A program made the position numbers and the translations under genes. A model generated the notes under the pieces. The model saw only the letters and a list, made by a program, of their open reading frames with translations, was not told where the DNA came from and ran no database searches. Shown piece by piece: positions 1-64,000 of a DNA stretch of 64,000 nt. Position 1 is the first letter of the stretch. Each line of letters begins with the position of its first letter. The DNA comes from Candidatus Obscuribacter phosphatis (GTDB lineage Bacteria; Cyanobacteriota; Vampirovibrionia; Obscuribacterales; Obscuribacteraceae): NCBI GenBank assembly GCA_001899315.1, contig MOYA01000003.1, forward strand, positions 86,369 through 150,368, in the 5' to 3' direction.

Positions 1-1
1 T

Positions 2-493
2 GATGCAGACATTCTGTGGAAGGCTAAAACCGGTATGACCGACCCGACAAAAGCAGAACTGTCCTCGATACCCCGAAACTTATCAGACATACTCAATGAA
101 AAATTAGCCGAGAAGCTTGGCAAGTCTGTGGTAAGCAGCAAAGAGCTAAAGCAGACCCTAGACGACCTAGGTTTATCAGCCGCCGCAGACAAAAGCACTC
201 GCCAAGCCGAGCTTGTTAAACGCCTCGGGGTAGGCTATACCCTAGAAGGAGACGTGGACCGGCTCGAATTTGATGGAAACACTGTATTGAGTGACAAATA
301 TGTGCTGATTGTTTCGGCCAGACTGGTGAAAGATGGTAGCACCAGCCCGGTTTGGAAAACCTCGGCCAAACGCTTTTACAAGAAAGTGAAGGCAGCCAAG
401 GGCAGAGCCGTGTCAAACGTGTTTATTGAAGAACAATTGCCTGAAATTGCCGAAAGTTTGGCTGATGAAATAGCTAAAGCACTGGGCCGCTAA
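2..493 (+). CDS. Hypothetical protein, C-terminal part (5' end outside window)
   Basis: The frame is open to the left edge and reads through the ATG at 35 with coding-like residues, so this is probably the last ~163 residues of a longer gene rather than a gene starting at 35. The segment LGVGYTLEGDVDRL followed by a strand ending in VWKTSAKRF, then a helical end, loosely resembles the CsgG/LpoB/GNA1162-type fold, in which a stress-response or envelope lipoprotein reports how a parameter was computed. That resemblance is weak and only inferred. A GC-rich hairpin wraps the stop codon. Function unknown. Confidence 0.6.
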   Translation, partial: DADILWKAKTGMTDPTKAELSSIPRNLSDILNEKLAEKLGKSVVSSKELKQTLDDLGLSAAADKSTRQAELVKRLGVGYTLEGDVDRLEFDGNTVLSDKYVLIVSARLVKDGSTSPVWKTSAKRFYKKVKAAKGRAVSNVFIEEQLPEIAESLADEIAKALGR

Positions 494-507
494 AAAAGCC
501 GGCCCAG
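482..507 (+). terminator. GC-rich hairpin over the stop codon
   Basis: Eight-base arms (482-489 and 500-507) pair perfectly around a loop that contains the TAA stop of the preceding gene. No T-run follows, so this would be an atypical terminator or only a stabilising 3' structure. Confidence 0.4.
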
Positions 508-599
508 CAAAATTAAATGTCAAGCCCCCACAAGAGCCTGCTAAGCGTTTATATTCTCTTCAGTGTGGAACATGATTATTGATTCGGGGATAACCCCAC

Positions 600-2789
600 T
601 TGTCAGCATCCGCTACTTTAGTGCATGAAGTAAACTTCTCTTTTCGCCCTGAAAGCTTTGAAATGGAAAACAATCAAGAAGGTCAAAAAACTCCCACAGC
701 TTATCTGGTCGACCTGGTATCAAACCGCAAGATTCCAGTCGCCACGCCTAGATGCAGGGTAGGACGCGATGACTTAAACGACATCGTCATAAGCGGCGAC
801 CAGTCAATCTCGCGCTTTCACTTTATTATCAGCTACGAAAACGACGAATTCACAGTACAAGACGCCAAAAGCAGACACGGTACCTTTCTAAACGGCAACC
901 AGCTCACTTCACCCGAGACTATCAAAGATGGAGACGTCTTGAAGGTCGGGGTTTCTTTATTTTGGTTTGTCGTCGAACAGGCAGACAAAGCTGCCGGAGA
1001 TGGCGGCGAGCCCTCAAACAAAGCTATTGAGGGACAAGCTGACAGTGCCGTCGACATGAAAGAAGCAAAAGACATAGATGGTCCTATACCGGGCGCTAAA
1101 GATCACACCCAAGAGATGGCTAAACCAGATGCCAGCCTCATCGAAAAATTAGAACAAGCAGCTAATTCAATTCAAATTCAAGAAGAGAAGAAAGAGGAAG
1201 AGAAACCGAAAGGCAAAGCTTCGCTCGCCTCTCTGCTCTCACCTCTAGCTGATGGTGGCGACAAAGAAGACTCTAAAGAAGACTCGAAAGAAGATGATGT
1301 CAAAGCGAAACTAGCAGCGAAAGACAAAGAACTTCTCAAAGAAATAGAAGCGGCAGCAGAATCGGCCGCCGAAGAAGCCACCACCGGCGATGCGGCAGCA
1401 GCCAAGAAATTGGAGAGATTCCCCGAGCGTATACTCAATAAGCCGAGCGATACGGTGACGATAGAAGCACTGCCCATGCCCGGCACTCTGCAAGAGAAAC
1501 CAGCGCAGTCGCCTGAAGGCTCTGATACTGGCAAAGACGAGAAAAAGGACGGGGCAGAAAGCAAGTCAGAAGCGAAACCAGCCGGATCTCTTGAACCTCT
1601 TGAACCGGTCGAACCGGCAGAAAAAGTAATCGAACCGCCGAAACTAGCCTTGGGCAATTTGCTTGCCCAGTCTGAAAGTAAGAGGGAAGAAGAAGAAAGA
1701 GAAAGAGAAGAAGAAGAAGCGAAACGTCGAGCCGAAGAAGAAGCTGAAGCGAAGGGGCTAGAGGCAGAACCGGAAGCAAAAGACAACAACGGTAAACATG
1801 ATACAGCCGTTGATCTTCCGGCGGTTGAGTCTCAAGCGGAACAAGCGAAGGAAAGCAACTCAGAAGAGACTCAATCGGCAGAGACTCAATCGGCAGAGAC
1901 CACTATCGATGCTTCTGAAGTGCAAAAACAGTCTCAAACCGGTGAAATCAAACTAAAAGCAGATGGCGGCGAAAGTTCCGCCCCAATAGAAGCCGGGCCG
2001 ATAGCGGCGACAGAAGAGGTGAAAGAGATAATTCCAGAACCTCAGGTATCCGTGCCTGTAGAGGCAAATCAAGACAAATTGTTAACAGCGGGGGCGAGTT
2101 CAGTGCCGGATTGGTGTAAACGTTATTTTTCTGATGAAATTGGAAAGCTCAATACAGAGCTGGACGAACTCAACGAACAGGTAAAACAAGCCCAGCAAAA
2201 AATCAGGGATGTAGAGACCAGGGTAGCCCTCACCAAGGGCATTCGTAACACCCTACTCACCACCACTGGTGACGAACTGGTGGAAGCTTGCGGCAAGGTA
2301 ATGGGTCTAATTGGTTGGAAAGTGACCATCGCCGCCGATGATAAGAATGAATTGAGACTGGAATCGGACGACAAACAAGTTTCGATTGCCCGAGTTATTT
2401 GGACGACCACTCAAGCGGAGCGCTCGCACCTCGGTCAACTTTCCATCTCTCAGACTCGCTATTGGTGCGAAAAAGGCACCGAGCCTAAGGGCATACTTAT
2501 TGTCAGCAAGATAGGCGATGGACCACCCCAAGTTGGTGGAGACAGCGCTGAAGATGTAGAGTTGCAAGAATATGCCTCTAAGAAGAATGTCTGCCTGATG
2601 ACCACCCTGCAACTGCTCTCACTCTATAAAGAAGTGGCCCTCGGCGAAGGTAAGCCGGAAGCCTTGAGAGAAGCTGTAATTCGAGGAAGCGGCTGGTTGA
2701 ACGGCTACAACCTGGAACCAGGCAAGACCGAACCGAGTGACAAGGAAGAAGGCGTTAACAAGCTCAGCTCGCTTCTTTCCGCCACTTAG
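600..2789 (+). CDS. FHA-domain protein with long acidic linker and nuclease-like C-terminal domain
   Basis: Residues ~30-125 form a forkhead-associated (phosphothreonine-binding) domain: CRVGRDDLNDIVI, SISRFHFII and SRHGTFLNG are the expected glycine-arginine, serine-arginine-x-histidine and histidine-glycine-threonine signatures. Residues ~130-505 are a low-complexity E/K/A-rich linker with short repeats. Residues ~510-555 look coiled-coil. The last ~165 residues form a globular alpha/beta domain (CGKVMGLIGWKVTI, GILIVSK, CLMTTLQLLSLYKEV) that recalls the restriction-endonuclease-like fold, but I cannot identify catalytic residues. The start drawn is TTG; an in-frame ATG at 663 keeps the whole FHA domain and may be the real one. 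It could read out Ser/Thr kinase activity such as the kinase at 18061. It ends at a strong terminator. Confidence 0.8.
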   Translation: MSASATLVHEVNFSFRPESFEMENNQEGQKTPTAYLVDLVSNRKIPVATPRCRVGRDDLNDIVISGDQSISRFHFIISYENDEFTVQDAKSRHGTFLNGNQLTSPETIKDGDVLKVGVSLFWFVVEQADKAAGDGGEPSNKAIEGQADSAVDMKEAKDIDGPIPGAKDHTQEMAKPDASLIEKLEQAANSIQIQEEKKEEEKPKGKASLASLLSPLADGGDKEDSKEDSKEDDVKAKLAAKDKELLKEIEAAAESAAEEATTGDAAAAKKLERFPERILNKPSDTVTIEALPMPGTLQEKPAQSPEGSDTGKDEKKDGAESKSEAKPAGSLEPLEPVEPAEKVIEPPKLALGNLLAQSESKREEEEREREEEEAKRRAEEEAEAKGLEAEPEAKDNNGKHDTAVDLPAVESQAEQAKESNSEETQSAETQSAETTIDASEVQKQSQTGEIKLKADGGESSAPIEAGPIAATEEVKEIIPEPQVSVPVEANQDKLLTAGASSVPDWCKRYFSDEIGKLNTELDELNEQVKQAQQKIRDVETRVALTKGIRNTLLTTTGDELVEACGKVMGLIGWKVTIAADDKNELRLESDDKQVSIARVIWTTTQAERSHLGQLSISQTRYWCEKGTEPKGILIVSKIGDGPPQVGGDSAEDVELQEYASKKNVCLMTTLQLLSLYKEVALGEGKPEALREAVIRGSGWLNGYNLEPGKTEPSDKEEGVNKLSSLLSAT
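1853..1903 (+). repeat. Short in-frame repeat inside the FHA-protein linker
   Basis: A 15-base unit encoding ETQSA occurs in consecutive copies (EETQSAETQSAETT). It does not break the frame and sits in the acidic linker, where replication slippage would be tolerated. Confidence 0.6.
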
Positions 2790-2812
2790 AGAGCAGTCTA
2801 CAAAAGCATAAG

Positions 2813-2850
2813 TAAAAGAAAAGACCGGCAGCCGCCGGTCTTTTCTTTTA
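2813..2850. terminator. Bidirectional intrinsic terminator between convergent genes
   Basis: A perfect 17-base inverted repeat (2813-2829 and 2834-2850) with a 4-base loop. A-rich and T-rich flanks form part of the stem, so it can terminate both the FHA gene (+) and the membrane-protein operon ending at 2860 (-). Confidence 0.93.
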
Positions 2851-2859
2851 CTTGTCTAT

Positions 2860-4782
2860 CTATTGTTTCTCTTTCAACTTGAATAGCTCTTGTTCGAGCT
2901 TACCTTTCTCGAGGTTCATCTTAAAGAGACGATCATTCAAGTCATAGATCTCTTTCTGCATCTCGGCCTCGCGGTCTAGAGTGCGATCGGACAAACGGCG
3001 CAAAAGTCCTGCCTTGGCGCGCTTCACCCAATCATTGAGCACATCGATGGGCAGCTGATACTTAGCAGCAGCCTGTTCGGCGGTCAATTCTTTACGCAGA
3101 ACCGCCATAGCAATTTCAGCGCGGCGCCAGACATCAAAGGCTGCATAGTTGAACTTAACCCCGGTCAATCTATAGATACTCGTCGAATCTACAGTGCCAA
3201 TCTCGGTATAGTTACCAAGAAAGCGCTCGACAAAATGATGTTCCTGCAAAGCGTCTCTCACCGGAAAGTCCTGCAAATAGACCAAGTTCGGACGATTCTT
3301 TAATATATCTTCGCCAAGATTCTCCACCACCTGCTTTTCGATGACGGCAAACTTATCTTTCAGCTTGGGATTGACCTCAACCGCCGAACGAATCATAGTA
3401 ATCATGAAATATAGATAGCGAGAGCCTGGAGGGCGCCCAGCCTGCAACTGGGCCGGATAGCCAGGCCGAATGCCCGAGCCGATATGAACGATCTTGTCGT
3501 CCGGTTGACTGTTCTCAATCATACTAAAGAAAGTCTCGTCAAAATCGTTGCGTGGTGAAAAACCGCTGTATCCAAGCCCTTCCAGATTAATATCAAAGCG
3601 ATCAGGCGGCACGATTCTATATTCTTCGATACAAAGATTGGCATAATGCGCGGTGCCGCCAAAAACCGCCAGCGCCGCCAAAAGCGAAAAGCCCTTCCAC
3701 ATCTGAAAAGCCTTAAGCAGGGGCGCTGAACAGATCAAACCGGCTTCATACGCCAAAAGCACCTGGGCAAACAAGGCCATCGGCAAAAGTCTATAAGTCC
3801 AAGCTTGGGCACCTTGAATATAGACCACCATGGCCCCCAAACAAATAAAGATAAAGGGAGAAAGCCACGCCCCCGCCCGGCTGCGACCAAGCGAGGTGGG
3901 CAAAATCAGAAAGGCGATGGTTAAGGAACCGACCAGCTGCAGGAAAGGTCGAATGAAATAATCATAGCTGCAAAGCATGTGCGGAAAGCACTTACTGCTC
4001 CAAATGGTGCCATATTGATAGATAGGCAGGGCTTGCTCAAAGAGAACTTTGAGGGCTTCTTTAGGCAGACGCAAAAACAATAAGATATAGCCTAAGGGAG
4101 CTACCAAAAGACTGAGCGTTTCAATAGAGATAAGAGCCCGCCAATTGCGGGAAGAGAGAAGGAAGCCTAGCTCGGCGCAGAAAGCCAAAAAGAAGAACTG
4201 TGGCTTTAGAGATAAGAGCAAGCCGCAAAAGAAGCCAATCGGTATAGAGAACCAGTTTGACGGTCTAGTGCCGAAATGTCGAATACCTCTAAGCAAGAAA
4301 TAAGGCATAAAGAAGAAGGTGAATAGATGTTCTCTTTGCCCCATGTCGTTTTCCATCAAGGTGGTGAAATAAGCATAGGCAAAGAGAAAAGGCAAGAAAG
4401 GAAGAACCGGCACCGACTTACGATAGACATAAAGCAGGGCGGCCATGACCAAAATTGAAATGGCATGCAAAGCTTCAACCACCAAAGCCAGAGCAAGAGG
4501 CGGCGGCAAATGGAAAAGACGCGCCACCATTATCGGTACCACGTTCAAATACATAATCAAGGGCGGATTAAAGTCAAAGAAATCGCGATAAGGAATCTTT
4601 CCAGCCAAAATAAGCTCGGCCATGGCTAGATAGACCGACTGATCGGAACAAACAAAAAGCGGATGGGCCGTCCAGTAGAACACTCTCTGCAGGGCGAGCA
4701 AAAGGCAAGCGGCAAGAACCAAAACGTAGGCAGCTGAGACGATCCAATATTCCAAAGGCTTAGACTTGATAAAACTATTCAT
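2860..4782 (-). CDS. GT-C-like multi-spanning membrane protein, type A1, with C-terminal HTH/coiled-coil segment
   Basis: 640 residues with about ten hydrophobic segments. Residues ~45-75 carry DQSVYLAMAELI, then GKIPYRDFFDFNPPLIMYLN. This resembles the first extracytoplasmic loop of GT-C glycosyltransferases (ArnT/PMT/Dpy-19-like), where an acidic residue is catalytic and the sugar donor is a polyprenyl-phosphate sugar. A soluble part follows the last membrane segment and holds the block SGIRPGYPAQLQAGRPPG, which recurs in the two other type-A paralogues. Residues ~553-590 (AEIAMAVLRKELTAEQAAAKY, then LNDWVKRAKAG) look like a transposase-type helix-turn-helix, and ~600-640 like a coiled coil. 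The ATG overlaps the stop of the upstream type-B gene by four bases, implying translational coupling. Substrate unknown. Confidence 0.78.
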   Translation of the reverse strand: MNSFIKSKPLEYWIVSAAYVLVLAACLLLALQRVFYWTAHPLFVCSDQSVYLAMAELILAGKIPYRDFFDFNPPLIMYLNVVPIMVARLFHLPPPLALALVVEALHAISILVMAALLYVYRKSVPVLPFLPFLFAYAYFTTLMENDMGQREHLFTFFFMPYFLLRGIRHFGTRPSNWFSIPIGFFCGLLLSLKPQFFFLAFCAELGFLLSSRNWRALISIETLSLLVAPLGYILLFLRLPKEALKVLFEQALPIYQYGTIWSSKCFPHMLCSYDYFIRPFLQLVGSLTIAFLILPTSLGRSRAGAWLSPFIFICLGAMVVYIQGAQAWTYRLLPMALFAQVLLAYEAGLICSAPLLKAFQMWKGFSLLAALAVFGGTAHYANLCIEEYRIVPPDRFDINLEGLGYSGFSPRNDFDETFFSMIENSQPDDKIVHIGSGIRPGYPAQLQAGRPPGSRYLYFMITMIRSAVEVNPKLKDKFAVIEKQVVENLGEDILKNRPNLVYLQDFPVRDALQEHHFVERFLGNYTEIGTVDSTSIYRLTGVKFNYAAFDVWRRAEIAMAVLRKELTAEQAAAKYQLPIDVLNDWVKRAKAGLLRRLSDRTLDREAEMQKEIYDLNDRLFKMNLEKGKLEQELFKLKEKQ

Positions 4783-6497
4783 TTGACCGCCGCCCTACTT
4801 TTGAAAACAGTGAGGGCATAATAGGCGCCCAAATACTCTCGTGGCTCTTTGTTGTCGGTCAAAAAGGCTGTATCGCCGATGCGTTCATAGTTCTCATCAA
4901 CCGAGTTCAAGAGCCCGGCCTCTTCCAAGAACTGATAGAGATAATAACCATGAGCCAAGATAAGGGTAGCCTTCTTGCGATCAAGATCTTGCAGAGTCTG
5001 GGCAATAACATGCTCGTAAAACTCTCGCATATCGCCCTTCAGTTCATTAGTCTTCTTCAGAGCTAAAAGTATGCGCGCCGGTCTGCCATTGAGCAGATAA
5101 CCACCCGGTGGTCTTTCCAAATTAAAAAGCAATGGATAAGCCGGATCCGGGTAGTCAGACAAAATATAGACCGCTTCCTTCCATTTAGAATTATGCTCCA
5201 CCATAATGTTGATATCTGACAGACCTTTGATTACCCGCAGCGGATGTGGGTTTATACCTTCAGAGTAAGCGTCTTCAAAGCGCTTATTTAAAAAGAAAAA
5301 GAGCGAAAAGGTAAGAGTCAAACGAATACTCAGGTCAAAGATAAGAGGACCAAAAGAGCTAGGCATGCGACTTTTGATCAAATCGAGCGTCCAAGAAAGG
5401 CTGGACGAAAAGAAAATAAAAAGCAAGGCGAGATTAGCCCAGACAGCTAAAACCAAGTCACGGGCAAAGCCCTGCTTCTCAAGCAAGAAAATTAGCATAC
5501 CGCCGACCAGGGCCATAGCCAAAGAGGCAATCCAGGAGGAACGCAGGGCAGCTGCAGCCGCGAACATAAGAGCCGGGCAGGCCAGATAGAAAACTTCCTT
5601 ATGGTCTGGTGCACCGTCCCAGCCGTTAATGCCATCATCAAACATTTGATAAGAAAGCATTTTGAGCGGCACCACCCAATGTTCAAAGGCATGCCGTACC
5701 TCTTCACTCAAAGAAAAATAGTGCAAAAGGGCGCCAAACAAAGTTAAAACCATGGACAAGAAACCGGAAGAGAAAGCAAAGCGACTGAGGGCAAGAGCAT
5801 TTAGCCTTAGGGCAGCCAAAGTGCAAAGCAACATAATGACCGGGAAGGGATAATCAAGCAGAGAAGCGATACCGGCAGCAAGCCCTAAAGCAATCGAGAG
5901 ATAGCGATTGAAACCAAGCCCTAAACCGGTTAACCAGACATAGACCAGCCAAGGGGTCAAAGTCAAAGCCAAGAGAAACTGCACATCACCAAATTGCAAT
6001 CTTTCATAGATTGTAAAAATAGCCAGTACAAGCAGGTAAGAAGTGGAAGAGGTGTCAATCTGGGCGAGAGCCTTTTGCAGAGTTTCTCTCTCTTCGCTAG
6101 GTAGAGGAAAAGCCAGCCTGGAAGCCAACTGCCGGCAAGCGCTGCGAAACAAATAGTAAGTGGTAAGGAAAGACGAGAGCAAAAGAAAAAACACACCATA
6201 TTTGGTGTATAGCTCGACACGTAGTGGAAAGAGCCCTCCCAGAAGCTGCTGCAATAAGTAGGGAATTTTCCCTAGTTCGAATACCAAAGGCGGGGCGAAA
6301 TCGAAGTAATCGACATAAAGACTCTGACCAAAGAGCAAGGTCTGCGAAAGACTGAGATGGAGAGTCAAAAGCGAGGGAAGATCGCCTGAACGCGTTGATA
6401 GATCGTGCAATAAGAAGAGAAGGAAGGGCAAGATCAAGCCGACCATACAAAGATCAAGCTTGGCAATAGGACTATTTGTCTTTGACCGGTCTTCCAT
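4779..6497 (-). CDS. GT-C-like multi-spanning membrane protein, type B1
   Basis: 572 residues, strongly hydrophobic with about ten membrane segments. The early loop (RSGDLPSLLTLHLSL, then YVDYFDFAPPLVFELGKIPY) aligns in position with the type-A loop but has its own signature. Near the C-terminus SEGINPHP and YPLLFNLERPPGGYLLNGRP are shared with the type-B paralogue at 13420-15207. It is first in a two-gene minus-strand operon with A1. Conserved pairing of one A and one B gene in both clusters suggests the two act together, perhaps as a heteromeric glycosyl transfer or lipid-linked glycan machine. Precise function unknown. Confidence 0.72.
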   Translation of the reverse strand: MEDRSKTNSPIAKLDLCMVGLILPFLLFLLHDLSTRSGDLPSLLTLHLSLSQTLLFGQSLYVDYFDFAPPLVFELGKIPYLLQQLLGGLFPLRVELYTKYGVFFLLLSSFLTTYYLFRSACRQLASRLAFPLPSEERETLQKALAQIDTSSTSYLLVLAIFTIYERLQFGDVQFLLALTLTPWLVYVWLTGLGLGFNRYLSIALGLAAGIASLLDYPFPVIMLLCTLAALRLNALALSRFAFSSGFLSMVLTLFGALLHYFSLSEEVRHAFEHWVVPLKMLSYQMFDDGINGWDGAPDHKEVFYLACPALMFAAAAALRSSWIASLAMALVGGMLIFLLEKQGFARDLVLAVWANLALLFIFFSSSLSWTLDLIKSRMPSSFGPLIFDLSIRLTLTFSLFFFLNKRFEDAYSEGINPHPLRVIKGLSDINIMVEHNSKWKEAVYILSDYPDPAYPLLFNLERPPGGYLLNGRPARILLALKKTNELKGDMREFYEHVIAQTLQDLDRKKATLILAHGYYLYQFLEEAGLLNSVDENYERIGDTAFLTDNKEPREYLGAYYALTVFKSRAAVK

Positions 6498-6615
6498 GCG
6501 CTTATTATCTCCATATATTGATTATGGAATCAACTACGCCAAGAGCCGTTAATGACAGCGAAATGATTCTTGCTTTATGCTTTCTTGATGGAAGCAGCGC
6601 CAGAATATAGTCATT

Positions 6616-8568
6616 ATGACAACTCTGGCATTTGAAAAACGAGACCCTGGAATGGTTAACCGAATACGCCGCTGGCTATTGCAGGGCGTAAGAGACCAGA
6701 ATAAAGGCGAGCATAAAGATAAGGCACCCTGGTGGCAGGTGATGTGCCTGACTGGGGTCGACTACTTTTCCACACTTGGCTACCAGCCCGGCATTGCCTT
6801 CCTGGCAGCCGGTATTCTCTCACCTTTAGCCACAGCCATAGTTGTGCTTGTCACTCTCATAGGGCTTGTCCCTCTTTATGGTCGCGTGGCAAAAGCCAGC
6901 CCCCATGGGCAAGGCAGTATCGCCATGCTTGAAAAACTTCTGCCGGGCTGGTTCGGCAAAGCCCTCATCTTAATATTGCTCGGCTTTGCCGCTACCGACT
7001 TCATCATCACCATTACACTTTCGGCGGCAGACGCCACCGCCCATATTGTCGAAAATCCAGCTTGGCCGGCTGCTCTTTCTGACCGTGTCTTGGTCACTTC
7101 TGTGCTTATTTTGATTCTCTGCCTCATCTTTTTGAAAGGCTTCAAAGAAGCAATTGGCTTGGCCGTGGTGCTTGTCGGTCTCTATTTGGCGGTCAACTGC
7201 TTTGTCGCCTACTGGGCAATTTGCGAAATAATCCACAATCCCTCTCTTTTGCAAAACTGGCATGCAAGCTTGTTCACCCAGTTCAGATCGGTACCGCAGA
7301 TGATCGGGGTATCGCTCATTCTCTTCCCTAAACTGGCCCTTGGTATGTCCGGGTTTGAGACCGGTGTGGCGGTAATGCCTCTAGTGGAGGGGCTCAAGAA
7401 AGGAGAAGAGGAAAAATTAGGGCACGAAGCAGAAGTAGCAGCTCGGGTTAAGAACACCAAGCTCTTGCTGGGCACGGCTGCAATCCTGATGGCTGGTCTG
7501 CTTTTGGTCTCAAGCGTCATCACCACTGTACTGATACCGGCGCAAGCCTTTGCCGAAGGCGGTGAAGCCAACGGCAGAGCCCTCGCCTATCTAGCCCATA
7601 AATTTGGCGGGCATGGCTTTGGCACCATATACGATATCAGCACCATCAGCATTCTCTGGTTTGCCGGAGCATCGGCCATGGCCGGTCTGCTCAACTTGGT
7701 ACCGCGCTATCTGCCTCGCTATGGCATGGCGCCGGGCTGGGCCCAGGCCCTCAGACCGCTGGTATTGTTTTTTACCGCCGTTAGTTTTGTGGTGACAGTT
7801 TTATTCAAAGCCAATGTCGACGCCCAGGCTGGCGCCTATGCCACCGGCGTTCTGGTACTCTTCACCTCTGCCAGCTTGGCTGTGACCATGGCCGCCTGGA
7901 AAGAAAGCAAATGGAAGAGAACTCATTACACAGCCATTCTCTTAATTTTCATCTATACAACTATCGCTAATATGCATGAAAGACCGGAAGGTCTGCAAAT
8001 AGCCTCTTTCTTTATTGGTTCTATACTGCTCACCTCTCTGGTATCGAGAGCGATGCGCTCACTAGAGTTACGCATTGCCCAGGTGAAATTCGATGATCTA
8101 GCGCAGTCTTTCATCGATGAAGCTCTCAACAAACCGACCAAACAAATAAATCTGCTTACCCACCGCCCCGGCAATACCAATTACAAAGCCAAAGAAAGCG
8201 AAACCAGAAAGATTCACAAGCTGACGCATGACGAAGCCGGCTTTATTTTTTTAGAAGTAACCCTAAGCGATCCCAGTGAATTCATTGACAACTGTCTTGA
8301 AGTAAGCGGGGCGGTCATAGACGGTCATAAAGTCTGGCGCTGCAATAGTCCCGCTATTCCAAACGCCATTGCGGCCATCTTGCTGGAAATCAGAGACCGG
8401 ACCGGCACTTTACCCCATGCTTACTTTGGCTGGACCGAGGGCAGCCCCATTGGTTATGTCTTCAAATATATTTTTCTTGGTGAAGGCGAAACAGCCCCTG
8501 TCACCCGCGAGATTCTGCGCGAGATAGAAACAGACCCGAGCAGACGCCCAGTGGTCATAGTGGGCTAG
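6616..8568 (+). CDS. APC-superfamily amino-acid permease
   Basis: 650 residues. [28 protein letters not shown] near residue ~40 is characteristic of one branch of APC-family (COG0531-like) permeases, followed by about twelve membrane segments up to residue ~490. The last ~150 residues are a hydrophilic cytoplasmic domain not typical of short APC permeases, so the family branch has a regulatory or accessory tail. It would be an inner-membrane proton-coupled importer or exchanger; substrate cannot be told. It diverges from the membrane-protein operon at 6497 and ends five bases before a convergent gene. Confidence 0.8.
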
Positions 8569-8573
8569 ATTAG

Positions 8574-8882
8574 CTAAGCTCGTTTGCCGCCCTTAGACTT
8601 GCCCACTCCCGGCAAGACTGCCAATAGAGATGAGGTAAGAGACAAAAGCAAGACCAGAACGAAGGAGCCCACCAGAGCCGGCAAAAGGCGAACCCCTTCT
8701 AAGCTCGGACCGACAGGTCCGATGAGCAAGTCTCCCAGCCAAGCACCAATTATGCCCACCAGAGCCTTGTATAGAAAAGCTGAGCCAGTCTTGGCCTGAG
8801 CACCGCCGGGCAGCACCGTGGTGGCAAGCCCGGCACAGAGGGCGGAAACGACTATGTAAAAGGCGAAGTGCAAAATGTCCAT
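8574..8882 (-). CDS. GlsB/YeaQ/YmgE-like small membrane protein
   Basis: About 102 residues with three hydrophobic segments and glycine-rich stretches (LVGIIGAWLGDLLIG), as in the transglycosylase-associated family, whose molecular role is unclear. I chose the ATG at 8882 (MDILHFAFYIVV) because the upstream alternative at 8939 would overlap the divergent lipoprotein gene and adds non-conserved residues. C-terminus is lysine-rich (KSKGGKRA). Confidence 0.65.
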   Translation of the reverse strand: MDILHFAFYIVVSALCAGLATTVLPGGAQAKTGSAFLYKALVGIIGAWLGDLLIGPVGPSLEGVRLLPALVGSFVLVLLLSLTSSLLAVLPGVGKSKGGKRA

Positions 8883-8887
8883 AGGGT

Positions 8888-8893
8888 TATAAT
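8888..8893 (+). promoter_or_regulatory. Possible -10 box (TATAAT) for the lipoprotein gene
   Basis: A consensus TATAAT lies 34 bases upstream of the ATG at 8927, between divergent genes and inside a short palindromic stretch. I see no good -35 hexamer at 16-18 bases, so this is tentative. Confidence 0.3.
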
Positions 8894-8926
8894 AGCCCTG
8901 TCTTTCTTCTAAAAAGCATAAATGAA

Positions 8927-9349
8927 ATGAATCAAACATTGCCCCGGCACCTCAGTCAAACCCTCGCCCTGACAGCCTTAACCGTTTTGGTAATGGGGCT
9001 TAGCGCTTGTCAGAGCGACAATCAAGATAACAGCCAGAGCAAAAGCTCGGTCAAGAAAGAAGAAACCTCGGTCACTATAGGGGCCGATGGAAAAACGACA
9101 ATTACTGAAAAAGAAGTGGATAGCACTGCCGGCAATGACGATAACCCGGGCAGCCAGAATGAAACGGATAAAACCCTGACCATTGACGATCAAGCGGGCA
9201 AAGGCGGCAAGGTCAAAGTAGACCTACCAGGCATCAAAGTAGACATTGACGAATCGGCCGGTTCTGTAAATGTTTCCACTCCATATGTTGATGTGAAGAA
9301 AGATGGGGGTAAGTCACAAGTACAGATCAATCTAGAACACAAAGACTGA
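8927..9349 (+). CDS. Small lipoprotein, function unknown
   Basis: 140 residues. A hydrophobic signal segment ends in the lipobox LSAC (Cys28), so the mature protein should be lipid-anchored. The rest is hydrophilic and low in complexity: a D/N/S/K-rich stretch, then short beta-like repeats (TVTIGADGKTTITEKEV-like, VKVDLPGIKVDID, VNVSTPYVDVKKD). No catalytic motif is visible. It lies 16 bases ahead of the RlpA-like gene on the same strand, so both may be co-transcribed envelope proteins. Confidence 0.7.
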   Translation: MNQTLPRHLSQTLALTALTVLVMGLSACQSDNQDNSQSKSSVKKEETSVTIGADGKTTITEKEVDSTAGNDDNPGSQNETDKTLTIDDQAGKGGKVKVDLPGIKVDIDESAGSVNVSTPYVDVKKDGGKSQVQINLEHKD

Positions 9350-9365
9350 TTTACGAACTGACTAA

Positions 9366-9818
9366 ATGGACCTAACTATGAAAAAGTGCGTAACAAAAAA
9401 CAAGTGCCGAGCAATAAGTAAGGGGCTCTATTTGGCCGCTCTCTCGGCTCTAGCGATGCAACAGAGCTTACCTTGTGCAGCAGCCCCCGCAAAGCAAGCA
9501 AAGAAGCCCTCTTATCCTTCCAACTTCAGCGGCAATGCCTCTTGGTACGGCATACCCTTCCATGGACGAAAAACCGCCTCTGGCGAAATCTTCGACATGA
9601 ACAAATTGACCGCCGCCCATCTTAAGTTGCCCTTCCACACCAAAGTACTGGTTGAAGACCCGAAGACCGGCAAGTCTATAGTTATCAAAGTGAACGACCG
9701 CGGCCCCTATGCCCACGGACGGGTGATGGACCTGGCTAAAGAAGCAGCCAAACAGTTAGGCACCTTGCCCAAAGGCGTAGCCTATATTGACTGTACAGTC
9801 ATAGACGACGACGACTAG
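9366..9818 (+). CDS. rlpA: RlpA-like double-psi beta-barrel protein
   Basis: 150 residues with an N-terminal signal peptide followed by a double-psi beta-barrel domain: GNASWYGIPFHGRKTASGE, then VKVNDRGPYAHGRVMDLAKEAA. These contain the conserved Trp-Tyr-Gly, the Asn-Asp-Arg-Gly-Pro and the Asp of RlpA family members, which bind or cleave denuded peptidoglycan glycans at septa. No SPOR domain is present, as in many short homologues, so septal targeting is uncertain. An in-frame ATG at 9378 is an alternative start. Confidence 0.85.
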   Translation: MDLTMKKCVTKNKCRAISKGLYLAALSALAMQQSLPCAAAPAKQAKKPSYPSNFSGNASWYGIPFHGRKTASGEIFDMNKLTAAHLKLPFHTKVLVEDPKTGKSIVIKVNDRGPYAHGRVMDLAKEAAKQLGTLPKGVAYIDCTVIDDDD

Positions 9819-9826
9819 ATAATTAG

Positions 9827-11410
9827 CTATTGCCCTTGCTTAGCTTCGATTGCCGAGGCCCGCACATTTAAATTGCGAGCATCAGCCGGTTTGCCCATAA
9901 GTTTGAGCAACTTGGCATAGTTTCTTAGCACAGCCGCCACACTGGCATCATCGGCGCCAAAAACTTTCTCTCTTATGGCTAAAGCTCTCTTATAGAGCGA
10001 TTCGGCTTTGTCATAGGCACCTTGCTCGCGATAAGAGCGGGCCAAATTGTTCAAAGCTGTAGCCAATTCAGCGCTATCAGGAGCATTCTCACGCACCGCT
10101 AAAGATTTTTCAAAATAGTCGGTGGAATCTTTCTCGCGACCCATCTCTTTGTAGAGTATGGCTAAGTCGTTGGCCGCATCAGCCAGCTTGGGGTCTTTGG
10201 CATCACCCGCCTGCCTGATATCGAAAGCCTGCTTCAACAATGGCTCGGCTTGGTCATACTTCTCTGACTGTCTATAGAGTTCGCCGAGATTAGCCAGTGC
10301 CGGAGCCAACTTCAAGCTAGTCTTGCCATACTGGGCTTCTAAAGTACTGATTGTATCTTTGAAGAGCTTCTCAGACTCGGTGGTATCGCCTGAGCTAAGC
10401 AAAGCCAGTGCTAAATTAGTCATGCGCACCGCATCGATATCAGCCTTGCTTTCGGGGCTGAGCCCTTTGACACCAGCTTGCAGTTTCAGGGCTTCGCGAT
10501 AGTATTTAACCGCATCGTTATAATCGCCAAGCTCTTTTGAAACAGTGGCTAAATTGTCGAGAGTGACAATCACCGTGGCAGGTTCATCTGCGGCACGTCC
10601 AGCCAATAAATTGTAAGCTTCAAGCAATAGTGGCTTAGCCTGGTCGAACTCGCCCTTTTCGCGGTGCAAGCGAGCCAGATTATTTAACGCCGCTGCCTTA
10701 TTGAGGTCTTTATCTTCGCCTCTGACACCGTTTCCGCTGTCAGACTTAGCCAGCACATCTTTGTACAAAGCCTCAGCTTCTTCTGCCTTGCCTTGCTTGC
10801 GCAAGACCAGAGCAAGGTTGTTCTGGGCAATAGAAAGAGCGGCATTATCGCCCGAGGCACGAGCCAATTCGATTACCCGACGTAAGCGCAAAGCAGCATC
10901 ATCGAGCTCGCCGGTCTCGATTGAAATGCCGGCCAGAGCATTGACTAAAGGAATAAGTTTGACGTCTTTGTCCGAACCTTTTTCAATTATGGTTACTGCT
11001 CTCTGATATGCCAAACGCGCGTCCTGATAGCGCTTAGCGGCTTTGTAGAGCTGACCGAGGTTGCCTAAAGTGGCAACCAAGGACTCGTCTTCGGCACCAT
11101 AGGACCTTTCTTTGAGAGCAATCGCTTCTTTGAACAATGATTCAGCTTCATCGCTCTTACCGGCCTTAACTAGAGCCATGGCCAGATCATTGATCGAAAC
11201 TGCCACAAACTTTGGCTCCAAACCGCTGCTTTTGGCTTCATCCAGCGCTTTTCGATAACTCTCTATGGCTTTATCGAGACTACCGGCGGCTAAGCCTGAC
11301 TGACCCTCTTTGAGATACTTTTCCCAGGTGACTGCATCGGCAAAGGCCAAAGGCTGACTGAAAGAAAGGGCGAGAAGCAGAGCTAGCTGTGTTTTATTGA
11401 TTCTTGACAT
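9827..11410 (-). CDS. Secreted TPR-repeat protein (kinesin-light-chain type repeats)
   Basis: 527 residues: signal peptide (LLLALSFSQPLAFA) followed by about ten tetratricopeptide repeats of ~40-42 residues with the pattern ALNNLARLHREKGEFDQAKPLL and AVLRNYAKLLKLMGK. Such superhelical arrays bind partner proteins; no enzymatic domain is visible. Eight bases separate its stop from that of the convergent RlpA-like gene. Confidence 0.85.
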   Translation of the reverse strand: MSRINKTQLALLLALSFSQPLAFADAVTWEKYLKEGQSGLAAGSLDKAIESYRKALDEAKSSGLEPKFVAVSINDLAMALVKAGKSDEAESLFKEAIALKERSYGAEDESLVATLGNLGQLYKAAKRYQDARLAYQRAVTIIEKGSDKDVKLIPLVNALAGISIETGELDDAALRLRRVIELARASGDNAALSIAQNNLALVLRKQGKAEEAEALYKDVLAKSDSGNGVRGEDKDLNKAAALNNLARLHREKGEFDQAKPLLLEAYNLLAGRAADEPATVIVTLDNLATVSKELGDYNDAVKYYREALKLQAGVKGLSPESKADIDAVRMTNLALALLSSGDTTESEKLFKDTISTLEAQYGKTSLKLAPALANLGELYRQSEKYDQAEPLLKQAFDIRQAGDAKDPKLADAANDLAILYKEMGREKDSTDYFEKSLAVRENAPDSAELATALNNLARSYREQGAYDKAESLYKRALAIREKVFGADDASVAAVLRNYAKLLKLMGKPADARNLNVRASAIEAKQGQ

Positions 11411-11522
11411 GAACTTTTTCGATTAAAATTTCGTATTAGAGCACCACGAGACTATTTTAAGGCTTTGCCTGGCTGCGGTCATGAAATTACTTGCAGATTC
11501 AAATATATAGGCAGGTCAGGGC

Positions 11523-13427
11523 TCAAGGCGCCCGCAGCTTGCCAATCTCTTCATTGAGTCGCCAGTTCTCGCGGTAAAGCTCCTCCATTTTCTGCAAGAG
11601 CGCCCCCTTGTCATCCAAGACTCTATCGGTCAGACCATCGTCAAGAGCCTTGCGCCCTCGCTTCACCCAATCTCTAACCACAGGCAGAGGCACCTGTTTC
11701 TCTGAGGCGGCCTGCTCTTCGCTCCAGACCCCGCTTAAGACCTTGAGGACGATTTCTCGACGGGCGGCAGTGCTGTATCTTGTCAGATCGACCTTGCCCC
11801 CGGTGAACTTATAAACTTGCGCCCCATCAACCTCGCAGACCCGGCTATAGGCGCTCAAATATTTATCAACAAAGTTATAGGGCTTGATCAATTCAGCAAT
11901 TGGGCATTCCTGCACCAAAACCAGGTTCACCTTGTTTTTAGCGATGTCTTTGCCGAACCTCTCAATGGTCTCGGCTTCCAGACGGTCAAAGACTGCACTC
12001 AAAGATGGCTTGGTCAGACGCGCTTGCGAAATCATTGTCAGCGGATAGCCATAAAGAAAGACACTGCCCGGTGGACGACCAGCCTGCAGCTGAGCCGGAT
12101 AGCCAGGTCTTATTCCCGAACCCATATAGACAACGGTATCGTGAGCACCGGTATTTTCTACAATGGTATAAAAAGTATTATCAAAGTCTACACGCGGATT
12201 GAAGCCGCTAAAGCCAATCTTACTCAGGTCGAAGCCTTCTTCTTTGGCCACTTCATAATCGCGTTCGTTCATTGTGAAATACTCGCCGGTATAATTGAAC
12301 GAATAAATGAACAAGCCCAGTGAAGCCAACAATGCGATACCCGGCACACGTTCTTTAAAGCGCTCGTAAACGATATTAAATACGGTGCCACACTCCAAAG
12401 CCAAAAGCAGCTGGCTATAGAGAGCCATAGGCAACAGACGATAAGTCCAGGCATGCCCACCAATCAGATAATTGAAAAGACCGGCAAGGGCCAACATAAA
12501 GGCACCGCTCAACCAGGGATTTCGTCTGCGCAAAACAACAAAGAAAAAAGCTCCGACCAAAAACTGATTAAAGGGCTCGGTAAAATAATAGGTGCCGCAA
12601 AGAGAATGCATAAAACTCTTAGCGCCCCAGAGACTGCCGTATTGATAGACAGTAAGCGCCAAATCGAAGAAGACGCGCAATGCTTGCTTAGGCAAAGAGA
12701 AGAAGCAAACCAAATATACTAGCGGGGGCACCAGCAAAGCCAATAACTCTAGATAAGGCAAGCGCCGCCCGGCTGGCCTCAATGAAAACTTTCCGGCATA
12801 AGAGAGGAAACCAAGCTCGGCAAAGAGCCAAATCAAGGCGAAATGAGGCTTGAGAGACATCAACAAGCCGGCAAGAGCGCCGGTAAGAATTGCCAACCGC
12901 CTATCTATTTCTTTCTCTTCTTGCTTGAGATAACGCAAACCCCTAAGAAAGAAGAAAGGCATAAAACCAAGCGTAAAGAGATGCTCTCTTTGCCCATGAT
13001 CGGCTATCAAGCCTTGCGAATACAGAGCAAAAGCAAAGAGCATCGGCACAAAGGCCGGTGCCAAAAGGGTGCGACGAAAGGCAAAAACAAAATAAGCACA
13101 CAAGGCAGTGCTGAAGATATGAAAACACTGCACGGTAACATTTAGACCCAGGGGCAAGGGCCAATGGAAAAGTTTTGCCACCGCCACAGGTATCACATTC
13201 AGATACATGATCAAGGGCGGATTGAAGTCGAAGAAATCGAGATAGGGCACCTTACCTTGCAAAATAAGATTACCGCTCTCGACATAGACAGACTGATCGG
13301 CGCTTATGGCCAGCTGGTGCAAAAACCAATATGGAAACTTAGCACTGAGGATGGTTAGGAAAGAAAAAACCACCAACAAAAAAACCAGATCAAGGCGCCG
13401 CATTTTCTCTTGCTTGAGACTATCCAC
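11523..13427 (-). CDS. GT-C-like multi-spanning membrane protein, type A2, with C-terminal HTH/coiled-coil segment
   Basis: 634 residues, clear paralogue of the gene at 2860-4782. The early loop is ADQSVYVESGNLI, then GKVPYLDFFDFNPPLIMYLN, and the late soluble block SGIRPGYPAQLQAGRPPG is almost identical. The C-terminus (~553-592: REIVLKVLSGVWSEEQAA, then VVRDWVKRGRKAL) again looks like a transposase-type helix-turn-helix, followed by a heptad-rich helix. It overlaps the upstream B2 gene by eight bases. Likely a polyprenyl-phosphate-sugar-dependent glycosyltransferase by fold; acceptor and donor unknown. Confidence 0.78.
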   Translation of the reverse strand: MDSLKQEKMRRLDLVFLLVVFSFLTILSAKFPYWFLHQLAISADQSVYVESGNLILQGKVPYLDFFDFNPPLIMYLNVIPVAVAKLFHWPLPLGLNVTVQCFHIFSTALCAYFVFAFRRTLLAPAFVPMLFAFALYSQGLIADHGQREHLFTLGFMPFFFLRGLRYLKQEEKEIDRRLAILTGALAGLLMSLKPHFALIWLFAELGFLSYAGKFSLRPAGRRLPYLELLALLVPPLVYLVCFFSLPKQALRVFFDLALTVYQYGSLWGAKSFMHSLCGTYYFTEPFNQFLVGAFFFVVLRRRNPWLSGAFMLALAGLFNYLIGGHAWTYRLLPMALYSQLLLALECGTVFNIVYERFKERVPGIALLASLGLFIYSFNYTGEYFTMNERDYEVAKEEGFDLSKIGFSGFNPRVDFDNTFYTIVENTGAHDTVVYMGSGIRPGYPAQLQAGRPPGSVFLYGYPLTMISQARLTKPSLSAVFDRLEAETIERFGKDIAKNKVNLVLVQECPIAELIKPYNFVDKYLSAYSRVCEVDGAQVYKFTGGKVDLTRYSTAARREIVLKVLSGVWSEEQAASEKQVPLPVVRDWVKRGRKALDDGLTDRVLDDKGALLQKMEELYRENWRLNEEIGKLRAP

Positions 13428-15207
13428 CCTCTAGCCCCCCGGTGCGACGCGGCCTTGGTGGTGGTTCAAGCAAGCTTTCATTTCGGCGCAAGAAAGAATC
13501 GAAGCCGAAATAATAGCCAAGAAACTCGCGCGGCTGACGGTTATCACTCTGAAACAAACAGAAGCCACCCTCGCTATAATTCTCTTGCAAAAGCTTGAGC
13601 AGCCCGTTTGCTTCCATAAACTCTTTGAGATAACAACCATGTACCAAAACCAAATCGGCCCGGGAACTGGAAAATTCAGCTTCTAGATTACCGACTATAA
13701 GGTTCTTTAGACGCTTCCATCGCTCATCTAAAAGACAAAGTCGCTCCAGCTTCATCAAAAGCCTTATCGGACGACTATTAACAAGCATGGTGCCGGAACT
13801 ACGCTCTAAATTAAAGAGCAAGGGAAAAGTCGAATCAGGATAATCACAAAACATGGCAACGGGATGCTGCCACTGCGAGTGCTGCTGCACAAACAAATTG
13901 ACGTCGGGCAATTGGCTCTTTTCTTTGGGATGAGGGTTGATTCCTTCGCTATAGTCATGCTCGATGCTGACGGCAAAATAGCCGGCATAAAGAACAACGG
14001 CGGCGCTAAGCCCCACTGTGACAAAGCGCCTGCAGGCGCTTTCCGCCTTAGAGAGACTGCGACTGATATAAGCCAGACAAAGCAAAGCAGACAAGATAAG
14101 CCCCGACATAGCCAAAACAATATCGCGAGTAAAGCCTTGCTTCTCTAAAATAAAGAAGAAGAGCCCGACAACACCAGTGGCGATGGCAGGTCTGAGAACC
14201 GGAAGACGACGGTCAATAAAGATATAGAGGATGCAAACAGCGACGAAAAAATAAAACACATAGGAAAGATCCGGCGAAGAACCTTGCCCCTGAATCATTT
14301 CATCTAGTTCGCCGAATTGTAGCTGTCTAAGCGGAATGATCCATTCGAAATAAGCTTTCTGCATCGCCTCCGGCCACTTGCGCAAGCGCAGGAATACCAC
14401 CATGGCTGAAAGGGCATAACCAAGCAGATTGTAGGAAAGGACCGGTTTGAACTGCCAGAAACTAGCTACCAGAAATAATTCCAGCACCAAAGGCACCAAA
14501 ATGTAGGGATATTCGAGAGAAAAGGCAAGCCCGACCACTGCACCTAGAGACAAAGAGAGCCAGACTGAAAACTCGATGCCCCGATAAGCCAAATAGCGCA
14601 TCAAGAGCCAGGGAATGGCAGCCAAGCCCATAAGATATTGCACTTCGCCAATCTGAAAACGAGCCATATAGGCAAGCAATACCGGGGCAAGAGCAAAGGG
14701 CAAAGCCGCCAGCTCGATCTCGCAAGCAAGCGGCAGAGATTGCTGGCTCGCACCAGCAGCCTCACTCGGGCCAGTTATAGGTTCAGATTTGGTACTTTCA
14801 GGTCGCCCAGCCAAGCGCTTTAGGGCATGACGAGCCAAGAAAAAGGCAGCCAGGGAAGAGAGCAAGGTAAGGAAAAGGAAGAGAGACTTTACAACTTCTT
14901 CAAGCCGACAAGCCAAACCAAATGAAAGCAAGAGCCCATGCAAAAAGGGAGGAAACTTGAAAAGTTCATACACGATGGGCTGGCTGAGATCGATAAAGTC
15001 GATATAAGGCACCTGGTCTTGACAGACCAAGCCATTAATATAGAGCCTTTGAGCCACCAGACTAGAGAGGTCGCCGCGGCGGTGCAAATAGTCATACGCA
15101 ATAAAAAGAAAAGCAGGAAGAACCAGCGCCCCATAGGCCAACCAGGAAGCAAGCCAGGAGCCGCCTCCAGACTGCTGTTTCTCCTGAGAACCTTCCTGCA
15201 CTGCCAA
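13420..15207 (-). CDS. GT-C-like multi-spanning membrane protein, type B2
   Basis: 595 residues, paralogue of 4779-6497. Shared signatures are RRGDLSSLVAQRLYING with YIDFIDLSQPIVYELFKFP near the N-terminus, and SEGINPHP plus FPLLFNLERSSGTMLVNSRP near the C-terminus. About ten membrane segments lie between. A proline/arginine-rich C-terminal tail ends in GGLEGG. It lies between A3 (upstream) and A2 (downstream, overlapping) in one minus-strand operon. Confidence 0.72.
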   Translation of the reverse strand: MAVQEGSQEKQQSGGGSWLASWLAYGALVLPAFLFIAYDYLHRRGDLSSLVAQRLYINGLVCQDQVPYIDFIDLSQPIVYELFKFPPFLHGLLLSFGLACRLEEVVKSLFLFLTLLSSLAAFFLARHALKRLAGRPESTKSEPITGPSEAAGASQQSLPLACEIELAALPFALAPVLLAYMARFQIGEVQYLMGLAAIPWLLMRYLAYRGIEFSVWLSLSLGAVVGLAFSLEYPYILVPLVLELFLVASFWQFKPVLSYNLLGYALSAMVVFLRLRKWPEAMQKAYFEWIIPLRQLQFGELDEMIQGQGSSPDLSYVFYFFVAVCILYIFIDRRLPVLRPAIATGVVGLFFFILEKQGFTRDIVLAMSGLILSALLCLAYISRSLSKAESACRRFVTVGLSAAVVLYAGYFAVSIEHDYSEGINPHPKEKSQLPDVNLFVQQHSQWQHPVAMFCDYPDSTFPLLFNLERSSGTMLVNSRPIRLLMKLERLCLLDERWKRLKNLIVGNLEAEFSSSRADLVLVHGCYLKEFMEANGLLKLLQENYSEGGFCLFQSDNRQPREFLGYYFGFDSFLRRNESLLEPPPRPRRTGGLEGG

Positions 15208-15234
15208 TCCCCCAACTTATGTCAATAGTATCAT

Positions 15235-16854
15235 CTACTGCTGCAATTTATAAACAGCACTGCCCTCGCAATAACCCAACAAACTATATCCCTGCAAATA
15301 CTTGTCGATAAAACCGAAACGCGCCAGTTCAGCCCCGATAGGCTCCAGCTGCAAGTAAACCAGGGTGGGCTTCCTTGCCACTATGTCATTACCAAGTTCG
15401 CTAATCATTTTCTCTTCCAAAATTTGAAACTGTTTGCGCCAGCCCTCATCTGTCTTTGAGCGCGCAGCCTGCAAAAGCATCATAAGAGGGAAATAGAGAT
15501 AACGACTGCCTGGTCTTCTATCGGCTTGCAACTGGGCTGGATAGGCTGGTCTTATGCCGCTCGATATAGTCAACACACTCTGACCGGCAACACTGTTTGC
15601 AGTTATCGATAAAAAAGCAGAGTCGAGATCGCTGAGCGGACTGCCGGCAAAAGCACCACTTTCAGCCTTGAACATTGGCGCCGCTTGCACGGCAAGTATT
15701 TCGTGTACGGTCTTAAAGCCGGTCAAATACAAAGCCGCAAAAGACACTACAGTCGGTATCAAAGAGAATCTCAAAAGCAAGCTCTGAGGCAATCTCAAAG
15801 ATGTGATTTGCATACGAGAAAATCTCACCCAGAGAGCATCGAAACCAGTATAAAGGAGGGCATAAAGCAGACTAAACAAAGCAAGCAAGCTAAAGAGTTG
15901 CAAAGGCAAAATACGGTAAGTCCAGGCCTGGGCACCGACTAAATAGTGCAGCAAACCAGCCAGAGCCATAAGAAGGTTGACCAAGCCCAAGCGTCTAAGC
16001 AAAGGCGGAAAGTTTTGCCAGGCACCGGTGATATAGACAAGCAGCGCCGCAAACAAAAGCAATAGCGGATAGTAGAAATAATCGAAGCCGCATAGACAAT
16101 GCATAAATGACTTAGCGCTCCAGCTAGAGCCATAAAAATAAAGCGGCAAGGCCCGCTGAAAATAGATGCGCCAAGCCTCAAGCGGCAAAAGCACACTGCC
16201 GACATTGATTGCCGCATAAAGCAGTCCTAGAGACTTTAGCCCCGGGTCAAAGAGCCGCCCCTTTCTCCAGATATAAATCGTTCCCTCCAAGAGCAAGACA
16301 AAGATGAGAAACTGCGGCTTAAGAGCCAAACCAAGAGCGGCAAGCAAGGCTAAGCCGACTCTTAGCCGGCTACTAAAGACGGCTTTTGCGGTCTCACCGG
16401 CAGTCGAAACTATTCGATAAAGCAACCAGGGTAGAAAAGTCAGCAAGAAGAGATGCTCGCGCTGACCGAAATCGGAAGTGAGGGATTGATTGAAAGATAG
16501 ATAAACCAGAAGGAAGGGAAACCTGACGTAAATTGGAATTTCGCTCTTGTTTAGCTGCAATAGTCGAAACAAGAGGACAAATGAAGCTAAGAAAAGAAAC
16601 TCGATGCTTAGGTTGAAGACCAGAGGCAAAGGCAAAGAGTTGAGCCCGGGCAGCTTTGCCACCGCCACCGGTATTACGCTCAGATACATAATCAGAGGCA
16701 GATTAAAGTCAAAGAAATCGAGGTAAGGCACCCGCCCCTGCAAAATCAGCTTGCCGCTCTCAAGATAGAGAGCTTGGTCGGGCGAAATGGCGAGCGGATG
16801 CAGAAAGATAAAGCTCAACTTGTAGACGGTCATAGCGATGGTAACGACCAGCAA
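15235..16854 (-). CDS. GT-C-like multi-spanning membrane protein, type A3 (start uncertain)
   Basis: 539 residues, third type-A paralogue: SPDQALYLESGKLI, then GRVPYLDFFDFNLPLIMYLS, and later SGIRPAYPAQLQADRRPG. It ends right after the position where A1 and A2 begin their HTH segment, so it lacks that C-terminal addition. The drawn TTG start falls inside the first membrane segment. A better N-terminus (MMSRTVRKRSRLKLF) begins at ATG 16910 but in another frame. Leads the A3-B2-A2 operon, 27 bases ahead of B2. Confidence 0.7.
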   Translation of the reverse strand: MLVVTIAMTVYKLSFIFLHPLAISPDQALYLESGKLILQGRVPYLDFFDFNLPLIMYLSVIPVAVAKLPGLNSLPLPLVFNLSIEFLFLASFVLLFRLLQLNKSEIPIYVRFPFLLVYLSFNQSLTSDFGQREHLFLLTFLPWLLYRIVSTAGETAKAVFSSRLRVGLALLAALGLALKPQFLIFVLLLEGTIYIWRKGRLFDPGLKSLGLLYAAINVGSVLLPLEAWRIYFQRALPLYFYGSSWSAKSFMHCLCGFDYFYYPLLLLFAALLVYITGAWQNFPPLLRRLGLVNLLMALAGLLHYLVGAQAWTYRILPLQLFSLLALFSLLYALLYTGFDALWVRFSRMQITSLRLPQSLLLRFSLIPTVVSFAALYLTGFKTVHEILAVQAAPMFKAESGAFAGSPLSDLDSAFLSITANSVAGQSVLTISSGIRPAYPAQLQADRRPGSRYLYFPLMMLLQAARSKTDEGWRKQFQILEEKMISELGNDIVARKPTLVYLQLEPIGAELARFGFIDKYLQGYSLLGYCEGSAVYKLQQ

Positions 16855-17032
16855 AAGCCCTAGAGAAACAGCTTCAATCTGCTCCTCTTTCTCACAGTTC
16901 GGCTCATCATCTGCGCTGCCGATAATCTTAATTCCTTATTTTGAGACCTCAAATAAGCAGTACAAAACAATCTTACTGAACTATACTTGACTTATGTCAT
17001 TTGCCCTTGTGTCATTTACTATCTAAATATTT

Positions 17033-18067
17033 GTGCCCAGCCCGGGAGCCAGTTTGATAGACAACCACCCGATTCTCGGACCAGCTCGATTATATTTCAA
17101 CCAGCAGAAGCATGTCGAATTGGACGAGACGGCGCTTCGCTATCTTTCTTTCGAACTGGCTGAAACCTACAGCCTGCCGCCGGTAAGGGCACTACATTGG
17201 CTATCGGCAGCCCCCGCCCAAGTGCAGCAATATATAACTCGCAAAAGTCTTTATGAAGCAGTGGAGTTCTTAGCCATTTTCCACGCTCTTGGATTTTGCT
17301 ATTGGACCGAACCGCGCTGGACCTATGCCAGCTATGGCACCACTTACAATGGCAGTCTGGCTCTCTTACACAGTTTGAGAGAAAATATCGACCGCCTCAA
17401 AGAACTCTACCAAAAACCTGGCGCTAAACCGTCCGATTTAGCTCTAGCCTTGAGCGGACAAAACTCACTGGCTCTGATGGAAAGACGTTTCGCTAACTTT
17501 ATGGAACTAATGCAAGCTCTTTCAGAGGGTTTTGGCGATGAGCTCTTAAAGAAAGAGAAAGCCCTGACTAAAGCCTACAAAATCAAGGAGCGCTTGCCGG
17601 GCTATCAAGACAAGAGCAAAACCACACTTGCCTCAGGCGAGACGATAGAGATCAACTTTCTCAAACGCGCCCAGCTTTTGGTTAGCGACATCGACTATAT
17701 GATGCGCTTCAAGAAGATTGAGGGACTGGCACAAATAGATGGACTGGAGCAGATGGAGGAATTGACAGCCTTTGCCGACTATAAACTACCTCAGGTCTTG
17801 AGAGACTGGGGAGTCTTTAACTACAGCAAAGAACTGACCGACTTGATCGATAAGAAGACCGTGCTCGCCCAAGACAGCCCGGAAGAGATAGCAATTAGAT
17901 GCGCCACTCTGGTGGCGGTGGAAAAGCTGAAAGAAGCTCTGACCCGACTTTTGACCGGCACGAAATTGAAGTCTTCTGAAGTAGATAACTTACTTTGGCT
18001 CAAGTCGCAAAAGGAAGCCAATGACAAAACCCGACCCTACCACCGCTGTTTGACCGATCGTTATTGA
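17033..18067 (+). CDS. qng1: Queuosine 5'-phosphate N-glycosylase/hydrolase (queuosine salvage, DUF2419)
   Basis: 344 residues spanning the full length of the queuosine-salvage family (eukaryotic QNG1/DUF2419). Visible hallmarks: FCYWTEPRW in the N-terminal half, RLPGYQD, RAQLLVSDIDYM, TAFADYKLPQVLRDWGV, EIAIRCATLVAVEKL and the terminal RPYHRCLTDRY, equivalent to the family PHHRT-x-YY ending. Known members release the free base queuine from queuosine 5'-monophosphate for reuse at tRNA position 34. The start is GTG. Its stop overlaps the convergent kinase gene by seven bases. No queuosine biosynthesis gene is nearby. Confidence 0.85.
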   Translation: MPSPGASLIDNHPILGPARLYFNQQKHVELDETALRYLSFELAETYSLPPVRALHWLSAAPAQVQQYITRKSLYEAVEFLAIFHALGFCYWTEPRWTYASYGTTYNGSLALLHSLRENIDRLKELYQKPGAKPSDLALALSGQNSLALMERRFANFMELMQALSEGFGDELLKKEKALTKAYKIKERLPGYQDKSKTTLASGETIEINFLKRAQLLVSDIDYMMRFKKIEGLAQIDGLEQMEELTAFADYKLPQVLRDWGVFNYSKELTDLIDKKTVLAQDSPEEIAIRCATLVAVEKLKEALTRLLTGTKLKSSEVDNLLWLKSQKEANDKTRPYHRCLTDRY

Positions 18068-19980
18068 CTATCGTCCGATTCAAATTGAGGCACAGACCTA
18101 GCCTCGACCAGCCTAAGGGACGGACAGTTAACCATAGCCTTCTTCAATGCCGCCACCTGCGGCTCGCTCCAGAGCGAAACATCAATTTTTAGATCTTTCA
18201 GATTTTTGCACTGGCTTAAAAAAGACAATACCTTAGGATCAATACGATCACCGCTCAAGTCAAGCATAAAAAGACCCGAGGCAAGCGGCTTCAACTCATG
18301 CAGGTCGCGCCCGGCAACACCACAATTGATAAGCTTCAAAGAAAACAGCCCTTGCAGTCGACCGACAAGAGAAAGCGACGCATCATCGAGGGGCATATCT
18401 TCCAGACTAAGCATTTGTATAACACCCGGCTTAAGCTTGCCTAAAAGCGGTTTGATATCGCCTGGCATCTTGGCCAACTCTAAACTTTGCAAATAAGATA
18501 AGCGCTTCAGCCGAGTCAAAGCTTCGGCACTGATTTTTGTGTGCCTGACATTGAGATATTGCAATGAGGCAAAGCCGTCGATGCTTGAAAGCAAGCTATC
18601 ATCAGCCTCAGTGTGTTGCAGATCCAGCTTTTTCAGCCCCTTAAAATAAGAAGCGGTTTGAAGAAAGCGGTCTAGATTTTGAGCCCCTTTTGGAAAATGC
18701 AGACTATCGAGAACATCGCTGTCAAAACCCAAAAGAAATTGCGGTAAGGCTAAGAGGTCGGCTTTGACAGCCACAGCCAGATGCTCAGCCGGACCGACAC
18801 GCAAATATCGCCCGTTGAAAAAATCGAGGGGACGCTCGACATTGAGGTTGGCGTCATGTACAAAGAGAGGTGAATACGGCATTTTCTCCGGCAGCAAGTA
18901 AACCCGCCCACCCAAGACTGAATTGCCGACCAAAGCAGGCCGCGCATAGCTAGCCGGTCTTACCGCCGTTGCCGCCTGCAAAAGCTGCCTTCTGTGAGCT
19001 TCTTCATCGGCCAAACTTGGAGTAAGACTTTTGCTGGCCAGAGACGCCCCGCTCTCTACGCCGCTCTCCAAGCTGCCCCCAGCCTTGCCCGGGTTCTTGC
19101 CCCAACCAAAGATCAGCAGTATCGAAACACTGCCAAGCAGGGCCAGCACGCCCAAAATCAAAGATAAGCGCGAAAAGACCTTGACCATATCTCTTTCGGC
19201 ATCGCTCTCAAAAGGCGAGGTTTCGCCCTTAAGCTTGCGCCTAAAGGCAACCAAATCAACAAGAGCCTCGGCCGCCGACTGATACCGTTCATCAGCTTTC
19301 TTAGCTAAAAGCCGACAGACAAAGTCTTCTAAAAACAAATCGTAATCGATGGTGCTATTCAACTGCGCAAGCCTCGGAATAGGCGCTTCCTGATGCAAGA
19401 CCAGGGTTTCCATAAGATTGTCACCGAGAAAAGGCGGTGCCCCGGTGAGCATCTCAAAGAAAGTAATGCCAAAAGAATAAAGATCTGATCGAGCATCGAG
19501 AGTACGCCCAAGACTTTGCTCTGGACTGATATAGACCGGTGTACCAATAACATCACGAGAACCGGTCAAGCCAAGGCTTTCACCCCCCTCAGAAACAGTG
19601 GTGCGAGCCAAGCCAAAATCGAGCAGACAAGCCGAGATTTGACTATCTTCCTGCCCGACCAAAAATATATTGCCAGGCTTGATATCGCGATGAATCACAC
19701 CTCTACTGTGGGCGTAGGCAAGCGCTTCTAAAATAGATATGGCTATATCTATCGCCAAAGCCATGGGCAAGGGACTTTGACGTGCCAAGCGACTGTCTAG
19801 GGTCTCACCTTCCATAAGCGACATTACATAATAAAGCGTGGCTCCATCATGCACACCGCAGTGAACAATCTTGATCACACCAGGATGGTCCAGCCTTCCC
19901 ACCAAAAGAGCTTCTCTGATAAAGCGCAATCTCTTTTTCTCGACCAGAGATGCTTTATCGTTCAAGACTTTCAAAGCCAA
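18061..19980 (-). CDS. Membrane Ser/Thr protein kinase with C-terminal leucine-rich repeats
   Basis: Hanks-type kinase. From the TTG at 19980 the sequence starts with ALKVL, which contains the ATP-anchoring lysine, then IHRDIKPGN (catalytic loop), LLDFGLA (metal-binding DFG) and GTPVYISPEQ (APE equivalent). A single membrane segment (~residues 279-297) follows. The C-terminal ~200 residues are leucine-rich repeats (SLQYLNVRHTKISAEALTRL and similar), placed outside the cytoplasm if the topology is standard. The glycine-rich loop is encoded further upstream, in frame, up to 20121, so this coordinate understates the protein. The upstream neighbour on the same strand is the REC-GGDEF-EAL gene. 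A receptor-type kinase is likely; ligand unknown. Confidence 0.85.
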   Translation of the reverse strand: MALKVLNDKASLVEKKRLRFIREALLVGRLDHPGVIKIVHCGVHDGATLYYVMSLMEGETLDSRLARQSPLPMALAIDIAISILEALAYAHSRGVIHRDIKPGNIFLVGQEDSQISACLLDFGLARTTVSEGGESLGLTGSRDVIGTPVYISPEQSLGRTLDARSDLYSFGITFFEMLTGAPPFLGDNLMETLVLHQEAPIPRLAQLNSTIDYDLFLEDFVCRLLAKKADERYQSAAEALVDLVAFRRKLKGETSPFESDAERDMVKVFSRLSLILGVLALLGSVSILLIFGWGKNPGKAGGSLESGVESGASLASKSLTPSLADEEAHRRQLLQAATAVRPASYARPALVGNSVLGGRVYLLPEKMPYSPLFVHDANLNVERPLDFFNGRYLRVGPAEHLAVAVKADLLALPQFLLGFDSDVLDSLHFPKGAQNLDRFLQTASYFKGLKKLDLQHTEADDSLLSSIDGFASLQYLNVRHTKISAEALTRLKRLSYLQSLELAKMPGDIKPLLGKLKPGVIQMLSLEDMPLDDASLSLVGRLQGLFSLKLINCGVAGRDLHELKPLASGLFMLDLSGDRIDPKVLSFLSQCKNLKDLKIDVSLWSEPQVAALKKAMVNCPSLRLVEARSVPQFESDDSQ

Positions 19981-20121
19981 GCGACGGCCGCTTGTTATTT
20001 CGGTTACAGCATAGACATCACCGGCTCCACCGCGACCAAGTAGCGACTCTATGCGGTAAGAACCATCTATTATGCTGTCTTTGGCAAAATCGATTTCGAC
20101 CTCTCTCGGTCTGCCTGCTAT
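19981..20121 (-). other. In-frame N-terminal extension of the kinase carrying its P-loop, without ATG/GTG/TTG
   Basis: Forty-seven codons open in frame upstream of the TTG at 19980 encode YRIESLLGRGGAGDVYAVTE, the glycine-rich ATP-binding loop that must precede the ALKVL lysine. None of the codons is ATG, GTG or TTG. An ATC codon is preceded at about five bases by a purine-rich AGAGAGG. Either a non-canonical start is used or an indel has separated the true start. Confidence 0.8.
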
Positions 20122-20141
20122 CTAACAAGCCTCTCAGGCAA

Positions 20142-21860
20142 CTAAGAGGGCTTGCCCCAATACCAGCCTTGACCAAAAGGAACACCCATTTCGACAAGTA
20201 GATCAAGTTCTTCGCGACACTCGATACCCTCAGCTACCAAATCGGCACCAATACTATTAACCACTTTCACTAGCCTCTTCAAAAGTCTAGCCTTAGCAGG
20301 ATCGGCCGAAATACCAGAGACATATTTGCGGTCTATTTTGACTATATCAGGCTCAAGAATAATCAAGCTCTCTAGCGAGCTTCTACCAAAACCGACGTCA
20401 TCGATTGCCACCAAAAGTCCACGCTCCTTCAGGGCGTGCACATGCTCCCGCAAATAAGCCGGATCACCTATAAACTGTTGTTCGCTAATCTCGATACAGA
20501 AAGTACCTTCATGTTTTTCGAGGGGGAAAAGAGTAAGCAGCCTCTCAATTGGAGTATCCATAATTGTGGAAGGGAAGAGGTTGACGTGGAAACGCGCCTT
20601 TTGGTCGAACTTGCTGTCTGTGCAAGCAGCCAGACAGGTCTTGAGACAGCGCAGGTCGACAATGGTTAACAGGTTGTGTTCCACCGAGACCCTAAAGAGA
20701 TCGTCGGGCATCTCAAAAGCACCGGCTGGACCACGGCTCAAGATTTCATAACCGACAACTTTCTCGTCGGCCAAGTGAAAAATCGGCATAGAAACTGCCC
20801 GGAAACAATCGCCTTTGCGCAGTTTCTCGGTTAATTCGTCTAATGCTTGCTTGTCTGGGCTGAGTGACGGCGCCTGACCAGGATTCTTCTCACCGCTGGA
20901 AACTCGGTTCTTACCGAGCAATTTGGCTTCACGCACTGCCAGCCTAGCTAAAGAGAGAACTTCTTCTATTGAACAAAACTCATAAGGCAAAGCCAGAACA
21001 CCAATACTAGAGGTGACTCGCACTGTCTCAGAAGCAAGACGCAAAGGCGACTCGCCCACAGAAAGCCTTATTTTTTCAGCCACCATCATGCCTTCAGCAA
21101 TACGTGTGTCGGGCAAGATAAGCAAAAATTCGTCGCCGCCCATACGAGCCAGATGGTCGGTGGGGCGAACTGTTTCTCTGATTCTTTCGGTGATTTGTCT
21201 GAGCACGACATCACCTACGGCATGACCGAACTGTCTATTGATGCGATCAAAATCGTCACAGTCGATAAGCAGGGCGACAAGATTCCAACCGCCGCGCTGC
21301 GCTCTCACATATTCTGCTTCTAAGGCATTCTCAAGACCGGCACGGCTTAAAGCCTGGGTGGAGGCATCGACATTGGCTATCATTTCCAGCTGCTTCTCAG
21401 TGAGAACCAGCTTTTCGCGCAAAGCTTTCAGATCATCTTCTAATCTTTTCAAAGTTGAGGCATAGCGAATAGATTGCAAGAAGAGACGACCGTCCAATTC
21501 TTCCTTAACTAGAAAATCTTTGACACCTTGTTTGACTGCTTCGCTGGCCATCTTATCTTGCTTGGCCGAACCGAGCATGACAACTGGCACACTGGCATCT
21601 TTCTCTTTCAATTTCAAAAAGCCGGCTAGGCTATCACTGCTCTCCCCCGAGCGCGACACATCCAAAACAACAACGTCAATATTTCCTTCGGACAAAACCT
21701 TAAGCCCACCGGCCAAATGGTCGGTGACCTCCATGGTGAATTCGTTCGCCATTGTCTGAATGACATCTTTAAGGTTCGGAGCTACCTCCTTGCCATCCTC
21801 TATCAGAAGTACTTTAGTTTTCCTGGCTTCCATTTCACCACCGAACAAGGGCTTCCACAT
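20142..21860 (-). CDS. Response-regulator protein with GGDEF and EAL domains (c-di-GMP metabolism)
   Basis: 572 residues. An N-terminal receiver domain has the acidic pocket (LLIEDGKE) and phospho-acceptor Asp67 in VVVLDVS. A GGDEF domain has intact GGDEF at 241-245 and the RxxD inhibitory-site motif RPTD at 232-235, so diguanylate cyclase activity is plausible. The EAL domain reads YEILSR where YEALLR is usual and has AIDDVGFG, DIVKID and AEGIE, so most phosphodiesterase residues are present. The ATG at 21833, preceded by GGTGG at five bases, may be the better start. Cytoplasmic; partner kinase unknown. Confidence 0.88.
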   Translation of the reverse strand: MWKPLFGGEMEARKTKVLLIEDGKEVAPNLKDVIQTMANEFTMEVTDHLAGGLKVLSEGNIDVVVLDVSRSGESSDSLAGFLKLKEKDASVPVVMLGSAKQDKMASEAVKQGVKDFLVKEELDGRLFLQSIRYASTLKRLEDDLKALREKLVLTEKQLEMIANVDASTQALSRAGLENALEAEYVRAQRGGWNLVALLIDCDDFDRINRQFGHAVGDVVLRQITERIRETVRPTDHLARMGGDEFLLILPDTRIAEGMMVAEKIRLSVGESPLRLASETVRVTSSIGVLALPYEFCSIEEVLSLARLAVREAKLLGKNRVSSGEKNPGQAPSLSPDKQALDELTEKLRKGDCFRAVSMPIFHLADEKVVGYEILSRGPAGAFEMPDDLFRVSVEHNLLTIVDLRCLKTCLAACTDSKFDQKARFHVNLFPSTIMDTPIERLLTLFPLEKHEGTFCIEISEQQFIGDPAYLREHVHALKERGLLVAIDDVGFGRSSLESLIILEPDIVKIDRKYVSGISADPAKARLLKRLVKVVNSIGADLVAEGIECREELDLLVEMGVPFGQGWYWGKPS

Positions 21861-22024
21861 TGTAAACCCGCAACACTCTTGACAAAACCGTCGGGCTAAT
21901 TCTATCTACCCTCAAATTGTTCCCCGTTTAACGCTCGCTCAAAATATTTTGCGAATGATCAAGCGTGGACCCGCCCTGCATAGTAACCTTAATGGTTAGT
22001 TCCCCGCCTAAAGACTAATCAAAC

Positions 22025-23086
22025 TTGAATCTAGAAGAGACACCACCTTCGAATGCAGGCGAAATTGCCGATGCCGCAGACAAATCGGCAGACAAATCGG
22101 CAAGCAAAAATATTCTCAAGCACCTGGCCTCTTTTGCCATTTCTGGGGTATTGCTTTACTTTGCTTTCAATAAAGTCGATCCGGCTGAAATCTGGCGCTA
22201 TACCCAAGAAATGAACCCCTGGCCCTTGGCCATTGTTGTGGTAACAGCCCTGGCCAGCCATGTTTTGCGAGCCTACCGCTGGACAATCTTGCTCAAGCCT
22301 TTTGCCGGCAGACAGATTAACCTAGTCAATTCATTTTATGCCGTCATTTTAGGCTATGCCATTAATGTGGCCATTCCCCGCGGGGGCGAAGTGGCGCGCC
22401 TACTTTCCATCTGCAAAGACGAAAAACTTGCCTGGCCAGGCGTTCTTTCCACCTTGCTGGTGGACCGCATGCTCGACATGGCTCTGCTTGTCTTCCTGCT
22501 TGGTACCTGTCTGGTCTTTCTCCCTCAAAGTTTCCTAGAGACCTTCCCGGCGCTGCTCAAGGGCGGTATCGGTTTGCTTATCGCCACAATTATCGGACTC
22601 TTGCTTTTACCTTATGCCGGGTCGATTTTGCGTTTTTTACTGAAGCAGAATTTTATTGCCGGCAAACTGCCTAAATCAGTTCTCGATAAACTAACCGAAA
22701 TGGCCGAGCAGTTCGACTCGGGCACCCGCGCCCTCAAGGACCCGGTCGGCTATCCCCTGATTGCCGCCCTCAGCTTTGTAATCTGGGGGCTTTACTGGTG
22801 CAACTTTTACTTTATGTTGCCGGCCTTTCATCTAGAAAAAATTATCGGACCGGTAGATACACTGATTATTTTCACCATAGGTTCAGTCGGGGTTCTCATC
22901 CCCACTCCAGGCAATGCCGGTTCTTTTCACTATCTGGTCTGCCAATCGATGGAACTAGTGGCGCCTCAAGTATCTAAAGCACAAGCTCTCGCCTATGCCA
23001 CCATCTTGCATGTTCTCACCTTCGTTTTGACCAACTGCATCACGGCCGCCTTGCTATTTTTGTTTAGAAAGTCGAGTAAAAAGTAA
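22025..23086 (+). CDS. Flippase-like / lysylphosphatidylglycerol synthase transmembrane-domain protein
   Basis: 353 residues, about eight membrane segments, UPF0104/AglD/YbhN family. IPRGGEVARL in the first third and LIPTPGNAGSFHYLV in the last third are the conserved loops. Members carry or flip lipid-linked substrates; the catalytic GNAT-like lysyl-transfer domain is absent. The start is TTG, following a short hydrophilic N-terminus. Ten bases separate it from the methyltransferase gene downstream, suggesting an operon. Confidence 0.75.
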   Translation: MNLEETPPSNAGEIADAADKSADKSASKNILKHLASFAISGVLLYFAFNKVDPAEIWRYTQEMNPWPLAIVVVTALASHVLRAYRWTILLKPFAGRQINLVNSFYAVILGYAINVAIPRGGEVARLLSICKDEKLAWPGVLSTLLVDRMLDMALLVFLLGTCLVFLPQSFLETFPALLKGGIGLLIATIIGLLLLPYAGSILRFLLKQNFIAGKLPKSVLDKLTEMAEQFDSGTRALKDPVGYPLIAALSFVIWGLYWCNFYFMLPAFHLEKIIGPVDTLIIFTIGSVGVLIPTPGNAGSFHYLVCQSMELVAPQVSKAQALAYATILHVLTFVLTNCITAALLFLFRKSSKK

Positions 23087-23095
23087 AAACTAAAT

Positions 23096-23923
23096 ATGAT
23101 TGAAAGCCTGAAACTTACCCCCTTTGAATTTCAACAACAGTCAACCAGTGACTTTGCCGCCCAGCATCTCAAAGCCAAGGCCGCTATTTTAGATGTGGGC
23201 GCCGGCAGCGGACAGATAGCCAAAAACCTTTGTCAGAAAGGGTTTCAGGTCACCGCCCTTGATCGCAAATTTGAGGGCGAGGCAGCCAATCTAAAAACAG
23301 TAAAAGGGCTAAAACTAATAGAAGGCGACTTTCTTGCAGTATCCGATCTGAAAGAAGAAAAGTTTGATGCCCTGCTCTTCAGCAGAGTTTTGCATCATCT
23401 TGTCCCCTTGCGCCAAACCAGTGCCAGAGCAAGATCTCTTCTAAAAGAGAAAGGAAAAATCATCATCGAAGATTTCTCCTACGAACGAGTCGATGAAAGA
23501 ACCTGTGCCTGGCTCTTTCCCTTGGCCGCTTTGCTCTGCGACCGCTATAGATCGAACAGCCAGGAAGACAAACCTGGAAACAGACATGCCTGGCTGTGCC
23601 CTCCCCGCGGCGGGCTTTCCATATTAGACTCCGATAGCCCCGAAGTTTATGTCCGTCAAGCTTTAGAAGTTTGGCGGCGCCACCACGAAGAGAAGCACCA
23701 CATCGCCCCTTTCGAACATATCAAAAGTGTCTTGGACGATGACTATGTGGTGGAAATGGAAGCAAGAGTGCCCTACCTATTCCGCTATCTCTGCGATCTT
23801 TTGCCCGACACTACCGACGGTGGCATAGAGGCAGCCAAGCTTGCGCACTGGGAAGCAGCTCTAGCTGAAAGCGGCGCCATAGCGCCGGTGGGTGTGCGCA
23901 TAGTGGCCACTCTCAAGAGCTAA
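23096..23923 (+). CDS. Class I SAM-dependent methyltransferase
   Basis: 275 residues. ILDVGAGSGQIAKNL (~residues 31-45) is the glycine-rich AdoMet-binding motif I, ALDRKF the acidic motif II end and FDALLFSRVLHHL the motif IV region. The C-terminal third is cysteine/proline/tyrosine-rich and probably holds the acceptor site. Substrate unknown; co-transcription with the flippase-like protein hints at a lipid or envelope substrate, which is inference only. Confidence 0.75.
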   Translation: MIESLKLTPFEFQQQSTSDFAAQHLKAKAAILDVGAGSGQIAKNLCQKGFQVTALDRKFEGEAANLKTVKGLKLIEGDFLAVSDLKEEKFDALLFSRVLHHLVPLRQTSARARSLLKEKGKIIIEDFSYERVDERTCAWLFPLAALLCDRYRSNSQEDKPGNRHAWLCPPRGGLSILDSDSPEVYVRQALEVWRRHHEEKHHIAPFEHIKSVLDDDYVVEMEARVPYLFRYLCDLLPDTTDGGIEAAKLAHWEAALAESGAIAPVGVRIVATLKS

Positions 23924-23947
23924 ACTAAAGCAAGCGCAAGCAATAAA

Positions 23948-24814
23948 TTAGGGGCGCGCTTTTTGACAACGCGGACAAAAATGGCTGGACCTTCCGGCTA
24001 TTTTCACTCTGGCGATGGCACTTTGACAATGCAAGCAGGGGGCGCCGGTACGACCATAAACATAGGCCTGATTTTGGTAATTGCCGTTCACGCCTTCGGC
24101 ATTGACATAGTCTCTTAAGGTAGAGCCGCCCGATTCAATACCCATGGTCAAAACAGCCCTGACATTCTCGGCTAGTTTTTCATATTCTTTCTTTTTGAGA
24201 GAACCGGCTTTTCTCTGCGGATGCACACCGCTCAAAAAGAGTGCTTCGTCGGCATAGATATTGCCCACGCCAGCCACCAAGCGTTGGTCTAAAAGGGCCG
24301 ACTTAACAGCCTGACTTTTGCCCTCGAATAACTCTTGCAATAACTCTCCAGAAAGCCCGCCGCCCAAATTATCTTGCGCCAGAGGCTCTACACCAAGCTC
24401 AGCAATTGAGGGCACGACCTCTTCTAGACTGAGGTGGTCGGGCTTAAACCAGAGCCTACCAAAAACACGCATGTCTTCAAAATGCAATTCTCTGCCGCTG
24501 CTCAATTTAAAGAGCACACGCAGAAAACGCCCACGTTCAACAGCTTTTCGTCCACTCATCCCTTTTACAATGAGCCGACCCGACATACGCAAATGACAAA
24601 TCAGAGAAGCGCCGCCTTCTAATTCGATCACTATATATTTGCCTCGTCTCCAGGCTTGCAAAAATTTCTTTTGCCCCAAAGAGCGGCAAAAGAGAGCGAC
24701 ATCAGGGAAGGCAACCGAATCTTCCCGCAGCACTTTCACCGAGACAATATGATCGCCGCCTATTGAAGCATTTAAGCCACGCACTACAGTTTCTACTTCG
24801 GGCAATTCAGGCAT
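23948..24814 (-). CDS. mutM: Formamidopyrimidine-DNA glycosylase (Fpg/MutM)
   Basis: 288 residues. It begins PELPEVETVVRGL, with catalytic Pro2 (after Met removal) and Glu3 for base excision and beta/delta elimination. HFEDMRVFGRLWF, VAGVGNIYADEALF (helix-two-turn-helix) and a C-terminal zinc finger with four cysteines (CLHC and CPRC) complete the fold. It removes 8-oxoguanine and formamidopyrimidines from DNA. Length is normal and all key elements are present. Confidence 0.95.
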   Translation of the reverse strand: MPELPEVETVVRGLNASIGGDHIVSVKVLREDSVAFPDVALFCRSLGQKKFLQAWRRGKYIVIELEGGASLICHLRMSGRLIVKGMSGRKAVERGRFLRVLFKLSSGRELHFEDMRVFGRLWFKPDHLSLEEVVPSIAELGVEPLAQDNLGGGLSGELLQELFEGKSQAVKSALLDQRLVAGVGNIYADEALFLSGVHPQRKAGSLKKKEYEKLAENVRAVLTMGIESGGSTLRDYVNAEGVNGNYQNQAYVYGRTGAPCLHCQSAIARVKIAGRSSHFCPRCQKARP

Positions 24815-24851
24815 TAGAAAAACCTATCAACGGCATTGGTGGCTTAGGTGC

Positions 24852-25940
24852 TCAGTGGGAAGCGAAGAAGAAGGCCGCCCCCAAAATGCAATAAACGGCT
24901 AGAAGCTGCACGCCCTCCAGCCAGTTGCATTCTCCATCGGTGGCAACGAAAGAAAGAATAATCACCGAAACCACAATTGACAAGATTTCTACTTCTGAAA
25001 AGCAAAGATCCATGGGATGACCGGTGAAATAGCCGACGAAAACAATCACGGGAGCGACAAATAAAGCAATCTGACTGCCAGAACCGAGAGCTATATTGAT
25101 TGAGAGATCCATCTTGTTTTTGTGCGCCATCAAGATAGCAGTGCTGTGCTCGGCAGCGTTGCCGACAATGGCGACAAGAATTACACCTATAAAGATGTGG
25201 CTGAGCCCGAGAGCTTCAGCAGACTGCTCTACGGCATTGACAAGATACTCAGAAAGCACAGCCACGGCGACTGTGGCAAGCAAAAGTACAGCGCTCGATT
25301 TGCCTACGCCCCAGCCTGAGGTTCCTAGAGCGACATCCTTTTCTTCACCATCATTACTAAAATAAAGCTGCTTGTGGGTTTTGAGACTGAAAATCAGACT
25401 AAGCACATAGGTGACGAGCTGAATGGCGGCAATGGCCAGGGCCAAGTTATAGTTGCTAGGCTGAGCGACCTTGCCCCCATGGGCATTAGCCAACTGAAAG
25501 ACAGCCGGAACAGTGAGGCTGATCGCGGCCAAGGCAAGTAAAGTAGCCGAGGTAGTGGCGGCTGTGCGGTTGAAGTACTGCGTTTGATAGCGGAATCCGC
25601 CCACCAACATTGAGGCGCCCAGTACCAACAGGATATTGCCTATTATGGAACCGGTTATGGAAGCCTCCACAACATCGATAAGCCCGGCACGTAAGGCCGC
25701 CAGAGCAATAATCAGTTCACAAGCGTTGCCGAATGTGGCGTTCAAAAGCGCCCCCCAGCCCGAACCAATGCGATCTGCCAGGTACTCGGTGGCTTTGCCC
25801 ATCAGACCGGCCAGGGGCACAATCGCTATGCAGGCGCTAAGAAAGATAATCACCGGCGACCAATGCAGGGCGCTGCCAATGATTGGCACCGGCAAAAAAA
25901 CCAGAAGGAGATTGAGGGCGTGCTCTAAAGTAATCTTCAT
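24852..25940 (-). CDS. Ca2+/H+ antiporter (CAX family)
   Basis: 362 residues, about eleven membrane segments. The two family repeats are visible: GNACELIIALAALRAGLIDVV with GSIIGNILLVLGASML in the first half, and GNAAEHSTAILMAHKNKMDLS with GSGSQIALFVAP in the second. The glutamates in these alpha-repeats bind the exchanged cation. It would export calcium (or other divalent ions) using the proton gradient. Standalone gene on the minus strand, 37 bases from mutM. Confidence 0.9.
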   Translation of the reverse strand: MKITLEHALNLLLVFLPVPIIGSALHWSPVIIFLSACIAIVPLAGLMGKATEYLADRIGSGWGALLNATFGNACELIIALAALRAGLIDVVEASITGSIIGNILLVLGASMLVGGFRYQTQYFNRTAATTSATLLALAAISLTVPAVFQLANAHGGKVAQPSNYNLALAIAAIQLVTYVLSLIFSLKTHKQLYFSNDGEEKDVALGTSGWGVGKSSAVLLLATVAVAVLSEYLVNAVEQSAEALGLSHIFIGVILVAIVGNAAEHSTAILMAHKNKMDLSINIALGSGSQIALFVAPVIVFVGYFTGHPMDLCFSEVEILSIVVSVIILSFVATDGECNWLEGVQLLAVYCILGAAFFFASH

Positions 25941-26192
25941 AAGTGGGGTTGATACCAGACCCGGTATTAAATTAGTAACCGATAAAAATTGACCGCAGTC
26001 AAAGCTACCAGATTTCTTACCCGATAATCTTTTAACTTACGTTTCTAGACATTGAAAAAGGGCCGGATCATGACAGGCTCATGAACCACAAAGCCAAACA
26101 GGGACTGCTCTGAGAAAAATTTAAGTGCTTGCCGAGAGGTAACTGTGGCCATATCGGCTGCATATAAGCGTTAACATATTGCAACGTCTTTG

Positions 26193-26215
26193 AAAGGCAA
26201 GATTTTTGCCTTTTT
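26193..26215 (+). terminator. Hairpin followed by short T-run upstream of gdhA
   Basis: Eight-base arms (26193-26200 and 26206-26213) pair perfectly with a five-base loop and are followed by T residues. It lies about 45 bases before the gdhA start in the leader, so it could be an attenuator or simply a terminator of readthrough transcription. The rest of 25941-26259 shows no gene and no clear promoter to my eye. Confidence 0.45.
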
Positions 26216-26246
26216 AGTGAGACGCTCGAAAAGCAGTTTTATTTCT

Positions 26247-26252
26247 GGAGGA
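26247..26252 (+). promoter_or_regulatory. Strong ribosome-binding site of gdhA
   Basis: GGAGGA ends seven bases before the ATG at 26260. It is one of the few near-perfect Shine-Dalgarno sequences in the window, consistent with a highly expressed gene. Confidence 0.8.
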
Positions 26253-26259
26253 AATCTCT

Positions 26260-27543
26260 ATGGTAGCGGTCACGTCGGCGGATAAACCGACTATGGAATG
26301 TGAGACAGAGCACTTTCTCGGCGCCCAGCGTCAGCTCGACGAAATCGCAGAGGAGATGGGCCTCGATAGAGAGTTGCACGAACGTCTCAGATATCCCAAA
26401 AGAGCCCTGATCGTCACCGTGCCGGTGCGCATGGATGACGGTTCGGTCAAAACCTTCACCGGCTACAGAGTGCACCACGATGTCACTCTCGGACCGGCAA
26501 AAGGCGGTATCCGTTTCCATCCAGAAGTAAACCTGGGCGAAGTATCTTGCCTGGCTATGCTGATGACTTGGAAATGCGCCCTCATGGGTCTGCCCTACGG
26601 CGGCGCCAAAGGCGGCATCAGAGTAGAGCCCTGGAAATTGACCACCGGTGAAACCGAGCGCCTGACCAGACGCTATACATCTGAAATCATCAATTTGCTC
26701 GGACCCGACAAAGATATTCCCGCTCCCGACATGTATACCAATGAACAGACTATGGCCTGGATAATGGATACATACAGTATCAACGTCGGTCACACCGTTC
26801 CTTCTGTAGTCACCGGCAAGCCTGTTTCCATCGGTGGTTCCTTCGGCAGAACCGAGGCCACCGGTCGTGGTGTCGCCTACTGCGTGCGCCGCGCCGTCAA
26901 CCACTTCAACATCAAGAGCGATGCTCCTAAAGTTGTAGTGCAAGGCTTTGGTAACGTCGGTGCCGTCACAGCCAAACTCTTGCACCAAGCCGGCTACAAA
27001 ATAGTAGCTGTCTCCGATGTCTACGGCGGCATCTACAATCCAGACGGGCTCGACATTCCGCGCCTGATGGCTTATGTTTCTGAAATGGGCAAAGTGCAAG
27101 GCTTCCAAGATTCACAAGAAGTCGCCAACAAAGACTTGCTCACCTTGCCTTGCGATGTCTTGGTCCCTGCCGCCCTCGGCGGTCAGATAACCGAAGCCAA
27201 CGCCGACAAGCTCAATTGCAAAATCATTGTTGAAGGTGCAAACGGTCCGACCACACCAGAGGCAGACAGCATCTTGCATGACAAAGGCATAATCGTTGTG
27301 CCAGACATTCTCGCTAACGCCGGCGGCGTCACAGTCAGCTATTTCGAATGGGTACAAGGCATGATGCATCTCTTCTGGAGTGAAGACGAAGTCAATCAGC
27401 GCCTGGAACAGATCATGGGCAGAGCCTGCGATCAAGTTCTTGAGCTATCCACCAAGAGCAAACTGAGACCCAGAATGGCGGCTCTCCGCATCGGTGTTTC
27501 CAGAATCGCCGAAGCCAAGAGACTGCGCGGTCTTTATCCATAA
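26260..27543 (+). CDS. gdhA: Glutamate dehydrogenase
   Basis: 427 residues, the usual length of the hexameric enzyme. GPAKGGIRFHPEVN and LPYGGAKGGIRVEP hold the substrate lysines; DIPAPDMYT contains the catalytic aspartate; VVQGFGNVGAVTA is the nucleotide-binding loop of the Rossmann domain. The enzyme interconverts glutamate and 2-oxoglutarate plus ammonium. A hydrophobic residue rather than a clear signature follows the loop (AVSD), so NAD versus NADP use cannot be fixed by eye. It has a strong ribosome-binding site and its own terminator: a single-gene unit. Confidence 0.95.
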   Translation: MVAVTSADKPTMECETEHFLGAQRQLDEIAEEMGLDRELHERLRYPKRALIVTVPVRMDDGSVKTFTGYRVHHDVTLGPAKGGIRFHPEVNLGEVSCLAMLMTWKCALMGLPYGGAKGGIRVEPWKLTTGETERLTRRYTSEIINLLGPDKDIPAPDMYTNEQTMAWIMDTYSINVGHTVPSVVTGKPVSIGGSFGRTEATGRGVAYCVRRAVNHFNIKSDAPKVVVQGFGNVGAVTAKLLHQAGYKIVAVSDVYGGIYNPDGLDIPRLMAYVSEMGKVQGFQDSQEVANKDLLTLPCDVLVPAALGGQITEANADKLNCKIIVEGANGPTTPEADSILHDKGIIVVPDILANAGGVTVSYFEWVQGMMHLFWSEDEVNQRLEQIMGRACDQVLELSTKSKLRPRMAALRIGVSRIAEAKRLRGLYP

Positions 27544-27579
27544 GACTGACAAAGCAGTCAAGAGAAATTAGCTCGACCG

Positions 27580-27615
27580 AAGCACTCGCCTCTTCACAAG
27601 GCGAGTGCTTCTTTT
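27580..27615 (+). terminator. Intrinsic terminator of gdhA
   Basis: A perfect 12-base stem (27580-27591 and 27599-27610) with a seven-base loop, followed by a C-TTTT tract. Confidence 0.93.
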
Positions 27616-27680
27616 CTACCTCTTATTTTGTTTCATAGTTCTCTATATGTGGCAAACTGATAGTAATCACTATCTAAGCG

Positions 27681-29297
27681 TTGGAAATGTTTTCATCAAG
27701 GAATTCTCAAGCAGGTAAGGGAAACGCGCCGATTCCGCGTGGCATCCGCTTGCCTAAAGTCTCAATACTGCCCTCTTACAACGACATTCACTTCTTACAT
27801 CAAGAAGCTTGTAAAGTGCCAGGTCGTCTTGTTGAACAGCCTTTTTCAGTAACTGAAGGTTCGCAAGAATATCTTTTGACCGTCAAGTTTGAACAAGAGA
27901 TCGGACTGCCGGTTTGGACCCTTTCGCAGATGACCAATCAGGGTCACCAAGTTATCTTTCAACATGCTGAAAGCGATGTCAGTCTTGTTGCCAACATAGT
28001 CTTGAGCGGCTGTGGCTGCGACCCGTTGGCAGACAGTGTGGCTGACTCTTTCATGGGCACTGATTCAATGTCCAACCTCAAACCGGTTGGCAACACTTCA
28101 GCTGAAATGCCCATCGTCACCAATTCAGAAAACGCCGTTATCTTCGACTCGCCGCGCCCAGGACTGAAAGCGACACTGGAAGGCGACTTGACCAAGATGC
28201 AAGCCCCCAACCTCTTGCAATCGATCACAATGTCGAAAATGACCGGCAGACTAGATGTCAAAGACAAAAACGAAACAGCCAAAGTCTATTTTGTGGACGG
28301 CACCCCAATGCATGCCGAGCTCAAAGATGTGGGCGGTGATGATGCCGTTATCGAGCTTATCACCTGGACCACGGGCGAATTTCGCTTCTGGCCGGACGAA
28401 ACGACGCCGCACCAAACAGTCAAACGCAGACTAGACGCCATGCTCATGGAAGGCGTCACCCTGCTGGATCAAAGCAAATATCTAGAGTCGGCAAACCTCA
28501 AGATGGAATCGATTCTGGTCAAGCGCATGTCGGTGATATCGGAGTCTGAGTTTGCTTCTAAATTGCAGAAAGGCGCACCGATTGCCGTTAAACCTCAAAT
28601 GGAGTTCTTTGAGCTCATAGACGGACGCAGCACTTTCTACGATATTCTGCGCAAAAAACCAATGAAGAAGGCAGAGTATGTGCCGATTCTATTCAACCTT
28701 ATAAGCTGCGGCTTGGTGCAAGTCACTGATCAACAGGCGCGTTCAGGCAACTTGCGCAGTCTGGGCATAGATGAAGCGACACTGCAGAGTGTCACCAAGC
28801 ATCTGGTCAGACAAGAAACAGGCATCCTCACCTATCCTGCTTTTCTCTATTTTTTAGAGCAAGAGTATCTGCGCTATGAGTATTTCAATTTTCCCTTCTC
28901 TCTTGTGGTCTTCAGCCTTGGTCACAGAAGACAGGCCGGCGGACAAGTAGAAGCGCTGCAAATTTTGGCTGTGAAGCGAGCCATGCAGCGCATCAGTCTG
29001 GTAAAGAGACCAATTGACCTATTGGGTCACTATGAAACTTTCGACTTCGCTCTGATCTTGCCAAATTCAAATGCAAAGGCAGCAGCCGCTCTTTCTAATC
29101 GCATCGTGGACGTGTTGAAAGAAGCACCGCTGTCGGCTGAAATGGACCCGCGCGGTCTGGTGTTTGCTTTTGGCGTGGCAGGCGTGCCGGAAGATGGTCA
29201 AGAACTGGATAAACTCTTGAATGCAGCCAGAGCCGCCCGCGATAGTTCCAAACAAACACAAAGGGTGGTCCTGGCAAGAGAAATAATGGGCAGCTAA
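27681..29297 (+). CDS. DUF4388/PATAN protein with degenerate GGDEF domain keeping an I-site motif
   Basis: 538 residues. Residues 1-150 are an unrecognised N-terminal domain. Residues ~162-265 (ATLEGDLTKMQAPNLLQSIT, TGRLDV, VYFVDGTPMHAEL, GEFRFWPDE) are a DUF4388/PATAN module, common in cyanobacterial and delta-proteobacterial signalling proteins. Residues ~300-375 look like a winged-helix-like helical region. Residues ~384-525 have the layout of a GGDEF domain, but the active-site loop is ETFDF (452-456). RPID at 443-446 sits exactly five residues before it, where the RxxD c-di-GMP inhibitory site belongs. This suggests a catalytically dead c-di-GMP receptor. The start is TTG, or ATG two codons later. 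Confidence 0.75.
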   Translation: MEMFSSRNSQAGKGNAPIPRGIRLPKVSILPSYNDIHFLHQEACKVPGRLVEQPFSVTEGSQEYLLTVKFEQEIGLPVWTLSQMTNQGHQVIFQHAESDVSLVANIVLSGCGCDPLADSVADSFMGTDSMSNLKPVGNTSAEMPIVTNSENAVIFDSPRPGLKATLEGDLTKMQAPNLLQSITMSKMTGRLDVKDKNETAKVYFVDGTPMHAELKDVGGDDAVIELITWTTGEFRFWPDETTPHQTVKRRLDAMLMEGVTLLDQSKYLESANLKMESILVKRMSVISESEFASKLQKGAPIAVKPQMEFFELIDGRSTFYDILRKKPMKKAEYVPILFNLISCGLVQVTDQQARSGNLRSLGIDEATLQSVTKHLVRQETGILTYPAFLYFLEQEYLRYEYFNFPFSLVVFSLGHRRQAGGQVEALQILAVKRAMQRISLVKRPIDLLGHYETFDFALILPNSNAKAAAALSNRIVDVLKEAPLSAEMDPRGLVFAFGVAGVPEDGQELDKLLNAARAARDSSKQTQRVVLAREIMGS

Positions 29298-29318
29298 CTT
29301 TCTATGTGAGTATGAACA

Positions 29319-30551
29319 ATGGGGCAGCCCCCTGAATTACCTCAATCACAGGGACAAAACAACGACCAGCCTGATGAAAGCGGGGTCCGTCGTTTTCTGC
29401 AAACTCAAATAAATAAAAGTCAGCAACCAAGCCCAGATCAGTTAGCGGCTAAAATCTGGTCGATGAGCCCGGCCAACACTGAAGCCGCAAACCAAGCCAA
29501 CGAAACCGAACTAAAAAGAGAAGGCTGGGGGCAAGGGCACCGAGCCAGAAACAATCAGCCAGAAAGCGAAGTTCAGCCGGTTATGCCGACAACGCCAATA
29601 GCACCAAAGCAAGAAAAGAGCGCGGTCGATTTGCCGCCCAAGCCGCAAGCGGCAAACGAAACAAAGCCGCAAAAACGCTCTCTCAACTCGGTCTTAAAGG
29701 GCTTGCAGCCCGGCAAAAGCAGCGGCAATGAAGAGCTTGCCAAACCCAATCTAATTGAGCCTTTGGCCAAGGCAGAAAGCAATTTTAGAGACAATCCCGA
29801 GCCTAATTTAGCGCAAAGAAGTAGTGCCCAAGAAAACAAGCCCCTGCCGGCACCGCCCGAAACACTCAGCCCTCTAGCCCAGATTCAAAACACTAGAAGC
29901 GAACCGATATCGCTCAATCGACCAAGCCCGCAGCCACCTGAACTCAATTCACAATTTGGCAATTCACAAACTGGCAATTCTCAAATAAGCACAGGTCAGA
30001 CAGGTGCTCTGCGCTTCTTGCAAAATCAAGAGCAACGCGCCCTGCCCCTGCAAATGCCAGAAAACTTGAGCGTCCAGTTCATACCAAACGAAACCAAGCC
30101 TGAGATAATCAAACCCGAAATCATTAAGCCGGTTCAAGAAGTAGTCAGCCCTGCGCCAGTTTTTCAGATTGACAATGAAGCTTTCGAAGCGCCCAACTGC
30201 ATACAAACCATGCGCATTGACACCATGTCTGGTGTCAAGACCATTACCACTATGCTGCCCGACTCAAGCAGCACCCGCATAGAGTCTAAAAGAGCAGACG
30301 GCAGTTGCACTGTTACATTTACCGAAAATCTCAAATCGAATCAGAGCATCCAAGCCAGACCAATCATAGTGAAAGAACTAGATCTGCACGGCGTCTTGGT
30401 CAGTGAGACTAGATACCAATACCATAACCTCAATACACCCTGCATTCCGACAGGCAAAAGAATGATCATCGGCGATCAGGTAATTGACTATACACTCAAT
30501 GCTTCAGGGCAGATTATCGATCAAAAACTAGTGCCCCCCGATAAACTTTAG
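29319..30551 (+). CDS. Hypothetical protein with Pro/Gln/Asn-rich N-terminal region
   Basis: 410 residues. Residues ~1-270 are low-complexity and rich in Q, N, P, K and S, with no signal peptide or membrane segment, so probably disordered. Residues ~285-410 are ordered and beta-rich ([31 protein letters not shown], then a final sheet-like stretch). No family recognised. It starts 21 bases after the PATAN gene on the same strand and is probably co-transcribed with it and the following macro-domain gene. Confidence 0.65.
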
Positions 30552-30594
30552 TACGCCTAATGAGCGCGCAAGGCGAGAAAAGCGAGAAGTAATA

Positions 30595-31137
30595 ATGTCG
30601 AGCTTAGAGCTGAACGGTCGCAAAATTTCCCTCAAGAGGGGCGATATAACTAGAGAGGAAGTGGACGCCATAGTCAATGCCGCCAATTCTTCCCTTTTGG
30701 GTGGCGGCGGCGTTGACGGCGCCATACACAAAGCCGGCGGTCCCGAAATTCTTCAACAATGCAAAGAAATCAAAGCCAGACAAGGCGGCTGTCCGCCGGG
30801 TCAGGCAGTGATTACCTCAGGGGGCAAGCTCAAGTCCGCCTATGTCATTCACACTGTCGGCCCAATCTGGCGCGGCGGTAGCGGCAATGAGGCTGAAACC
30901 CTGGCATCGGCTTATCGCAATAGTCTTGCCCTGGCGGAAGAGTTTGATTTGAAGAGCATCTCTTTTCCCTCTATATCAACCGGCGCCTATGGTTATCCAT
31001 TAGAGCAGGCCGCAGAAATCGCCATAAAAGCAGTGAAAGAATATTGTCGAAAAGAGAGCGGTTCAATCGAAGCGATTTACTTTGTTCTTTTCGACCAATT
31101 CACATTTGATGCCTACAAACAGGCTTTGCAAAGCTAG
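30595..31137 (+). CDS. Macro-domain protein (ADP-ribose hydrolase, YmdB/MacroD type)
   Basis: 180 residues, a single macro domain. [20 protein letters not shown] near residues 27-46 contains the catalytic asparagine and aspartate of MacroD-type enzymes. [18 protein letters not shown] and [17 protein letters not shown] form the phosphate-binding loops. Such enzymes deacetylate O-acetyl-ADP-ribose and remove mono-ADP-ribose from proteins. No ADP-ribosyltransferase toxin is visible beside it, so it is more likely housekeeping than an antitoxin. Confidence 0.9.
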
Positions 31138-31150
31138 AACTTAGCCGCGC

Positions 31151-34100
31151 TTATCTGTCGCGGTTCCAATCTCTAGCCAGTTCTTCGAAGCTGCCGAAGC
31201 GCCTTTCCTGGCGAGCAGCGCGTCGCGGCGAATCTTTCTTGCGTCCACCGCCTTCACCGTCTCCATCAGAGTCAGAGTCGTCGCCTTTCTTCTTCTCATA
31301 GCGCTGTCTAAAGCGATCTACACGCGAAGGTTGTTCAGCACCTATATTTTCTGGTGCATCTTGAGCATCTTGTATAGGTTGTCTTTGCGGCTGAGCCTGT
31401 GCATCTTGAGCATCCTGTATAGGTTGTACAGGTTGTCTTTGCGGCTGATCAGCTGGTGCATCAACCGCTCTCACTTGAGCCGGCTCAACAGGCAGAGCAT
31501 CGTTGAATGTTACTGTCTTTGGTGCTGCCACTGGAGTCGGCTCGGTCACTGCGCCACGGTCAGAACCATCGCCTTCCGGTCTGCGTCTGTCGCCGCGATC
31601 TCTTGGCTGACCGCGATCGAATCTTTGACCACCTGATCTATCTGAGCCCGGTCTGTCTGAGCCCGGTCTATCTGAGCCTTGTCTGTCTGAGCCGAAGCGA
31701 GATCCGCCAGGTCCACCAGGACCGCCTCTGCCGCCGCCTCTATTTAGATCATCGGGACGAGGATCTCTTATGCGACCGGAAACCACATCGGTGATAATCT
31801 GTTGAGCCCGGGCGTACTCAGAGGTGCCCGGTTGAACTATGCGAGAGAGCGTGCTGAGAGCAAGAGCTTCATTGGCTTCTCTTTGACTTTCGGCCTGCTT
31901 GGTATCACGTCCGTCCTTACGCGCCTTGAAAGCATCTTGATCGGCTTTCTTAGCCGAGTTTACTGCCTCGGTCACCACTTTCAGGTCGCCCATGTTCTGG
32001 GCCCGCCCTGCCAGTATGCCCAAGAGTTCGGCATGCTCTGGAGCATTGGTTGCAGGATCTAGCTTAGCCAACATATTTTTGAGGGCGAACTGGTCGGCAG
32101 CCCCTAATTGCAGCAGACGATCAACCAGAACGGCATTTTCAGGTGTGCGCAAAGCCAAAGCCTGATCTAAAGCAGTGAAGCGATCAGCCACTGAACTGGT
32201 GCGGGGTTCAGACTCTCGATACTTAGGATTCTGCCTATCGAGTTGGCGACCATATTCTAACCATTGCATCAAATTGGGATTGAAGTCGGCAGGATATTCG
32301 TAACCGCCTTCGGCATTTCTGGTGCTGTAGGTGTCGCGTAACTGCCTCAGATACCACTGCGGTAGAGCCTCTCGCAATACGCGTCCGGCATCTACAGGTG
32401 CATCGGCATTACCTTGCAGAGCATTCTCTGCAACCTGTCTCTGCATAGAAGCTTCTAGGCGATAGCCCAGATAATCTGACAATTCAACCGGCATAGAACC
32501 AGTCTGCGACTTAGTCGGAGCGGCCAGGAAGTTGCGAATAGTTGCCACATCCACTGGTGCAGAAGCAGGATCTGTCACTAAAGCCACCACTTCCGGTCTG
32601 CTCAAAACAGCCGAGCGGCTCATACCCATAGCGTTTAGATTGGACAAACCGGCAGGAGCGCCGGGTCTATCGACAGGACTGTGCAGATACTTGAGCCAAT
32701 TGATAAACTGAGCATCCGACATAGAGCCGATATGGTCCGAAAGCAAATGGGCGCGTGCTTGCTTGGCGGCACCGCTTGCTGACTCGAAGTCGGCATAGAG
32801 ACGTTCGGGATAAACAGTTACCTTGCCGGGTTCATGCACCACAGCCGGGCCTTCGGCTTCTTTGCTCTCAACCGGCTTAGGCTGAGCATTGTCGCCTTCC
32901 GCCACCGGCTCGGGACCAGCAGCGCGGGCAGCATCGGGTGCATCAGGTAGTTCTGTAATATGACTATCGCGGAAACGCGAGAAATAATCTGTACCTAGGC
33001 GAGAGTCAATCATGGCGGCGATGTCGCCGTTTGTGGATACCCGAGCAAACTGGTGCAAGACACTGACATGCTGTGGGTAGCGATCAGCCCATATATGAAT
33101 GCCTTCTTTCAAAATGATGTGCTCATCGGCATTGCGCGGACGGTGTCCGATTATCTGCCTAAGCAGATCGCGCGCCTCAGGCGGTGTATCGCCCCAATCG
33201 ACAGGGCGTCTATCGGCGACTTCTCTGGTGAGACCATTCGAACCAGCATAGACCTCGCCCAAAAGACGATTCATACCAGGGTGACCTAAAAGTTCGGAAG
33301 TTATGCGCACTGTTCCCTGAGCATCGCGACCGGCGCCCCAAGCAAACTCCACCAAGTCTCGGTACTCTTGCCCAAAAGTTTCCACCCCGGGTCTAGAGGC
33401 CCGGTCAGCTAAATCAAAACCCCTTTCGGCCACGGCAACTGACTCAGGAGTAGCTTTCATAGCCACTTCGATAAGTTTCTGAACCTGAACATTACCGAGG
33501 TCTTTGTAGTCTTTGGCCATCTGCTCGAATTGAGCTTTTACTTCTTGCCCGCGCCCAGCGCCATATTCAAGGAAGCGCACCACATCTTTGGGACTGGAGT
33601 GCGCATTGAAGACACCCTGAATTAACTTTATTCCTTCTTCGAAAACCGGGCGCTGAGCCTCGGTCATCTCATAACTAGCCTTCCTGGCATACTTAGCCGG
33701 CTCGTTCACTTCCACAAACTTGGCGGTGCGGGCTTGGGCCAAATCGCCCAAAGCTTCAATCGCCGGGGACAACTCGCCTTCTCTCTCAACACTACGGGCA
33801 GCCACTTCTTCAGCTGAAACTTTCGGTAAAGTGCCAAGATCGAGACTGACTTCCAGCGAAGTCTGCACATCGGCTGGCTTTGCCACCTCTCTAATATTTT
33901 CGCCATCGACAGGACGAGCATCTGTATCAGCTGGTCTGGTCTCGCCATCGACAGGGCGAGTATCTGTATCAGCAGCTTTTACTTCAGCATCAGCTTGCCT
34001 TACTTCTGCATTGGCCGGTCTGGTCTCGCCATCGACAGGGCGAGCATCAGCATCTTTGGGAGTTTCTTTAGCAGCATCTTTCGGAGCATCTTTCGGAGCA

Positions 34101-35329
34101 TCAGCAATATCTGGCTTAACAGCGGCATCGCCGTCTTTGACTACCGTCGGCTCTGCAGCGGCGACACCATCTTTGGGTTTATCGCCTGACTTATCCACCA
34201 GAGGGGCCTCATCACCAGCAAAAGCCCGAGCCGGGATGGTCGGCTGCCCTTCAGCCATACGGCTTTGCAAAAGCTTACCGCCATGCACCATGGAAGAACC
34301 GGTGGTGCCGGCCAGTCCATCGGTAATTGCCTGCAGGGCGCCGCGACGCATAATCTCATAGGGGTCGATAGCTTCGCCGCTCTTGTACTGCCTAATCAGT
34401 TCCTGCGAAGAACCGGTTGCCAAACCAAAAGTAGCACCCATTCCGGTATTGCTTAAAACTTGTCCTTCTTTGAGGAAGGTGCCGACTTTAGAGGAAGCGA
34501 GTGCACTGAGTGTGGGAGAACTTTCCACGGCTCTTTCGCCCACTTTAGCCACTTGTTTGAATGCCCCATGAGCCCCCATAAAGAGAGCCGCGTCGAGAGC
34601 CATAGCTCCTGGATTGAGCGTAGTGGCAAAGGTTTCTTTCACCCCTTTAGCAAGCGAAATCTGACCTGTCTCTTTGTCAATATAGGTCGAAGATGAAAGA
34701 CCAGTCTCATACAGCCTAGACAAACCACCAAGAGCCAAACCCTTGGTCGCCACATTGCTGTATTCGAGTGCAGCGGTAGCAGGCTTATCAGCGCCAAAGA
34801 AAGTCTTGGGAGCTAAATGATCAAAGGTCTTCTTGAGGGCAAAGCCTTTCAGACCACCCATGGCGGCGTGCAATGCGGCAGATCCGGCATCGTCGTTGCT
34901 CTTTACTTGGTCTAGGGCGTTCACCCCCACCGACGCAGCCAATAGCATCTTGCTGCGACTGCCGGCAAAAAGAGGAACAGCCTTGGCGAAACTACCGGCA
35001 TAAAAATTGACTTCGGTCTGATGAGAAGCAGCCTTTTTGTCATCTTCTAAAGCCTTCTTCAGCTCGGGCTTGAGGGCCTCGAAAGCAGCCTTGTCGCCGC
35101 GCTGATTGGCATCGTAGGCCTGCAAGCCCACTTGTTTGAGAGCATCAAGTTTAGGTTTCTCAGCGTCATAAAAGAACTCGACCGTTTTATCGAGCAAAGA
35201 CTTGCTTTGGTTAGCTTTCTCTCTTTCAGCAATTTGCCTGGCGGCAATCGCCAAAGGGTCGTCGAGGACATAATTGCCCTCGTCCAGCTTCTTACCTTTA
35301 TCTGTTATGTGATCCCGCGATTCTGCCAT
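31151..35329 (-). CDS. Giant repeat-bearing protein (~1,392 aa), function unknown
   Basis: I chose the ATG at 35329 (MAESRDHITDKGKK), preceded by AGGCGG, over the GTG at 35416. Residues ~70-370 are alanine/glycine-rich and helical with hydrophobic patches but no clear membrane segment. Residues ~385-480 are a degenerate tandem repeat of acidic/proline character (VDGETRPADTDARP). A long helical middle part (~500-1130) holds no motif I know. The C-terminal ~250 residues are strongly arginine/glycine-rich with GSDRP repeats and several glutamine/alanine repeats, then a basic end (RRAARQERRFGS). RG-rich tails of this kind often bind RNA or promote condensates; here that is only a possibility. No signal peptide seen. 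Confidence 0.75.
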   Translation of the reverse strand: MAESRDHITDKGKKLDEGNYVLDDPLAIAARQIAEREKANQSKSLLDKTVEFFYDAEKPKLDALKQVGLQAYDANQRGDKAAFEALKPELKKALEDDKKAASHQTEVNFYAGSFAKAVPLFAGSRSKMLLAASVGVNALDQVKSNDDAGSAALHAAMGGLKGFALKKTFDHLAPKTFFGADKPATAALEYSNVATKGLALGGLSRLYETGLSSSTYIDKETGQISLAKGVKETFATTLNPGAMALDAALFMGAHGAFKQVAKVGERAVESSPTLSALASSKVGTFLKEGQVLSNTGMGATFGLATGSSQELIRQYKSGEAIDPYEIMRRGALQAITDGLAGTTGSSMVHGGKLLQSRMAEGQPTIPARAFAGDEAPLVDKSGDKPKDGVAAAEPTVVKDGDAAVKPDIADAPKDAPKDAAKETPKDADARPVDGETRPANAEVRQADAEVKAADTDTRPVDGETRPADTDARPVDGENIREVAKPADVQTSLEVSLDLGTLPKVSAEEVAARSVEREGELSPAIEALGDLAQARTAKFVEVNEPAKYARKASYEMTEAQRPVFEEGIKLIQGVFNAHSSPKDVVRFLEYGAGRGQEVKAQFEQMAKDYKDLGNVQVQKLIEVAMKATPESVAVAERGFDLADRASRPGVETFGQEYRDLVEFAWGAGRDAQGTVRITSELLGHPGMNRLLGEVYAGSNGLTREVADRRPVDWGDTPPEARDLLRQIIGHRPRNADEHIILKEGIHIWADRYPQHVSVLHQFARVSTNGDIAAMIDSRLGTDYFSRFRDSHITELPDAPDAARAAGPEPVAEGDNAQPKPVESKEAEGPAVVHEPGKVTVYPERLYADFESASGAAKQARAHLLSDHIGSMSDAQFINWLKYLHSPVDRPGAPAGLSNLNAMGMSRSAVLSRPEVVALVTDPASAPVDVATIRNFLAAPTKSQTGSMPVELSDYLGYRLEASMQRQVAENALQGNADAPVDAGRVLREALPQWYLRQLRDTYSTRNAEGGYEYPADFNPNLMQWLEYGRQLDRQNPKYRESEPRTSSVADRFTALDQALALRTPENAVLVDRLLQLGAADQFALKNMLAKLDPATNAPEHAELLGILAGRAQNMGDLKVVTEAVNSAKKADQDAFKARKDGRDTKQAESQREANEALALSTLSRIVQPGTSEYARAQQIITDVVSGRIRDPRPDDLNRGGGRGGPGGPGGSRFGSDRQGSDRPGSDRPGSDRSGGQRFDRGQPRDRGDRRRPEGDGSDRGAVTEPTPVAAPKTVTFNDALPVEPAQVRAVDAPADQPQRQPVQPIQDAQDAQAQPQRQPIQDAQDAPENIGAEQPSRVDRFRQRYEKKKGDDSDSDGDGEGGGRKKDSPRRAARQERRFGSFEELARDWNRDR
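31351..31460 (-). repeat. In-gene tandem repeats encoding QPIQDAQDAQAQPQR-like units
   Basis: Near-identical stretches of ~27-45 bases recur two to three times within the giant gene. They encode glutamine/aspartate/alanine-rich protein repeats and stay in frame. Confidence 0.7.
31634..31696 (-). repeat. 15-base tandem repeat encoding GSDRP units
   Basis: About four consecutive copies of a 15-base unit give GSDRQ-GSDRP-GSDRP-GSDRS in the arginine/glycine-rich tail of the giant protein. Copies differ by single bases. Confidence 0.8.
33900..34110 (-). repeat. Degenerate tandem repeat encoding (D/E)TRPVDGETRPA-like units
   Basis: Several copies of a unit encoding DTDTRPVDGETRPA and related AEVRQADAEVK, followed by KDAPKDA repeats. 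All in frame with the giant protein; the segment is probably disordered. Confidence 0.75.
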
Positions 35330-35449
35330 TCTGCCGCCTGAGAACAGGTTAAAGACGCACTTACCTATATTAAGAGTAGGCCCCCCATCGGTACCTTTCA
35401 ATGGGGAAACCACCACAGTAAATAGTTCCCCAAAGTCCGCAGATTCAAT

Positions 35450-35461
35450 CCCATATATGGG
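35450..35461. promoter_or_regulatory. 12-base perfect palindrome in a divergent promoter region (possible operator)
   Basis: CCCATATATGGG lies between the divergent giant gene (start 35329) and the small gene at 35526, directly before a TATAAG at 35462-35467 that could be a -10 element for the rightward gene. Its position suits a regulator site; no regulator is identified. Confidence 0.4.
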
Positions 35462-35525
35462 TATAAGAAATTAGCGGCAGCCATCAAAGGCGACGCAGGC
35501 GACACTGGCAACACGGGTAAGAACC

Positions 35526-35978
35526 ATGACTGATAAACAAGTCGGCAGAGAAGAAAGACCGGCGCATCTTTTGGACAAAGCGCGCAAGGGCGAAGACCTG
35601 AGCGCCGAAATCAACGCTATGGACCCCATAGACCGCCGCATTCATATGCAAAGAATGAAAGACCTAGCCGACTCGCAGACTAATGATCCCAAGCTGCCTA
35701 AAGTTTCAATAGATCTTGACCAACAAGGCAATCCCAAAGACATCAAAGTGGAATTCAAATCTTGGACCGACAAGGTCAAAAATGGATTCAGTAAAGATAA
35801 AGATGTTTATGACACACCGGCTGAGCAAGCCGCCAAAGGTCAAGATAAAAAGCCGCAGGAAGATAAACCTATTTCTTCGGAGGAAGCAAGAAGAAGAGCC
35901 AACCAAGCTGGAGACGCCCTTCGCATGCTGCCGCCTTTTGATATAGCAGTCGACGCTCTCAGAAAAAATCAAAAGTAA
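35526..35978 (+). CDS. Small charged hypothetical protein
   Basis: 150 residues, hydrophilic, rich in D, K and Q, no signal peptide or membrane segment. Helical N-terminal half (LLDKARKGEDLSAEINAMD) and a C-terminal helix. No family recognised. It is divergent from the giant repeat protein and shares its promoter region. Confidence 0.65.
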   Translation: MTDKQVGREERPAHLLDKARKGEDLSAEINAMDPIDRRIHMQRMKDLADSQTNDPKLPKVSIDLDQQGNPKDIKVEFKSWTDKVKNGFSKDKDVYDTPAEQAAKGQDKKPQEDKPISSEEARRRANQAGDALRMLPPFDIAVDALRKNQK

Positions 35979-36058
35979 TTTCAAAAAATTTTTTTGAGGC
36001 TGTTTTATGCCACAAAAAACTCACAACTCTCGATTACTATCAAGCCATCGAAAACGAA

Positions 36059-36334
36059 ATGCGTAGGCGAGGCAACAAGATGGCAGCTGTAGAGGATATG
36101 AGAGGACTGCAGAGACTAAATCTCAAAGACCTGAACGAAATATCCTTGGCAGACTCGCAAAAGAGACGTCATCTTAGTTTTGCCAGACTGGTACACGAAA
36201 TAAAGACCCAAAAACCAACCATCAAACAAGTGGCAGCTAAAATAAGCCGCTATCTGAACGGACTGGTGGACAGAGTCTTTTATGAAACAGTACCGGTCAA
36301 AGATGTCTATCAAGGCAACCTGCATTTCGAATAG
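36059..36334 (+). CDS. Small basic hypothetical protein
   Basis: 91 residues, basic, predicted mostly helical (LQRLNLKDLNEISLADSQKRRHLSF, then IKQVAAKISRYL). No known motif. It could be a nucleic-acid-binding protein by charge alone; I do not assign a function. An ATG eight codons in, at 36080, is an alternative start. Confidence 0.5.
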   Translation: MRRRGNKMAAVEDMRGLQRLNLKDLNEISLADSQKRRHLSFARLVHEIKTQKPTIKQVAAKISRYLNGLVDRVFYETVPVKDVYQGNLHFE

Positions 36335-36365
36335 TTTTCGAACAGCTTTTCCAGACAAAAGGGGC

Positions 36366-36389
36366 GGGCTCAAGGTTTACCTTGAGTCC
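36366..36389 (+). terminator. Stable hairpin after the 91-residue gene
   Basis: A ten-base stem (one G-T pair) with a four-base loop, CTCAAGG-TTTA-CCTTGAG at its core, lies 32 bases after the stop. It is not followed by a T-run, so termination is uncertain. The rest of 36335-36600 has a consensus TTGACA at 36493 without a matching -10 at normal spacing. Confidence 0.45.
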
Positions 36390-36620
36390 GTCGGGGCTTT
36401 AAGAGATATACACAAGCCATGCAGGCGACCTACTACACCACCCCTGTCACCACCCCTGGTTGCGCGAGCAAGTCTGAAATCTAAAGAATAACTTGACAGA
36501 TAGTCGCAAAATCGGCACTCTAGAAATAGGCGTTGTCATTTTCTGAGGGTTACGATCATAGAAGCTTTCGACCTCTTAACCTTCCAAAAGAAGGCCAGGG
36601 AGACTTTATGTCCCAAGGCC

Positions 36621-36854
36621 TTGTTTGAACTTTGGGAAGATGTGTGCAAACGCTACGAAAGAAGAGAAATTAGCGAATATGACTTTGAAGAGATGAAAGA
36701 GTCTATTTGGCCCAACCTCAAGGCCCTCGCCTCAATTAGAAGAGCGATGGATGAAATGGACGATGATCTCGGCAGCGCCAGTAAAGTTGAAAGCAGCGAC
36801 GGCGAAGGCGGCAGTCGCAGCGAAGGCGATACAGGCAATAAAATGTCTGCCTGA
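36621..36854 (+). CDS. Small acidic hypothetical protein (start probably further upstream)
   Basis: 77 residues from a TTG. Helical N-terminal part (FELWEDVCKRYERREISEYDFEEM) and an acidic Ser/Gly-rich tail. The same frame stays open for 39 codons upstream and encodes a continuous amphipathic stretch (IEAFDLLTFQKKARETL), but has no ATG, GTG or TTG. The real protein may therefore begin near 36555 with a non-standard start. No family recognised. Confidence 0.5.
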   Translation: MFELWEDVCKRYERREISEYDFEEMKESIWPNLKALASIRRAMDEMDDDLGSASKVESSDGEGGSRSEGDTGNKMSA

Positions 36855-36926
36855 ATAGTCGGGAATAATCTTTTGCAAAAGTCGGTAGTTTATACTACAG
36901 ACTCAGATAGATTTCGGTCAGTTTTC

Positions 36927-38150
36927 ATGTGCAATTCAGCCCCAAAAGCAAAATTCTTAGCCGCCTTAAGCCTTGCTTTTACTTTCGGCTTGTCTTTAGC
37001 TGTAAGCCCGGCTCAAGCCGACGAAAATGGCTGGATCGACGGCGAACAAGAAGTCGTGAGAGAAAGACCGAGGCGTCCCCGCAGCCAAGCCCCCGACTCT
37101 GGCAATTATGGCGGCAATCAACCCAATTTTGTCGATCAGTCGCAAGGCAGAAGAGACTATGACGACGGCGGCGATGACGGCGGCAGCACCAGAAGATCCC
37201 AACCAGACCAGTCGGCAGGCAATACTAATCCTGTACTAACAATCAAGGCTGGCTCCAATACAATTTCGGGCGGCATCAGCTCCAGCACCTTTAGAAACTC
37301 AAGCCGCAGCTACCGCGGGCTAGACAAAATGAGCACCCGCTTTCTGCAGCAAGCACCCTTCTTAGACCTACCGCAGACAATAGCCGTCCAGCCCTCTACT
37401 TTCAAAAATTGGCTGGAACAGTATCACACCGGCGCCCTCGCTGCTTTTTCTCGCACGACAATCATCGAGATCAAAGGACAATGGGACGATAGCGGTCATA
37501 TTCTGCGCAGCTTCGGACTACCCTTTACCCGCATTCCACCAAGCAAGGTAGGCGATACCGACCTTTCCGGCACAAAAATACTGGTGGTCAATTGCGGCGC
37601 CAATCTCAACGCCGACGCCCTCAAGAAAGTGCGCAAATTTGTCCAAGACGGTGGCTATCTGCTCACCACCGATTGGGCACTGGACTCCTGCTTAGAGAAA
37701 GCCTTTCCTGGTTATGTGGAATGGAACAGCGACTATACCGAAAATAGTGTCGTAGATGCCGTGGTTGTGGACGATGATCCGGTTTTGCTAGTAGGAATGC
37801 CCCGGGTAGCCTATTGGAAGCTGGAAAACCGCAGCCAAACCGTGAAAGTGTTGCGCGGCAGAGAAGTACAGGTGCTGGCTCGCAGTCGCACCCTCATGCA
37901 GCGCGAATGCAGCAATCTTGGCATACTTGCCCTCACTTTCTCGTTTGGCGCGGGCCGAGTGCTGCATCTGGTCGGACATTTCGACAACAATGCCGACCGC
38001 GCCTTTAACAATGCCTTACCAGACCCTTCGCCTGTGATCGGCATCAGCTTGCGCCAGGCGATTGCTGGAAACTTTGTAGTGGCAGCCCTCAAGGGCGATA
38101 TGAAAGAAGAAGGCGAAGCTCAGCCTGCCGAAAGCAACGACACCCAATAA
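36927..38150 (+). CDS. Secreted protein with glutamine-amidotransferase-like (DUF4159-like) fold
   Basis: 407 residues from the ATG at 36927, which begins a clear signal peptide (LAALSLAFTFGLSLAVSPAQA). A TTG at 36873 would add an unlikely hydrophilic leader and lies upstream of a TATACT box. Residues ~35-130 are an Arg/Asp/Gly/Asn-rich disordered stretch. Residues ~185-400 form an alpha/beta domain with LVVNCGANLNADALKKVRKF and GGYLLTTDWALDS, then FGAGRVLHLVGHFDNN, resembling class-I amidotransferase/ThuA-like folds without a visible nucleophile-elbow cysteine. Likely exported, binding rather than catalytic; function unknown. Confidence 0.6.
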   Translation: MCNSAPKAKFLAALSLAFTFGLSLAVSPAQADENGWIDGEQEVVRERPRRPRSQAPDSGNYGGNQPNFVDQSQGRRDYDDGGDDGGSTRRSQPDQSAGNTNPVLTIKAGSNTISGGISSSTFRNSSRSYRGLDKMSTRFLQQAPFLDLPQTIAVQPSTFKNWLEQYHTGALAAFSRTTIIEIKGQWDDSGHILRSFGLPFTRIPPSKVGDTDLSGTKILVVNCGANLNADALKKVRKFVQDGGYLLTTDWALDSCLEKAFPGYVEWNSDYTENSVVDAVVVDDDPVLLVGMPRVAYWKLENRSQTVKVLRGREVQVLARSRTLMQRECSNLGILALTFSFGAGRVLHLVGHFDNNADRAFNNALPDPSPVIGISLRQAIAGNFVVAALKGDMKEEGEAQPAESNDTQ

Positions 38151-38261
38151 AGACAGCGGTCCTAAAATTCTGATAAGGCTTGTCTCAACTTCGCTTGAAA
38201 AGGGTACAAAGTAAAAGGTGCAGCAAAGTCCCTCAAGTTAGGACTGTTCGAACTGCGGGCG

Positions 38262-38675
38262 TTGGCAAGGCTAATTATAGAGGCGACACTAGATATGTTT
38301 GACAATGGCGATAGCAGAAATCTGGCTGGTCAAAGCGAAGCCAAAGCACCCGAAACCAACCGCTTACAGTTGGAAGTGAGTGAAGAACAGCGCTTCGAAA
38401 GAGGGCTCGGCAATAACCCTGCCACTAGTCTCAGAGACGGTCTGGTACAGACCATCAAGGGCCTATTGGAAAACGAAGAACCAGTCAGCCCAGGCAAGTT
38501 TAATGTGATCAAAGGGGCCATCGCTCTCGGCTTCAGCCCCCAGGGTGGCTTTGGCGAGGCCGACCGCAACCCGGTGGCAGACAGATTGGAGCGCATGGCC
38601 CAAGCCCAGTCAGACCCTAAAGCCCGGGATGGTTTCGTCCGTATGGCCGAGCTAATCAGACCAAAGAGCGCCTAA
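38262..38675 (+). CDS. Small hypothetical protein
   Basis: 137 residues from TTG, or 126 from the ATG at 38295 (MFDNGDSRNLAGQ), which I think more likely. Hydrophilic, no signal, helical C-terminal part (DRLERMAQAQSDPKARDGFVRMAELI). No family recognised. Converges with the DUF547 gene, 16 bases apart. Confidence 0.5.
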   Translation: MARLIIEATLDMFDNGDSRNLAGQSEAKAPETNRLQLEVSEEQRFERGLGNNPATSLRDGLVQTIKGLLENEEPVSPGKFNVIKGAIALGFSPQGGFGEADRNPVADRLERMAQAQSDPKARDGFVRMAELIRPKSA

Positions 38676-38691
38676 GCACCTTAGTCTCTGC

Positions 38692-39636
38692 TTATTTCGC
38701 ATTTGTCTTGGCTGTCTTTGCGTCATTCAAAGACCAGTCGTAAGGCATATAGTCAAACTGCACTTCGGGAAGATTCTTGAAGAGTAGCACCAGCTTCTTT
38801 CTATTCTCGTCAGTTAAGAAGGGCATGATATAGCCGGCAATTATCTCTTGGTCGCTTGGTGGGGGAAATTTGTTCAAAGCCCCCGACTTGCCGGCAAAAT
38901 CTAAGGTAAACCAAGAAAAAATCTTCGAGACCTTAAAGCGCCGCCCCTCTACATCAAGCAGAAGATTCTCGTCATCATTAATAAAACGCTTGGCCGCATT
39001 ATCGAGATCTTCATCTATAGTCTGTGCTTTGTATGGTCTAGCCACTATCTCGGCACAACTTCTCGAAGCACAGACCACGGCAAAATGGGTGCGCGCATCG
39101 GGAAGATCGCGTCTTATCTTTTCGTGTTCAATGTCATAGAGAGTGATCTCTTTACCCATGACGATAAACTTCTGGGCTTCCCAATCTCCGGGTATCTGCC
39201 TAAAGCTATCGGCAGGATAATGAGCCAATTTGCCTGAAATCGGATAATGATCAAGCACACTTTTAATCATCAAGGCATTGTAAGCATTGAGCCAAAAGGC
39301 AAGTCTTTCTTCACGGCTGAAAGTCTCATACTCACTGCTCTTCAGCTCGGCTAGGTTCTTCAAAAATCGGTTCAGCCCGCTTTGATCTTTCTGCCAACTG
39401 CTATAGTCAATTTCGCCATCGCGTACAAAACGCTTCAGTTCTCGGGCAAACCAAGCATAGTCTAGGTCGAACTTGCGCGCGGGCTTTTCTTTCTTAGCTT
39501 CAGCAGCCTGAGCGGGGGCAAACAAACTAAGTGGGTGAGGCGACAAAACCTGCAAAAACAAAGCAGGGAAAGAAAACATGGCAGACAATGCCAAAGCTGA
39601 AAGAGTAGAGCGAGTTTTTTTCAGAGAGATAAGCAC
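38692..39636 (-). CDS. Exported DUF547 protein
   Basis: 314 residues: signal peptide in the first ~45 residues, then a DUF547 domain with ERLAFWLNAYNALMIKSVLDHYP, IEHEKIRRDLPDARTHFAVVCASRSC and ARPYKAQTIDEDLDNAAKRFI. These are the family's conserved blocks, including the Cys-x4-Cys pair and the histidine. The family may have a papain/transglutaminase-like fold; activity is not established. The start is GTG. It is 54 bases downstream of the thioredoxin-like gene and may be co-transcribed, both being extracytoplasmic. Confidence 0.85.
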   Translation of the reverse strand: MLISLKKTRSTLSALALSAMFSFPALFLQVLSPHPLSLFAPAQAAEAKKEKPARKFDLDYAWFARELKRFVRDGEIDYSSWQKDQSGLNRFLKNLAELKSSEYETFSREERLAFWLNAYNALMIKSVLDHYPISGKLAHYPADSFRQIPGDWEAQKFIVMGKEITLYDIEHEKIRRDLPDARTHFAVVCASRSCAEIVARPYKAQTIDEDLDNAAKRFINDDENLLLDVEGRRFKVSKIFSWFTLDFAGKSGALNKFPPPSDQEIIAGYIMPFLTDENRKKLVLLFKNLPEVQFDYMPYDWSLNDAKTAKTNAK

Positions 39637-39690
39637 TTTAGTCTCGATATAAGCACTGAAAAGACAATTTGAAGCAATGCTCCGCCCATT

Positions 39691-41565
39691 CTACTTGTTT
39701 GACTTTAGTTTCTCAAATGCCTTTAGCAAACTTGACTGGTCGAAAGACGGTCTAGAACAAGTACCGCCCGAGCAGATAAAGGCTGCGGCCCTATCTAATT
39801 CGGGCAATTCAAGACTGGCCCCAGGCAAAGGTCCTTCCTTCTTATCAAACCATTCAAGACGCAAATATGTGAGCGGCAACTGTGAGGCAAAGCTGAACAG
39901 TTTCGCCGCTTCAGCGTCGCTCTTTGCTCCAACCACGGTGATATGAAAAGGTTCTGACTGAGACTCTTCCACCGCCAAAAGAATACCGGCAGTGAGGATC
40001 TGTCTTTTGTTCACAGCTTCTTTCGTGCCCAGATAAGCAAGGCAGCGCCGGTTCATATTGCCAAAGCGCACCTCGCCTGTATAACGATAAAGCAAGTTAG
40101 AAAAGCGTGCCAACATTACATTGTCATCAAGCAAAGCCACAGGCTTGAGCACCTTAGAAGCTTCGGCGCTGCTATCAGCATTGACATAGCCATCACCAGT
40201 CGCTGCCCGAAAATGCGAATCGATAAAGTCGGCTAATTTGCTTGCCTTGGCAAGATAATCTCGCCCGCCGGTAGCCGCATACAAGGCTAAATAAGCGCGT
40301 GCCATGGCTAAGTTGTCGGCTAGATAGAACGAGCCCGCAGCCCCTCCAGGCGCAGCCATAGGCGATTTAGCTATAGACATTGCTTCATGACTAAAGCCGC
40401 CCTTGCTGCTATGACTTTTCTCTATAGCCGAGAGGGCTCGGCAAGCCATATCTAAATAAACTCGGTCACCACTGGCTGCATACAAGTTAGCCAGAGCAGT
40501 GATTGCCCAACCATTTTCTCTGGCATAAATGTGCTTGTCGACTATAGGTTGTCCAAGCTTTAGTCGACCAGCCCGGTCCAGCTTAAAATAATCGGCGCTG
40601 TGTTTGCCTTGCACCAAATCGGCATCCTGACTGGTATAAAAGACGCCGTCTTGAGACCTGAGAAAATCTTGCAAATAAGCTGCGATAGATTTTGCCGCGG
40701 CCAAATACTTGGGATTCTTGTACACTTTGGCAGCAAGGGCATAAACCCGCATATTCTCTGCCTGCATCTGCATGATCTTCTCAAAGTGCGGATGCTTCCA
40801 ATCACCATCAGTCGAGTACTGATAAACGCCGCCAAAAGCCGGGTCTAGCAAATTCAGCTGGGCATCAAGTGTTTGCTTCGCTCTCTTGTCAAAAGAGGGG
40901 TCATTTACTTTAGCCGCCCTAAGCATTGAATACTCTACCGAATCCCAGTCAAGAAACTTTTGACCAAAGCCCCAGCCACCATTTTTGGTGTCATAGCCGT
41001 TTATGTGCTTAGTCAGCAAAGCTTGATAGACCGCCGGCGAATAACCCGCCTCTGTTCCCTTCGGGTCGACAGCATCTCTGCTCAATACATCCTCAGCCTC
41101 AGAATTTCCATCACCTACCGGGGTAGGATCTCGGCGAAAGCCCTCCAACATGGCTCGCATTTTCTCCGGCTTGATGTAACCTCGCTTTTTGACGAGTTCG
41201 CGGCCGGAAGAGTCAAAAATAATTGTTGCCGGCCAGCCGTAGTCTTCATACTTGCCAGAGAGCAGGGGATTTTTATCCTGGTCCACCTTCACAACCAAAT
41301 AACCATCCTTGAGAATTTTCTGCACTTCGCTGTCACCGTAGGTCTCATGGTCCATAACATGGCACCAGTGGCACCAGACCGCCTCTAAATCAAGCAAGAC
41401 TAGTTTCTTTTCCTGTCGGGCACGCTCAAAAATAGTGTCGTCGTATGAAAGCCACTGCGGCGAGGAGGAATCGCCGTCTTTAGGCTTTATATCAGAGGCG
41501 GCACAGGCTTGCCAAAGGCTCAACTGAAGAGCAAGTACAATGCTTAAATTCCTGAAAAAAGCCAT
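39691..41565 (-). CDS. Exported YyaL/SSP411-type thioredoxin-like protein (DUF255)
   Basis: 624 residues: signal peptide, an N-terminal thioredoxin-fold domain with the redox-type motif WCHWC (VWCHWCHVMDHETYGD), then a long (alpha/alpha) barrel of the six-hairpin type (GWGFGQKFLDWDSVEYS, GVYQYSTDGDW, NGWAITALANLYAASGD, ADNLAMARAYLALY). This is the architecture of bacterial YyaL and human SPATA20. Unlike most homologues it carries an export signal. The C-terminus has CSGGTC. Reaction unknown; a periplasmic thiol-related role is inference. Confidence 0.85.
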   Translation of the reverse strand: MAFFRNLSIVLALQLSLWQACAASDIKPKDGDSSSPQWLSYDDTIFERARQEKKLVLLDLEAVWCHWCHVMDHETYGDSEVQKILKDGYLVVKVDQDKNPLLSGKYEDYGWPATIIFDSSGRELVKKRGYIKPEKMRAMLEGFRRDPTPVGDGNSEAEDVLSRDAVDPKGTEAGYSPAVYQALLTKHINGYDTKNGGWGFGQKFLDWDSVEYSMLRAAKVNDPSFDKRAKQTLDAQLNLLDPAFGGVYQYSTDGDWKHPHFEKIMQMQAENMRVYALAAKVYKNPKYLAAAKSIAAYLQDFLRSQDGVFYTSQDADLVQGKHSADYFKLDRAGRLKLGQPIVDKHIYARENGWAITALANLYAASGDRVYLDMACRALSAIEKSHSSKGGFSHEAMSIAKSPMAAPGGAAGSFYLADNLAMARAYLALYAATGGRDYLAKASKLADFIDSHFRAATGDGYVNADSSAEASKVLKPVALLDDNVMLARFSNLLYRYTGEVRFGNMNRRCLAYLGTKEAVNKRQILTAGILLAVEESQSEPFHITVVGAKSDAEAAKLFSFASQLPLTYLRLEWFDKKEGPLPGASLELPELDRAAAFICSGGTCSRPSFDQSSLLKAFEKLKSNK

Positions 41566-41622
41566 TAATGAAAGAACCTCTACTTACCGTCCCAACATCT
41601 AAATACGCAATCACTGGAAACT

Positions 41623-42087
41623 TTATTCCAAATCTTGTTTCTCGCCGCCGACGAGGCTGCGGCGCAGGAAATAACGACAGTGCCCCTTGGGAAAATCATC
41701 GAGCCGTCCATAAATTTCATAACCTAATTTTTGATAGAAATCAGGAGCCTGAAAGCTAAAAGTATCGAGATAAACCCCATGGCAGCCACGCTGCAAAGCT
41801 TCGGCATGGGCGGATTCCATAAGTTGCCGGCCAAACCCCCGACCGCGCAGACTTTGGTCCACCGCCAGTAGTCGCACATGCAAATAGCCCCAGAGTGTCT
41901 CGCCAATTAAGCCGCCCATATAGCCAGCCGTCTCGGCACCAAGCAAGGCAAGCACGAGCGGCTGCGGATTCCATTGCAAATCAGGCGGACGAGCAGTGCC
42001 GAGATAGCGCAGCACCGCCGCCTGCACCGCCTCAATCTCAGATGGTGAAGACTGCGAGAGATTGACAACTGTCACTTCAGCAGGCAC
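41623..42087 (-). CDS. GNAT-family N-acetyltransferase
   Basis: 154 residues. VDQSLRGRGFGRQLMESAHAEA is the acetyl-CoA-binding motif A (R/Q-x-x-G-x-G/A); the closing FYQKLGYEIYGRLDDFP is the typical beta6-beta7 ending. The GTG start is preceded by GGAAGGA. Substrate unknown. Confidence 0.85.
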   Translation of the reverse strand: MPAEVTVVNLSQSSPSEIEAVQAAVLRYLGTARPPDLQWNPQPLVLALLGAETAGYMGGLIGETLWGYLHVRLLAVDQSLRGRGFGRQLMESAHAEALQRGCHGVYLDTFSFQAPDFYQKLGYEIYGRLDDFPKGHCRYFLRRSLVGGEKQDLE

Positions 42088-42205
42088 TTGTTCCTTCCAT
42101 TTCTAATAAAGTATAGATTCGAGTACAGTATAGAGGCTGTTTATATAATTTATGAATGCGCAAAGCGGGTAATTCATTACTATTGAAATCAGGTATAACT
42201 CAGGT

Positions 42206-43447
42206 ATGAGCCTGGAAGGATACACAGATCAAGAAAATAGCCTCGACAGTGAAAAAGCTGCCGATAATTCTGTCATTGAGATAGGCAAAATAGACGAAAT
42301 CGAAAAAATCGAAAAAATTGAAAAAACTGAGAACTATCTTGAAGACGATATTGATGCAGTGCATAAACGTCTGAGGGCTTTGGTCGGCAGCGAAGAACTA
42401 AAGAGCTGGCTAAAAATAGATAGCCGCCGCTCAGGTTTCGATCTAGCCATCAATTGGCTTTCAATTGCCCTAGGTTTGACTCTACTTTGCATTTGCGCCC
42501 CACTTATCGCTCAGCCAGTTCAGACAGTAACTCTACCTGCGACAGTCCTAATGATTGCCGCCTTCTTTCTTAATGGTTTTGGGCAATACGGACTCTTTAT
42601 TCTTGGTCACGACGGTCTGCACGGCTGCCTGCACAAAAATCTGAACACTAACGACACAATCTGCCGTTGGCTAATCTACTCACCAATGTTTATGGCCTTC
42701 GAAGACGGCAGACGCAATCATCTTGAGCACCACAAGCGTCTAGGGCATGCCGATGATCCAGATCGTTATCTGCATAGACTTTCTGACAAAAACAGCTTTC
42801 TCGCTTTGTTGGCCTTCTGTTTAGGCATCAAGACTTTTGTCAAAACGGTGATCAAAGTCTCGCCCCTAGGGGCGAAATTGAGAGCGCAAGAACTGAACAA
42901 AAGCCAGGAGGAGAGCCAGATAAGAAGAGAAGAAACCAATTACGATCTAGATACTGAAGCAGTCAAGCCCAAAGACGGTTCAAGTACTGACAGCAAAGCA
43001 GCTAAGCCGCTTTTGACTTATATCAAAAATCGGCTAGCCGTGGCGATCTGGCAAGTGGCCATTTTATCGCTTCTGTTTATGCTGCACCTACCGCTCTGGC
43101 TTTATCTTACCCACTGGATTTTGCCCATTTATTTTTGCGTCTTTTTGGCTGACGAAATTAGAGCCTTCTGCGACCATGCGGTGCCTATTTTGCCCGACGA
43201 GAGAGCCGACGCCAAAAGAATGGTATCTTACACTCCCAACTTAGCAGAAAAAATAGTTTTCGCACCGCATTCGATGCACCTACATGCAGAGCATCACCTA
43301 TTTCCGCGGGTGCCTTACTATAATCGCAAAAATGTACACAACAAGCTCAAAGGACGACCAGAAATCACTTGCCATAAGAGCTATCTGGTCTTCTTGCTCA
43401 ATCTCTTTACCAGCCTGCCTCTGGCCAACGAGAACAAGGGGAACTGA
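42206..43447 (+). CDS. Fatty-acid desaturase-type membrane di-iron enzyme
   Basis: 413 residues. The three histidine clusters that bind the di-iron centre are intact: HDGLHGCLH, HLEHHKRLGH and HLHAEHHLFP. Four membrane segments surround them. An ~85-residue hydrophilic N-terminus contains a short repeat (EIEKIEKIEKTEN), and a hydrophilic insert of ~60 residues sits between the second and third clusters. It may desaturate or hydroxylate an acyl chain or another lipid. It is first in a four-gene run with a methyltransferase, a GT2 and a membrane glycosyltransferase, so its product may modify a glycan-carrier lipid (inference). Confidence 0.82.
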   Translation: MSLEGYTDQENSLDSEKAADNSVIEIGKIDEIEKIEKIEKTENYLEDDIDAVHKRLRALVGSEELKSWLKIDSRRSGFDLAINWLSIALGLTLLCICAPLIAQPVQTVTLPATVLMIAAFFLNGFGQYGLFILGHDGLHGCLHKNLNTNDTICRWLIYSPMFMAFEDGRRNHLEHHKRLGHADDPDRYLHRLSDKNSFLALLAFCLGIKTFVKTVIKVSPLGAKLRAQELNKSQEESQIRREETNYDLDTEAVKPKDGSSTDSKAAKPLLTYIKNRLAVAIWQVAILSLLFMLHLPLWLYLTHWILPIYFCVFLADEIRAFCDHAVPILPDERADAKRMVSYTPNLAEKIVFAPHSMHLHAEHHLFPRVPYYNRKNVHNKLKGRPEITCHKSYLVFLLNLFTSLPLANENKGN

Positions 43448-44425
43448 TTGAGCCAAAGTCAAGCCCTAAAGATGGAACCAGCCGAATGCGCAGTTTGCAG
43501 GGCATCGGCAGCTAACGCCGCCGTCGAAGTAGCTCGGGGGCTTGACTTCGAATACGATACCAGCGACGACACCTTCTCAATGGTGGAATGCCAGACCTGC
43601 CGAACAATCTATCTCAATCCCCGGCCGACTGCTGAGGAACTTGCCAGAATCTATCCACACAATTATTATTCATACAATTATTCTAGTCGCGTTAACCCAC
43701 TAGCCATCAAGATCAAAGACTTCCTAGACAAAAACAAGTCAAAGGGTTGGCTAAAATTTTGCCGCACAGATAATCCTCGCTTTTTAGACATCGGCTGCGG
43801 CAACGGCAGAAATTTAGAAATTCTAGAAAAGTTGGGACTGAGTCGCCAAAATCTCTATGGTCTAGAAATAAAAAACGAAACAGTAGACAAGCTCAAGGAG
43901 CGGGGTTTTAACGCCTTTCTTGGTGCGGCTGAAGAAGCGGCTCTGCAACTAAAAAATGAAGACCCCTTTGACTTGATCGTGATTCTGCAAGTGCTTGAAC
44001 ATGTGAAAGACCCTGATTTGGTCATGAAAAGCTTGGCTCATTTGCTTAAACCAGAGGCGGTTTTGGTTGTCGAGACGCCCAATGTAGATAGTCTCGACTG
44101 CAATCTCTTCAAAAAGCGCTATTGGGGCGGGTATCATTTTCCCAGACATTGGTATCTCTTCAACCAAGAAAGCCTGGCCAAATTGGGCGCCAAAGCCGGT
44201 TTGCAAGTTATCTCAGTAAAATATCTGCCCGCCCAAACTTTCTGGATTTATTCACTGCACCACATAGTCAAGGAGAAATTTTCGCCCAAGCTCGCCGGCG
44301 CCCTTTTCGACCCATTCAGAAACCTCTTTCTCTTGAGTGTCTTTACAGCATTCGATATATTGAGAGCAAAACTAGGTTTCTCCACATCAAATATCCAAGT
44401 TGTTTTCCAAAAATCGCAAAGCTAA
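43448..44425 (+). CDS. SAM-dependent methyltransferase with N-terminal zinc-ribbon-like cysteines
   Basis: 325 residues. CAVC and CQTC near residues 14 and 52 suggest a metal-binding N-terminal knob as in polysaccharide-associated methyltransferases. FLDIGCGNGRNLEILEKLG is AdoMet motif I and DLIVILQVLEHVKDP motif IV. The gene starts (TTG) on the base after the desaturase stop, implying coupling; an ATG at 43472 is possible. It probably methylates a sugar or lipid intermediate. Confidence 0.82.
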   Translation: MSQSQALKMEPAECAVCRASAANAAVEVARGLDFEYDTSDDTFSMVECQTCRTIYLNPRPTAEELARIYPHNYYSYNYSSRVNPLAIKIKDFLDKNKSKGWLKFCRTDNPRFLDIGCGNGRNLEILEKLGLSRQNLYGLEIKNETVDKLKERGFNAFLGAAEEAALQLKNEDPFDLIVILQVLEHVKDPDLVMKSLAHLLKPEAVLVVETPNVDSLDCNLFKKRYWGGYHFPRHWYLFNQESLAKLGAKAGLQVISVKYLPAQTFWIYSLHHIVKEKFSPKLAGALFDPFRNLFLLSVFTAFDILRAKLGFSTSNIQVVFQKSQS

Positions 44426-44431
44426 CCATCT

Positions 44432-45604
44432 ATGATCGACGCCCACACAAAAGAAGAAACCGTTTCGCCATTGGTATCAGTGGTAATGCCCTGCCTCAAT
44501 GAAGAAAAGGCGCTTGGCATTTGCATCGAAAAGATAAAGAAGACATTTGCTGAAAACAATATTGACGGCGAAGTGGTGGTATCAGACAACGGTTCGACCG
44601 ATCGCTCGGTGGCAATCGCTACAGAAATGGGAGCCAGTCTTTGTCATCAGCCGCTTAGAGGCTATGGCAACGCCTATCTCAAGGGCTTTGAACATGCGCG
44701 CGGCCGCTATTTGATTATGGCCGACGCCGACGACACCTATGACTTGACCATGCTGCCCCAGTTTCTAGAGGGTCTGCAAAACGGACAATACGACTTTGTC
44801 ACAGGCAGCAGATATTTAGGCAAGGGCGAAAAAAATATCACCTGGCTGCACCGCTATGTGGGTAATCCTATGCTTACCCTAATCTTGAACATACTTTTCG
44901 GCGCCCGTTATTCCGATGTCTATTGCGGCTACAGAGCCTTTACCCGAGAAGCCTATGAAAAAATACGACCGGTCAGCCCCGGTATGGAATTCAATCTAGA
45001 GCTAGCTATTAATGCCAGACTAGCAGGCTTGCGCATCAAGGAGATTCCAATCACCTTGGGCGAGCGCCTAGGCGAATCAAAACTAAACACCTTCAAAGAC
45101 GGTTGGCGCAGCCTGCGCATGATGCTCATTTATGCCCCAAACAAAGTCTTTCTCATTCCCGGCTTGTTTCTTTTCGGGCTAGGCATGCTCTTGCATTTTA
45201 TTGTTCTCTTCAGACTGATTCAATCAGACGGAAGAGCCTTGGGTGTAGTATCAAGCATGGTGGCATCCACCATGGCCGTCACCGGTTTCCAAATTCTAAG
45301 CCTCTGGTTGCACGCCAAAACCTACTCGTGGAGCCGCCGCTTTGATCGCAACAATCCTTTCATCTTGAGCTTCTACAAAATTTTCAACCTAGAGATGGGG
45401 CTAATTTCAGGCATGGTGCTCACTCTCACCGGCACAATCATCATGGCCTTACTAGTTCTAAAATGGCTGCACTTAGGTATGGCGCCCCTGCCAAGACCAG
45501 AATTCGCCGCCTTTGCCTCAACCCTAATCATCATCGGACTCTCCTGCTTCTTTTCCTCTCTCTTCATTTCAGCCATGTCGATGAGTAAGGGAGAAACCGG
45601 TTGA
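44432..45604 (+). CDS. Family 2 glycosyltransferase (dolichyl/polyprenyl-phosphate sugar synthase type)
   Basis: 390 residues. VSVVMPCLNEEKALG opens the GT2 fold, VVSDNGSTDRS binds the nucleotide, and MADADDTYD is the DxD metal site. DFVTGSRYLGKGEKN and CGYRAFTREAYEKI match DPM1/GtrB-like enzymes, and about four C-terminal membrane segments follow. It would transfer a sugar from a nucleotide to polyprenyl phosphate at the inner membrane, providing the donor for the GT-C enzyme encoded immediately downstream. Confidence 0.88.
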   Translation: MIDAHTKEETVSPLVSVVMPCLNEEKALGICIEKIKKTFAENNIDGEVVVSDNGSTDRSVAIATEMGASLCHQPLRGYGNAYLKGFEHARGRYLIMADADDTYDLTMLPQFLEGLQNGQYDFVTGSRYLGKGEKNITWLHRYVGNPMLTLILNILFGARYSDVYCGYRAFTREAYEKIRPVSPGMEFNLELAINARLAGLRIKEIPITLGERLGESKLNTFKDGWRSLRMMLIYAPNKVFLIPGLFLFGLGMLLHFIVLFRLIQSDGRALGVVSSMVASTMAVTGFQILSLWLHAKTYSWSRRFDRNNPFILSFYKIFNLEMGLISGMVLTLTGTIIMALLVLKWLHLGMAPLPRPEFAAFASTLIIIGLSCFFSSLFISAMSMSKGETG

Positions 45605-47394
45605 AGTTGTCCGGCGGCTATCGCTTAATCTTTGCCATTTTAGCCCTGGCAGGTCTCGCCTTGGCGGTGGAAGAAGCCTATGTTTGGCGCAACCTGGCTA
45701 ATCTCTGGGACACAGATCTGATTTCCTACTTGGACAACGGTGAGGCTTTCTGGAGGTCCGATTGGCAGCACTTTATCAACCCTTATTGGTCTCCGCTCTA
45801 TGGCATAATTGTTGCCCTAGTGCTAAAGGCAGCAGCAAGCAATATAGACAGCGAAATTCTTTTGGTCAGAATGACCAATCTCGCTATATTCGCAGCGCTG
45901 TGTCTCTCTTTTCTCTTTTTGCTTAACTCACTCAAAGCCTTTATTGAGAGCCGATTCAAGGGCGAAGACCAAGCAACACTAGCGCCACTCTGGGGTCTGA
46001 GCCTGGTCACCCTTACTGCCGTCTTCCTCTATTCCAGTCTGACTTTGGGGCAGACTATGTATGGCACGCCCGATCTACTTTCTTCCTGCTTTGCCTTCAC
46101 CATCTCCGCTCTAGCCTTGAGCCTGGCTAGAGAATTAGAGGGACAGTCGAGACTTTCACTGAAAACCAGTCTCTTGCTTGCCGCCACCGGCTTTGTCGGT
46201 TATCTAAGTAAGGCGCCAATCTTGGCTTATAGCGCCCTTACCCTAATTGGGCTTTTAGTCTCTGCTAGAAAAGTAAAACAAGCTCGCTCTGTCATTCTAG
46301 CCGGTCTAGCCGCTCTCTTCTTTTTATGCGCCCCTTATATTGCTCTGATATCAAACAAAGCAGAACATCTCACTTTTTCAGACGTATGGAAAGTGGGACA
46401 AAGCTGGAATATTTTTCTCAAACAACCGATCACCCATGGACGTAGCCCCAGCTTTCTGCATCCCACCCGCATTTACTCGCAAAATCCAGAAGCCTATGAA
46501 TTTGCCGACGAGAGACCAGTCACCTATTCACCCTGGTATGCTCCCTATTATTGGTATGCCGGTGTAGAGACGATCATCGAATGGCAAGAATATCTCCCCC
46601 GTGTTCTAGCAAACATGGTCAAGTATTCACTTCTCTTCCTTTGGGCGGCAGTGCTTTTCTGGCTTATCGCATGGAAGACCTTGCGCCCCCTGGTGAGCGC
46701 CTCCAGCACTGCATTTCTCTGGCTGCCCATCGCAGCTGGACTCGGTTTTATGCTTTTTGGCATCGACATGTCCGTCAACTCAGAGAGATACTACACACCA
46801 TACTTAGTACCACTCTTTACGACTTTCTTTATTAGTCTCAAGAAATTACCAAAAGACAAAAGCTATTTAGCTCTAAAGCTCGCTTGTTCGTGCCTGGTTG
46901 CTTTTGCCTTGCTGCGCCTGGCTATTTTCGCCTTTAGCTATAGCAGTCTCTTGAACGACCAAGATAGAGCAGAAGGCTTTAGACCAATTGAGATTACGAT
47001 AGCGAAACTGCTCAAACAAGAAGGGCTGAAAGAGGGCGACAAAATAGCCCAGCTTGGCAGTTGCCGCTATTATTTTGCTAGACTGGCCAAACTGAAAATA
47101 GTGGCTGACTTTGTCAAACCAAAAGAATTTTGGCAGCTTGCCGAAAGCGAACAGACAGTCCTGATTGAAAAGCTGAAAAAACTTGGTGTGAAAGCCTTGG
47201 TGCAGGAACCCTATCTTAGAGAAGTCCCACTTAGCCTCACCGAACAAGACTTGCCCAGCCCCAGCGACCCGCGTCTGAAAAATTGGCTCACCTTGAAAGA
47301 GACCGAAAAAGGCTGGAGCTTGGTGCCAGCCTACCAGGCAAGCACAGAAAAATGGAACTATCCAAGCACCTTTATGATTCTCAAACTCGATTGA
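45601..47394 (+). CDS. GT-C-like membrane glycosyltransferase
   Basis: 597 residues, about eleven membrane segments. LWDTDLISYLDNGEAFWRSD near the N-terminus holds acidic residues in the first large loop, as in GT-C enzymes using polyprenyl-phosphate sugars. The TTG start overlaps the GT2 stop by four bases. It is distinct from the A/B paralogues of 2860-16854, lacking their signature blocks. The C-terminal ~120 residues are soluble. With the GT2 it likely forms a donor-synthesis and transfer pair. Confidence 0.75.
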   Translation: MKLSGGYRLIFAILALAGLALAVEEAYVWRNLANLWDTDLISYLDNGEAFWRSDWQHFINPYWSPLYGIIVALVLKAAASNIDSEILLVRMTNLAIFAALCLSFLFLLNSLKAFIESRFKGEDQATLAPLWGLSLVTLTAVFLYSSLTLGQTMYGTPDLLSSCFAFTISALALSLARELEGQSRLSLKTSLLLAATGFVGYLSKAPILAYSALTLIGLLVSARKVKQARSVILAGLAALFFLCAPYIALISNKAEHLTFSDVWKVGQSWNIFLKQPITHGRSPSFLHPTRIYSQNPEAYEFADERPVTYSPWYAPYYWYAGVETIIEWQEYLPRVLANMVKYSLLFLWAAVLFWLIAWKTLRPLVSASSTAFLWLPIAAGLGFMLFGIDMSVNSERYYTPYLVPLFTTFFISLKKLPKDKSYLALKLACSCLVAFALLRLAIFAFSYSSLLNDQDRAEGFRPIEITIAKLLKQEGLKEGDKIAQLGSCRYYFARLAKLKIVADFVKPKEFWQLAESEQTVLIEKLKKLGVKALVQEPYLREVPLSLTEQDLPSPSDPRLKNWLTLKETEKGWSLVPAYQASTEKWNYPSTFMILKLD

Positions 47395-47411
47395 GAGAAA
47401 TTATAGGCACA

Positions 47412-48125
47412 TCAGTCGGGCCATTCCGCCCACAGCACCAAATTCGATACCGGTCCAAGCAAATGAGCATGGGCCGTGGTTACCTTCATGCCCGCAGGCA
47501 AAAGCTCTATAAAGTCTCGCTCTGAAAGCAGGTTTAAGTTGGCTTCCTCGGCAAAATAATCTTTCTTTAGACCCTTTAATATTTGGCGAAACTGGCTGGG
47601 TGGCAGCCAATGCAAAAAAGGCAAGACAGTATGAAACTCTACCGGATACCAGCGGTTAGGGGTAGTGACAAAGAGCTTACGACTGACGCGGGCCATCTCG
47701 CTAAGGAAACGACGCTGCCGCTCTCTTGAGCCGACATGCTCTATCACAGCCCAGCTAGTGGCAATGTCGAAAGAGCGATCGGCAAAGGGTAATTGCATGG
47801 CATCGGCTTGAATATAAGTCAGCCCTGGATACATCTCACTGAGGAAAGAAGCATCTTCCAAACCCACAGCGGTAATCTGCTCTTTGTGGGGATAACAAGC
47901 CTCAAAAAAATTGGAATCGGATCTTCGGTTGGAAGTGACTCCAACATCCAGAACTTTCAATTCGGGCGTAGGTTTTGCCAGCTGGGCGAACGATTTATAG
48001 ATCTTGTTGCGCACCCTGGTGGAGATACGCTCTACTAAAAACTCAAAACGAGCCTGCCCCGTATAGTAAGGGCTTTCTTCCAAGTTTTCGCTATTTTCAA
48101 TTTCGCTGGTTGATTCGGTCGCCAT
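47412..48125 (-). CDS. SAM-dependent methyltransferase
   Basis: 237 residues. KVLDVGVTSNRRSDSNFFE replaces the usual glycine-rich motif I with a looser version (DVGVTS). IQADAMQLPFADRSFDIATSWAVIEHVGS is motif II-IV of the type-11 family, and LFVTTPNRWYPVEFHTVLPFLHWLP matches methyltransferases of surface-glycan loci. It converges with the glycosyltransferase operon, 17 bases apart. Confidence 0.75.
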   Translation of the reverse strand: MATESTSEIENSENLEESPYYTGQARFEFLVERISTRVRNKIYKSFAQLAKPTPELKVLDVGVTSNRRSDSNFFEACYPHKEQITAVGLEDASFLSEMYPGLTYIQADAMQLPFADRSFDIATSWAVIEHVGSRERQRRFLSEMARVSRKLFVTTPNRWYPVEFHTVLPFLHWLPPSQFRQILKGLKKDYFAEEANLNLLSERDFIELLPAGMKVTTAHAHLLGPVSNLVLWAEWPD

Positions 48126-48218
48126 AGCTCTCTTTCTTTTTGAGCTATATTATATACAGAGCAAAATATTTCTAACAGACTACTCTGAGCCTCTTGATGA
48201 TATGAGGGCAAAATAACT

Positions 48219-48536
48219 GTGCAAAACAAAAGCAGTGCAAAGGTCCGACTTAAAAGCGAGTGTTATTGGTTTTGTCACCATATAGTTTTGCTTTCTCTAG
48301 CTCTGTTTTTCGTTCTATTTTTCCTAGGCTATGCGCCCTTTCTAATCGCCTCATTGTTCTATGCGGCCGGATTGCATTATTTTTTCTATTGTGCTGCCTA
48401 TATGGTGATTAATGCTATCGGCGGCTTCTCCAACCTATTTTTCAGCACTTGCGCCCTTGTACTTTACGCAAATGTGCAAGCCAAACTAGCCCGGCTAAAC
48501 AGCAATTTACTGCCCGACCAGCTTATGCTGCCCTAG
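48219..48536 (+). CDS. Small membrane protein, unknown
   Basis: 105 residues from GTG, three closely packed hydrophobic segments (~25-100) rich in F, Y, A and C, with a short basic N-terminus. No family recognised. It converges with ovoA, 65 bases apart. Confidence 0.5.
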   Translation: MQNKSSAKVRLKSECYWFCHHIVLLSLALFFVLFFLGYAPFLIASLFYAAGLHYFFYCAAYMVINAIGGFSNLFFSTCALVLYANVQAKLARLNSNLLPDQLMLP

Positions 48537-48601
48537 CTTGCTGCCAAGTCCACTGATTGCCAAGTTTCGCTCTAGACTTTGCTCTAATTTTCTCTCCAGA
48601 T

Positions 48602-50959
48602 TCAGCGCTTCTGAAATACCAGAGCATCGCTGACTATGTATTGATACTTGCGACGATGTTCTCTAATCAACAAGGGCATATCTTGACGATGCAATAGTTG
48701 AAATTGATCGCCAAGCATTGCTTTGATGCCATCTTGTGAAAAATGGGGCTTGCCATCATCGTCATAATATCCGCCTAGCCAAACCTCTCTGGGGGTGAAC
48801 TTCTCCATCCAGGTGTAAGGCGAGACAATCACCACAATGCCGCCGGAGCGCAAAAGTCCGCGCATTCCTTCCAGTCTTCCCAGACAGGCCCCCGGCGAAG
48901 GCAGACGACAGAGCAAATTAGCAATGAGAACCGCGTCGAAGTCGATGAATTCAGCCGGTAAACTGCAAGCATCAGCTTGTCTAAACTCTACTCGATCGGC
49001 AGCCCCCGGCTCTACAGAGGCAAGAGCCTCCTCATAAATGTCGCCTTCTATTTTGACCTGATAAGGAAATTTCAGGTTCTCTTTCAGAGATTGAGCCGTA
49101 TCGATAAACTGCTTGCTCAAGTCGACGCCTACTACCTTTTCAAAGGCAGAAGCAAGAGCAAAGCTAGAGCCGCCGACAGCACAGCCGATATCGAGGGCTC
49201 GCTGCATCGGCACATCTAATTTTCGACAAAAATCGATCAAAAGATTGGCTGTGCGCTGCGGGAAAGATAGGGCATGTTGCGGTCCCGATTGAAAAGGAAG
49301 CTGGGTCTCGGGCGCGGCATAATGCAAAGTCATGTACTCATTCAAAACAGCAAGGGTCTCGTAAGGATTAGACTGCTGTCCATCGCCGTCAAAGCGATAA
49401 GCTTGCCCGTCGTTATCACTCTCGGCCAAGACCAGTCTAAAACCAGCATGTTGGAAGAAATGCGGTCTAAAGTGAAAGCGGGCAAACTGACCGGCTTCAT
49501 CGCCGGTGCTAATGAAAGAACCGCCCATGATCATTTGATGCTGACCGTCATAACAAGGTGTCGAAAAATCATCATAAAGACGATGTACTTTCGCTCCTTC
49601 CAAGGGATTGAAATGATCCTCCAACCATTGCCAGACATTGCCAAAGACATGAGCGATGCCGTCTTGCTTGGCGGCAATTTTGCTAGAGCTTTCGCTGCTA
49701 AATTGCAGTTCCAGGTTGCGCCCGGTCTCCCCTATACTTTCATGGCGCCGCATGGCTTGGTGCTCAGCCTCAGAAGGCAGACGGTAATGACGGTTATCGA
49801 CCTCTGAGCGCCAGCGGCAAAAGGCTTTTGCTTCGTGATAATTGACCAGACAAGGCCAATCCAGAGGCATATCGATCACTTCAAATATTGTTCGCAGCTT
49901 AAACTGATTTGAGCCGGCCGGACCATCAGGCACCCAAAAGGTGGGAAACTTGACATTACGGAAGCTCTTCCAACGTCTGCCGGTCTCACTCCAGAGCCGA
50001 TCTTCGAAATAACCACCGGCTTCTACAAAGGCGAGAAAATCAGCATTTGTAATCAAGGAACGCCCGGCCTGAAAGGGTCGCAAATTGATGCTGCGCTTGC
50101 CGTACTCGTTATCCCATCCATAACTAGGATGGTCTTTAGGCTTACCCAGGCGAACCGAGGTCGCCTCTATCTCTTGGAAGTCGCTTGCGGAACTTTCCAA
50201 AGTGGAAGAGGACTGAAGAGAAGCAGCAGCTTGTCGCGGAGCGAGAGGGGCGAAGGCCGCCGGACGTTCAAGCAGGTGAACCGGCAGTTCGCGCATCAAG
50301 ACAGAAGATGTCTCAAGGTGGATTCTTTCATGCTCGAAACCCATAAAGAGAGCCCAGAGCGGGTGTTCCATCGTTATTGACTGGTGCCCGTCGGCAAGCT
50401 CTGGATGCGACTCAATTAACTCTGCAATCTTGGCGTAGGCTTTGCGTCTATAGGCATGAGCGTCAAACAAAGTCGGCCACTCGATTTCGTTCTTGCTCAT
50501 ATCGTCCCAGCTCATCTCGTCGACACCGGTCTCGAAGAGACTCTCGAAATAGGCATCAATGGGCGCATCAATCAGCTTGGCTAGGCGCAATTTATTGATA
50601 TAAAGCACGGCCGGGTGCACGTAATAAAAAATGAGCGGATGTCTGAGACCGTGATAAGGCGGTCGATAAAAGCCTTCTGCATCTTTTAGAGCCGAGAAAA
50701 GCATTTCGGTCAAGGTCCAACCGTTATCGAAATAGTCTCGCACCGCCTGGCGACCGCACTGCGCTAAATTCGGCGCCGGCAAACTGCGCAAATAGCCGTC
50801 ATATCCAGGGCATTGCTCTGGCGACTTGCCGGTAAAGAAACTATCGAGGCGCTCAAAAAATTCTCTATTTTCGGGACGGGCGCAATTGAGCCTATATCCC
50901 TCCGTTTCAGAAGCTCGCTCCAGCACCAATCCAAGATTGGGATTTCTAGATAATGTCAT
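48602..50959 (-). CDS. ovoA: 5-histidylcysteine sulfoxide synthase (ovothiol synthase) with fused methyltransferase
   Basis: 785 residues in the three-domain OvoA order. A DinB-like N-terminal domain carries the iron ligands His107 and His210/His214 of HERIHLE, at nearly the positions known for characterised OvoA. A formylglycine-generating-enzyme-like middle domain (~260-505) includes GGSFISTGDEAGQFARFHFRP. The C-terminal AdoMet methyltransferase (~585-785) has ALDIGCAVGGSSFALA. FETGVDEMSWDDM is typical of OvoA rather than EgtB. It couples cysteine and histidine oxidatively and methylates the thiol-histidine product. Its ATG overlaps the MurE-like stop by four bases. Cytoplasmic. Confidence 0.92.
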   Translation of the reverse strand: MTLSRNPNLGLVLERASETEGYRLNCARPENREFFERLDSFFTGKSPEQCPGYDGYLRSLPAPNLAQCGRQAVRDYFDNGWTLTEMLFSALKDAEGFYRPPYHGLRHPLIFYYVHPAVLYINKLRLAKLIDAPIDAYFESLFETGVDEMSWDDMSKNEIEWPTLFDAHAYRRKAYAKIAELIESHPELADGHQSITMEHPLWALFMGFEHERIHLETSSVLMRELPVHLLERPAAFAPLAPRQAAASLQSSSTLESSASDFQEIEATSVRLGKPKDHPSYGWDNEYGKRSINLRPFQAGRSLITNADFLAFVEAGGYFEDRLWSETGRRWKSFRNVKFPTFWVPDGPAGSNQFKLRTIFEVIDMPLDWPCLVNYHEAKAFCRWRSEVDNRHYRLPSEAEHQAMRRHESIGETGRNLELQFSSESSSKIAAKQDGIAHVFGNVWQWLEDHFNPLEGAKVHRLYDDFSTPCYDGQHQMIMGGSFISTGDEAGQFARFHFRPHFFQHAGFRLVLAESDNDGQAYRFDGDGQQSNPYETLAVLNEYMTLHYAAPETQLPFQSGPQHALSFPQRTANLLIDFCRKLDVPMQRALDIGCAVGGSSFALASAFEKVVGVDLSKQFIDTAQSLKENLKFPYQVKIEGDIYEEALASVEPGAADRVEFRQADACSLPAEFIDFDAVLIANLLCRLPSPGACLGRLEGMRGLLRSGGIVVIVSPYTWMEKFTPREVWLGGYYDDDGKPHFSQDGIKAMLGDQFQLLHRQDMPLLIREHRRKYQYIVSDALVFQKR

Positions 50960-52590
50960 TGTCTCTTCCTCTCACTCTCAAGAATGGTCTGCACTGTTGC
51001 CTTATCTGAATAGGGAACTCTTTTGTCTTTCAAAACCTGGAAATTTTCATGACCGAAACCGGCAATCAGCACTGTATCGCCGGCTTGAGCCTGTGCTAAA
51101 GCCTGCCTGATGGCCTCGGCGCGAGGCGAAACAGCAATGGCTCCTTTTGCCCCTTCCAATACTTGCCCTCTTATTGCGGCGGGATCTTCACTGCGAGGAT
51201 GCCCATCGGTAACAATCACAAAATCGGCACTCTCCACTGCGATGCGACCCATTTCAGCTCGCTTACCGGCATCACGGTCGCCGTTACAACCGAATACCAA
51301 AATCAAACGTCCGGGGGTAAAGCCGCGGCAAGCTTGCAGCGAGCGCTCAAGACCATCTGGCGTATGGGCATAGTCGACCAAAACCTGCGCCCCGAGTTTA
51401 GTCTGAGCCACCAGCTCTAGACGCCCCTCGACACTGGCTAGTGCTGTTAGATTGCCCACAGCCTCATCGATGTCCACACCCGAAGTAAGCACAACCGATA
51501 GAGCCGCCAAGATATTCTCTATTTGAAACAATCCCCTTAGTTGGACCGGCACACTCACAGTCTTGCCGGCGAACTTCGAACCAAATCTTGAGCCAAACTT
51601 CAACTGCAAATTTTCACCGGCGGCAGTACTCTCTCGACCTACTAGGGTCAAAGCCTGACCATTTCGCCCAAAATCAACTATTTCATGACCGCGGCGACGA
51701 CAAACGGCTAATGCCGGTTCAAACCAGTCGGCATCGGCATTTAACACGGCTATGGCACCTGGGGTAAGCACACTGTCAAAGAGTGTCATTTTCACGCGAA
51801 AATACTCATGCATGTCGCCGTGAAAATCGAGATGGTCACGGGTGAGATTGGTGAAAACGCCGTGACTGGCTTTCACTCCGTCTAGACGGTGATCAAACAA
51901 GGCATGGCTGGTGGCCTCCATAGCCACATGCTGCACCTGCAGCTCGCTTAAGCGGGCAAAAATCTTGTGCAGAGTGACTGTCTCGGGCACTGAAAGAACC
52001 GGGTCTCTATCCCAAAGCAGAGTGCTGTCAGAGCCACTCTCTACCACTGCCCCCAAATTACCAATTGAACAAGATGACAGACCACAGAAGTGCCAAAGCT
52101 GCCTGGCGAAATTGACGGTTGAGGTTTTGCCGTTTGTGCCGGTCACTAAGGCGATGTACTCGGGTGGTTGATTACAGTAGATTTTTTGTGCCAAAGGTCC
52201 GAGATAGCGCAAAGGCTCACTGCATCTAAGCAGTTTTACTCTGGCGTGCGGCTCTTGAGCGCCAGCCCCAAATAAATCATCAAAGATATTGGCTAGATGC
52301 GCGGGAATGTCTGTGGTGGTCAAAACCACCTTGGCTCCATTCTCTACAGCCAAACCAATAAAATCTCGCCCGTCTAGACGCAGACCGTAGCGCTCCGAAT
52401 CAACAGTTTCAGAAACATCAGCTACATAGATGAAACCATCTCTGCAAAGCTTGGGATCAGCTGTCACACCAGCATAACCACCCAGGTCAGAAAGGTCGGC
52501 TTCATCAAGATCGTGGCGATAAGTCTGGGTCAATGGCTCTTCTCTGGCTTTAGTGCTCACTAACTTGAGTTTAGTCCGGCACTCTTTCAA
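50956..52590 (-). CDS. murE: MurE-type Mur ligase (UDP-MurNAc-tripeptide synthetase family), altered substrate motif
   Basis: 544 residues with all three Mur-ligase domains. The ATP loop is GTNGKTST, the central-domain signatures are EATSHAL and FTNLTRDHLDFHG, the carbamylated lysine lies in YFRVKMTLF, and the C-terminal domain has YAHTPDGLERSL and FGCNGDRDAGKRAEMGR. Where meso-DAP-adding MurE reads DNPR-x-EDP, this protein reads GHPRSEDP: the arginine is kept, the Asp-Asn pair is not. It is the only Mur gene here, away from any division/cell-wall cluster, and translationally coupled to ovoA. It may be the housekeeping MurE with unusual amino-acid specificity, or a ligase for another substrate. 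Confidence 0.85.
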   Translation of the reverse strand: MKECRTKLKLVSTKAREEPLTQTYRHDLDEADLSDLGGYAGVTADPKLCRDGFIYVADVSETVDSERYGLRLDGRDFIGLAVENGAKVVLTTTDIPAHLANIFDDLFGAGAQEPHARVKLLRCSEPLRYLGPLAQKIYCNQPPEYIALVTGTNGKTSTVNFARQLWHFCGLSSCSIGNLGAVVESGSDSTLLWDRDPVLSVPETVTLHKIFARLSELQVQHVAMEATSHALFDHRLDGVKASHGVFTNLTRDHLDFHGDMHEYFRVKMTLFDSVLTPGAIAVLNADADWFEPALAVCRRRGHEIVDFGRNGQALTLVGRESTAAGENLQLKFGSRFGSKFAGKTVSVPVQLRGLFQIENILAALSVVLTSGVDIDEAVGNLTALASVEGRLELVAQTKLGAQVLVDYAHTPDGLERSLQACRGFTPGRLILVFGCNGDRDAGKRAEMGRIAVESADFVIVTDGHPRSEDPAAIRGQVLEGAKGAIAVSPRAEAIRQALAQAQAGDTVLIAGFGHENFQVLKDKRVPYSDKATVQTILESERKRQ

Positions 52591-52759
52591 TCTGATTTTT
52601 GTTAAGCATTAGTCTCTTTTTCCAACTATAGACAGGCAAAGCAAACCTTATGTGAACAGCCCCAAATGAGAAGTTAAGGAACACAGCGCCCTTAACACTT
52701 CTTAACCGGCGTTAATCTGCGCAAGCAAACAAGACTAGCAGTGCCAGCAGTGCAAGCGG

Positions 52760-52851
52760 AAAAAAAAAAGTAAAGTCCGAAGACCCTTGAGAAAAAGAGG
52801 AGAGGATCGTTTTTCCTTTCTCCTCCTCACTGCCTTCTGGGCGCTTTACTA
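52760..52851 (-). ncRNA. Candidate small RNA ending in a T10 tract
   Basis: On the minus strand a TATTAT box (52863-52858) is followed about seven bases later by a stretch whose ends pair (AGTAAAG with CTTTACT). It encloses a strong inner hairpin (GAGGAGA with TCTCCTC plus GGA/TCC) and is followed directly by ten T residues (52769-52760). No ORF fits. It is set off from the M28 gene by its own terminator, so a separate ~90-base transcript is plausible; an elaborate terminator is the alternative. Confidence 0.45.
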
Positions 52852-52869
52852 CATTCTATAATACCTTCA

Positions 52870-52916
52870 GCCAAAAAGAAGACCGAGAGGAACCACAAAA
52901 GTGTTTCCCCTCGGCC
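52870..52916 (-). terminator. Intrinsic terminator of the M28 peptidase gene
   Basis: Twelve-base arms (52881-52892 and 52905-52916, two G-T pairs) followed on the minus strand by TTCTTTTT. A second hairpin (52935-52960, seven-base arms TAAGCGC/GCGCTTA) lies directly after the stop codon. Confidence 0.85.
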
Positions 52917-52965
52917 TTGCTAGTCTCGACCAATTAAGCGCCCGTTTTGGCGAGCGCTTAGTTGC

Positions 52966-54186
52966 TTACTTGCCGCCCGCCAGGTCGACGGTGAGAGCGA
53001 TGATCGCCTTCACCACTTCCACCATGTAGGGCAGATTGCAGTTCTTCACCCGGTCGGAGAGCTGATGATAGTTCGGATTGAAGCCATCATCGGTGAACTC
53101 CTCCGAGATGAGCACAGCCTTGTAGCCGTGGTCGAGGAAGCCGGCGTGATCTGAGCGATCATCGACGGCATGGTTGTGGGTATCGACCGGCTTGAGGTTG
53201 ATGCCATAGCGAGCGATTGCCCGGAAGAAAGCGACCGCAATCGAATGCGAGCCGTTCTTGTCGGCACCGTCGTGGATGTCGACCCGGTTGCCCGGCTTAC
53301 CGCAGTAGCCGATCATGTCGACCTGCACCATGGCCACGACATCGGTCTTGGCTGCGGCAACCAGGTCGGAATAGGCATAGCTGCCCCAGAGACCCTGCTC
53401 TTCACCGGTAAAGTGAAGAATACGCACGGTGTAGGGCAGGCCCATGTCCTTGATGGCGCGAGCCAGTTCGAGCACACCCACCGTGCCGGAACCGTCGTCG
53501 TCGGCGCCTGGAGCCTGAGCTTCCACGCCCCATGGACGACCTGCGGTGGAGTCGAGGTGCGAGCCGATGACCACCACCTTGTCGGGGTTGGTCTTGCCCG
53601 GAATCACGGCTTCGATATTCTCGAGCTGCTTGCCGCGCACCTTGTAGGGCACACGACGGGCAGCAATGCCGAGAGCCTGGTACTGCTCGACGATGTAAGC
53701 AAGCGCATGCTGCAGGTCACCATGATGGGTGCTGCGGGTGGCGATCTTGATGCTCTTGCCGCCCACCATCAGGGGCAGTTCACCCGACAGACGCAGCATG
53801 TGCTCGCGAATGCGGTTTTCGTCGACTGCAGCCAGAGCCGCCTGCACCACCGGGTTTACCGGCGGCAGGTTGGACAGGTCGATCTTGGGTCCGACAAAGT
53901 TGCGAGTGCGGCGCACTTCGTCGGGGTCGAACTTGCAGCCGCGATAGGCAGCCTTGCCCTTGTGCACCGGGTCGAAGTCACCAGCCTCGGGGGCCAGAAC
54001 TTCGGTTTCACCGACCGGCACACTGTGGCTGTGACCCTTGTGGGCATCGTCGGGCGAAGAGTCGACACCAGAAGAGTCAACATGAGAAGAATCGGGCTGG
54101 TCGGAAGACCGGCGCGACTTACGCAGGAAAAGAAAGAGAGCCAGGAGCGCGAGCGCACCCAGCCCAATCAGGAAGATGCTGGACAT
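52966..54186 (-). CDS. Membrane-anchored M28-family metallopeptidase
   Basis: 406 residues. An N-terminal membrane anchor (residues ~3-20) is followed by a Ser/Asp/His-rich linker (SSHVDSSGVDSS, HKGHSHS). The M28 domain has all five zinc ligands in sequence context: GSHLDS, GADDDGSG, FTGEEQG, QVDMIGY and NYHQLSD. Family members are aminopeptidases or related amide hydrolases; here it would act outside the cytoplasm. Third codon positions are visibly more G/C-rich than in neighbours, which produces a long spurious antisense frame. It is transcribed alone and ends at a strong terminator. Confidence 0.88.
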   Translation of the reverse strand: MSSIFLIGLGALALLALFLFLRKSRRSSDQPDSSHVDSSGVDSSPDDAHKGHSHSVPVGETEVLAPEAGDFDPVHKGKAAYRGCKFDPDEVRRTRNFVGPKIDLSNLPPVNPVVQAALAAVDENRIREHMLRLSGELPLMVGGKSIKIATRSTHHGDLQHALAYIVEQYQALGIAARRVPYKVRGKQLENIEAVIPGKTNPDKVVVIGSHLDSTAGRPWGVEAQAPGADDDGSGTVGVLELARAIKDMGLPYTVRILHFTGEEQGLWGSYAYSDLVAAAKTDVVAMVQVDMIGYCGKPGNRVDIHDGADKNGSHSIAVAFFRAIARYGINLKPVDTHNHAVDDRSDHAGFLDHGYKAVLISEEFTDDGFNPNYHQLSDRVKNCNLPYMVEVVKAIIALTVDLAGGK

Positions 54187-54279
54187 TCGGTTCTCCTTAG
54201 AGAGAGTTTAATTTGGTTGAAACCACTTTCTTCGCCACTGAGTCTGCTGCGCAAAGCGGCATACAGCCTTGCTAAGCGC

Positions 54280-54399
54280 ATGACTGACAAGAAGAAACGA
54301 CCGCTGGTCGCCAACAAAATGCTTTTTGCCAACCCGCCTGTCGCACCAAAAGTGGTGACAGAAGAAGTTGCTAGACCCAGTTATTATTCGGGCAAGTAA
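54280..54399 (+). CDS. Possible 39-residue basic protein
   Basis: ATG to TAA, encoding MTDKKKRPLVANKMLF, then a proline/valine-rich middle and SYYSGK. It is divergent from the M28 gene and has a natural-looking N-terminus, but I see no good ribosome-binding site. Confidence 0.35.
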   Translation: MTDKKKRPLVANKMLFANPPVAPKVVTEEVARPSYYSGK

Positions 54400-54836
54400 A
54401 AGCTAAGTTGTTAGATTTCCTCTAAGACGCGAAAAGTAGTTTGTAACTGACCATAAGAAAGAGGCTAGCCATGGGACAAGGCTTGCAGCGCCGCTCGCGC
54501 GAAGTTTTAAATTAGCAAAGACTAAAATAAAGCAGCCGAGACTTGCCGAGGTCGAAATTATGGCGTTCTCGAATGGGTCGAACCGGGCAAGGGCGCTTCG
54601 ATTACGGCTGGCACAGCTAGTTCAAAGCCAAGACAGACAACTTGTTAAGCCGACCTCATATTGGCTGCATTGATTGACAGAGCTTGCGCAGCCTGAAAGA
54701 ACATCGCTCAATGAATGTTATGTAACCGCTCTATGGTTAAGAATCGCATAGCCCCGCATGCGCCTGACAACTATTAGCGCTAGGATAGCAAACTGTTCAG
54801 ATTTATATCTTCATCGCTTTATCGGGGAGCAAGCCA
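54400..54836 (+). other. Gap of ~440 bases before the DHS-like gene
   Basis: No full gene. A 14-residue ORF (54471-54515, MGQGLQRRSREVLN) has AGAGG six bases before its ATG and could be a leader peptide. A stop-bounded stretch around 54535-54640 reads YGVLEWVEPGKG in one frame, suggesting a decayed gene. TTGACA at 54674 lacks a matching -10. GGGGAG at 54824-54829 is the ribosome-binding site of the next gene. Confidence 0.35.
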
Positions 54837-55802
54837 ATGGCAATCAAGGAGTTCATCAAGCATCACTACCGTCACTTCAACGCAGCCGTTGTCGTGGACG
54901 CCTCAGAAGCTTATATTGCGCACCTGAATAAAGGCGGCAAGATGTTCATGACTCTAGCCGGCGCCATGAGTACCGCCGAACTCGGTCTATCACTGGCAGA
55001 AATGATCCGCCAAGACAAAGTCCATGCCATTTGCTGCACCGGCGCCAACTTAGAAGAAGACATCTTCAACTTGGTCGCCCACAATCACTATGAACGTGTG
55101 CCTCATTACAGACAGCTCTCACCCAAAGAAGAGCAAGAACTGCACGATCGCGGTATGAACCGAGTCACCGACACCTGCATTCCCGAAGACGAAGCAATCA
55201 GACGTATCGAGCACGAAGTTTTGGAACTCTGGCAAGAAGCTGACAAGACCGGCAACCGCTATTTCCCCTATGAGTTTATGTATCAGCTCATTCGCGGCGG
55301 CAAAATCAAGAAGCACTACCAAATCGATCCCAAAGATTCATGGATGATCGCCGCCTGCGAAAAAAATCTGCCTATCTTCACACCGGGTTGGGAAGATTCC
55401 ACTCTCGGCAATATCTTCGTTTCGCACGTGGTGCGCAAAGACATTTCCAATTTCCAGGTGGTCAAATCGGGGCTGGAACAAATGGCCATGCTCATCGACT
55501 GGTACAAGACCAATAGCAAAGACGAAGCAATCGGCTTTTATCAGATTGCCGGCGGCATCGCCGGAGACTTCCCTATTTGCGTCGTGCCGCTCATTCAGCA
55601 AGACCTGCAAGAAGACTGCAAACTCTGGGGCTATTTCTGCCAGATTTCAGACAGCACCACCTCATACGGTTCGTACAGTGGAGCCGTACCGAATGAAAAG
55701 ATCACTTGGGGTAAGCTGGGCGAAGATACACCGCGCTTCGTAATCGAGTCAGATGCCTCAATAGTGGCGCCTTTGATGTTCGCCTATATTCTGGGACAAT
55801 AG
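54837..55802 (+). CDS. Deoxyhypusine-synthase-family protein
   Basis: 321 residues covering the whole family fold. MFMTLAGAMSTAELG and HAICCTGANLEEDIFN are the N-terminal NAD-binding region. FTPGWEDSTLG, GFYQIAGGIAGDFPICVVPL and the active-site block SYSGAVPNEKITWGKL follow, with Lys293 at the place of the lysine that forms the enzyme-imine intermediate in eukaryotic DHS. Bacteria lack eIF5A; bacterial family members include homospermidine synthases and uncharacterised enzymes, all NAD-dependent aminobutyl-transfer reactions from spermidine or putrescine. GGGGAG precedes the ATG at seven bases. Single-gene unit with a strong terminator. Confidence 0.9.
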   Translation: MAIKEFIKHHYRHFNAAVVVDASEAYIAHLNKGGKMFMTLAGAMSTAELGLSLAEMIRQDKVHAICCTGANLEEDIFNLVAHNHYERVPHYRQLSPKEEQELHDRGMNRVTDTCIPEDEAIRRIEHEVLELWQEADKTGNRYFPYEFMYQLIRGGKIKKHYQIDPKDSWMIAACEKNLPIFTPGWEDSTLGNIFVSHVVRKDISNFQVVKSGLEQMAMLIDWYKTNSKDEAIGFYQIAGGIAGDFPICVVPLIQQDLQEDCKLWGYFCQISDSTTSYGSYSGAVPNEKITWGKLGEDTPRFVIESDASIVAPLMFAYILGQ

Positions 55803-55848
55803 TCTAGATAACTATTTTATGGTTGACCGGGCCAACTCCCGAAAGACT

Positions 55849-55890
55849 AAAGAAAGAGAGGGTGGATCAAATACGCCCTCTCTTTCTTTT
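55849..55890. terminator. Intrinsic terminator after the DHS-like gene
   Basis: Perfect 14-base arms (55849-55862 and 55876-55889) with a 13-base loop and T-rich 3' arm. The A-rich left side makes it usable for the convergent gene at 55997 too. Confidence 0.93.
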
Positions 55891-55996
55891 GGATACTACG
55901 CCATGGTGATTAAGCCCGGCTGGTCAGGATTTCTGGCAGCTTACGCCGAGATAAGGGTGCGGCGAAGAGATCCCAAATAACTCGAGGGGTGGGGAA

Positions 55997-56545
55997 TTAG
56001 CCCCGCCCACAAGCCACACAAGCATCGACGGCACGGCGATTGGCTTCCAACTTTTCCACTAAGGCTGCCTCTTTATCGGCTTTCTCTTTCTCGTTGCCGC
56101 CCTTGTAAAACTCAAGTAGTCTCTTGTGAAAGCTTACTCTCTGAATAGATGACTGCGGCATCTTGTCATAATACTGAGCCGCTTCCAAAAGCAAAGCCTC
56201 TGCTTTCTTGCGATCGCCGCCATAGGCAAGCTCATCATTAGCCCAACTTTCGAGTGAAAAAGCCAGCCCGGCATTGGCAGCCCCCACTAAAGCACTCTCA
56301 CCCGCCTGCACAGCCTTTTTATAGCCATCGGCAACCTGCTTGAAATACTTCCTTCCATCTTCTTTCTTGCCGGCCTTAAAGCTTTCATGACCCAAAGCGT
56401 TGAGCAAAACCCGCTCAGACTGACTGCCCGGCTTCTCTTTAGCCAATTCGCCCTTAAGTTTATCTAGATCTGCGCCCTGAGCAGGCTGAGCCAATACACA
56501 AGCGGCCAGCGCCACCGAAGCCAAAACCTGCTCTTTTTTAGACAT
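55997..56545 (-). CDS. Exported helical (TPR-like) protein
   Basis: 182 residues from the ATG at 56545, chosen because AGGAG lies seven bases upstream and it starts the signal peptide (VLASVALAACVLAQPAQGA). The longer frame to 56581 adds residues without a ribosome-binding site. The mature part is all-helical with TPR-like pairs (ALGHESFKAGKKEDGRKYFKQVADGYKKA, then KAEALLLEAAQYYDKMP). The C-terminus ends CVACGRG. Function unknown. Confidence 0.65.
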   Translation of the reverse strand: MSKKEQVLASVALAACVLAQPAQGADLDKLKGELAKEKPGSQSERVLLNALGHESFKAGKKEDGRKYFKQVADGYKKAVQAGESALVGAANAGLAFSLESWANDELAYGGDRKKAEALLLEAAQYYDKMPQSSIQRVSFHKRLLEFYKGGNEKEKADKEAALVEKLEANRRAVDACVACGRG

Positions 56546-56737
56546 CAAATCTCTCCTGCTTGCTGTACAAGTAAACCACACCAGTTATTGTAGTTTACCG
56601 GCTAAGATAGCAAGCTGGCATTATTTGATGAAAAATGGCGAAGAGACCTTCGGTCTAGCAGTCGATAGTGTAATGAGACCTTAGTAAACTTGGTAAAACC
56701 AGTTTTGATAGAGCCTCAACCGCACAAAAGGAGAAAA

Positions 56738-57199
56738 ATGCCATCTCAGAATCCCTCACAGCCCTTGCATGAAGAAACATTTTTCCTACCGCAGTGTGAA
56801 CTCTGCGTTATTCATAGCAGCTTGCAACCTGATGAAATCAGCAAGATTCTTGACTTAGCTTCGACCTCAAGCGTCAGAATTGGCGAAAGTACCGGCGGTG
56901 TTATTGCCAGGCGATCGATTTGGGTGCTGCACAGTCTCGATTCTATTGGGACGCAAAATCTCGAAGATCATCTGGACTGGCTGGTCTCAAAACTTAGTAG
57001 CAAGCGCAGCACAGTAAAGACGCTCAAGAAGACAGGAGCCCTAATAGAACTACACATTCTCATAGACACCTGGAACCGATTCGAGCAAATAAAGATTCCC
57101 GCAAAGATAATCACCACGCTTGGACAACTCGGTATTGGCATCGATGTGCATGTGGTAATTCATGAAGACCGAAGAGAATTCTATGACTATGTAGACTAG
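56738..57199 (+). CDS. DUF4279-like protein
   Basis: 153 residues from the ATG at 56738, supported by AAAGGAG four bases upstream; a TTG at 56690 has no such site. Residues ~15-150 (CELCVIHSSLQPDEISKILDL, then WVLHSLDSIGTQNLEDHLDWL) resemble the DUF4279 family, small alpha/beta proteins often found as orphan or immunity-type genes. No toxin is visible nearby. Moderately sure of the family, not of a role. Confidence 0.6.
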   Translation: MPSQNPSQPLHEETFFLPQCELCVIHSSLQPDEISKILDLASTSSVRIGESTGGVIARRSIWVLHSLDSIGTQNLEDHLDWLVSKLSSKRSTVKTLKKTGALIELHILIDTWNRFEQIKIPAKIITTLGQLGIGIDVHVVIHEDRREFYDYVD

Positions 57200-57328
57200 T
57201 TGTGTATCCCGCACATGCTAAACGTTAACTATTGCCTGCATCTAGTGGTCTGTTATGCAACAATTCGCACTTACGGCTAATCATTAGCAATCGCTGTACT
57301 GTTACTGCTAGACTCTCATGATTACTCT

Positions 57329-58108
57329 ATGAAAAACCAGTTAATCACCTGTATTGTTCTCCTTGCCGTTCAAGGACATCCTGCGTCTAGCGAGGAATCC
57401 AATGATGGAAACAGTGCGGACAATGGTAAAGCTTCTCTTTCAGGAGAGAATAGAGGGAGCGCTTCAAGTCTAAGTTGTTCCAAGGCAGCGCCATACCAAA
57501 TTCCAGAACCAACCAAAGTTTCCCATGGTGGCTGGGATGTATACAAACATTCGATAGAAGAGGAATTTCAAAGACGGGTGCTCAATAGCTGGTATCCGTC
57601 AAACGAAAAACTGGAAGCTACCGTAAAGTGCCTTCTCGGAGGGGACGGTCTTCTTTACGATATAGAGATATCCTCAAGTTCAGGCGATAACCAATTTGAT
57701 GTTGAATGCTTAGAAGCGGTTCTTGGAGCAGACTATTTTTACAAAGGACTAAGCAGCAGGAGGCTAATTCCGCTTTCAGTTACTTTTAATGCAGCTGGAC
57801 ATAAGCAATTCGGAAGAACTACAGAAAACTACTTCAAAAGAAACCCAGAACAAAAAGGGGAAGGATGCCTAGCCATTTATCACATCCCTACCAATATCCT
57901 GCAACGCTATCCGGGGCTCTTTACAGAAAAAGAACTGCTGGATGATTCAAATCTGTATTTAGTAAAGGACGCCGCAAATCACACCGAGAAACCACAGTAT
58001 CATTGGCTCAAAGACCTCTACAAAAACTTCTGGACGACTTTTTTCCAGCAACATCCCAAAGCGACTAAAGATGAAGTGATGGCACAAGCAGCAATGATAC
58101 CGAGATAA
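57329..58108 (+). CDS. Exported protein with TonB-C-like domain
   Basis: 259 residues. Short signal peptide (LITCIVLLAVQGHPASS). After a Ser/Asn-rich linker, residues ~75-150 (IEEEFQRRVLNSWYPSNEKLEATVKCLLGGDGLLYDIEIS, then CLEAVLGADYFYKGL) resemble the TonB/TolA C-terminal fold used here as a standalone module. The remaining ~100 residues have no known motif. A related domain occurs in the gene at 61509. Function unknown. Confidence 0.55.
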   Translation: MKNQLITCIVLLAVQGHPASSEESNDGNSADNGKASLSGENRGSASSLSCSKAAPYQIPEPTKVSHGGWDVYKHSIEEEFQRRVLNSWYPSNEKLEATVKCLLGGDGLLYDIEISSSSGDNQFDVECLEAVLGADYFYKGLSSRRLIPLSVTFNAAGHKQFGRTTENYFKRNPEQKGEGCLAIYHIPTNILQRYPGLFTEKELLDDSNLYLVKDAANHTEKPQYHWLKDLYKNFWTTFFQQHPKATKDEVMAQAAMIPR

Positions 58109-58165
58109 ATGCGAAATAGACCAGGAAAGCTCTAGAATGCTTCCTTTAGCATCTTGCAAAAGAGA

Positions 58166-59233
58166 TTAATCAAGCTGCGAATCGAGCTTGGTATAGATAG
58201 CCGCTCTTCTTTGATTTCGCTCTTCCATGCCCCTGGCATTCCAAGCCATTTTGCCGCCGCTAGCCAGCCCCGCACCAGCGACACAGCCACCGATGGCACC
58301 TGGCACATTAGCGACAAGACCTCCAGCAACAGCACCACCGGCGCACCCGACTGCGCCCAGAACAGCTGAGCCCAAAGTCAAGGTTACAGGCTTCTCTTGC
58401 TTTAGTTTGCCAGCAAGTACTTCCAAGTCTCTGCCGCTGGCAAGACCCCTATGGATTTTGTCGTCTACAACTTGTAAGGTCGCCTCAGAAAGATGAGAAA
58501 TGCCCTCGATGTTGTCGTTGATAAATTTCAACTCTGGTTTCACTTCATCAGGAATGAACTTGGAGGAAGCCTTAAGCCCTTCAGCCAATTCGTCTTTTGA
58601 TAGAGATCGATCTTGGTTCAAATCAAGCATGGGCAGGTATTTCTCAGCGACATCCTTAATATCTCTCTTCTGCAAACCGGGGCGCAGTGGATGCTCAGTT
58701 GGCTCGCTCTCAATTCTAGTACCTTTGAAAAATCCCCAGTCAGCCATGGTCTGCTTATCGCGCACCGCGTTTTGAAACCTAGTCTCTTCAGCTATTGCAG
58801 CAACTACGCCAATAGCGGCACCAACTGCCGCCCCTTTACCTGCACCATCAGCATAATCAGAAGCAGAGGCTTGTGAATCCAAAGAAGTAGCAGCAGCACC
58901 ACCAGCGGCTCCACCCGCTATCGAGCGAACCAGAATCTTACTTGAGTTAGAGCCACCGGAGGGGTCAAACTTGGCCAGTATTTCCATTCGGTCTATATCG
59001 CTCGTCTGCAAAAATCGATTTTTCGAAAGCGCTCCGATATCATAGACATGTTTCTGCAAAAACTCAGAGACGGCTGTTTGCTCTCGATTTAGGTCTTTAT
59101 GCTGGGCAAAATCGTTGACCTCAGCATGAGTTATTGAACCCGAGCCGTCAGCATCTATATTGTTGAACTGATTGCGCAGAGCTTTCGCCAGCTTCTCTGG
59201 GCTTGCAGATAAATCGAACGATTCGTTTGGCAT
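58166..59233 (-). CDS. EF-hand protein with glycine-zipper segments
   Basis: 355 residues. Two EF-hand loops are recognisable: DADGSGSITHAE near residue 29 and DLNQDRSLSKDE near residue 197, both with acidic residues at the calcium-coordinating positions. Two glycine/alanine-rich zipper-like segments (~107-150: AGGAAGGAAATSL, GAGKGAAVGAAIG; ~305-345: GAVGCAGGAVAGGL, GAIGGCVAGAG) could insert into membranes. No cleavable signal. Possibly a calcium-responsive membrane-associated protein; this is inference. Confidence 0.7.
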   Translation of the reverse strand: MPNESFDLSASPEKLAKALRNQFNNIDADGSGSITHAEVNDFAQHKDLNREQTAVSEFLQKHVYDIGALSKNRFLQTSDIDRMEILAKFDPSGGSNSSKILVRSIAGGAAGGAAATSLDSQASASDYADGAGKGAAVGAAIGVVAAIAEETRFQNAVRDKQTMADWGFFKGTRIESEPTEHPLRPGLQKRDIKDVAEKYLPMLDLNQDRSLSKDELAEGLKASSKFIPDEVKPELKFINDNIEGISHLSEATLQVVDDKIHRGLASGRDLEVLAGKLKQEKPVTLTLGSAVLGAVGCAGGAVAGGLVANVPGAIGGCVAGAGLASGGKMAWNARGMEERNQRRAAIYTKLDSQLD

Positions 59234-59623
59234 AGTAATTCAACCAACAAGAAAGAAAAAGGGTTTAGGGGAAAGGACTAAAATTGGCACCGCTGCCAAA
59301 CTTCGCATTTCGTGGCTGGATGATAAGCCCGACCTGTGTCCTGTTCGTGACATGCTTTTGAGCTAGCCCCGAAAGCAATCGCACGTGCTATTCTGAAATG
59401 ATTAGGGCACGCTGAGGATTGAAATATGACGAAGACCATCTTCTCCAAAGGCTGCCTCTAGGAAGGCTTTACTCTTTCCTTTTGAAAACCGAAGGCTCCC
59501 CGGCGTCCTTCTCGTATTCTCGTTGTGCCAGAAATAGTCATTGCAAGCAAATATTGGCAGCATCAGCTATGCACCTACACATAGCTGGATGGCTCTAGTC
59601 TTTGCCCAAGGGAGAATGTCTCG
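59234..59623 (+). other. Gap of ~390 bases without a clear gene
   Basis: Only fragments are seen: a 10-residue ORF beginning at the ATG of TGAAATATGACGAAG (MTKTIFSKGCL) with GAGG upstream, and a coding-like piece ending near 59366 (WLDDKPDLCPVRDMLLS). GGGAG nine bases before 59624 serves the next gene. Confidence 0.4.
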
Positions 59624-61198
59624 ATGCTAGAACAGAATGAAAGAGATAGATCTTTCCCATTTCATCTGCTGGAAGAACTTCGCTACGGCAACGAACTAAA
59701 GGATCAAGATCTGGAGAAACTTAGCAAAGCGCTCGTTGAATTAGACGACTACAGATTGGTTCAGCCTCTCACCGAAATCGTCATGGACGCCAATCTAGCC
59801 GCTAAAGTCAGAGAAACAGCAAGCCTGACACTCTGTAGCTACTGCACAGATGAAACTGCCGAAGAGAGAGCGAAGTGGTGGCAAGACGGAGATGAAACTA
59901 TCAAACGGCATGCGATTAGAGTGGCCGAGAAGGAAGAAGCAGAATTAGTTGTGGCACTAGCCAAAGACCCTCTAAACCCTTTCTTTGCAGAAGCCTTAGA
60001 AAAACTTGGAAGTTGGAGCGAACCACACTATCAGGAAATACTCATCCAAGCCCTCGATCTAGACCAGCCCAAATTTAGAGCAATTGCAGCAAAAGCTCTT
60101 ATTTGGGAACAACCAGTCAGGGCCGAGAAGAGACTACTTGAAATAGCCATGGAATCCGACCGAGAAGCAGCCAAAGCTGCTCTTCACACACTCTGCTACT
60201 GCGTCAGCAATGAACTTTTATTGAAACTGGCTGAACTAAAGGAAAGCACCACCGACAAATACATGAAAGCGGAATACGAGAACGCCTTTGGCTGGGTAGC
60301 AAAGGAATACAAGTTCTTCCTTAGCGATAAATACTGGGAAAATAACTCTGCCCGTCAATATTTTGAGAACTGGTCTAAGCCCGCCAGGCAGCTTTTGAAA
60401 GACAAGGAACTTTCTAATAAAGAGGACCGAGACGCAGCAGTTCAAAGCAAATCTAACAATAATAATTGCCAACTTGAGTTTACACAAAAACCCGAGTCGA
60501 GCAACTACGAACTCAATGTGTCCCAAATAATTGCCGACCTAAGTGATGAGAATGGTCAGAAGAGTGAGAAAATCTACAGATACCGCAACCTTGCTAGGCT
60601 TAACGATCTCAACAAACAAGAACAAGAGAAATTACTGAAGTTCCTTAGCGAAAGCCAAGACCCAAATGTAAGACTATTGGCTGTTGAAGCAAGCAAAGTC
60701 TTGAAAAACAGCAAGAGCATGTATGACCTTTTAAATGATAAATGCCTTCGAGTTAGACGAAGCAGCATTCACCTGTGCAAACACTTAGAGCCAAATGAAC
60801 AAATTGCTCAAACACTACTTCAGACAATAACCAATAAAAATACTGACGGATCGATGGCAATCGAAGCCTTAGAAAGCTACTTTGTCCATGCCTCTATTTT
60901 CGGTCAGTCTGACTGGCTATTAAGTCTTGCCTTATACGACAAAAGACCGGTGGTGCGAGAGAAGTCCGTGATAAGGCTAAGAGACCTAGATGACAAAGAC
61001 AAATCAAAGAATCTCCTTGCAATTCTAAATGAGCCCCCCTGCAATACATGGAGGCTACACATAGCTGTCATCGAAAATTGCCTGTCCCTAGACATTGATA
61101 TTCCATATTCTTCTTTAGCGCCATTAAAATCTGTCGACAGCCCAAGCCTACAAGAAGCTTTGGCTGAAGCGCTCTTCAGACCAACCGCACAAGAATAG
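59624..61198 (+). CDS. HEAT-repeat protein
   Basis: 524 residues of paired antiparallel helices (PLTEIVMDANLAAKVRETASLTL, RLLEIAMESDREAAKAALHTL, KFLSESQDPNVRLLAVEASKVL, DKCLRVRRSSIHLCKHL, ALYDKRPVVREKSVIRL). The valine-arginine-x2-alanine pattern is that of HEAT/PBS-lyase repeats. No signal, membrane or enzymatic part. Likely a cytoplasmic scaffold; partner unknown. Lower GC and longer A/T runs than the left half of the window. Confidence 0.75.
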   Translation: MLEQNERDRSFPFHLLEELRYGNELKDQDLEKLSKALVELDDYRLVQPLTEIVMDANLAAKVRETASLTLCSYCTDETAEERAKWWQDGDETIKRHAIRVAEKEEAELVVALAKDPLNPFFAEALEKLGSWSEPHYQEILIQALDLDQPKFRAIAAKALIWEQPVRAEKRLLEIAMESDREAAKAALHTLCYCVSNELLLKLAELKESTTDKYMKAEYENAFGWVAKEYKFFLSDKYWENNSARQYFENWSKPARQLLKDKELSNKEDRDAAVQSKSNNNNCQLEFTQKPESSNYELNVSQIIADLSDENGQKSEKIYRYRNLARLNDLNKQEQEKLLKFLSESQDPNVRLLAVEASKVLKNSKSMYDLLNDKCLRVRRSSIHLCKHLEPNEQIAQTLLQTITNKNTDGSMAIEALESYFVHASIFGQSDWLLSLALYDKRPVVREKSVIRLRDLDDKDKSKNLLAILNEPPCNTWRLHIAVIENCLSLDIDIPYSSLAPLKSVDSPSLQEALAEALFRPTAQE

Positions 61199-61328
61199 CT
61201 ACAGGAAGCTTGACTGCGACTTCATTACAAGGAGTTTGCTAAGGCTGGACTATACCTAGAACCAAAGCCTGCCTTTAGGTACGGTTAGCCACGGCTCAGC
61301 AATCCCCCTAAAGAAGAAAGGAGCTTTG
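61199..61328 (+). mobile_element. Possible left-end non-coding region of the IS110 remnant
   Basis: In IS110-group elements the structured guide (bridge) RNA is encoded upstream of the recombinase. The 130 bases before the relic contain no ORF and may be what is left of that end; boundaries cannot be fixed from one copy. Confidence 0.3.
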
Positions 61329-61505
61329 ATGATTAAAGCGTTCGAAGCTTCTATAGGCATTGATATCGCGAAAGCCAAGGTCGATGTCGCAGTGTTAGAT
61401 GCAAGCAACAGTCCAAAACACAGAACTTTCACCAACGATTTGGAAGGTTTTCACAGCCTTTACTACCAACAAAAGACTTCATCTACTGGAGGCATAACAG
61501 AATAA
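61329..61505 (+). pseudogene. IS110-family transposase, N-terminal remnant
   Basis: 58 codons from ATG (AAAGGAG six bases upstream) encode EASIGIDIAKAKVDVAVLDA, the first strand of the RuvC-like DEDD domain of IS110-family recombinases with its catalytic aspartate, then FTNDLEGFHSLY. The frame then leaves the family and stops. Intact proteins have 300-400 residues, so this is a truncated relic. Confidence 0.8.
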
Positions 61506-61508
61506 AGC

Positions 61509-61988
61509 CTAAAATTTTCTCGGAGCCAGCGCAATAGTCATTCCTTTGCTGGTGAATCTGATCAGCACTCCACGGCGGTAGGGTAAATCCGTCGGCGGAG
61601 TTGTAAATGGCAGTTCCTTTTTGAGAATTTCCATGGCTGCGTTTTCTGCCTTTTCAGAAAAATGCGCAGTCGGTCGAAGCAGACCGGTATCACTTTTTCC
61701 TTCAAATGAAATAGTGTAGGAAACTGGATGATCTTTGAAGAGCTGGCGATATTTGGGGTTAATTGCACGCCGGTTTTGCTTGCACCAATAACTTAGTGTC
61801 CTTTGGCGTTCTTGCTGTTTCTCCAGCTTTTTGATCGACTCAGCAGACCATCCCATCGTGCACAGTCCTGTGCTTCCAAGCCCTGGGCGTCCAAAAATTT
61901 TTAGCGAAATAGGTTCTGACTCTGCGTTGACCGGCGCGTTTGCTGCCAGCAGAAAAGCAACGATCAAAGCTCTACTCAAATACACCAT
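61509..61988 (-). CDS. Small exported TonB-C-like protein
   Basis: 159 residues: signal peptide (LIVAFLLAANAPVNA), a basic helical stretch, then VSYTISFEGKSDTGLLRPTAHFSEKAENAAMEILKKELPFTTPP, which follows the strand-loop-helix order of the TonB C-terminal fold. Probably periplasmic; function unknown. It abuts the IS110 relic. Confidence 0.6.
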   Translation of the reverse strand: MVYLSRALIVAFLLAANAPVNAESEPISLKIFGRPGLGSTGLCTMGWSAESIKKLEKQQERQRTLSYWCKQNRRAINPKYRQLFKDHPVSYTISFEGKSDTGLLRPTAHFSEKAENAAMEILKKELPFTTPPTDLPYRRGVLIRFTSKGMTIALAPRKF

Positions 61989-62500
61989 CGCAACAGCTAT
62001 TGTAAGCGAATGACTTGATTTTCTATACGATATCTTACTCTACTTTTCTTCTGGTTACGCAAACGAAGAACATGGTCAATATGGCCGCTGCCATATTGGC
62101 GGTCACACTCAATACAGGACTGAGCCTACTTTAGCACCGTTCACTTTCCTTGGTTATATTTGGCGGCGCTGCCTTGGTTCTTGGCTATCTTAAGCACAGA
62201 GTCTAATTCCTTGCCCCTAGCAAAAGTGCATCAGCCTGAGAAGCACAGTCCTTAACTTTCCTTGTCCTTTCCATAGCCCTAATCCCAGAGGGAATACTTT
62301 CGGGCTGCAGCAAAGGCAAAAAGCAAACCGCCGCTCCCAAAAGCGAACTGGCATATGTCCTGCATTAGAGTTAGCAGCACCCAAACAGTTAAGCCGGTGC
62401 CCGTATGAGGCACCGGCTCAATTGTAGATAGATATGCAGCCAAAAGTCAGCTCAATTAATTAGCCAATCCAGACCAGAGCCTCTTTCAAAGACAGCCAGT
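61989..62500. other. Gene-poor ~510-base region with coding relics
   Basis: Two short pieces look like signal or membrane segments of former genes: ATG 62072 (MVNMAAAILAVTLNTGLSLL) and a frame at 62252-62368 with a lipobox (LIPEGILSGCSKGKK) but no start codon. Nothing else supported. Confidence 0.4.
62252..62368 (+). pseudogene. Possible lipoprotein relic
   Basis: 38 codons without a canonical start encode a hydrophobic stretch ending in LSGC, then KGKKQTAAPKSEL before a stop. It looks like the leader of a lipoprotein gene that lost its start and body. Confidence 0.3.
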
Positions 62501-62791
62501 TTAGGCATAAAGTCTATCTAGGTAGGAGTCTCTTTCATTGTTCTTATCGCCGTTACCATTGTCTCTTTGAGTGCGTCCGGCAACCACTTCATTACCACTG
62601 GTCAGCTGCAGGTCCGGCAAAGAATCCTGTGTACGTCTCCAATTATCCCTTTGTGCGTCACGGCAATCCGCCGGGTTGGAAACCACCGGACCGCCAGGCC
62701 AGCACTCAGCAAGAGCAAGCTGACGAAAGTTATCACCAGGCCGCGGACGAATACCTTCGGGCTCACTTGTGGTCATGCGATTTTCCAGCAT
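62501..62791 (-). CDS. Small hydrophilic hypothetical protein
   Basis: 96 residues from the ATG at 62791 (AGGAG eight bases upstream; the GTG at 62881 has no such site). Rich in R, D, N, Q and P, with no signal, membrane or known motif; probably disordered. Function unknown. Confidence 0.5.
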   Translation of the reverse strand: MLENRMTTSEPEGIRPRPGDNFRQLALAECWPGGPVVSNPADCRDAQRDNWRRTQDSLPDLQLTSGNEVVAGRTQRDNGNGDKNNERDSYLDRLYA

Positions 62792-62907
62792 AGTAAATTC
62801 TCCTAATAGAAAAGGCGGTAAGCACCGCGTTTGAACTTTGTGAGAGTAATCTAGCAAGGCAATTTGACATGAGGTTGACACAACAAACTGCCTACTACCT
62901 ATTCAAC

Positions 62908-62940
62908 CGAAGCAGCCGGCATTGGTAAGCGGCTGCTTCG
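62908..62940. terminator. Hairpin with perfect 10-base arms
   Basis: Arms 62908-62917 and 62931-62940 (CGAAGCAGCC/GGCTGCTTCG) with a 13-base loop, followed by AATATTAATTT. It lies upstream of the gene at 62791 on the minus strand and could end plus-strand transcription. The remaining 62941-63329 shows no gene that I can support. Confidence 0.5.
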
Positions 62941-63329
62941 AATATTAATTTGCCCGTATATCGTGCGCAGGGCGCCATTGCGCTCTGTTCGCCATACCGA
63001 GGGCAACCCAAAGAAGCTCACACAATGCTATGATGCTAATAGAAAGATTGTGATGTGCGCCCTTTTGTTAAGCTTAAGAACTTAGTAAGTTGCCGCTAGT
63101 TGCACTCGGTCTGGTAAGAACCACGACGTGAGGTTATCGAGATAGCGGTTCTCTCAAGCTATGCCTATTCTGCGCGCATCCAGGCTCTAACGCTTAATAT
63201 ACAGCCGCTTAGCTCTTCTAGAGCGGCTCACGATCACGCAACTACAAATGCGCCACTGTGCAGCTGTAAAGATGTGCAATTTCGCAAGTAAGACTATATG
63301 TATCCCCCTCGATTACTTGAGGCTGTTAA

Positions 63330-63617
63330 ATGACTAAACAAGCACAAATACTTATCGGCAATCTATCGACAGATGCCAAAGAAGAACAAATTTGCGAAAT
63401 CTTCTCCAAAACAACTGGTAAGCTAAAGTCTTTATCGATTCCCAAAGACCCAAGAACCGAAAAAGGAAAGGGCTTCGCCTTTGTTGAAATGTACAGCATT
63501 CTAGAAGCAATAGAAGCCATATCAAGTCTAAACGGCGAGTGCATAAATGGCAGAAAACTCTCAATGAGCCTAGTAGAACCCAAAAAAGAAGAAAGAAAAT
63601 GGTATCAATTGCGGTGA
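63330..63617 (+). CDS. RRM-type RNA-binding protein
   Basis: 95 residues, a single RNA-recognition motif. RNP2 is ILIGNL and RNP1 is KGFAFVEM, with the helix EEQICEIFSKTTG and the closing INGRKLSMSLVEP. This is the size and layout of cyanobacterial Rbp and other bacterial RRM proteins, here with a short basic tail (KKEERKWYQLR) and no glycine-rich end. It would bind single-stranded RNA in the cytoplasm, perhaps in cold or stress response (family knowledge, not shown here). Confidence 0.9.
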   Translation: MTKQAQILIGNLSTDAKEEQICEIFSKTTGKLKSLSIPKDPRTEKGKGFAFVEMYSILEAIEAISSLNGECINGRKLSMSLVEPKKEERKWYQLR

Positions 63618-63739
63618 CCAATTACTGATACAACAACCGGAGATAGAGAAACCGGTGGTGCACCAGACGAGCGCCGCATCCCTATCAAATAGGAAATCCA
63701 AAGACCAAACGTACAAGAAAAGAAGGGTATAGAGAAATA

Positions 63740-64000
63740 ATGAAATCGAAACCAAGCAGACAAATAGTGCAACTGCCGCCGGATACACCGACAAAATACG
63801 GTCCCTTGAGCATCCACCAGAACGGCATCGCAGTGAAACATTTGACGGCGACTCCCACACCACTGATTGGCAGAAAGAGCCATCTTGCGCATTCCCTAGA
63901 GAATGTGCGCCTGTCGCTGCACGTGGAACGGTTCGACGCCACTGAAAGACTATCCTCCGATATCATCTGCATCACTCGATTTCCCGAATATGGCTATGAA
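63740..64000 (+). CDS. Hypothetical protein, N-terminal part (runs off window)
   Basis: ATG followed by 86 open codons to the right edge. It begins MKSKPSRQIVQLPPDTPTKYG, with later HLAHSLENVRLSLHVERFD. No signal peptide or family recognised. Confidence 0.6.
   Translation, partial: MKSKPSRQIVQLPPDTPTKYGPLSIHQNGIAVKHLTATPTPLIGRKSHLAHSLENVRLSLHVERFDATERLSSDIICITRFPEYGYE

Follow-up and report, generated by a model that had tools for sequence, protein, structure and literature searches.

The A and B genes of the window

The window, that is, the whole 64,000-nucleotide stretch analysed here (G000:C3:86369-150368), is part of a 5.49 Mb genome, in which three A genes, all on the minus strand, and two B genes encode large membrane proteins (Table 1). 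Among named organisms, the nearest relatives are MAGs of Candidatus Obscuribacterales and Melainabacteria, which would place the source in this order. A1 and A2 carry a C-terminal tail with a helix-turn-helix (HTH) and a coiled coil. The initial annotation had A3 ending just before this part, which we confirmed, and the positions first assigned to the HTH and the coiled-coil helix of A1 were also correct. A third tailed paralogue is present in the same genome outside the window (G000:C1:1628382-1630247). Other genes of the window encode an FHA-domain protein that has a coiled coil and a long acidic linker and whose gene is convergent with A1 (600-2789, plus strand), a Queuosine salvage protein (17033-18067, plus strand; PF10343, 3.6e-38) and a protein in which a leucine-rich-repeat-like region, for which LRR_14 scored below its cut-off, comes after a protein kinase domain (18061-19980, minus strand).

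Table 1 Features of the A and B genes, in positions of the window.
Feature	Positions	Strand	Description and basis
A1	2860-4782	-	640 aa; GT-C-fold membrane protein with C-terminal HTH and coiled coil
A1 membrane part, residues 1-389	3616-4782	-	11 TM helices and two juxtamembrane helices in loop 1; AlphaFold2, Foldseek, K/R distribution
A1 Asp47 codon	4642-4644	-	Position of the GT-C catalytic Asp, where the first juxtamembrane helix starts
A1 C-terminal alpha/beta soluble domain, residues 390-540	3163-3615	-	Predicted extracytoplasmic; AlphaFold2, K/R distribution
A1 OrfA-like three-helix HTH, residues 551-597	2992-3132	-	Profiles, hhalign, AlphaFold2, Foldseek
A1 leucine-zipper-like helix, residues 604-639	2866-2973	-	AlphaFold2, heptads, GCN4/Fos-type PDB matches
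B1	4779-6497	-	GT-C homologue without A's catalytic residues; directly upstream of A1, 4-base overlap
A2	11523-13427	-	634 aa; tailed paralogue
A2 OrfA-like HTH, residues 553-599	11631-11771	-	Tail alignment, Pfam scan, tail profile
A2 coiled-coil helix, residues about 606-632	11532-11612	-	Tail alignment, heptad periodicity
B2	13420-15207	-	GT-C homologue without catalytic residues; directly upstream of A2, 8-base overlap
A3	15235-16854	-	539 aa; untailed paralogue that branches among tailed proteins

Fold and topology of A1 and its pairing with B

The AlphaFold2 model of A1, built with 29 homologues, reached a mean pLDDT of 88.9 and a pTM of 0.82. When the full model was searched with Foldseek, the top matches were all GT-C enzymes (E 3.2e-6 to 6.9e-4), including OST subunits, ArnT, AftA, AftB, AftD, PglB and DPY19. 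The model thus has the GT-C transmembrane fold, bearing out the initial view of the body of A1 and A2 as a GT-C-like membrane protein. According to the GT-CA rule, the catalytic Asp sits at the tip of juxtamembrane helix 1 (JM1), and in AftB this helix and JM2 lie between TM1 and TM2 of an 11-TM protein with a C-terminal periplasmic domain (PMC12041299). Asp47 of A1 indeed begins the juxtamembrane helix 46-59; this position holds Asp in 42 of 43 A proteins and Glu in the remaining one, and Asp is absent from it in all 17 B proteins. For A1 and A2, the most likely identity is a lipid-linked-sugar glycosyltransferase of the GT-C(A) fold, with a predicted catalytic competence.

The AlphaFold2 helices place TM1-6 of A1 at residues 10-31, 94-119, 126-142, 150-169, 176-190 and 194-211, and TM7-11 at 220-237, 274-293, 304-324, 329-361 and 364-389. 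In this 11-TM reading, Asp47 and the juxtamembrane helices 46-59 and 74-90 fall in the first outside loop, and the K+R fraction among the 29 homologues is 0.132-0.199 in the six inside stretches versus 0.048-0.091 in the five outside loops. Taking helix 74-90 as TM2 was rejected for two reasons: all K/R-rich loops would then be outside, and the corresponding helix of AftB is juxtamembrane. No hydrophobic segment was found after A1 residue 389, so the tail would be outside, like the C-terminal domain. An arrangement of A1 with the N-terminus inside, 11 TM helices, and the C-terminal domain and tail outside the cytoplasm is well supported as a prediction from the number of helices, the bias in charge and the analogy in fold.

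Each of the 18 distinct tailed A genes has a B gene immediately upstream in the same orientation, and the two usually share a few bases; one B copy is truncated at the edge of its contig. Over B's length, B and A are homologous (hhalign 100%, E 2.6e-54), but the residues kept in A are replaced: Asp47 by Trp, Gly or Leu, Arg150 mostly by Leu, Glu151 by Gln, and both Lys193 and Arg331 by Asp. On account of these replacements, B is probably not a glycosyltransferase of A's mechanism. The charge swaps at positions 193 and 331 are conserved among B proteins, and this conservation points to a new function and not to simple decay; the pattern as a whole suggests that B and A form an active/inactive pair. 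Untailed A genes of the same clade are also preceded by B, indicating that the tail is not needed for the B-A pairing.

The tail, its relatives and its history

The C-termini of A1 and A2 had been described as sharing a motif laid out like an OrfA/DUF1153-like HTH and the leucine zipper that goes with it. Both contain the motif (RRAEIAMAVL..TAEQAA..DWVKRAKAGL in A1, RREIVLKVL..SEEQAA..DWVKRGRKAL in A2), and the proposed check by profiles and AlphaFold against HTH families did find HTH similarity: the assignment is borne out by the tail profile, hhalign, AlphaFold and Foldseek. Taken singly, both sequences stay under the Pfam cut-offs, with weak matches of the A1 tail to HTH_28 (0.0036), DUF1153 (0.01) and HTH_23 (0.017). 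An NCBIfam scan of the tail gave weak transposase/sigma matches and nothing stronger, and a PDB sequence search with the A1 tail alone or the whole A alignment returned no significant family. An HTH_28 family search of the window's own genome also returned no tails, and the tail profile was needed.

Sixteen tails from relatives align almost without gaps across the HTH; seven of them match HTH_Tnp_1 (best 7.6e-5) and seven match HTH_28. In related genomes, the profile of these tails matched genes of ~100 aa over nearly its whole length, namely IS3-type OrfA genes of G019 (E 1.7e-7), G018 (6.3e-7) and G007 (6.8e-6), and elsewhere in the phylum it matched a 155-aa frame of another family end to end (7.4e-10). 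The OrfA matches scanned (L082, L084 and L109) carry HTH_Tnp_1 or DUF1153 above the curated cut-off, and a DDE integrase-type frame (OrfB) lies directly downstream of OrfA in G019 (L082) and G007 (L084). Alignment of the tails with five OrfA proteins by hhalign gave a probability of 97.3% and E 1.6e-11 over 84 columns. An HTH-only profile from which the zipper had been removed gave OrfA and other HTH proteins at 7.8e-6 to 0.035, the next frame at 0.78 and none of 3738 shuffled frames at E 1, in a ranking that was partly pre-selected because its loci came from the full tail profile. OrfA thus still ranks on top, and the zipper alone is not the cause of the match.

The model of A1 has tail helices at 551-562, 568-574, 579-597 and 604-639, and the tail modelled by itself adopts the same layout. 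Its Foldseek matches are the HTHs of DeoR, SigC/SigW region 4, KorA and C. glutamicum Cgl2762; none reaches 0.001, so that Foldseek supports the HTH fold but does not prove it. The first three of these helices form an HTH related to HTH_Tnp_1, and the fourth is a leucine-zipper-like helix, with GCN4/Fos-type matches for A1 in the PDB. Heptad periodicity is above that of shuffles (p<0.05) in 11 of 15 tails and weak in four, and the zipper is missing in one tailed protein (L063). Taken together, sequence comparison firmly relates the tail of A1 and A2 to the N-terminal part of IS3-type OrfA. Neither A1 nor A2 is followed by an OrfB-like frame, that is, by the DDE part of an IS3 transposase; the neighbours are GT-C, FHA and TPR genes. 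The own genome gave no further tail-profile match even at E<=1, so the source element is not visible there.

Similar HTHs are found in other proteins of Obscuribacterales. In G003, an OrfA/HTH_28-like HTH is N-terminal in a soluble protein with an MCP signalling domain (L089:643-1755, minus strand; G003:C23), adjoining CheR- and CheW-like frames. Similar HTHs without a Pfam family match occur at L111:721-2115 (minus), L112:783-1328 (minus) and L087:1456-2166 (plus), and the one at L112 runs into the beginning of a Ser/Thr protein kinase-like frame. Besides G003, the genomes with such an HTH in other proteins are G011, G028 and G065. These non-GT-C proteins of G003, G011, G028 and G065 are presumably cytoplasmic, and the lineage seems to have reused the OrfA-like HTH more than once.

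Between the orthologues of G000 and G002, dN/dS was 0.029 in the tail and 0.043 in the body of A1, and 0.027 and 0.040, respectively, in A2; by this measure the tail of both is firmly placed under purifying selection. Unlike A1 and A2, the third paralogue (L048:2344-4272, minus strand; G000:C1) has a higher dN/dS in its tail (0.217) than in its body (0.124). A search for the same fusion across related genomes, as the initial annotation had proposed, found 18 distinct tailed proteins in 9 of 53 Obscuribacterales genomes, from three genera of one family; none was found in a sample of 385 other genomes of the phylum (386 with the window's own genome, by long-frame matches). The tailed proteins are all members of a single supported clade, which has 27 proteins and includes nine untailed ones. 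About six changes between tailed and untailed are needed on this tree, for example one gain and five losses. A single origin is not shown by the tree itself; what favours it is the homology of the tail. A3 is nested among tailed proteins and probably lost its tail secondarily. That several relatives have lost the tail yet keep B shows that it is dispensable for the core function of the enzyme. We infer that the transfer went from transposase to enzyme.

Role of the tail and comparison with known systems

We consider it fairly probable that the tail is an exapted oligomerisation or docking module on the extracytoplasmic end of a GT-C glycosyltransferase that works in a putative B-A complex. A1 and A2 would span the cytoplasmic membrane; the catalytic Asp47 and the alpha/beta domain would face its outer side, and the OrfA-type HTH and leucine zipper would have been fused to the end of this outer domain. 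The tail would then be outside the cytoplasm and without chromosomal DNA to bind. The zipper may join A to a second A subunit or to a different envelope protein, and the HTH may act as a compact protein-protein interface; the unit acted on would probably be the B-A complex, with B lacking catalytic residues. In OrfA and OrfAB of IS911, the HTH and LZ are the DNA-binding and multimerisation parts (PMC2909936). With the tail outside the cytoplasm, multimerisation is the one of these two properties that might still be useful. The initial annotation had offered a DNA-binding regulator, a dimerisation module and coincidence as options, and the dimerisation module remains the best of the three, with oligomerisation itself a presumed property. 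More tentatively, and at somewhat less than an even chance, gene fusion may have carried a transposase-type DNA-binding module to the other side of the membrane, where it would now be the interface for assembling a two-subunit glycosyltransferase that consists of one active and one inactive GT-C protein.

The tail might instead be a docking site for a specific envelope protein, either B or an unlinked partner, and no oligomeriser. Although B accompanies every tailed A gene, its pairing with untailed A genes of the same clade as well means that the tail is not required for pairing, and the zipper resembles self-pairing coiled coils, so we regard this as unlikely. Lower still in probability is an extracytoplasmic HTH that binds a polyanion, such as extracellular DNA, an acidic glycan or the phosphate of a lipid carrier, and thereby positions the enzyme or its acceptor. 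The strong constraint on the HTH fold and the basic tails of A1, A2 and some other members would agree with it; however, the charge is not conserved, and several tails are net negative.

A cytoplasmic tail would make A1 a membrane-tethered DNA-binding regulator that couples the state of the glycosyltransferase to transcription. The tail is truly related to a DNA-binding HTH with a dimerisation zipper, and A1's own HTH has a net charge of +5. However, topology, which the initial annotation had itself named as decisive, speaks against it: a regulator needs an even number of TM helices, whereas a count of 11 places K/R-rich sequence in each of the six inside stretches and K/R-poor sequence in the five outside loops, and on this predicted N-in/C-out topology the HTH is not in the cytoplasm. 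The structurally similar ArnT and AftB also have their C-terminal domain outside, and in a weak charge test the net charge of the HTH averaged +0.5 in 16 tails (zero or negative in nine) versus +2.0 in five OrfA proteins. We therefore consider such a regulator very improbable. A random C-terminal extension of HTH-like composition, or an assembly artefact, is refuted: the single-sequence HTH matches do stay below curated cut-offs, but the tail occurs in 18 proteins of nine genomes and three genera, has a dN/dS of ~0.03 in A1 and A2 and matches OrfA end to end with no shuffled decoy at E<=1. Taken together, HTH homology, purifying selection and the predicted outside position exclude coincidence and argue strongly against a chromosomal regulator.

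HTH domains are normally read as a sign of DNA binding and regulation. Here there is good support for homology to a DNA-binding domain, but the topology is against that function, which is a warning against annotation by domain name and makes the tail a testable case of an HTH put to structural use. If the two-subunit reading is true, the HTH has changed both its place and its function. The conserved pairing of an apparently active with a degenerate GT-C protein, found in a bacterial group with little biochemistry, offers a second testable idea, on GT-C assembly. An open-access literature search, which does not prove absence, found no report of a GT-C/HTH fusion or of a domesticated-transposase membrane protein.

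The OrfA of IS3-family elements (IS911/IS2 type; HTH_Tnp_1, DUF1153-like) has an HTH followed by a leucine-zipper helix, as in the tail, with an end-to-end profile match. Unlike OrfA, the tail is C-terminal on a membrane enzyme, predicted to be extracytoplasmic, without OrfB/DDE and less basic in many members. The HTH core of DUF1153 and of the CtrA inhibitor SciP, a small soluble cytoplasmic regulator, also aligns with A1 (0.01 and 0.024), below curated cut-offs. Among GT-C enzymes, the PMT-family protein O-mannosyltransferases work as dimers and carry an added lumenal domain, MIR (PMC7759382). MIR is a beta-trefoil whereas the A1 tail is an HTH, and the Foldseek match of A1 with Pmt1-Pmt2 is weak (E 0.4). 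ArnT has the same fold by Foldseek, with a TM-score of 0.52-0.53 by target length, and AftB shares the 11 TM helices, the C-terminal periplasmic domain and the Asp at the tip of JM helix 1. Sequence identity of A1 to ArnT and AftB is 12-15%, and A1 has no Pfam or NCBIfam family; unlike both, it carries an extra HTH and coiled coil and is paired with a catalytically degenerate homologue.
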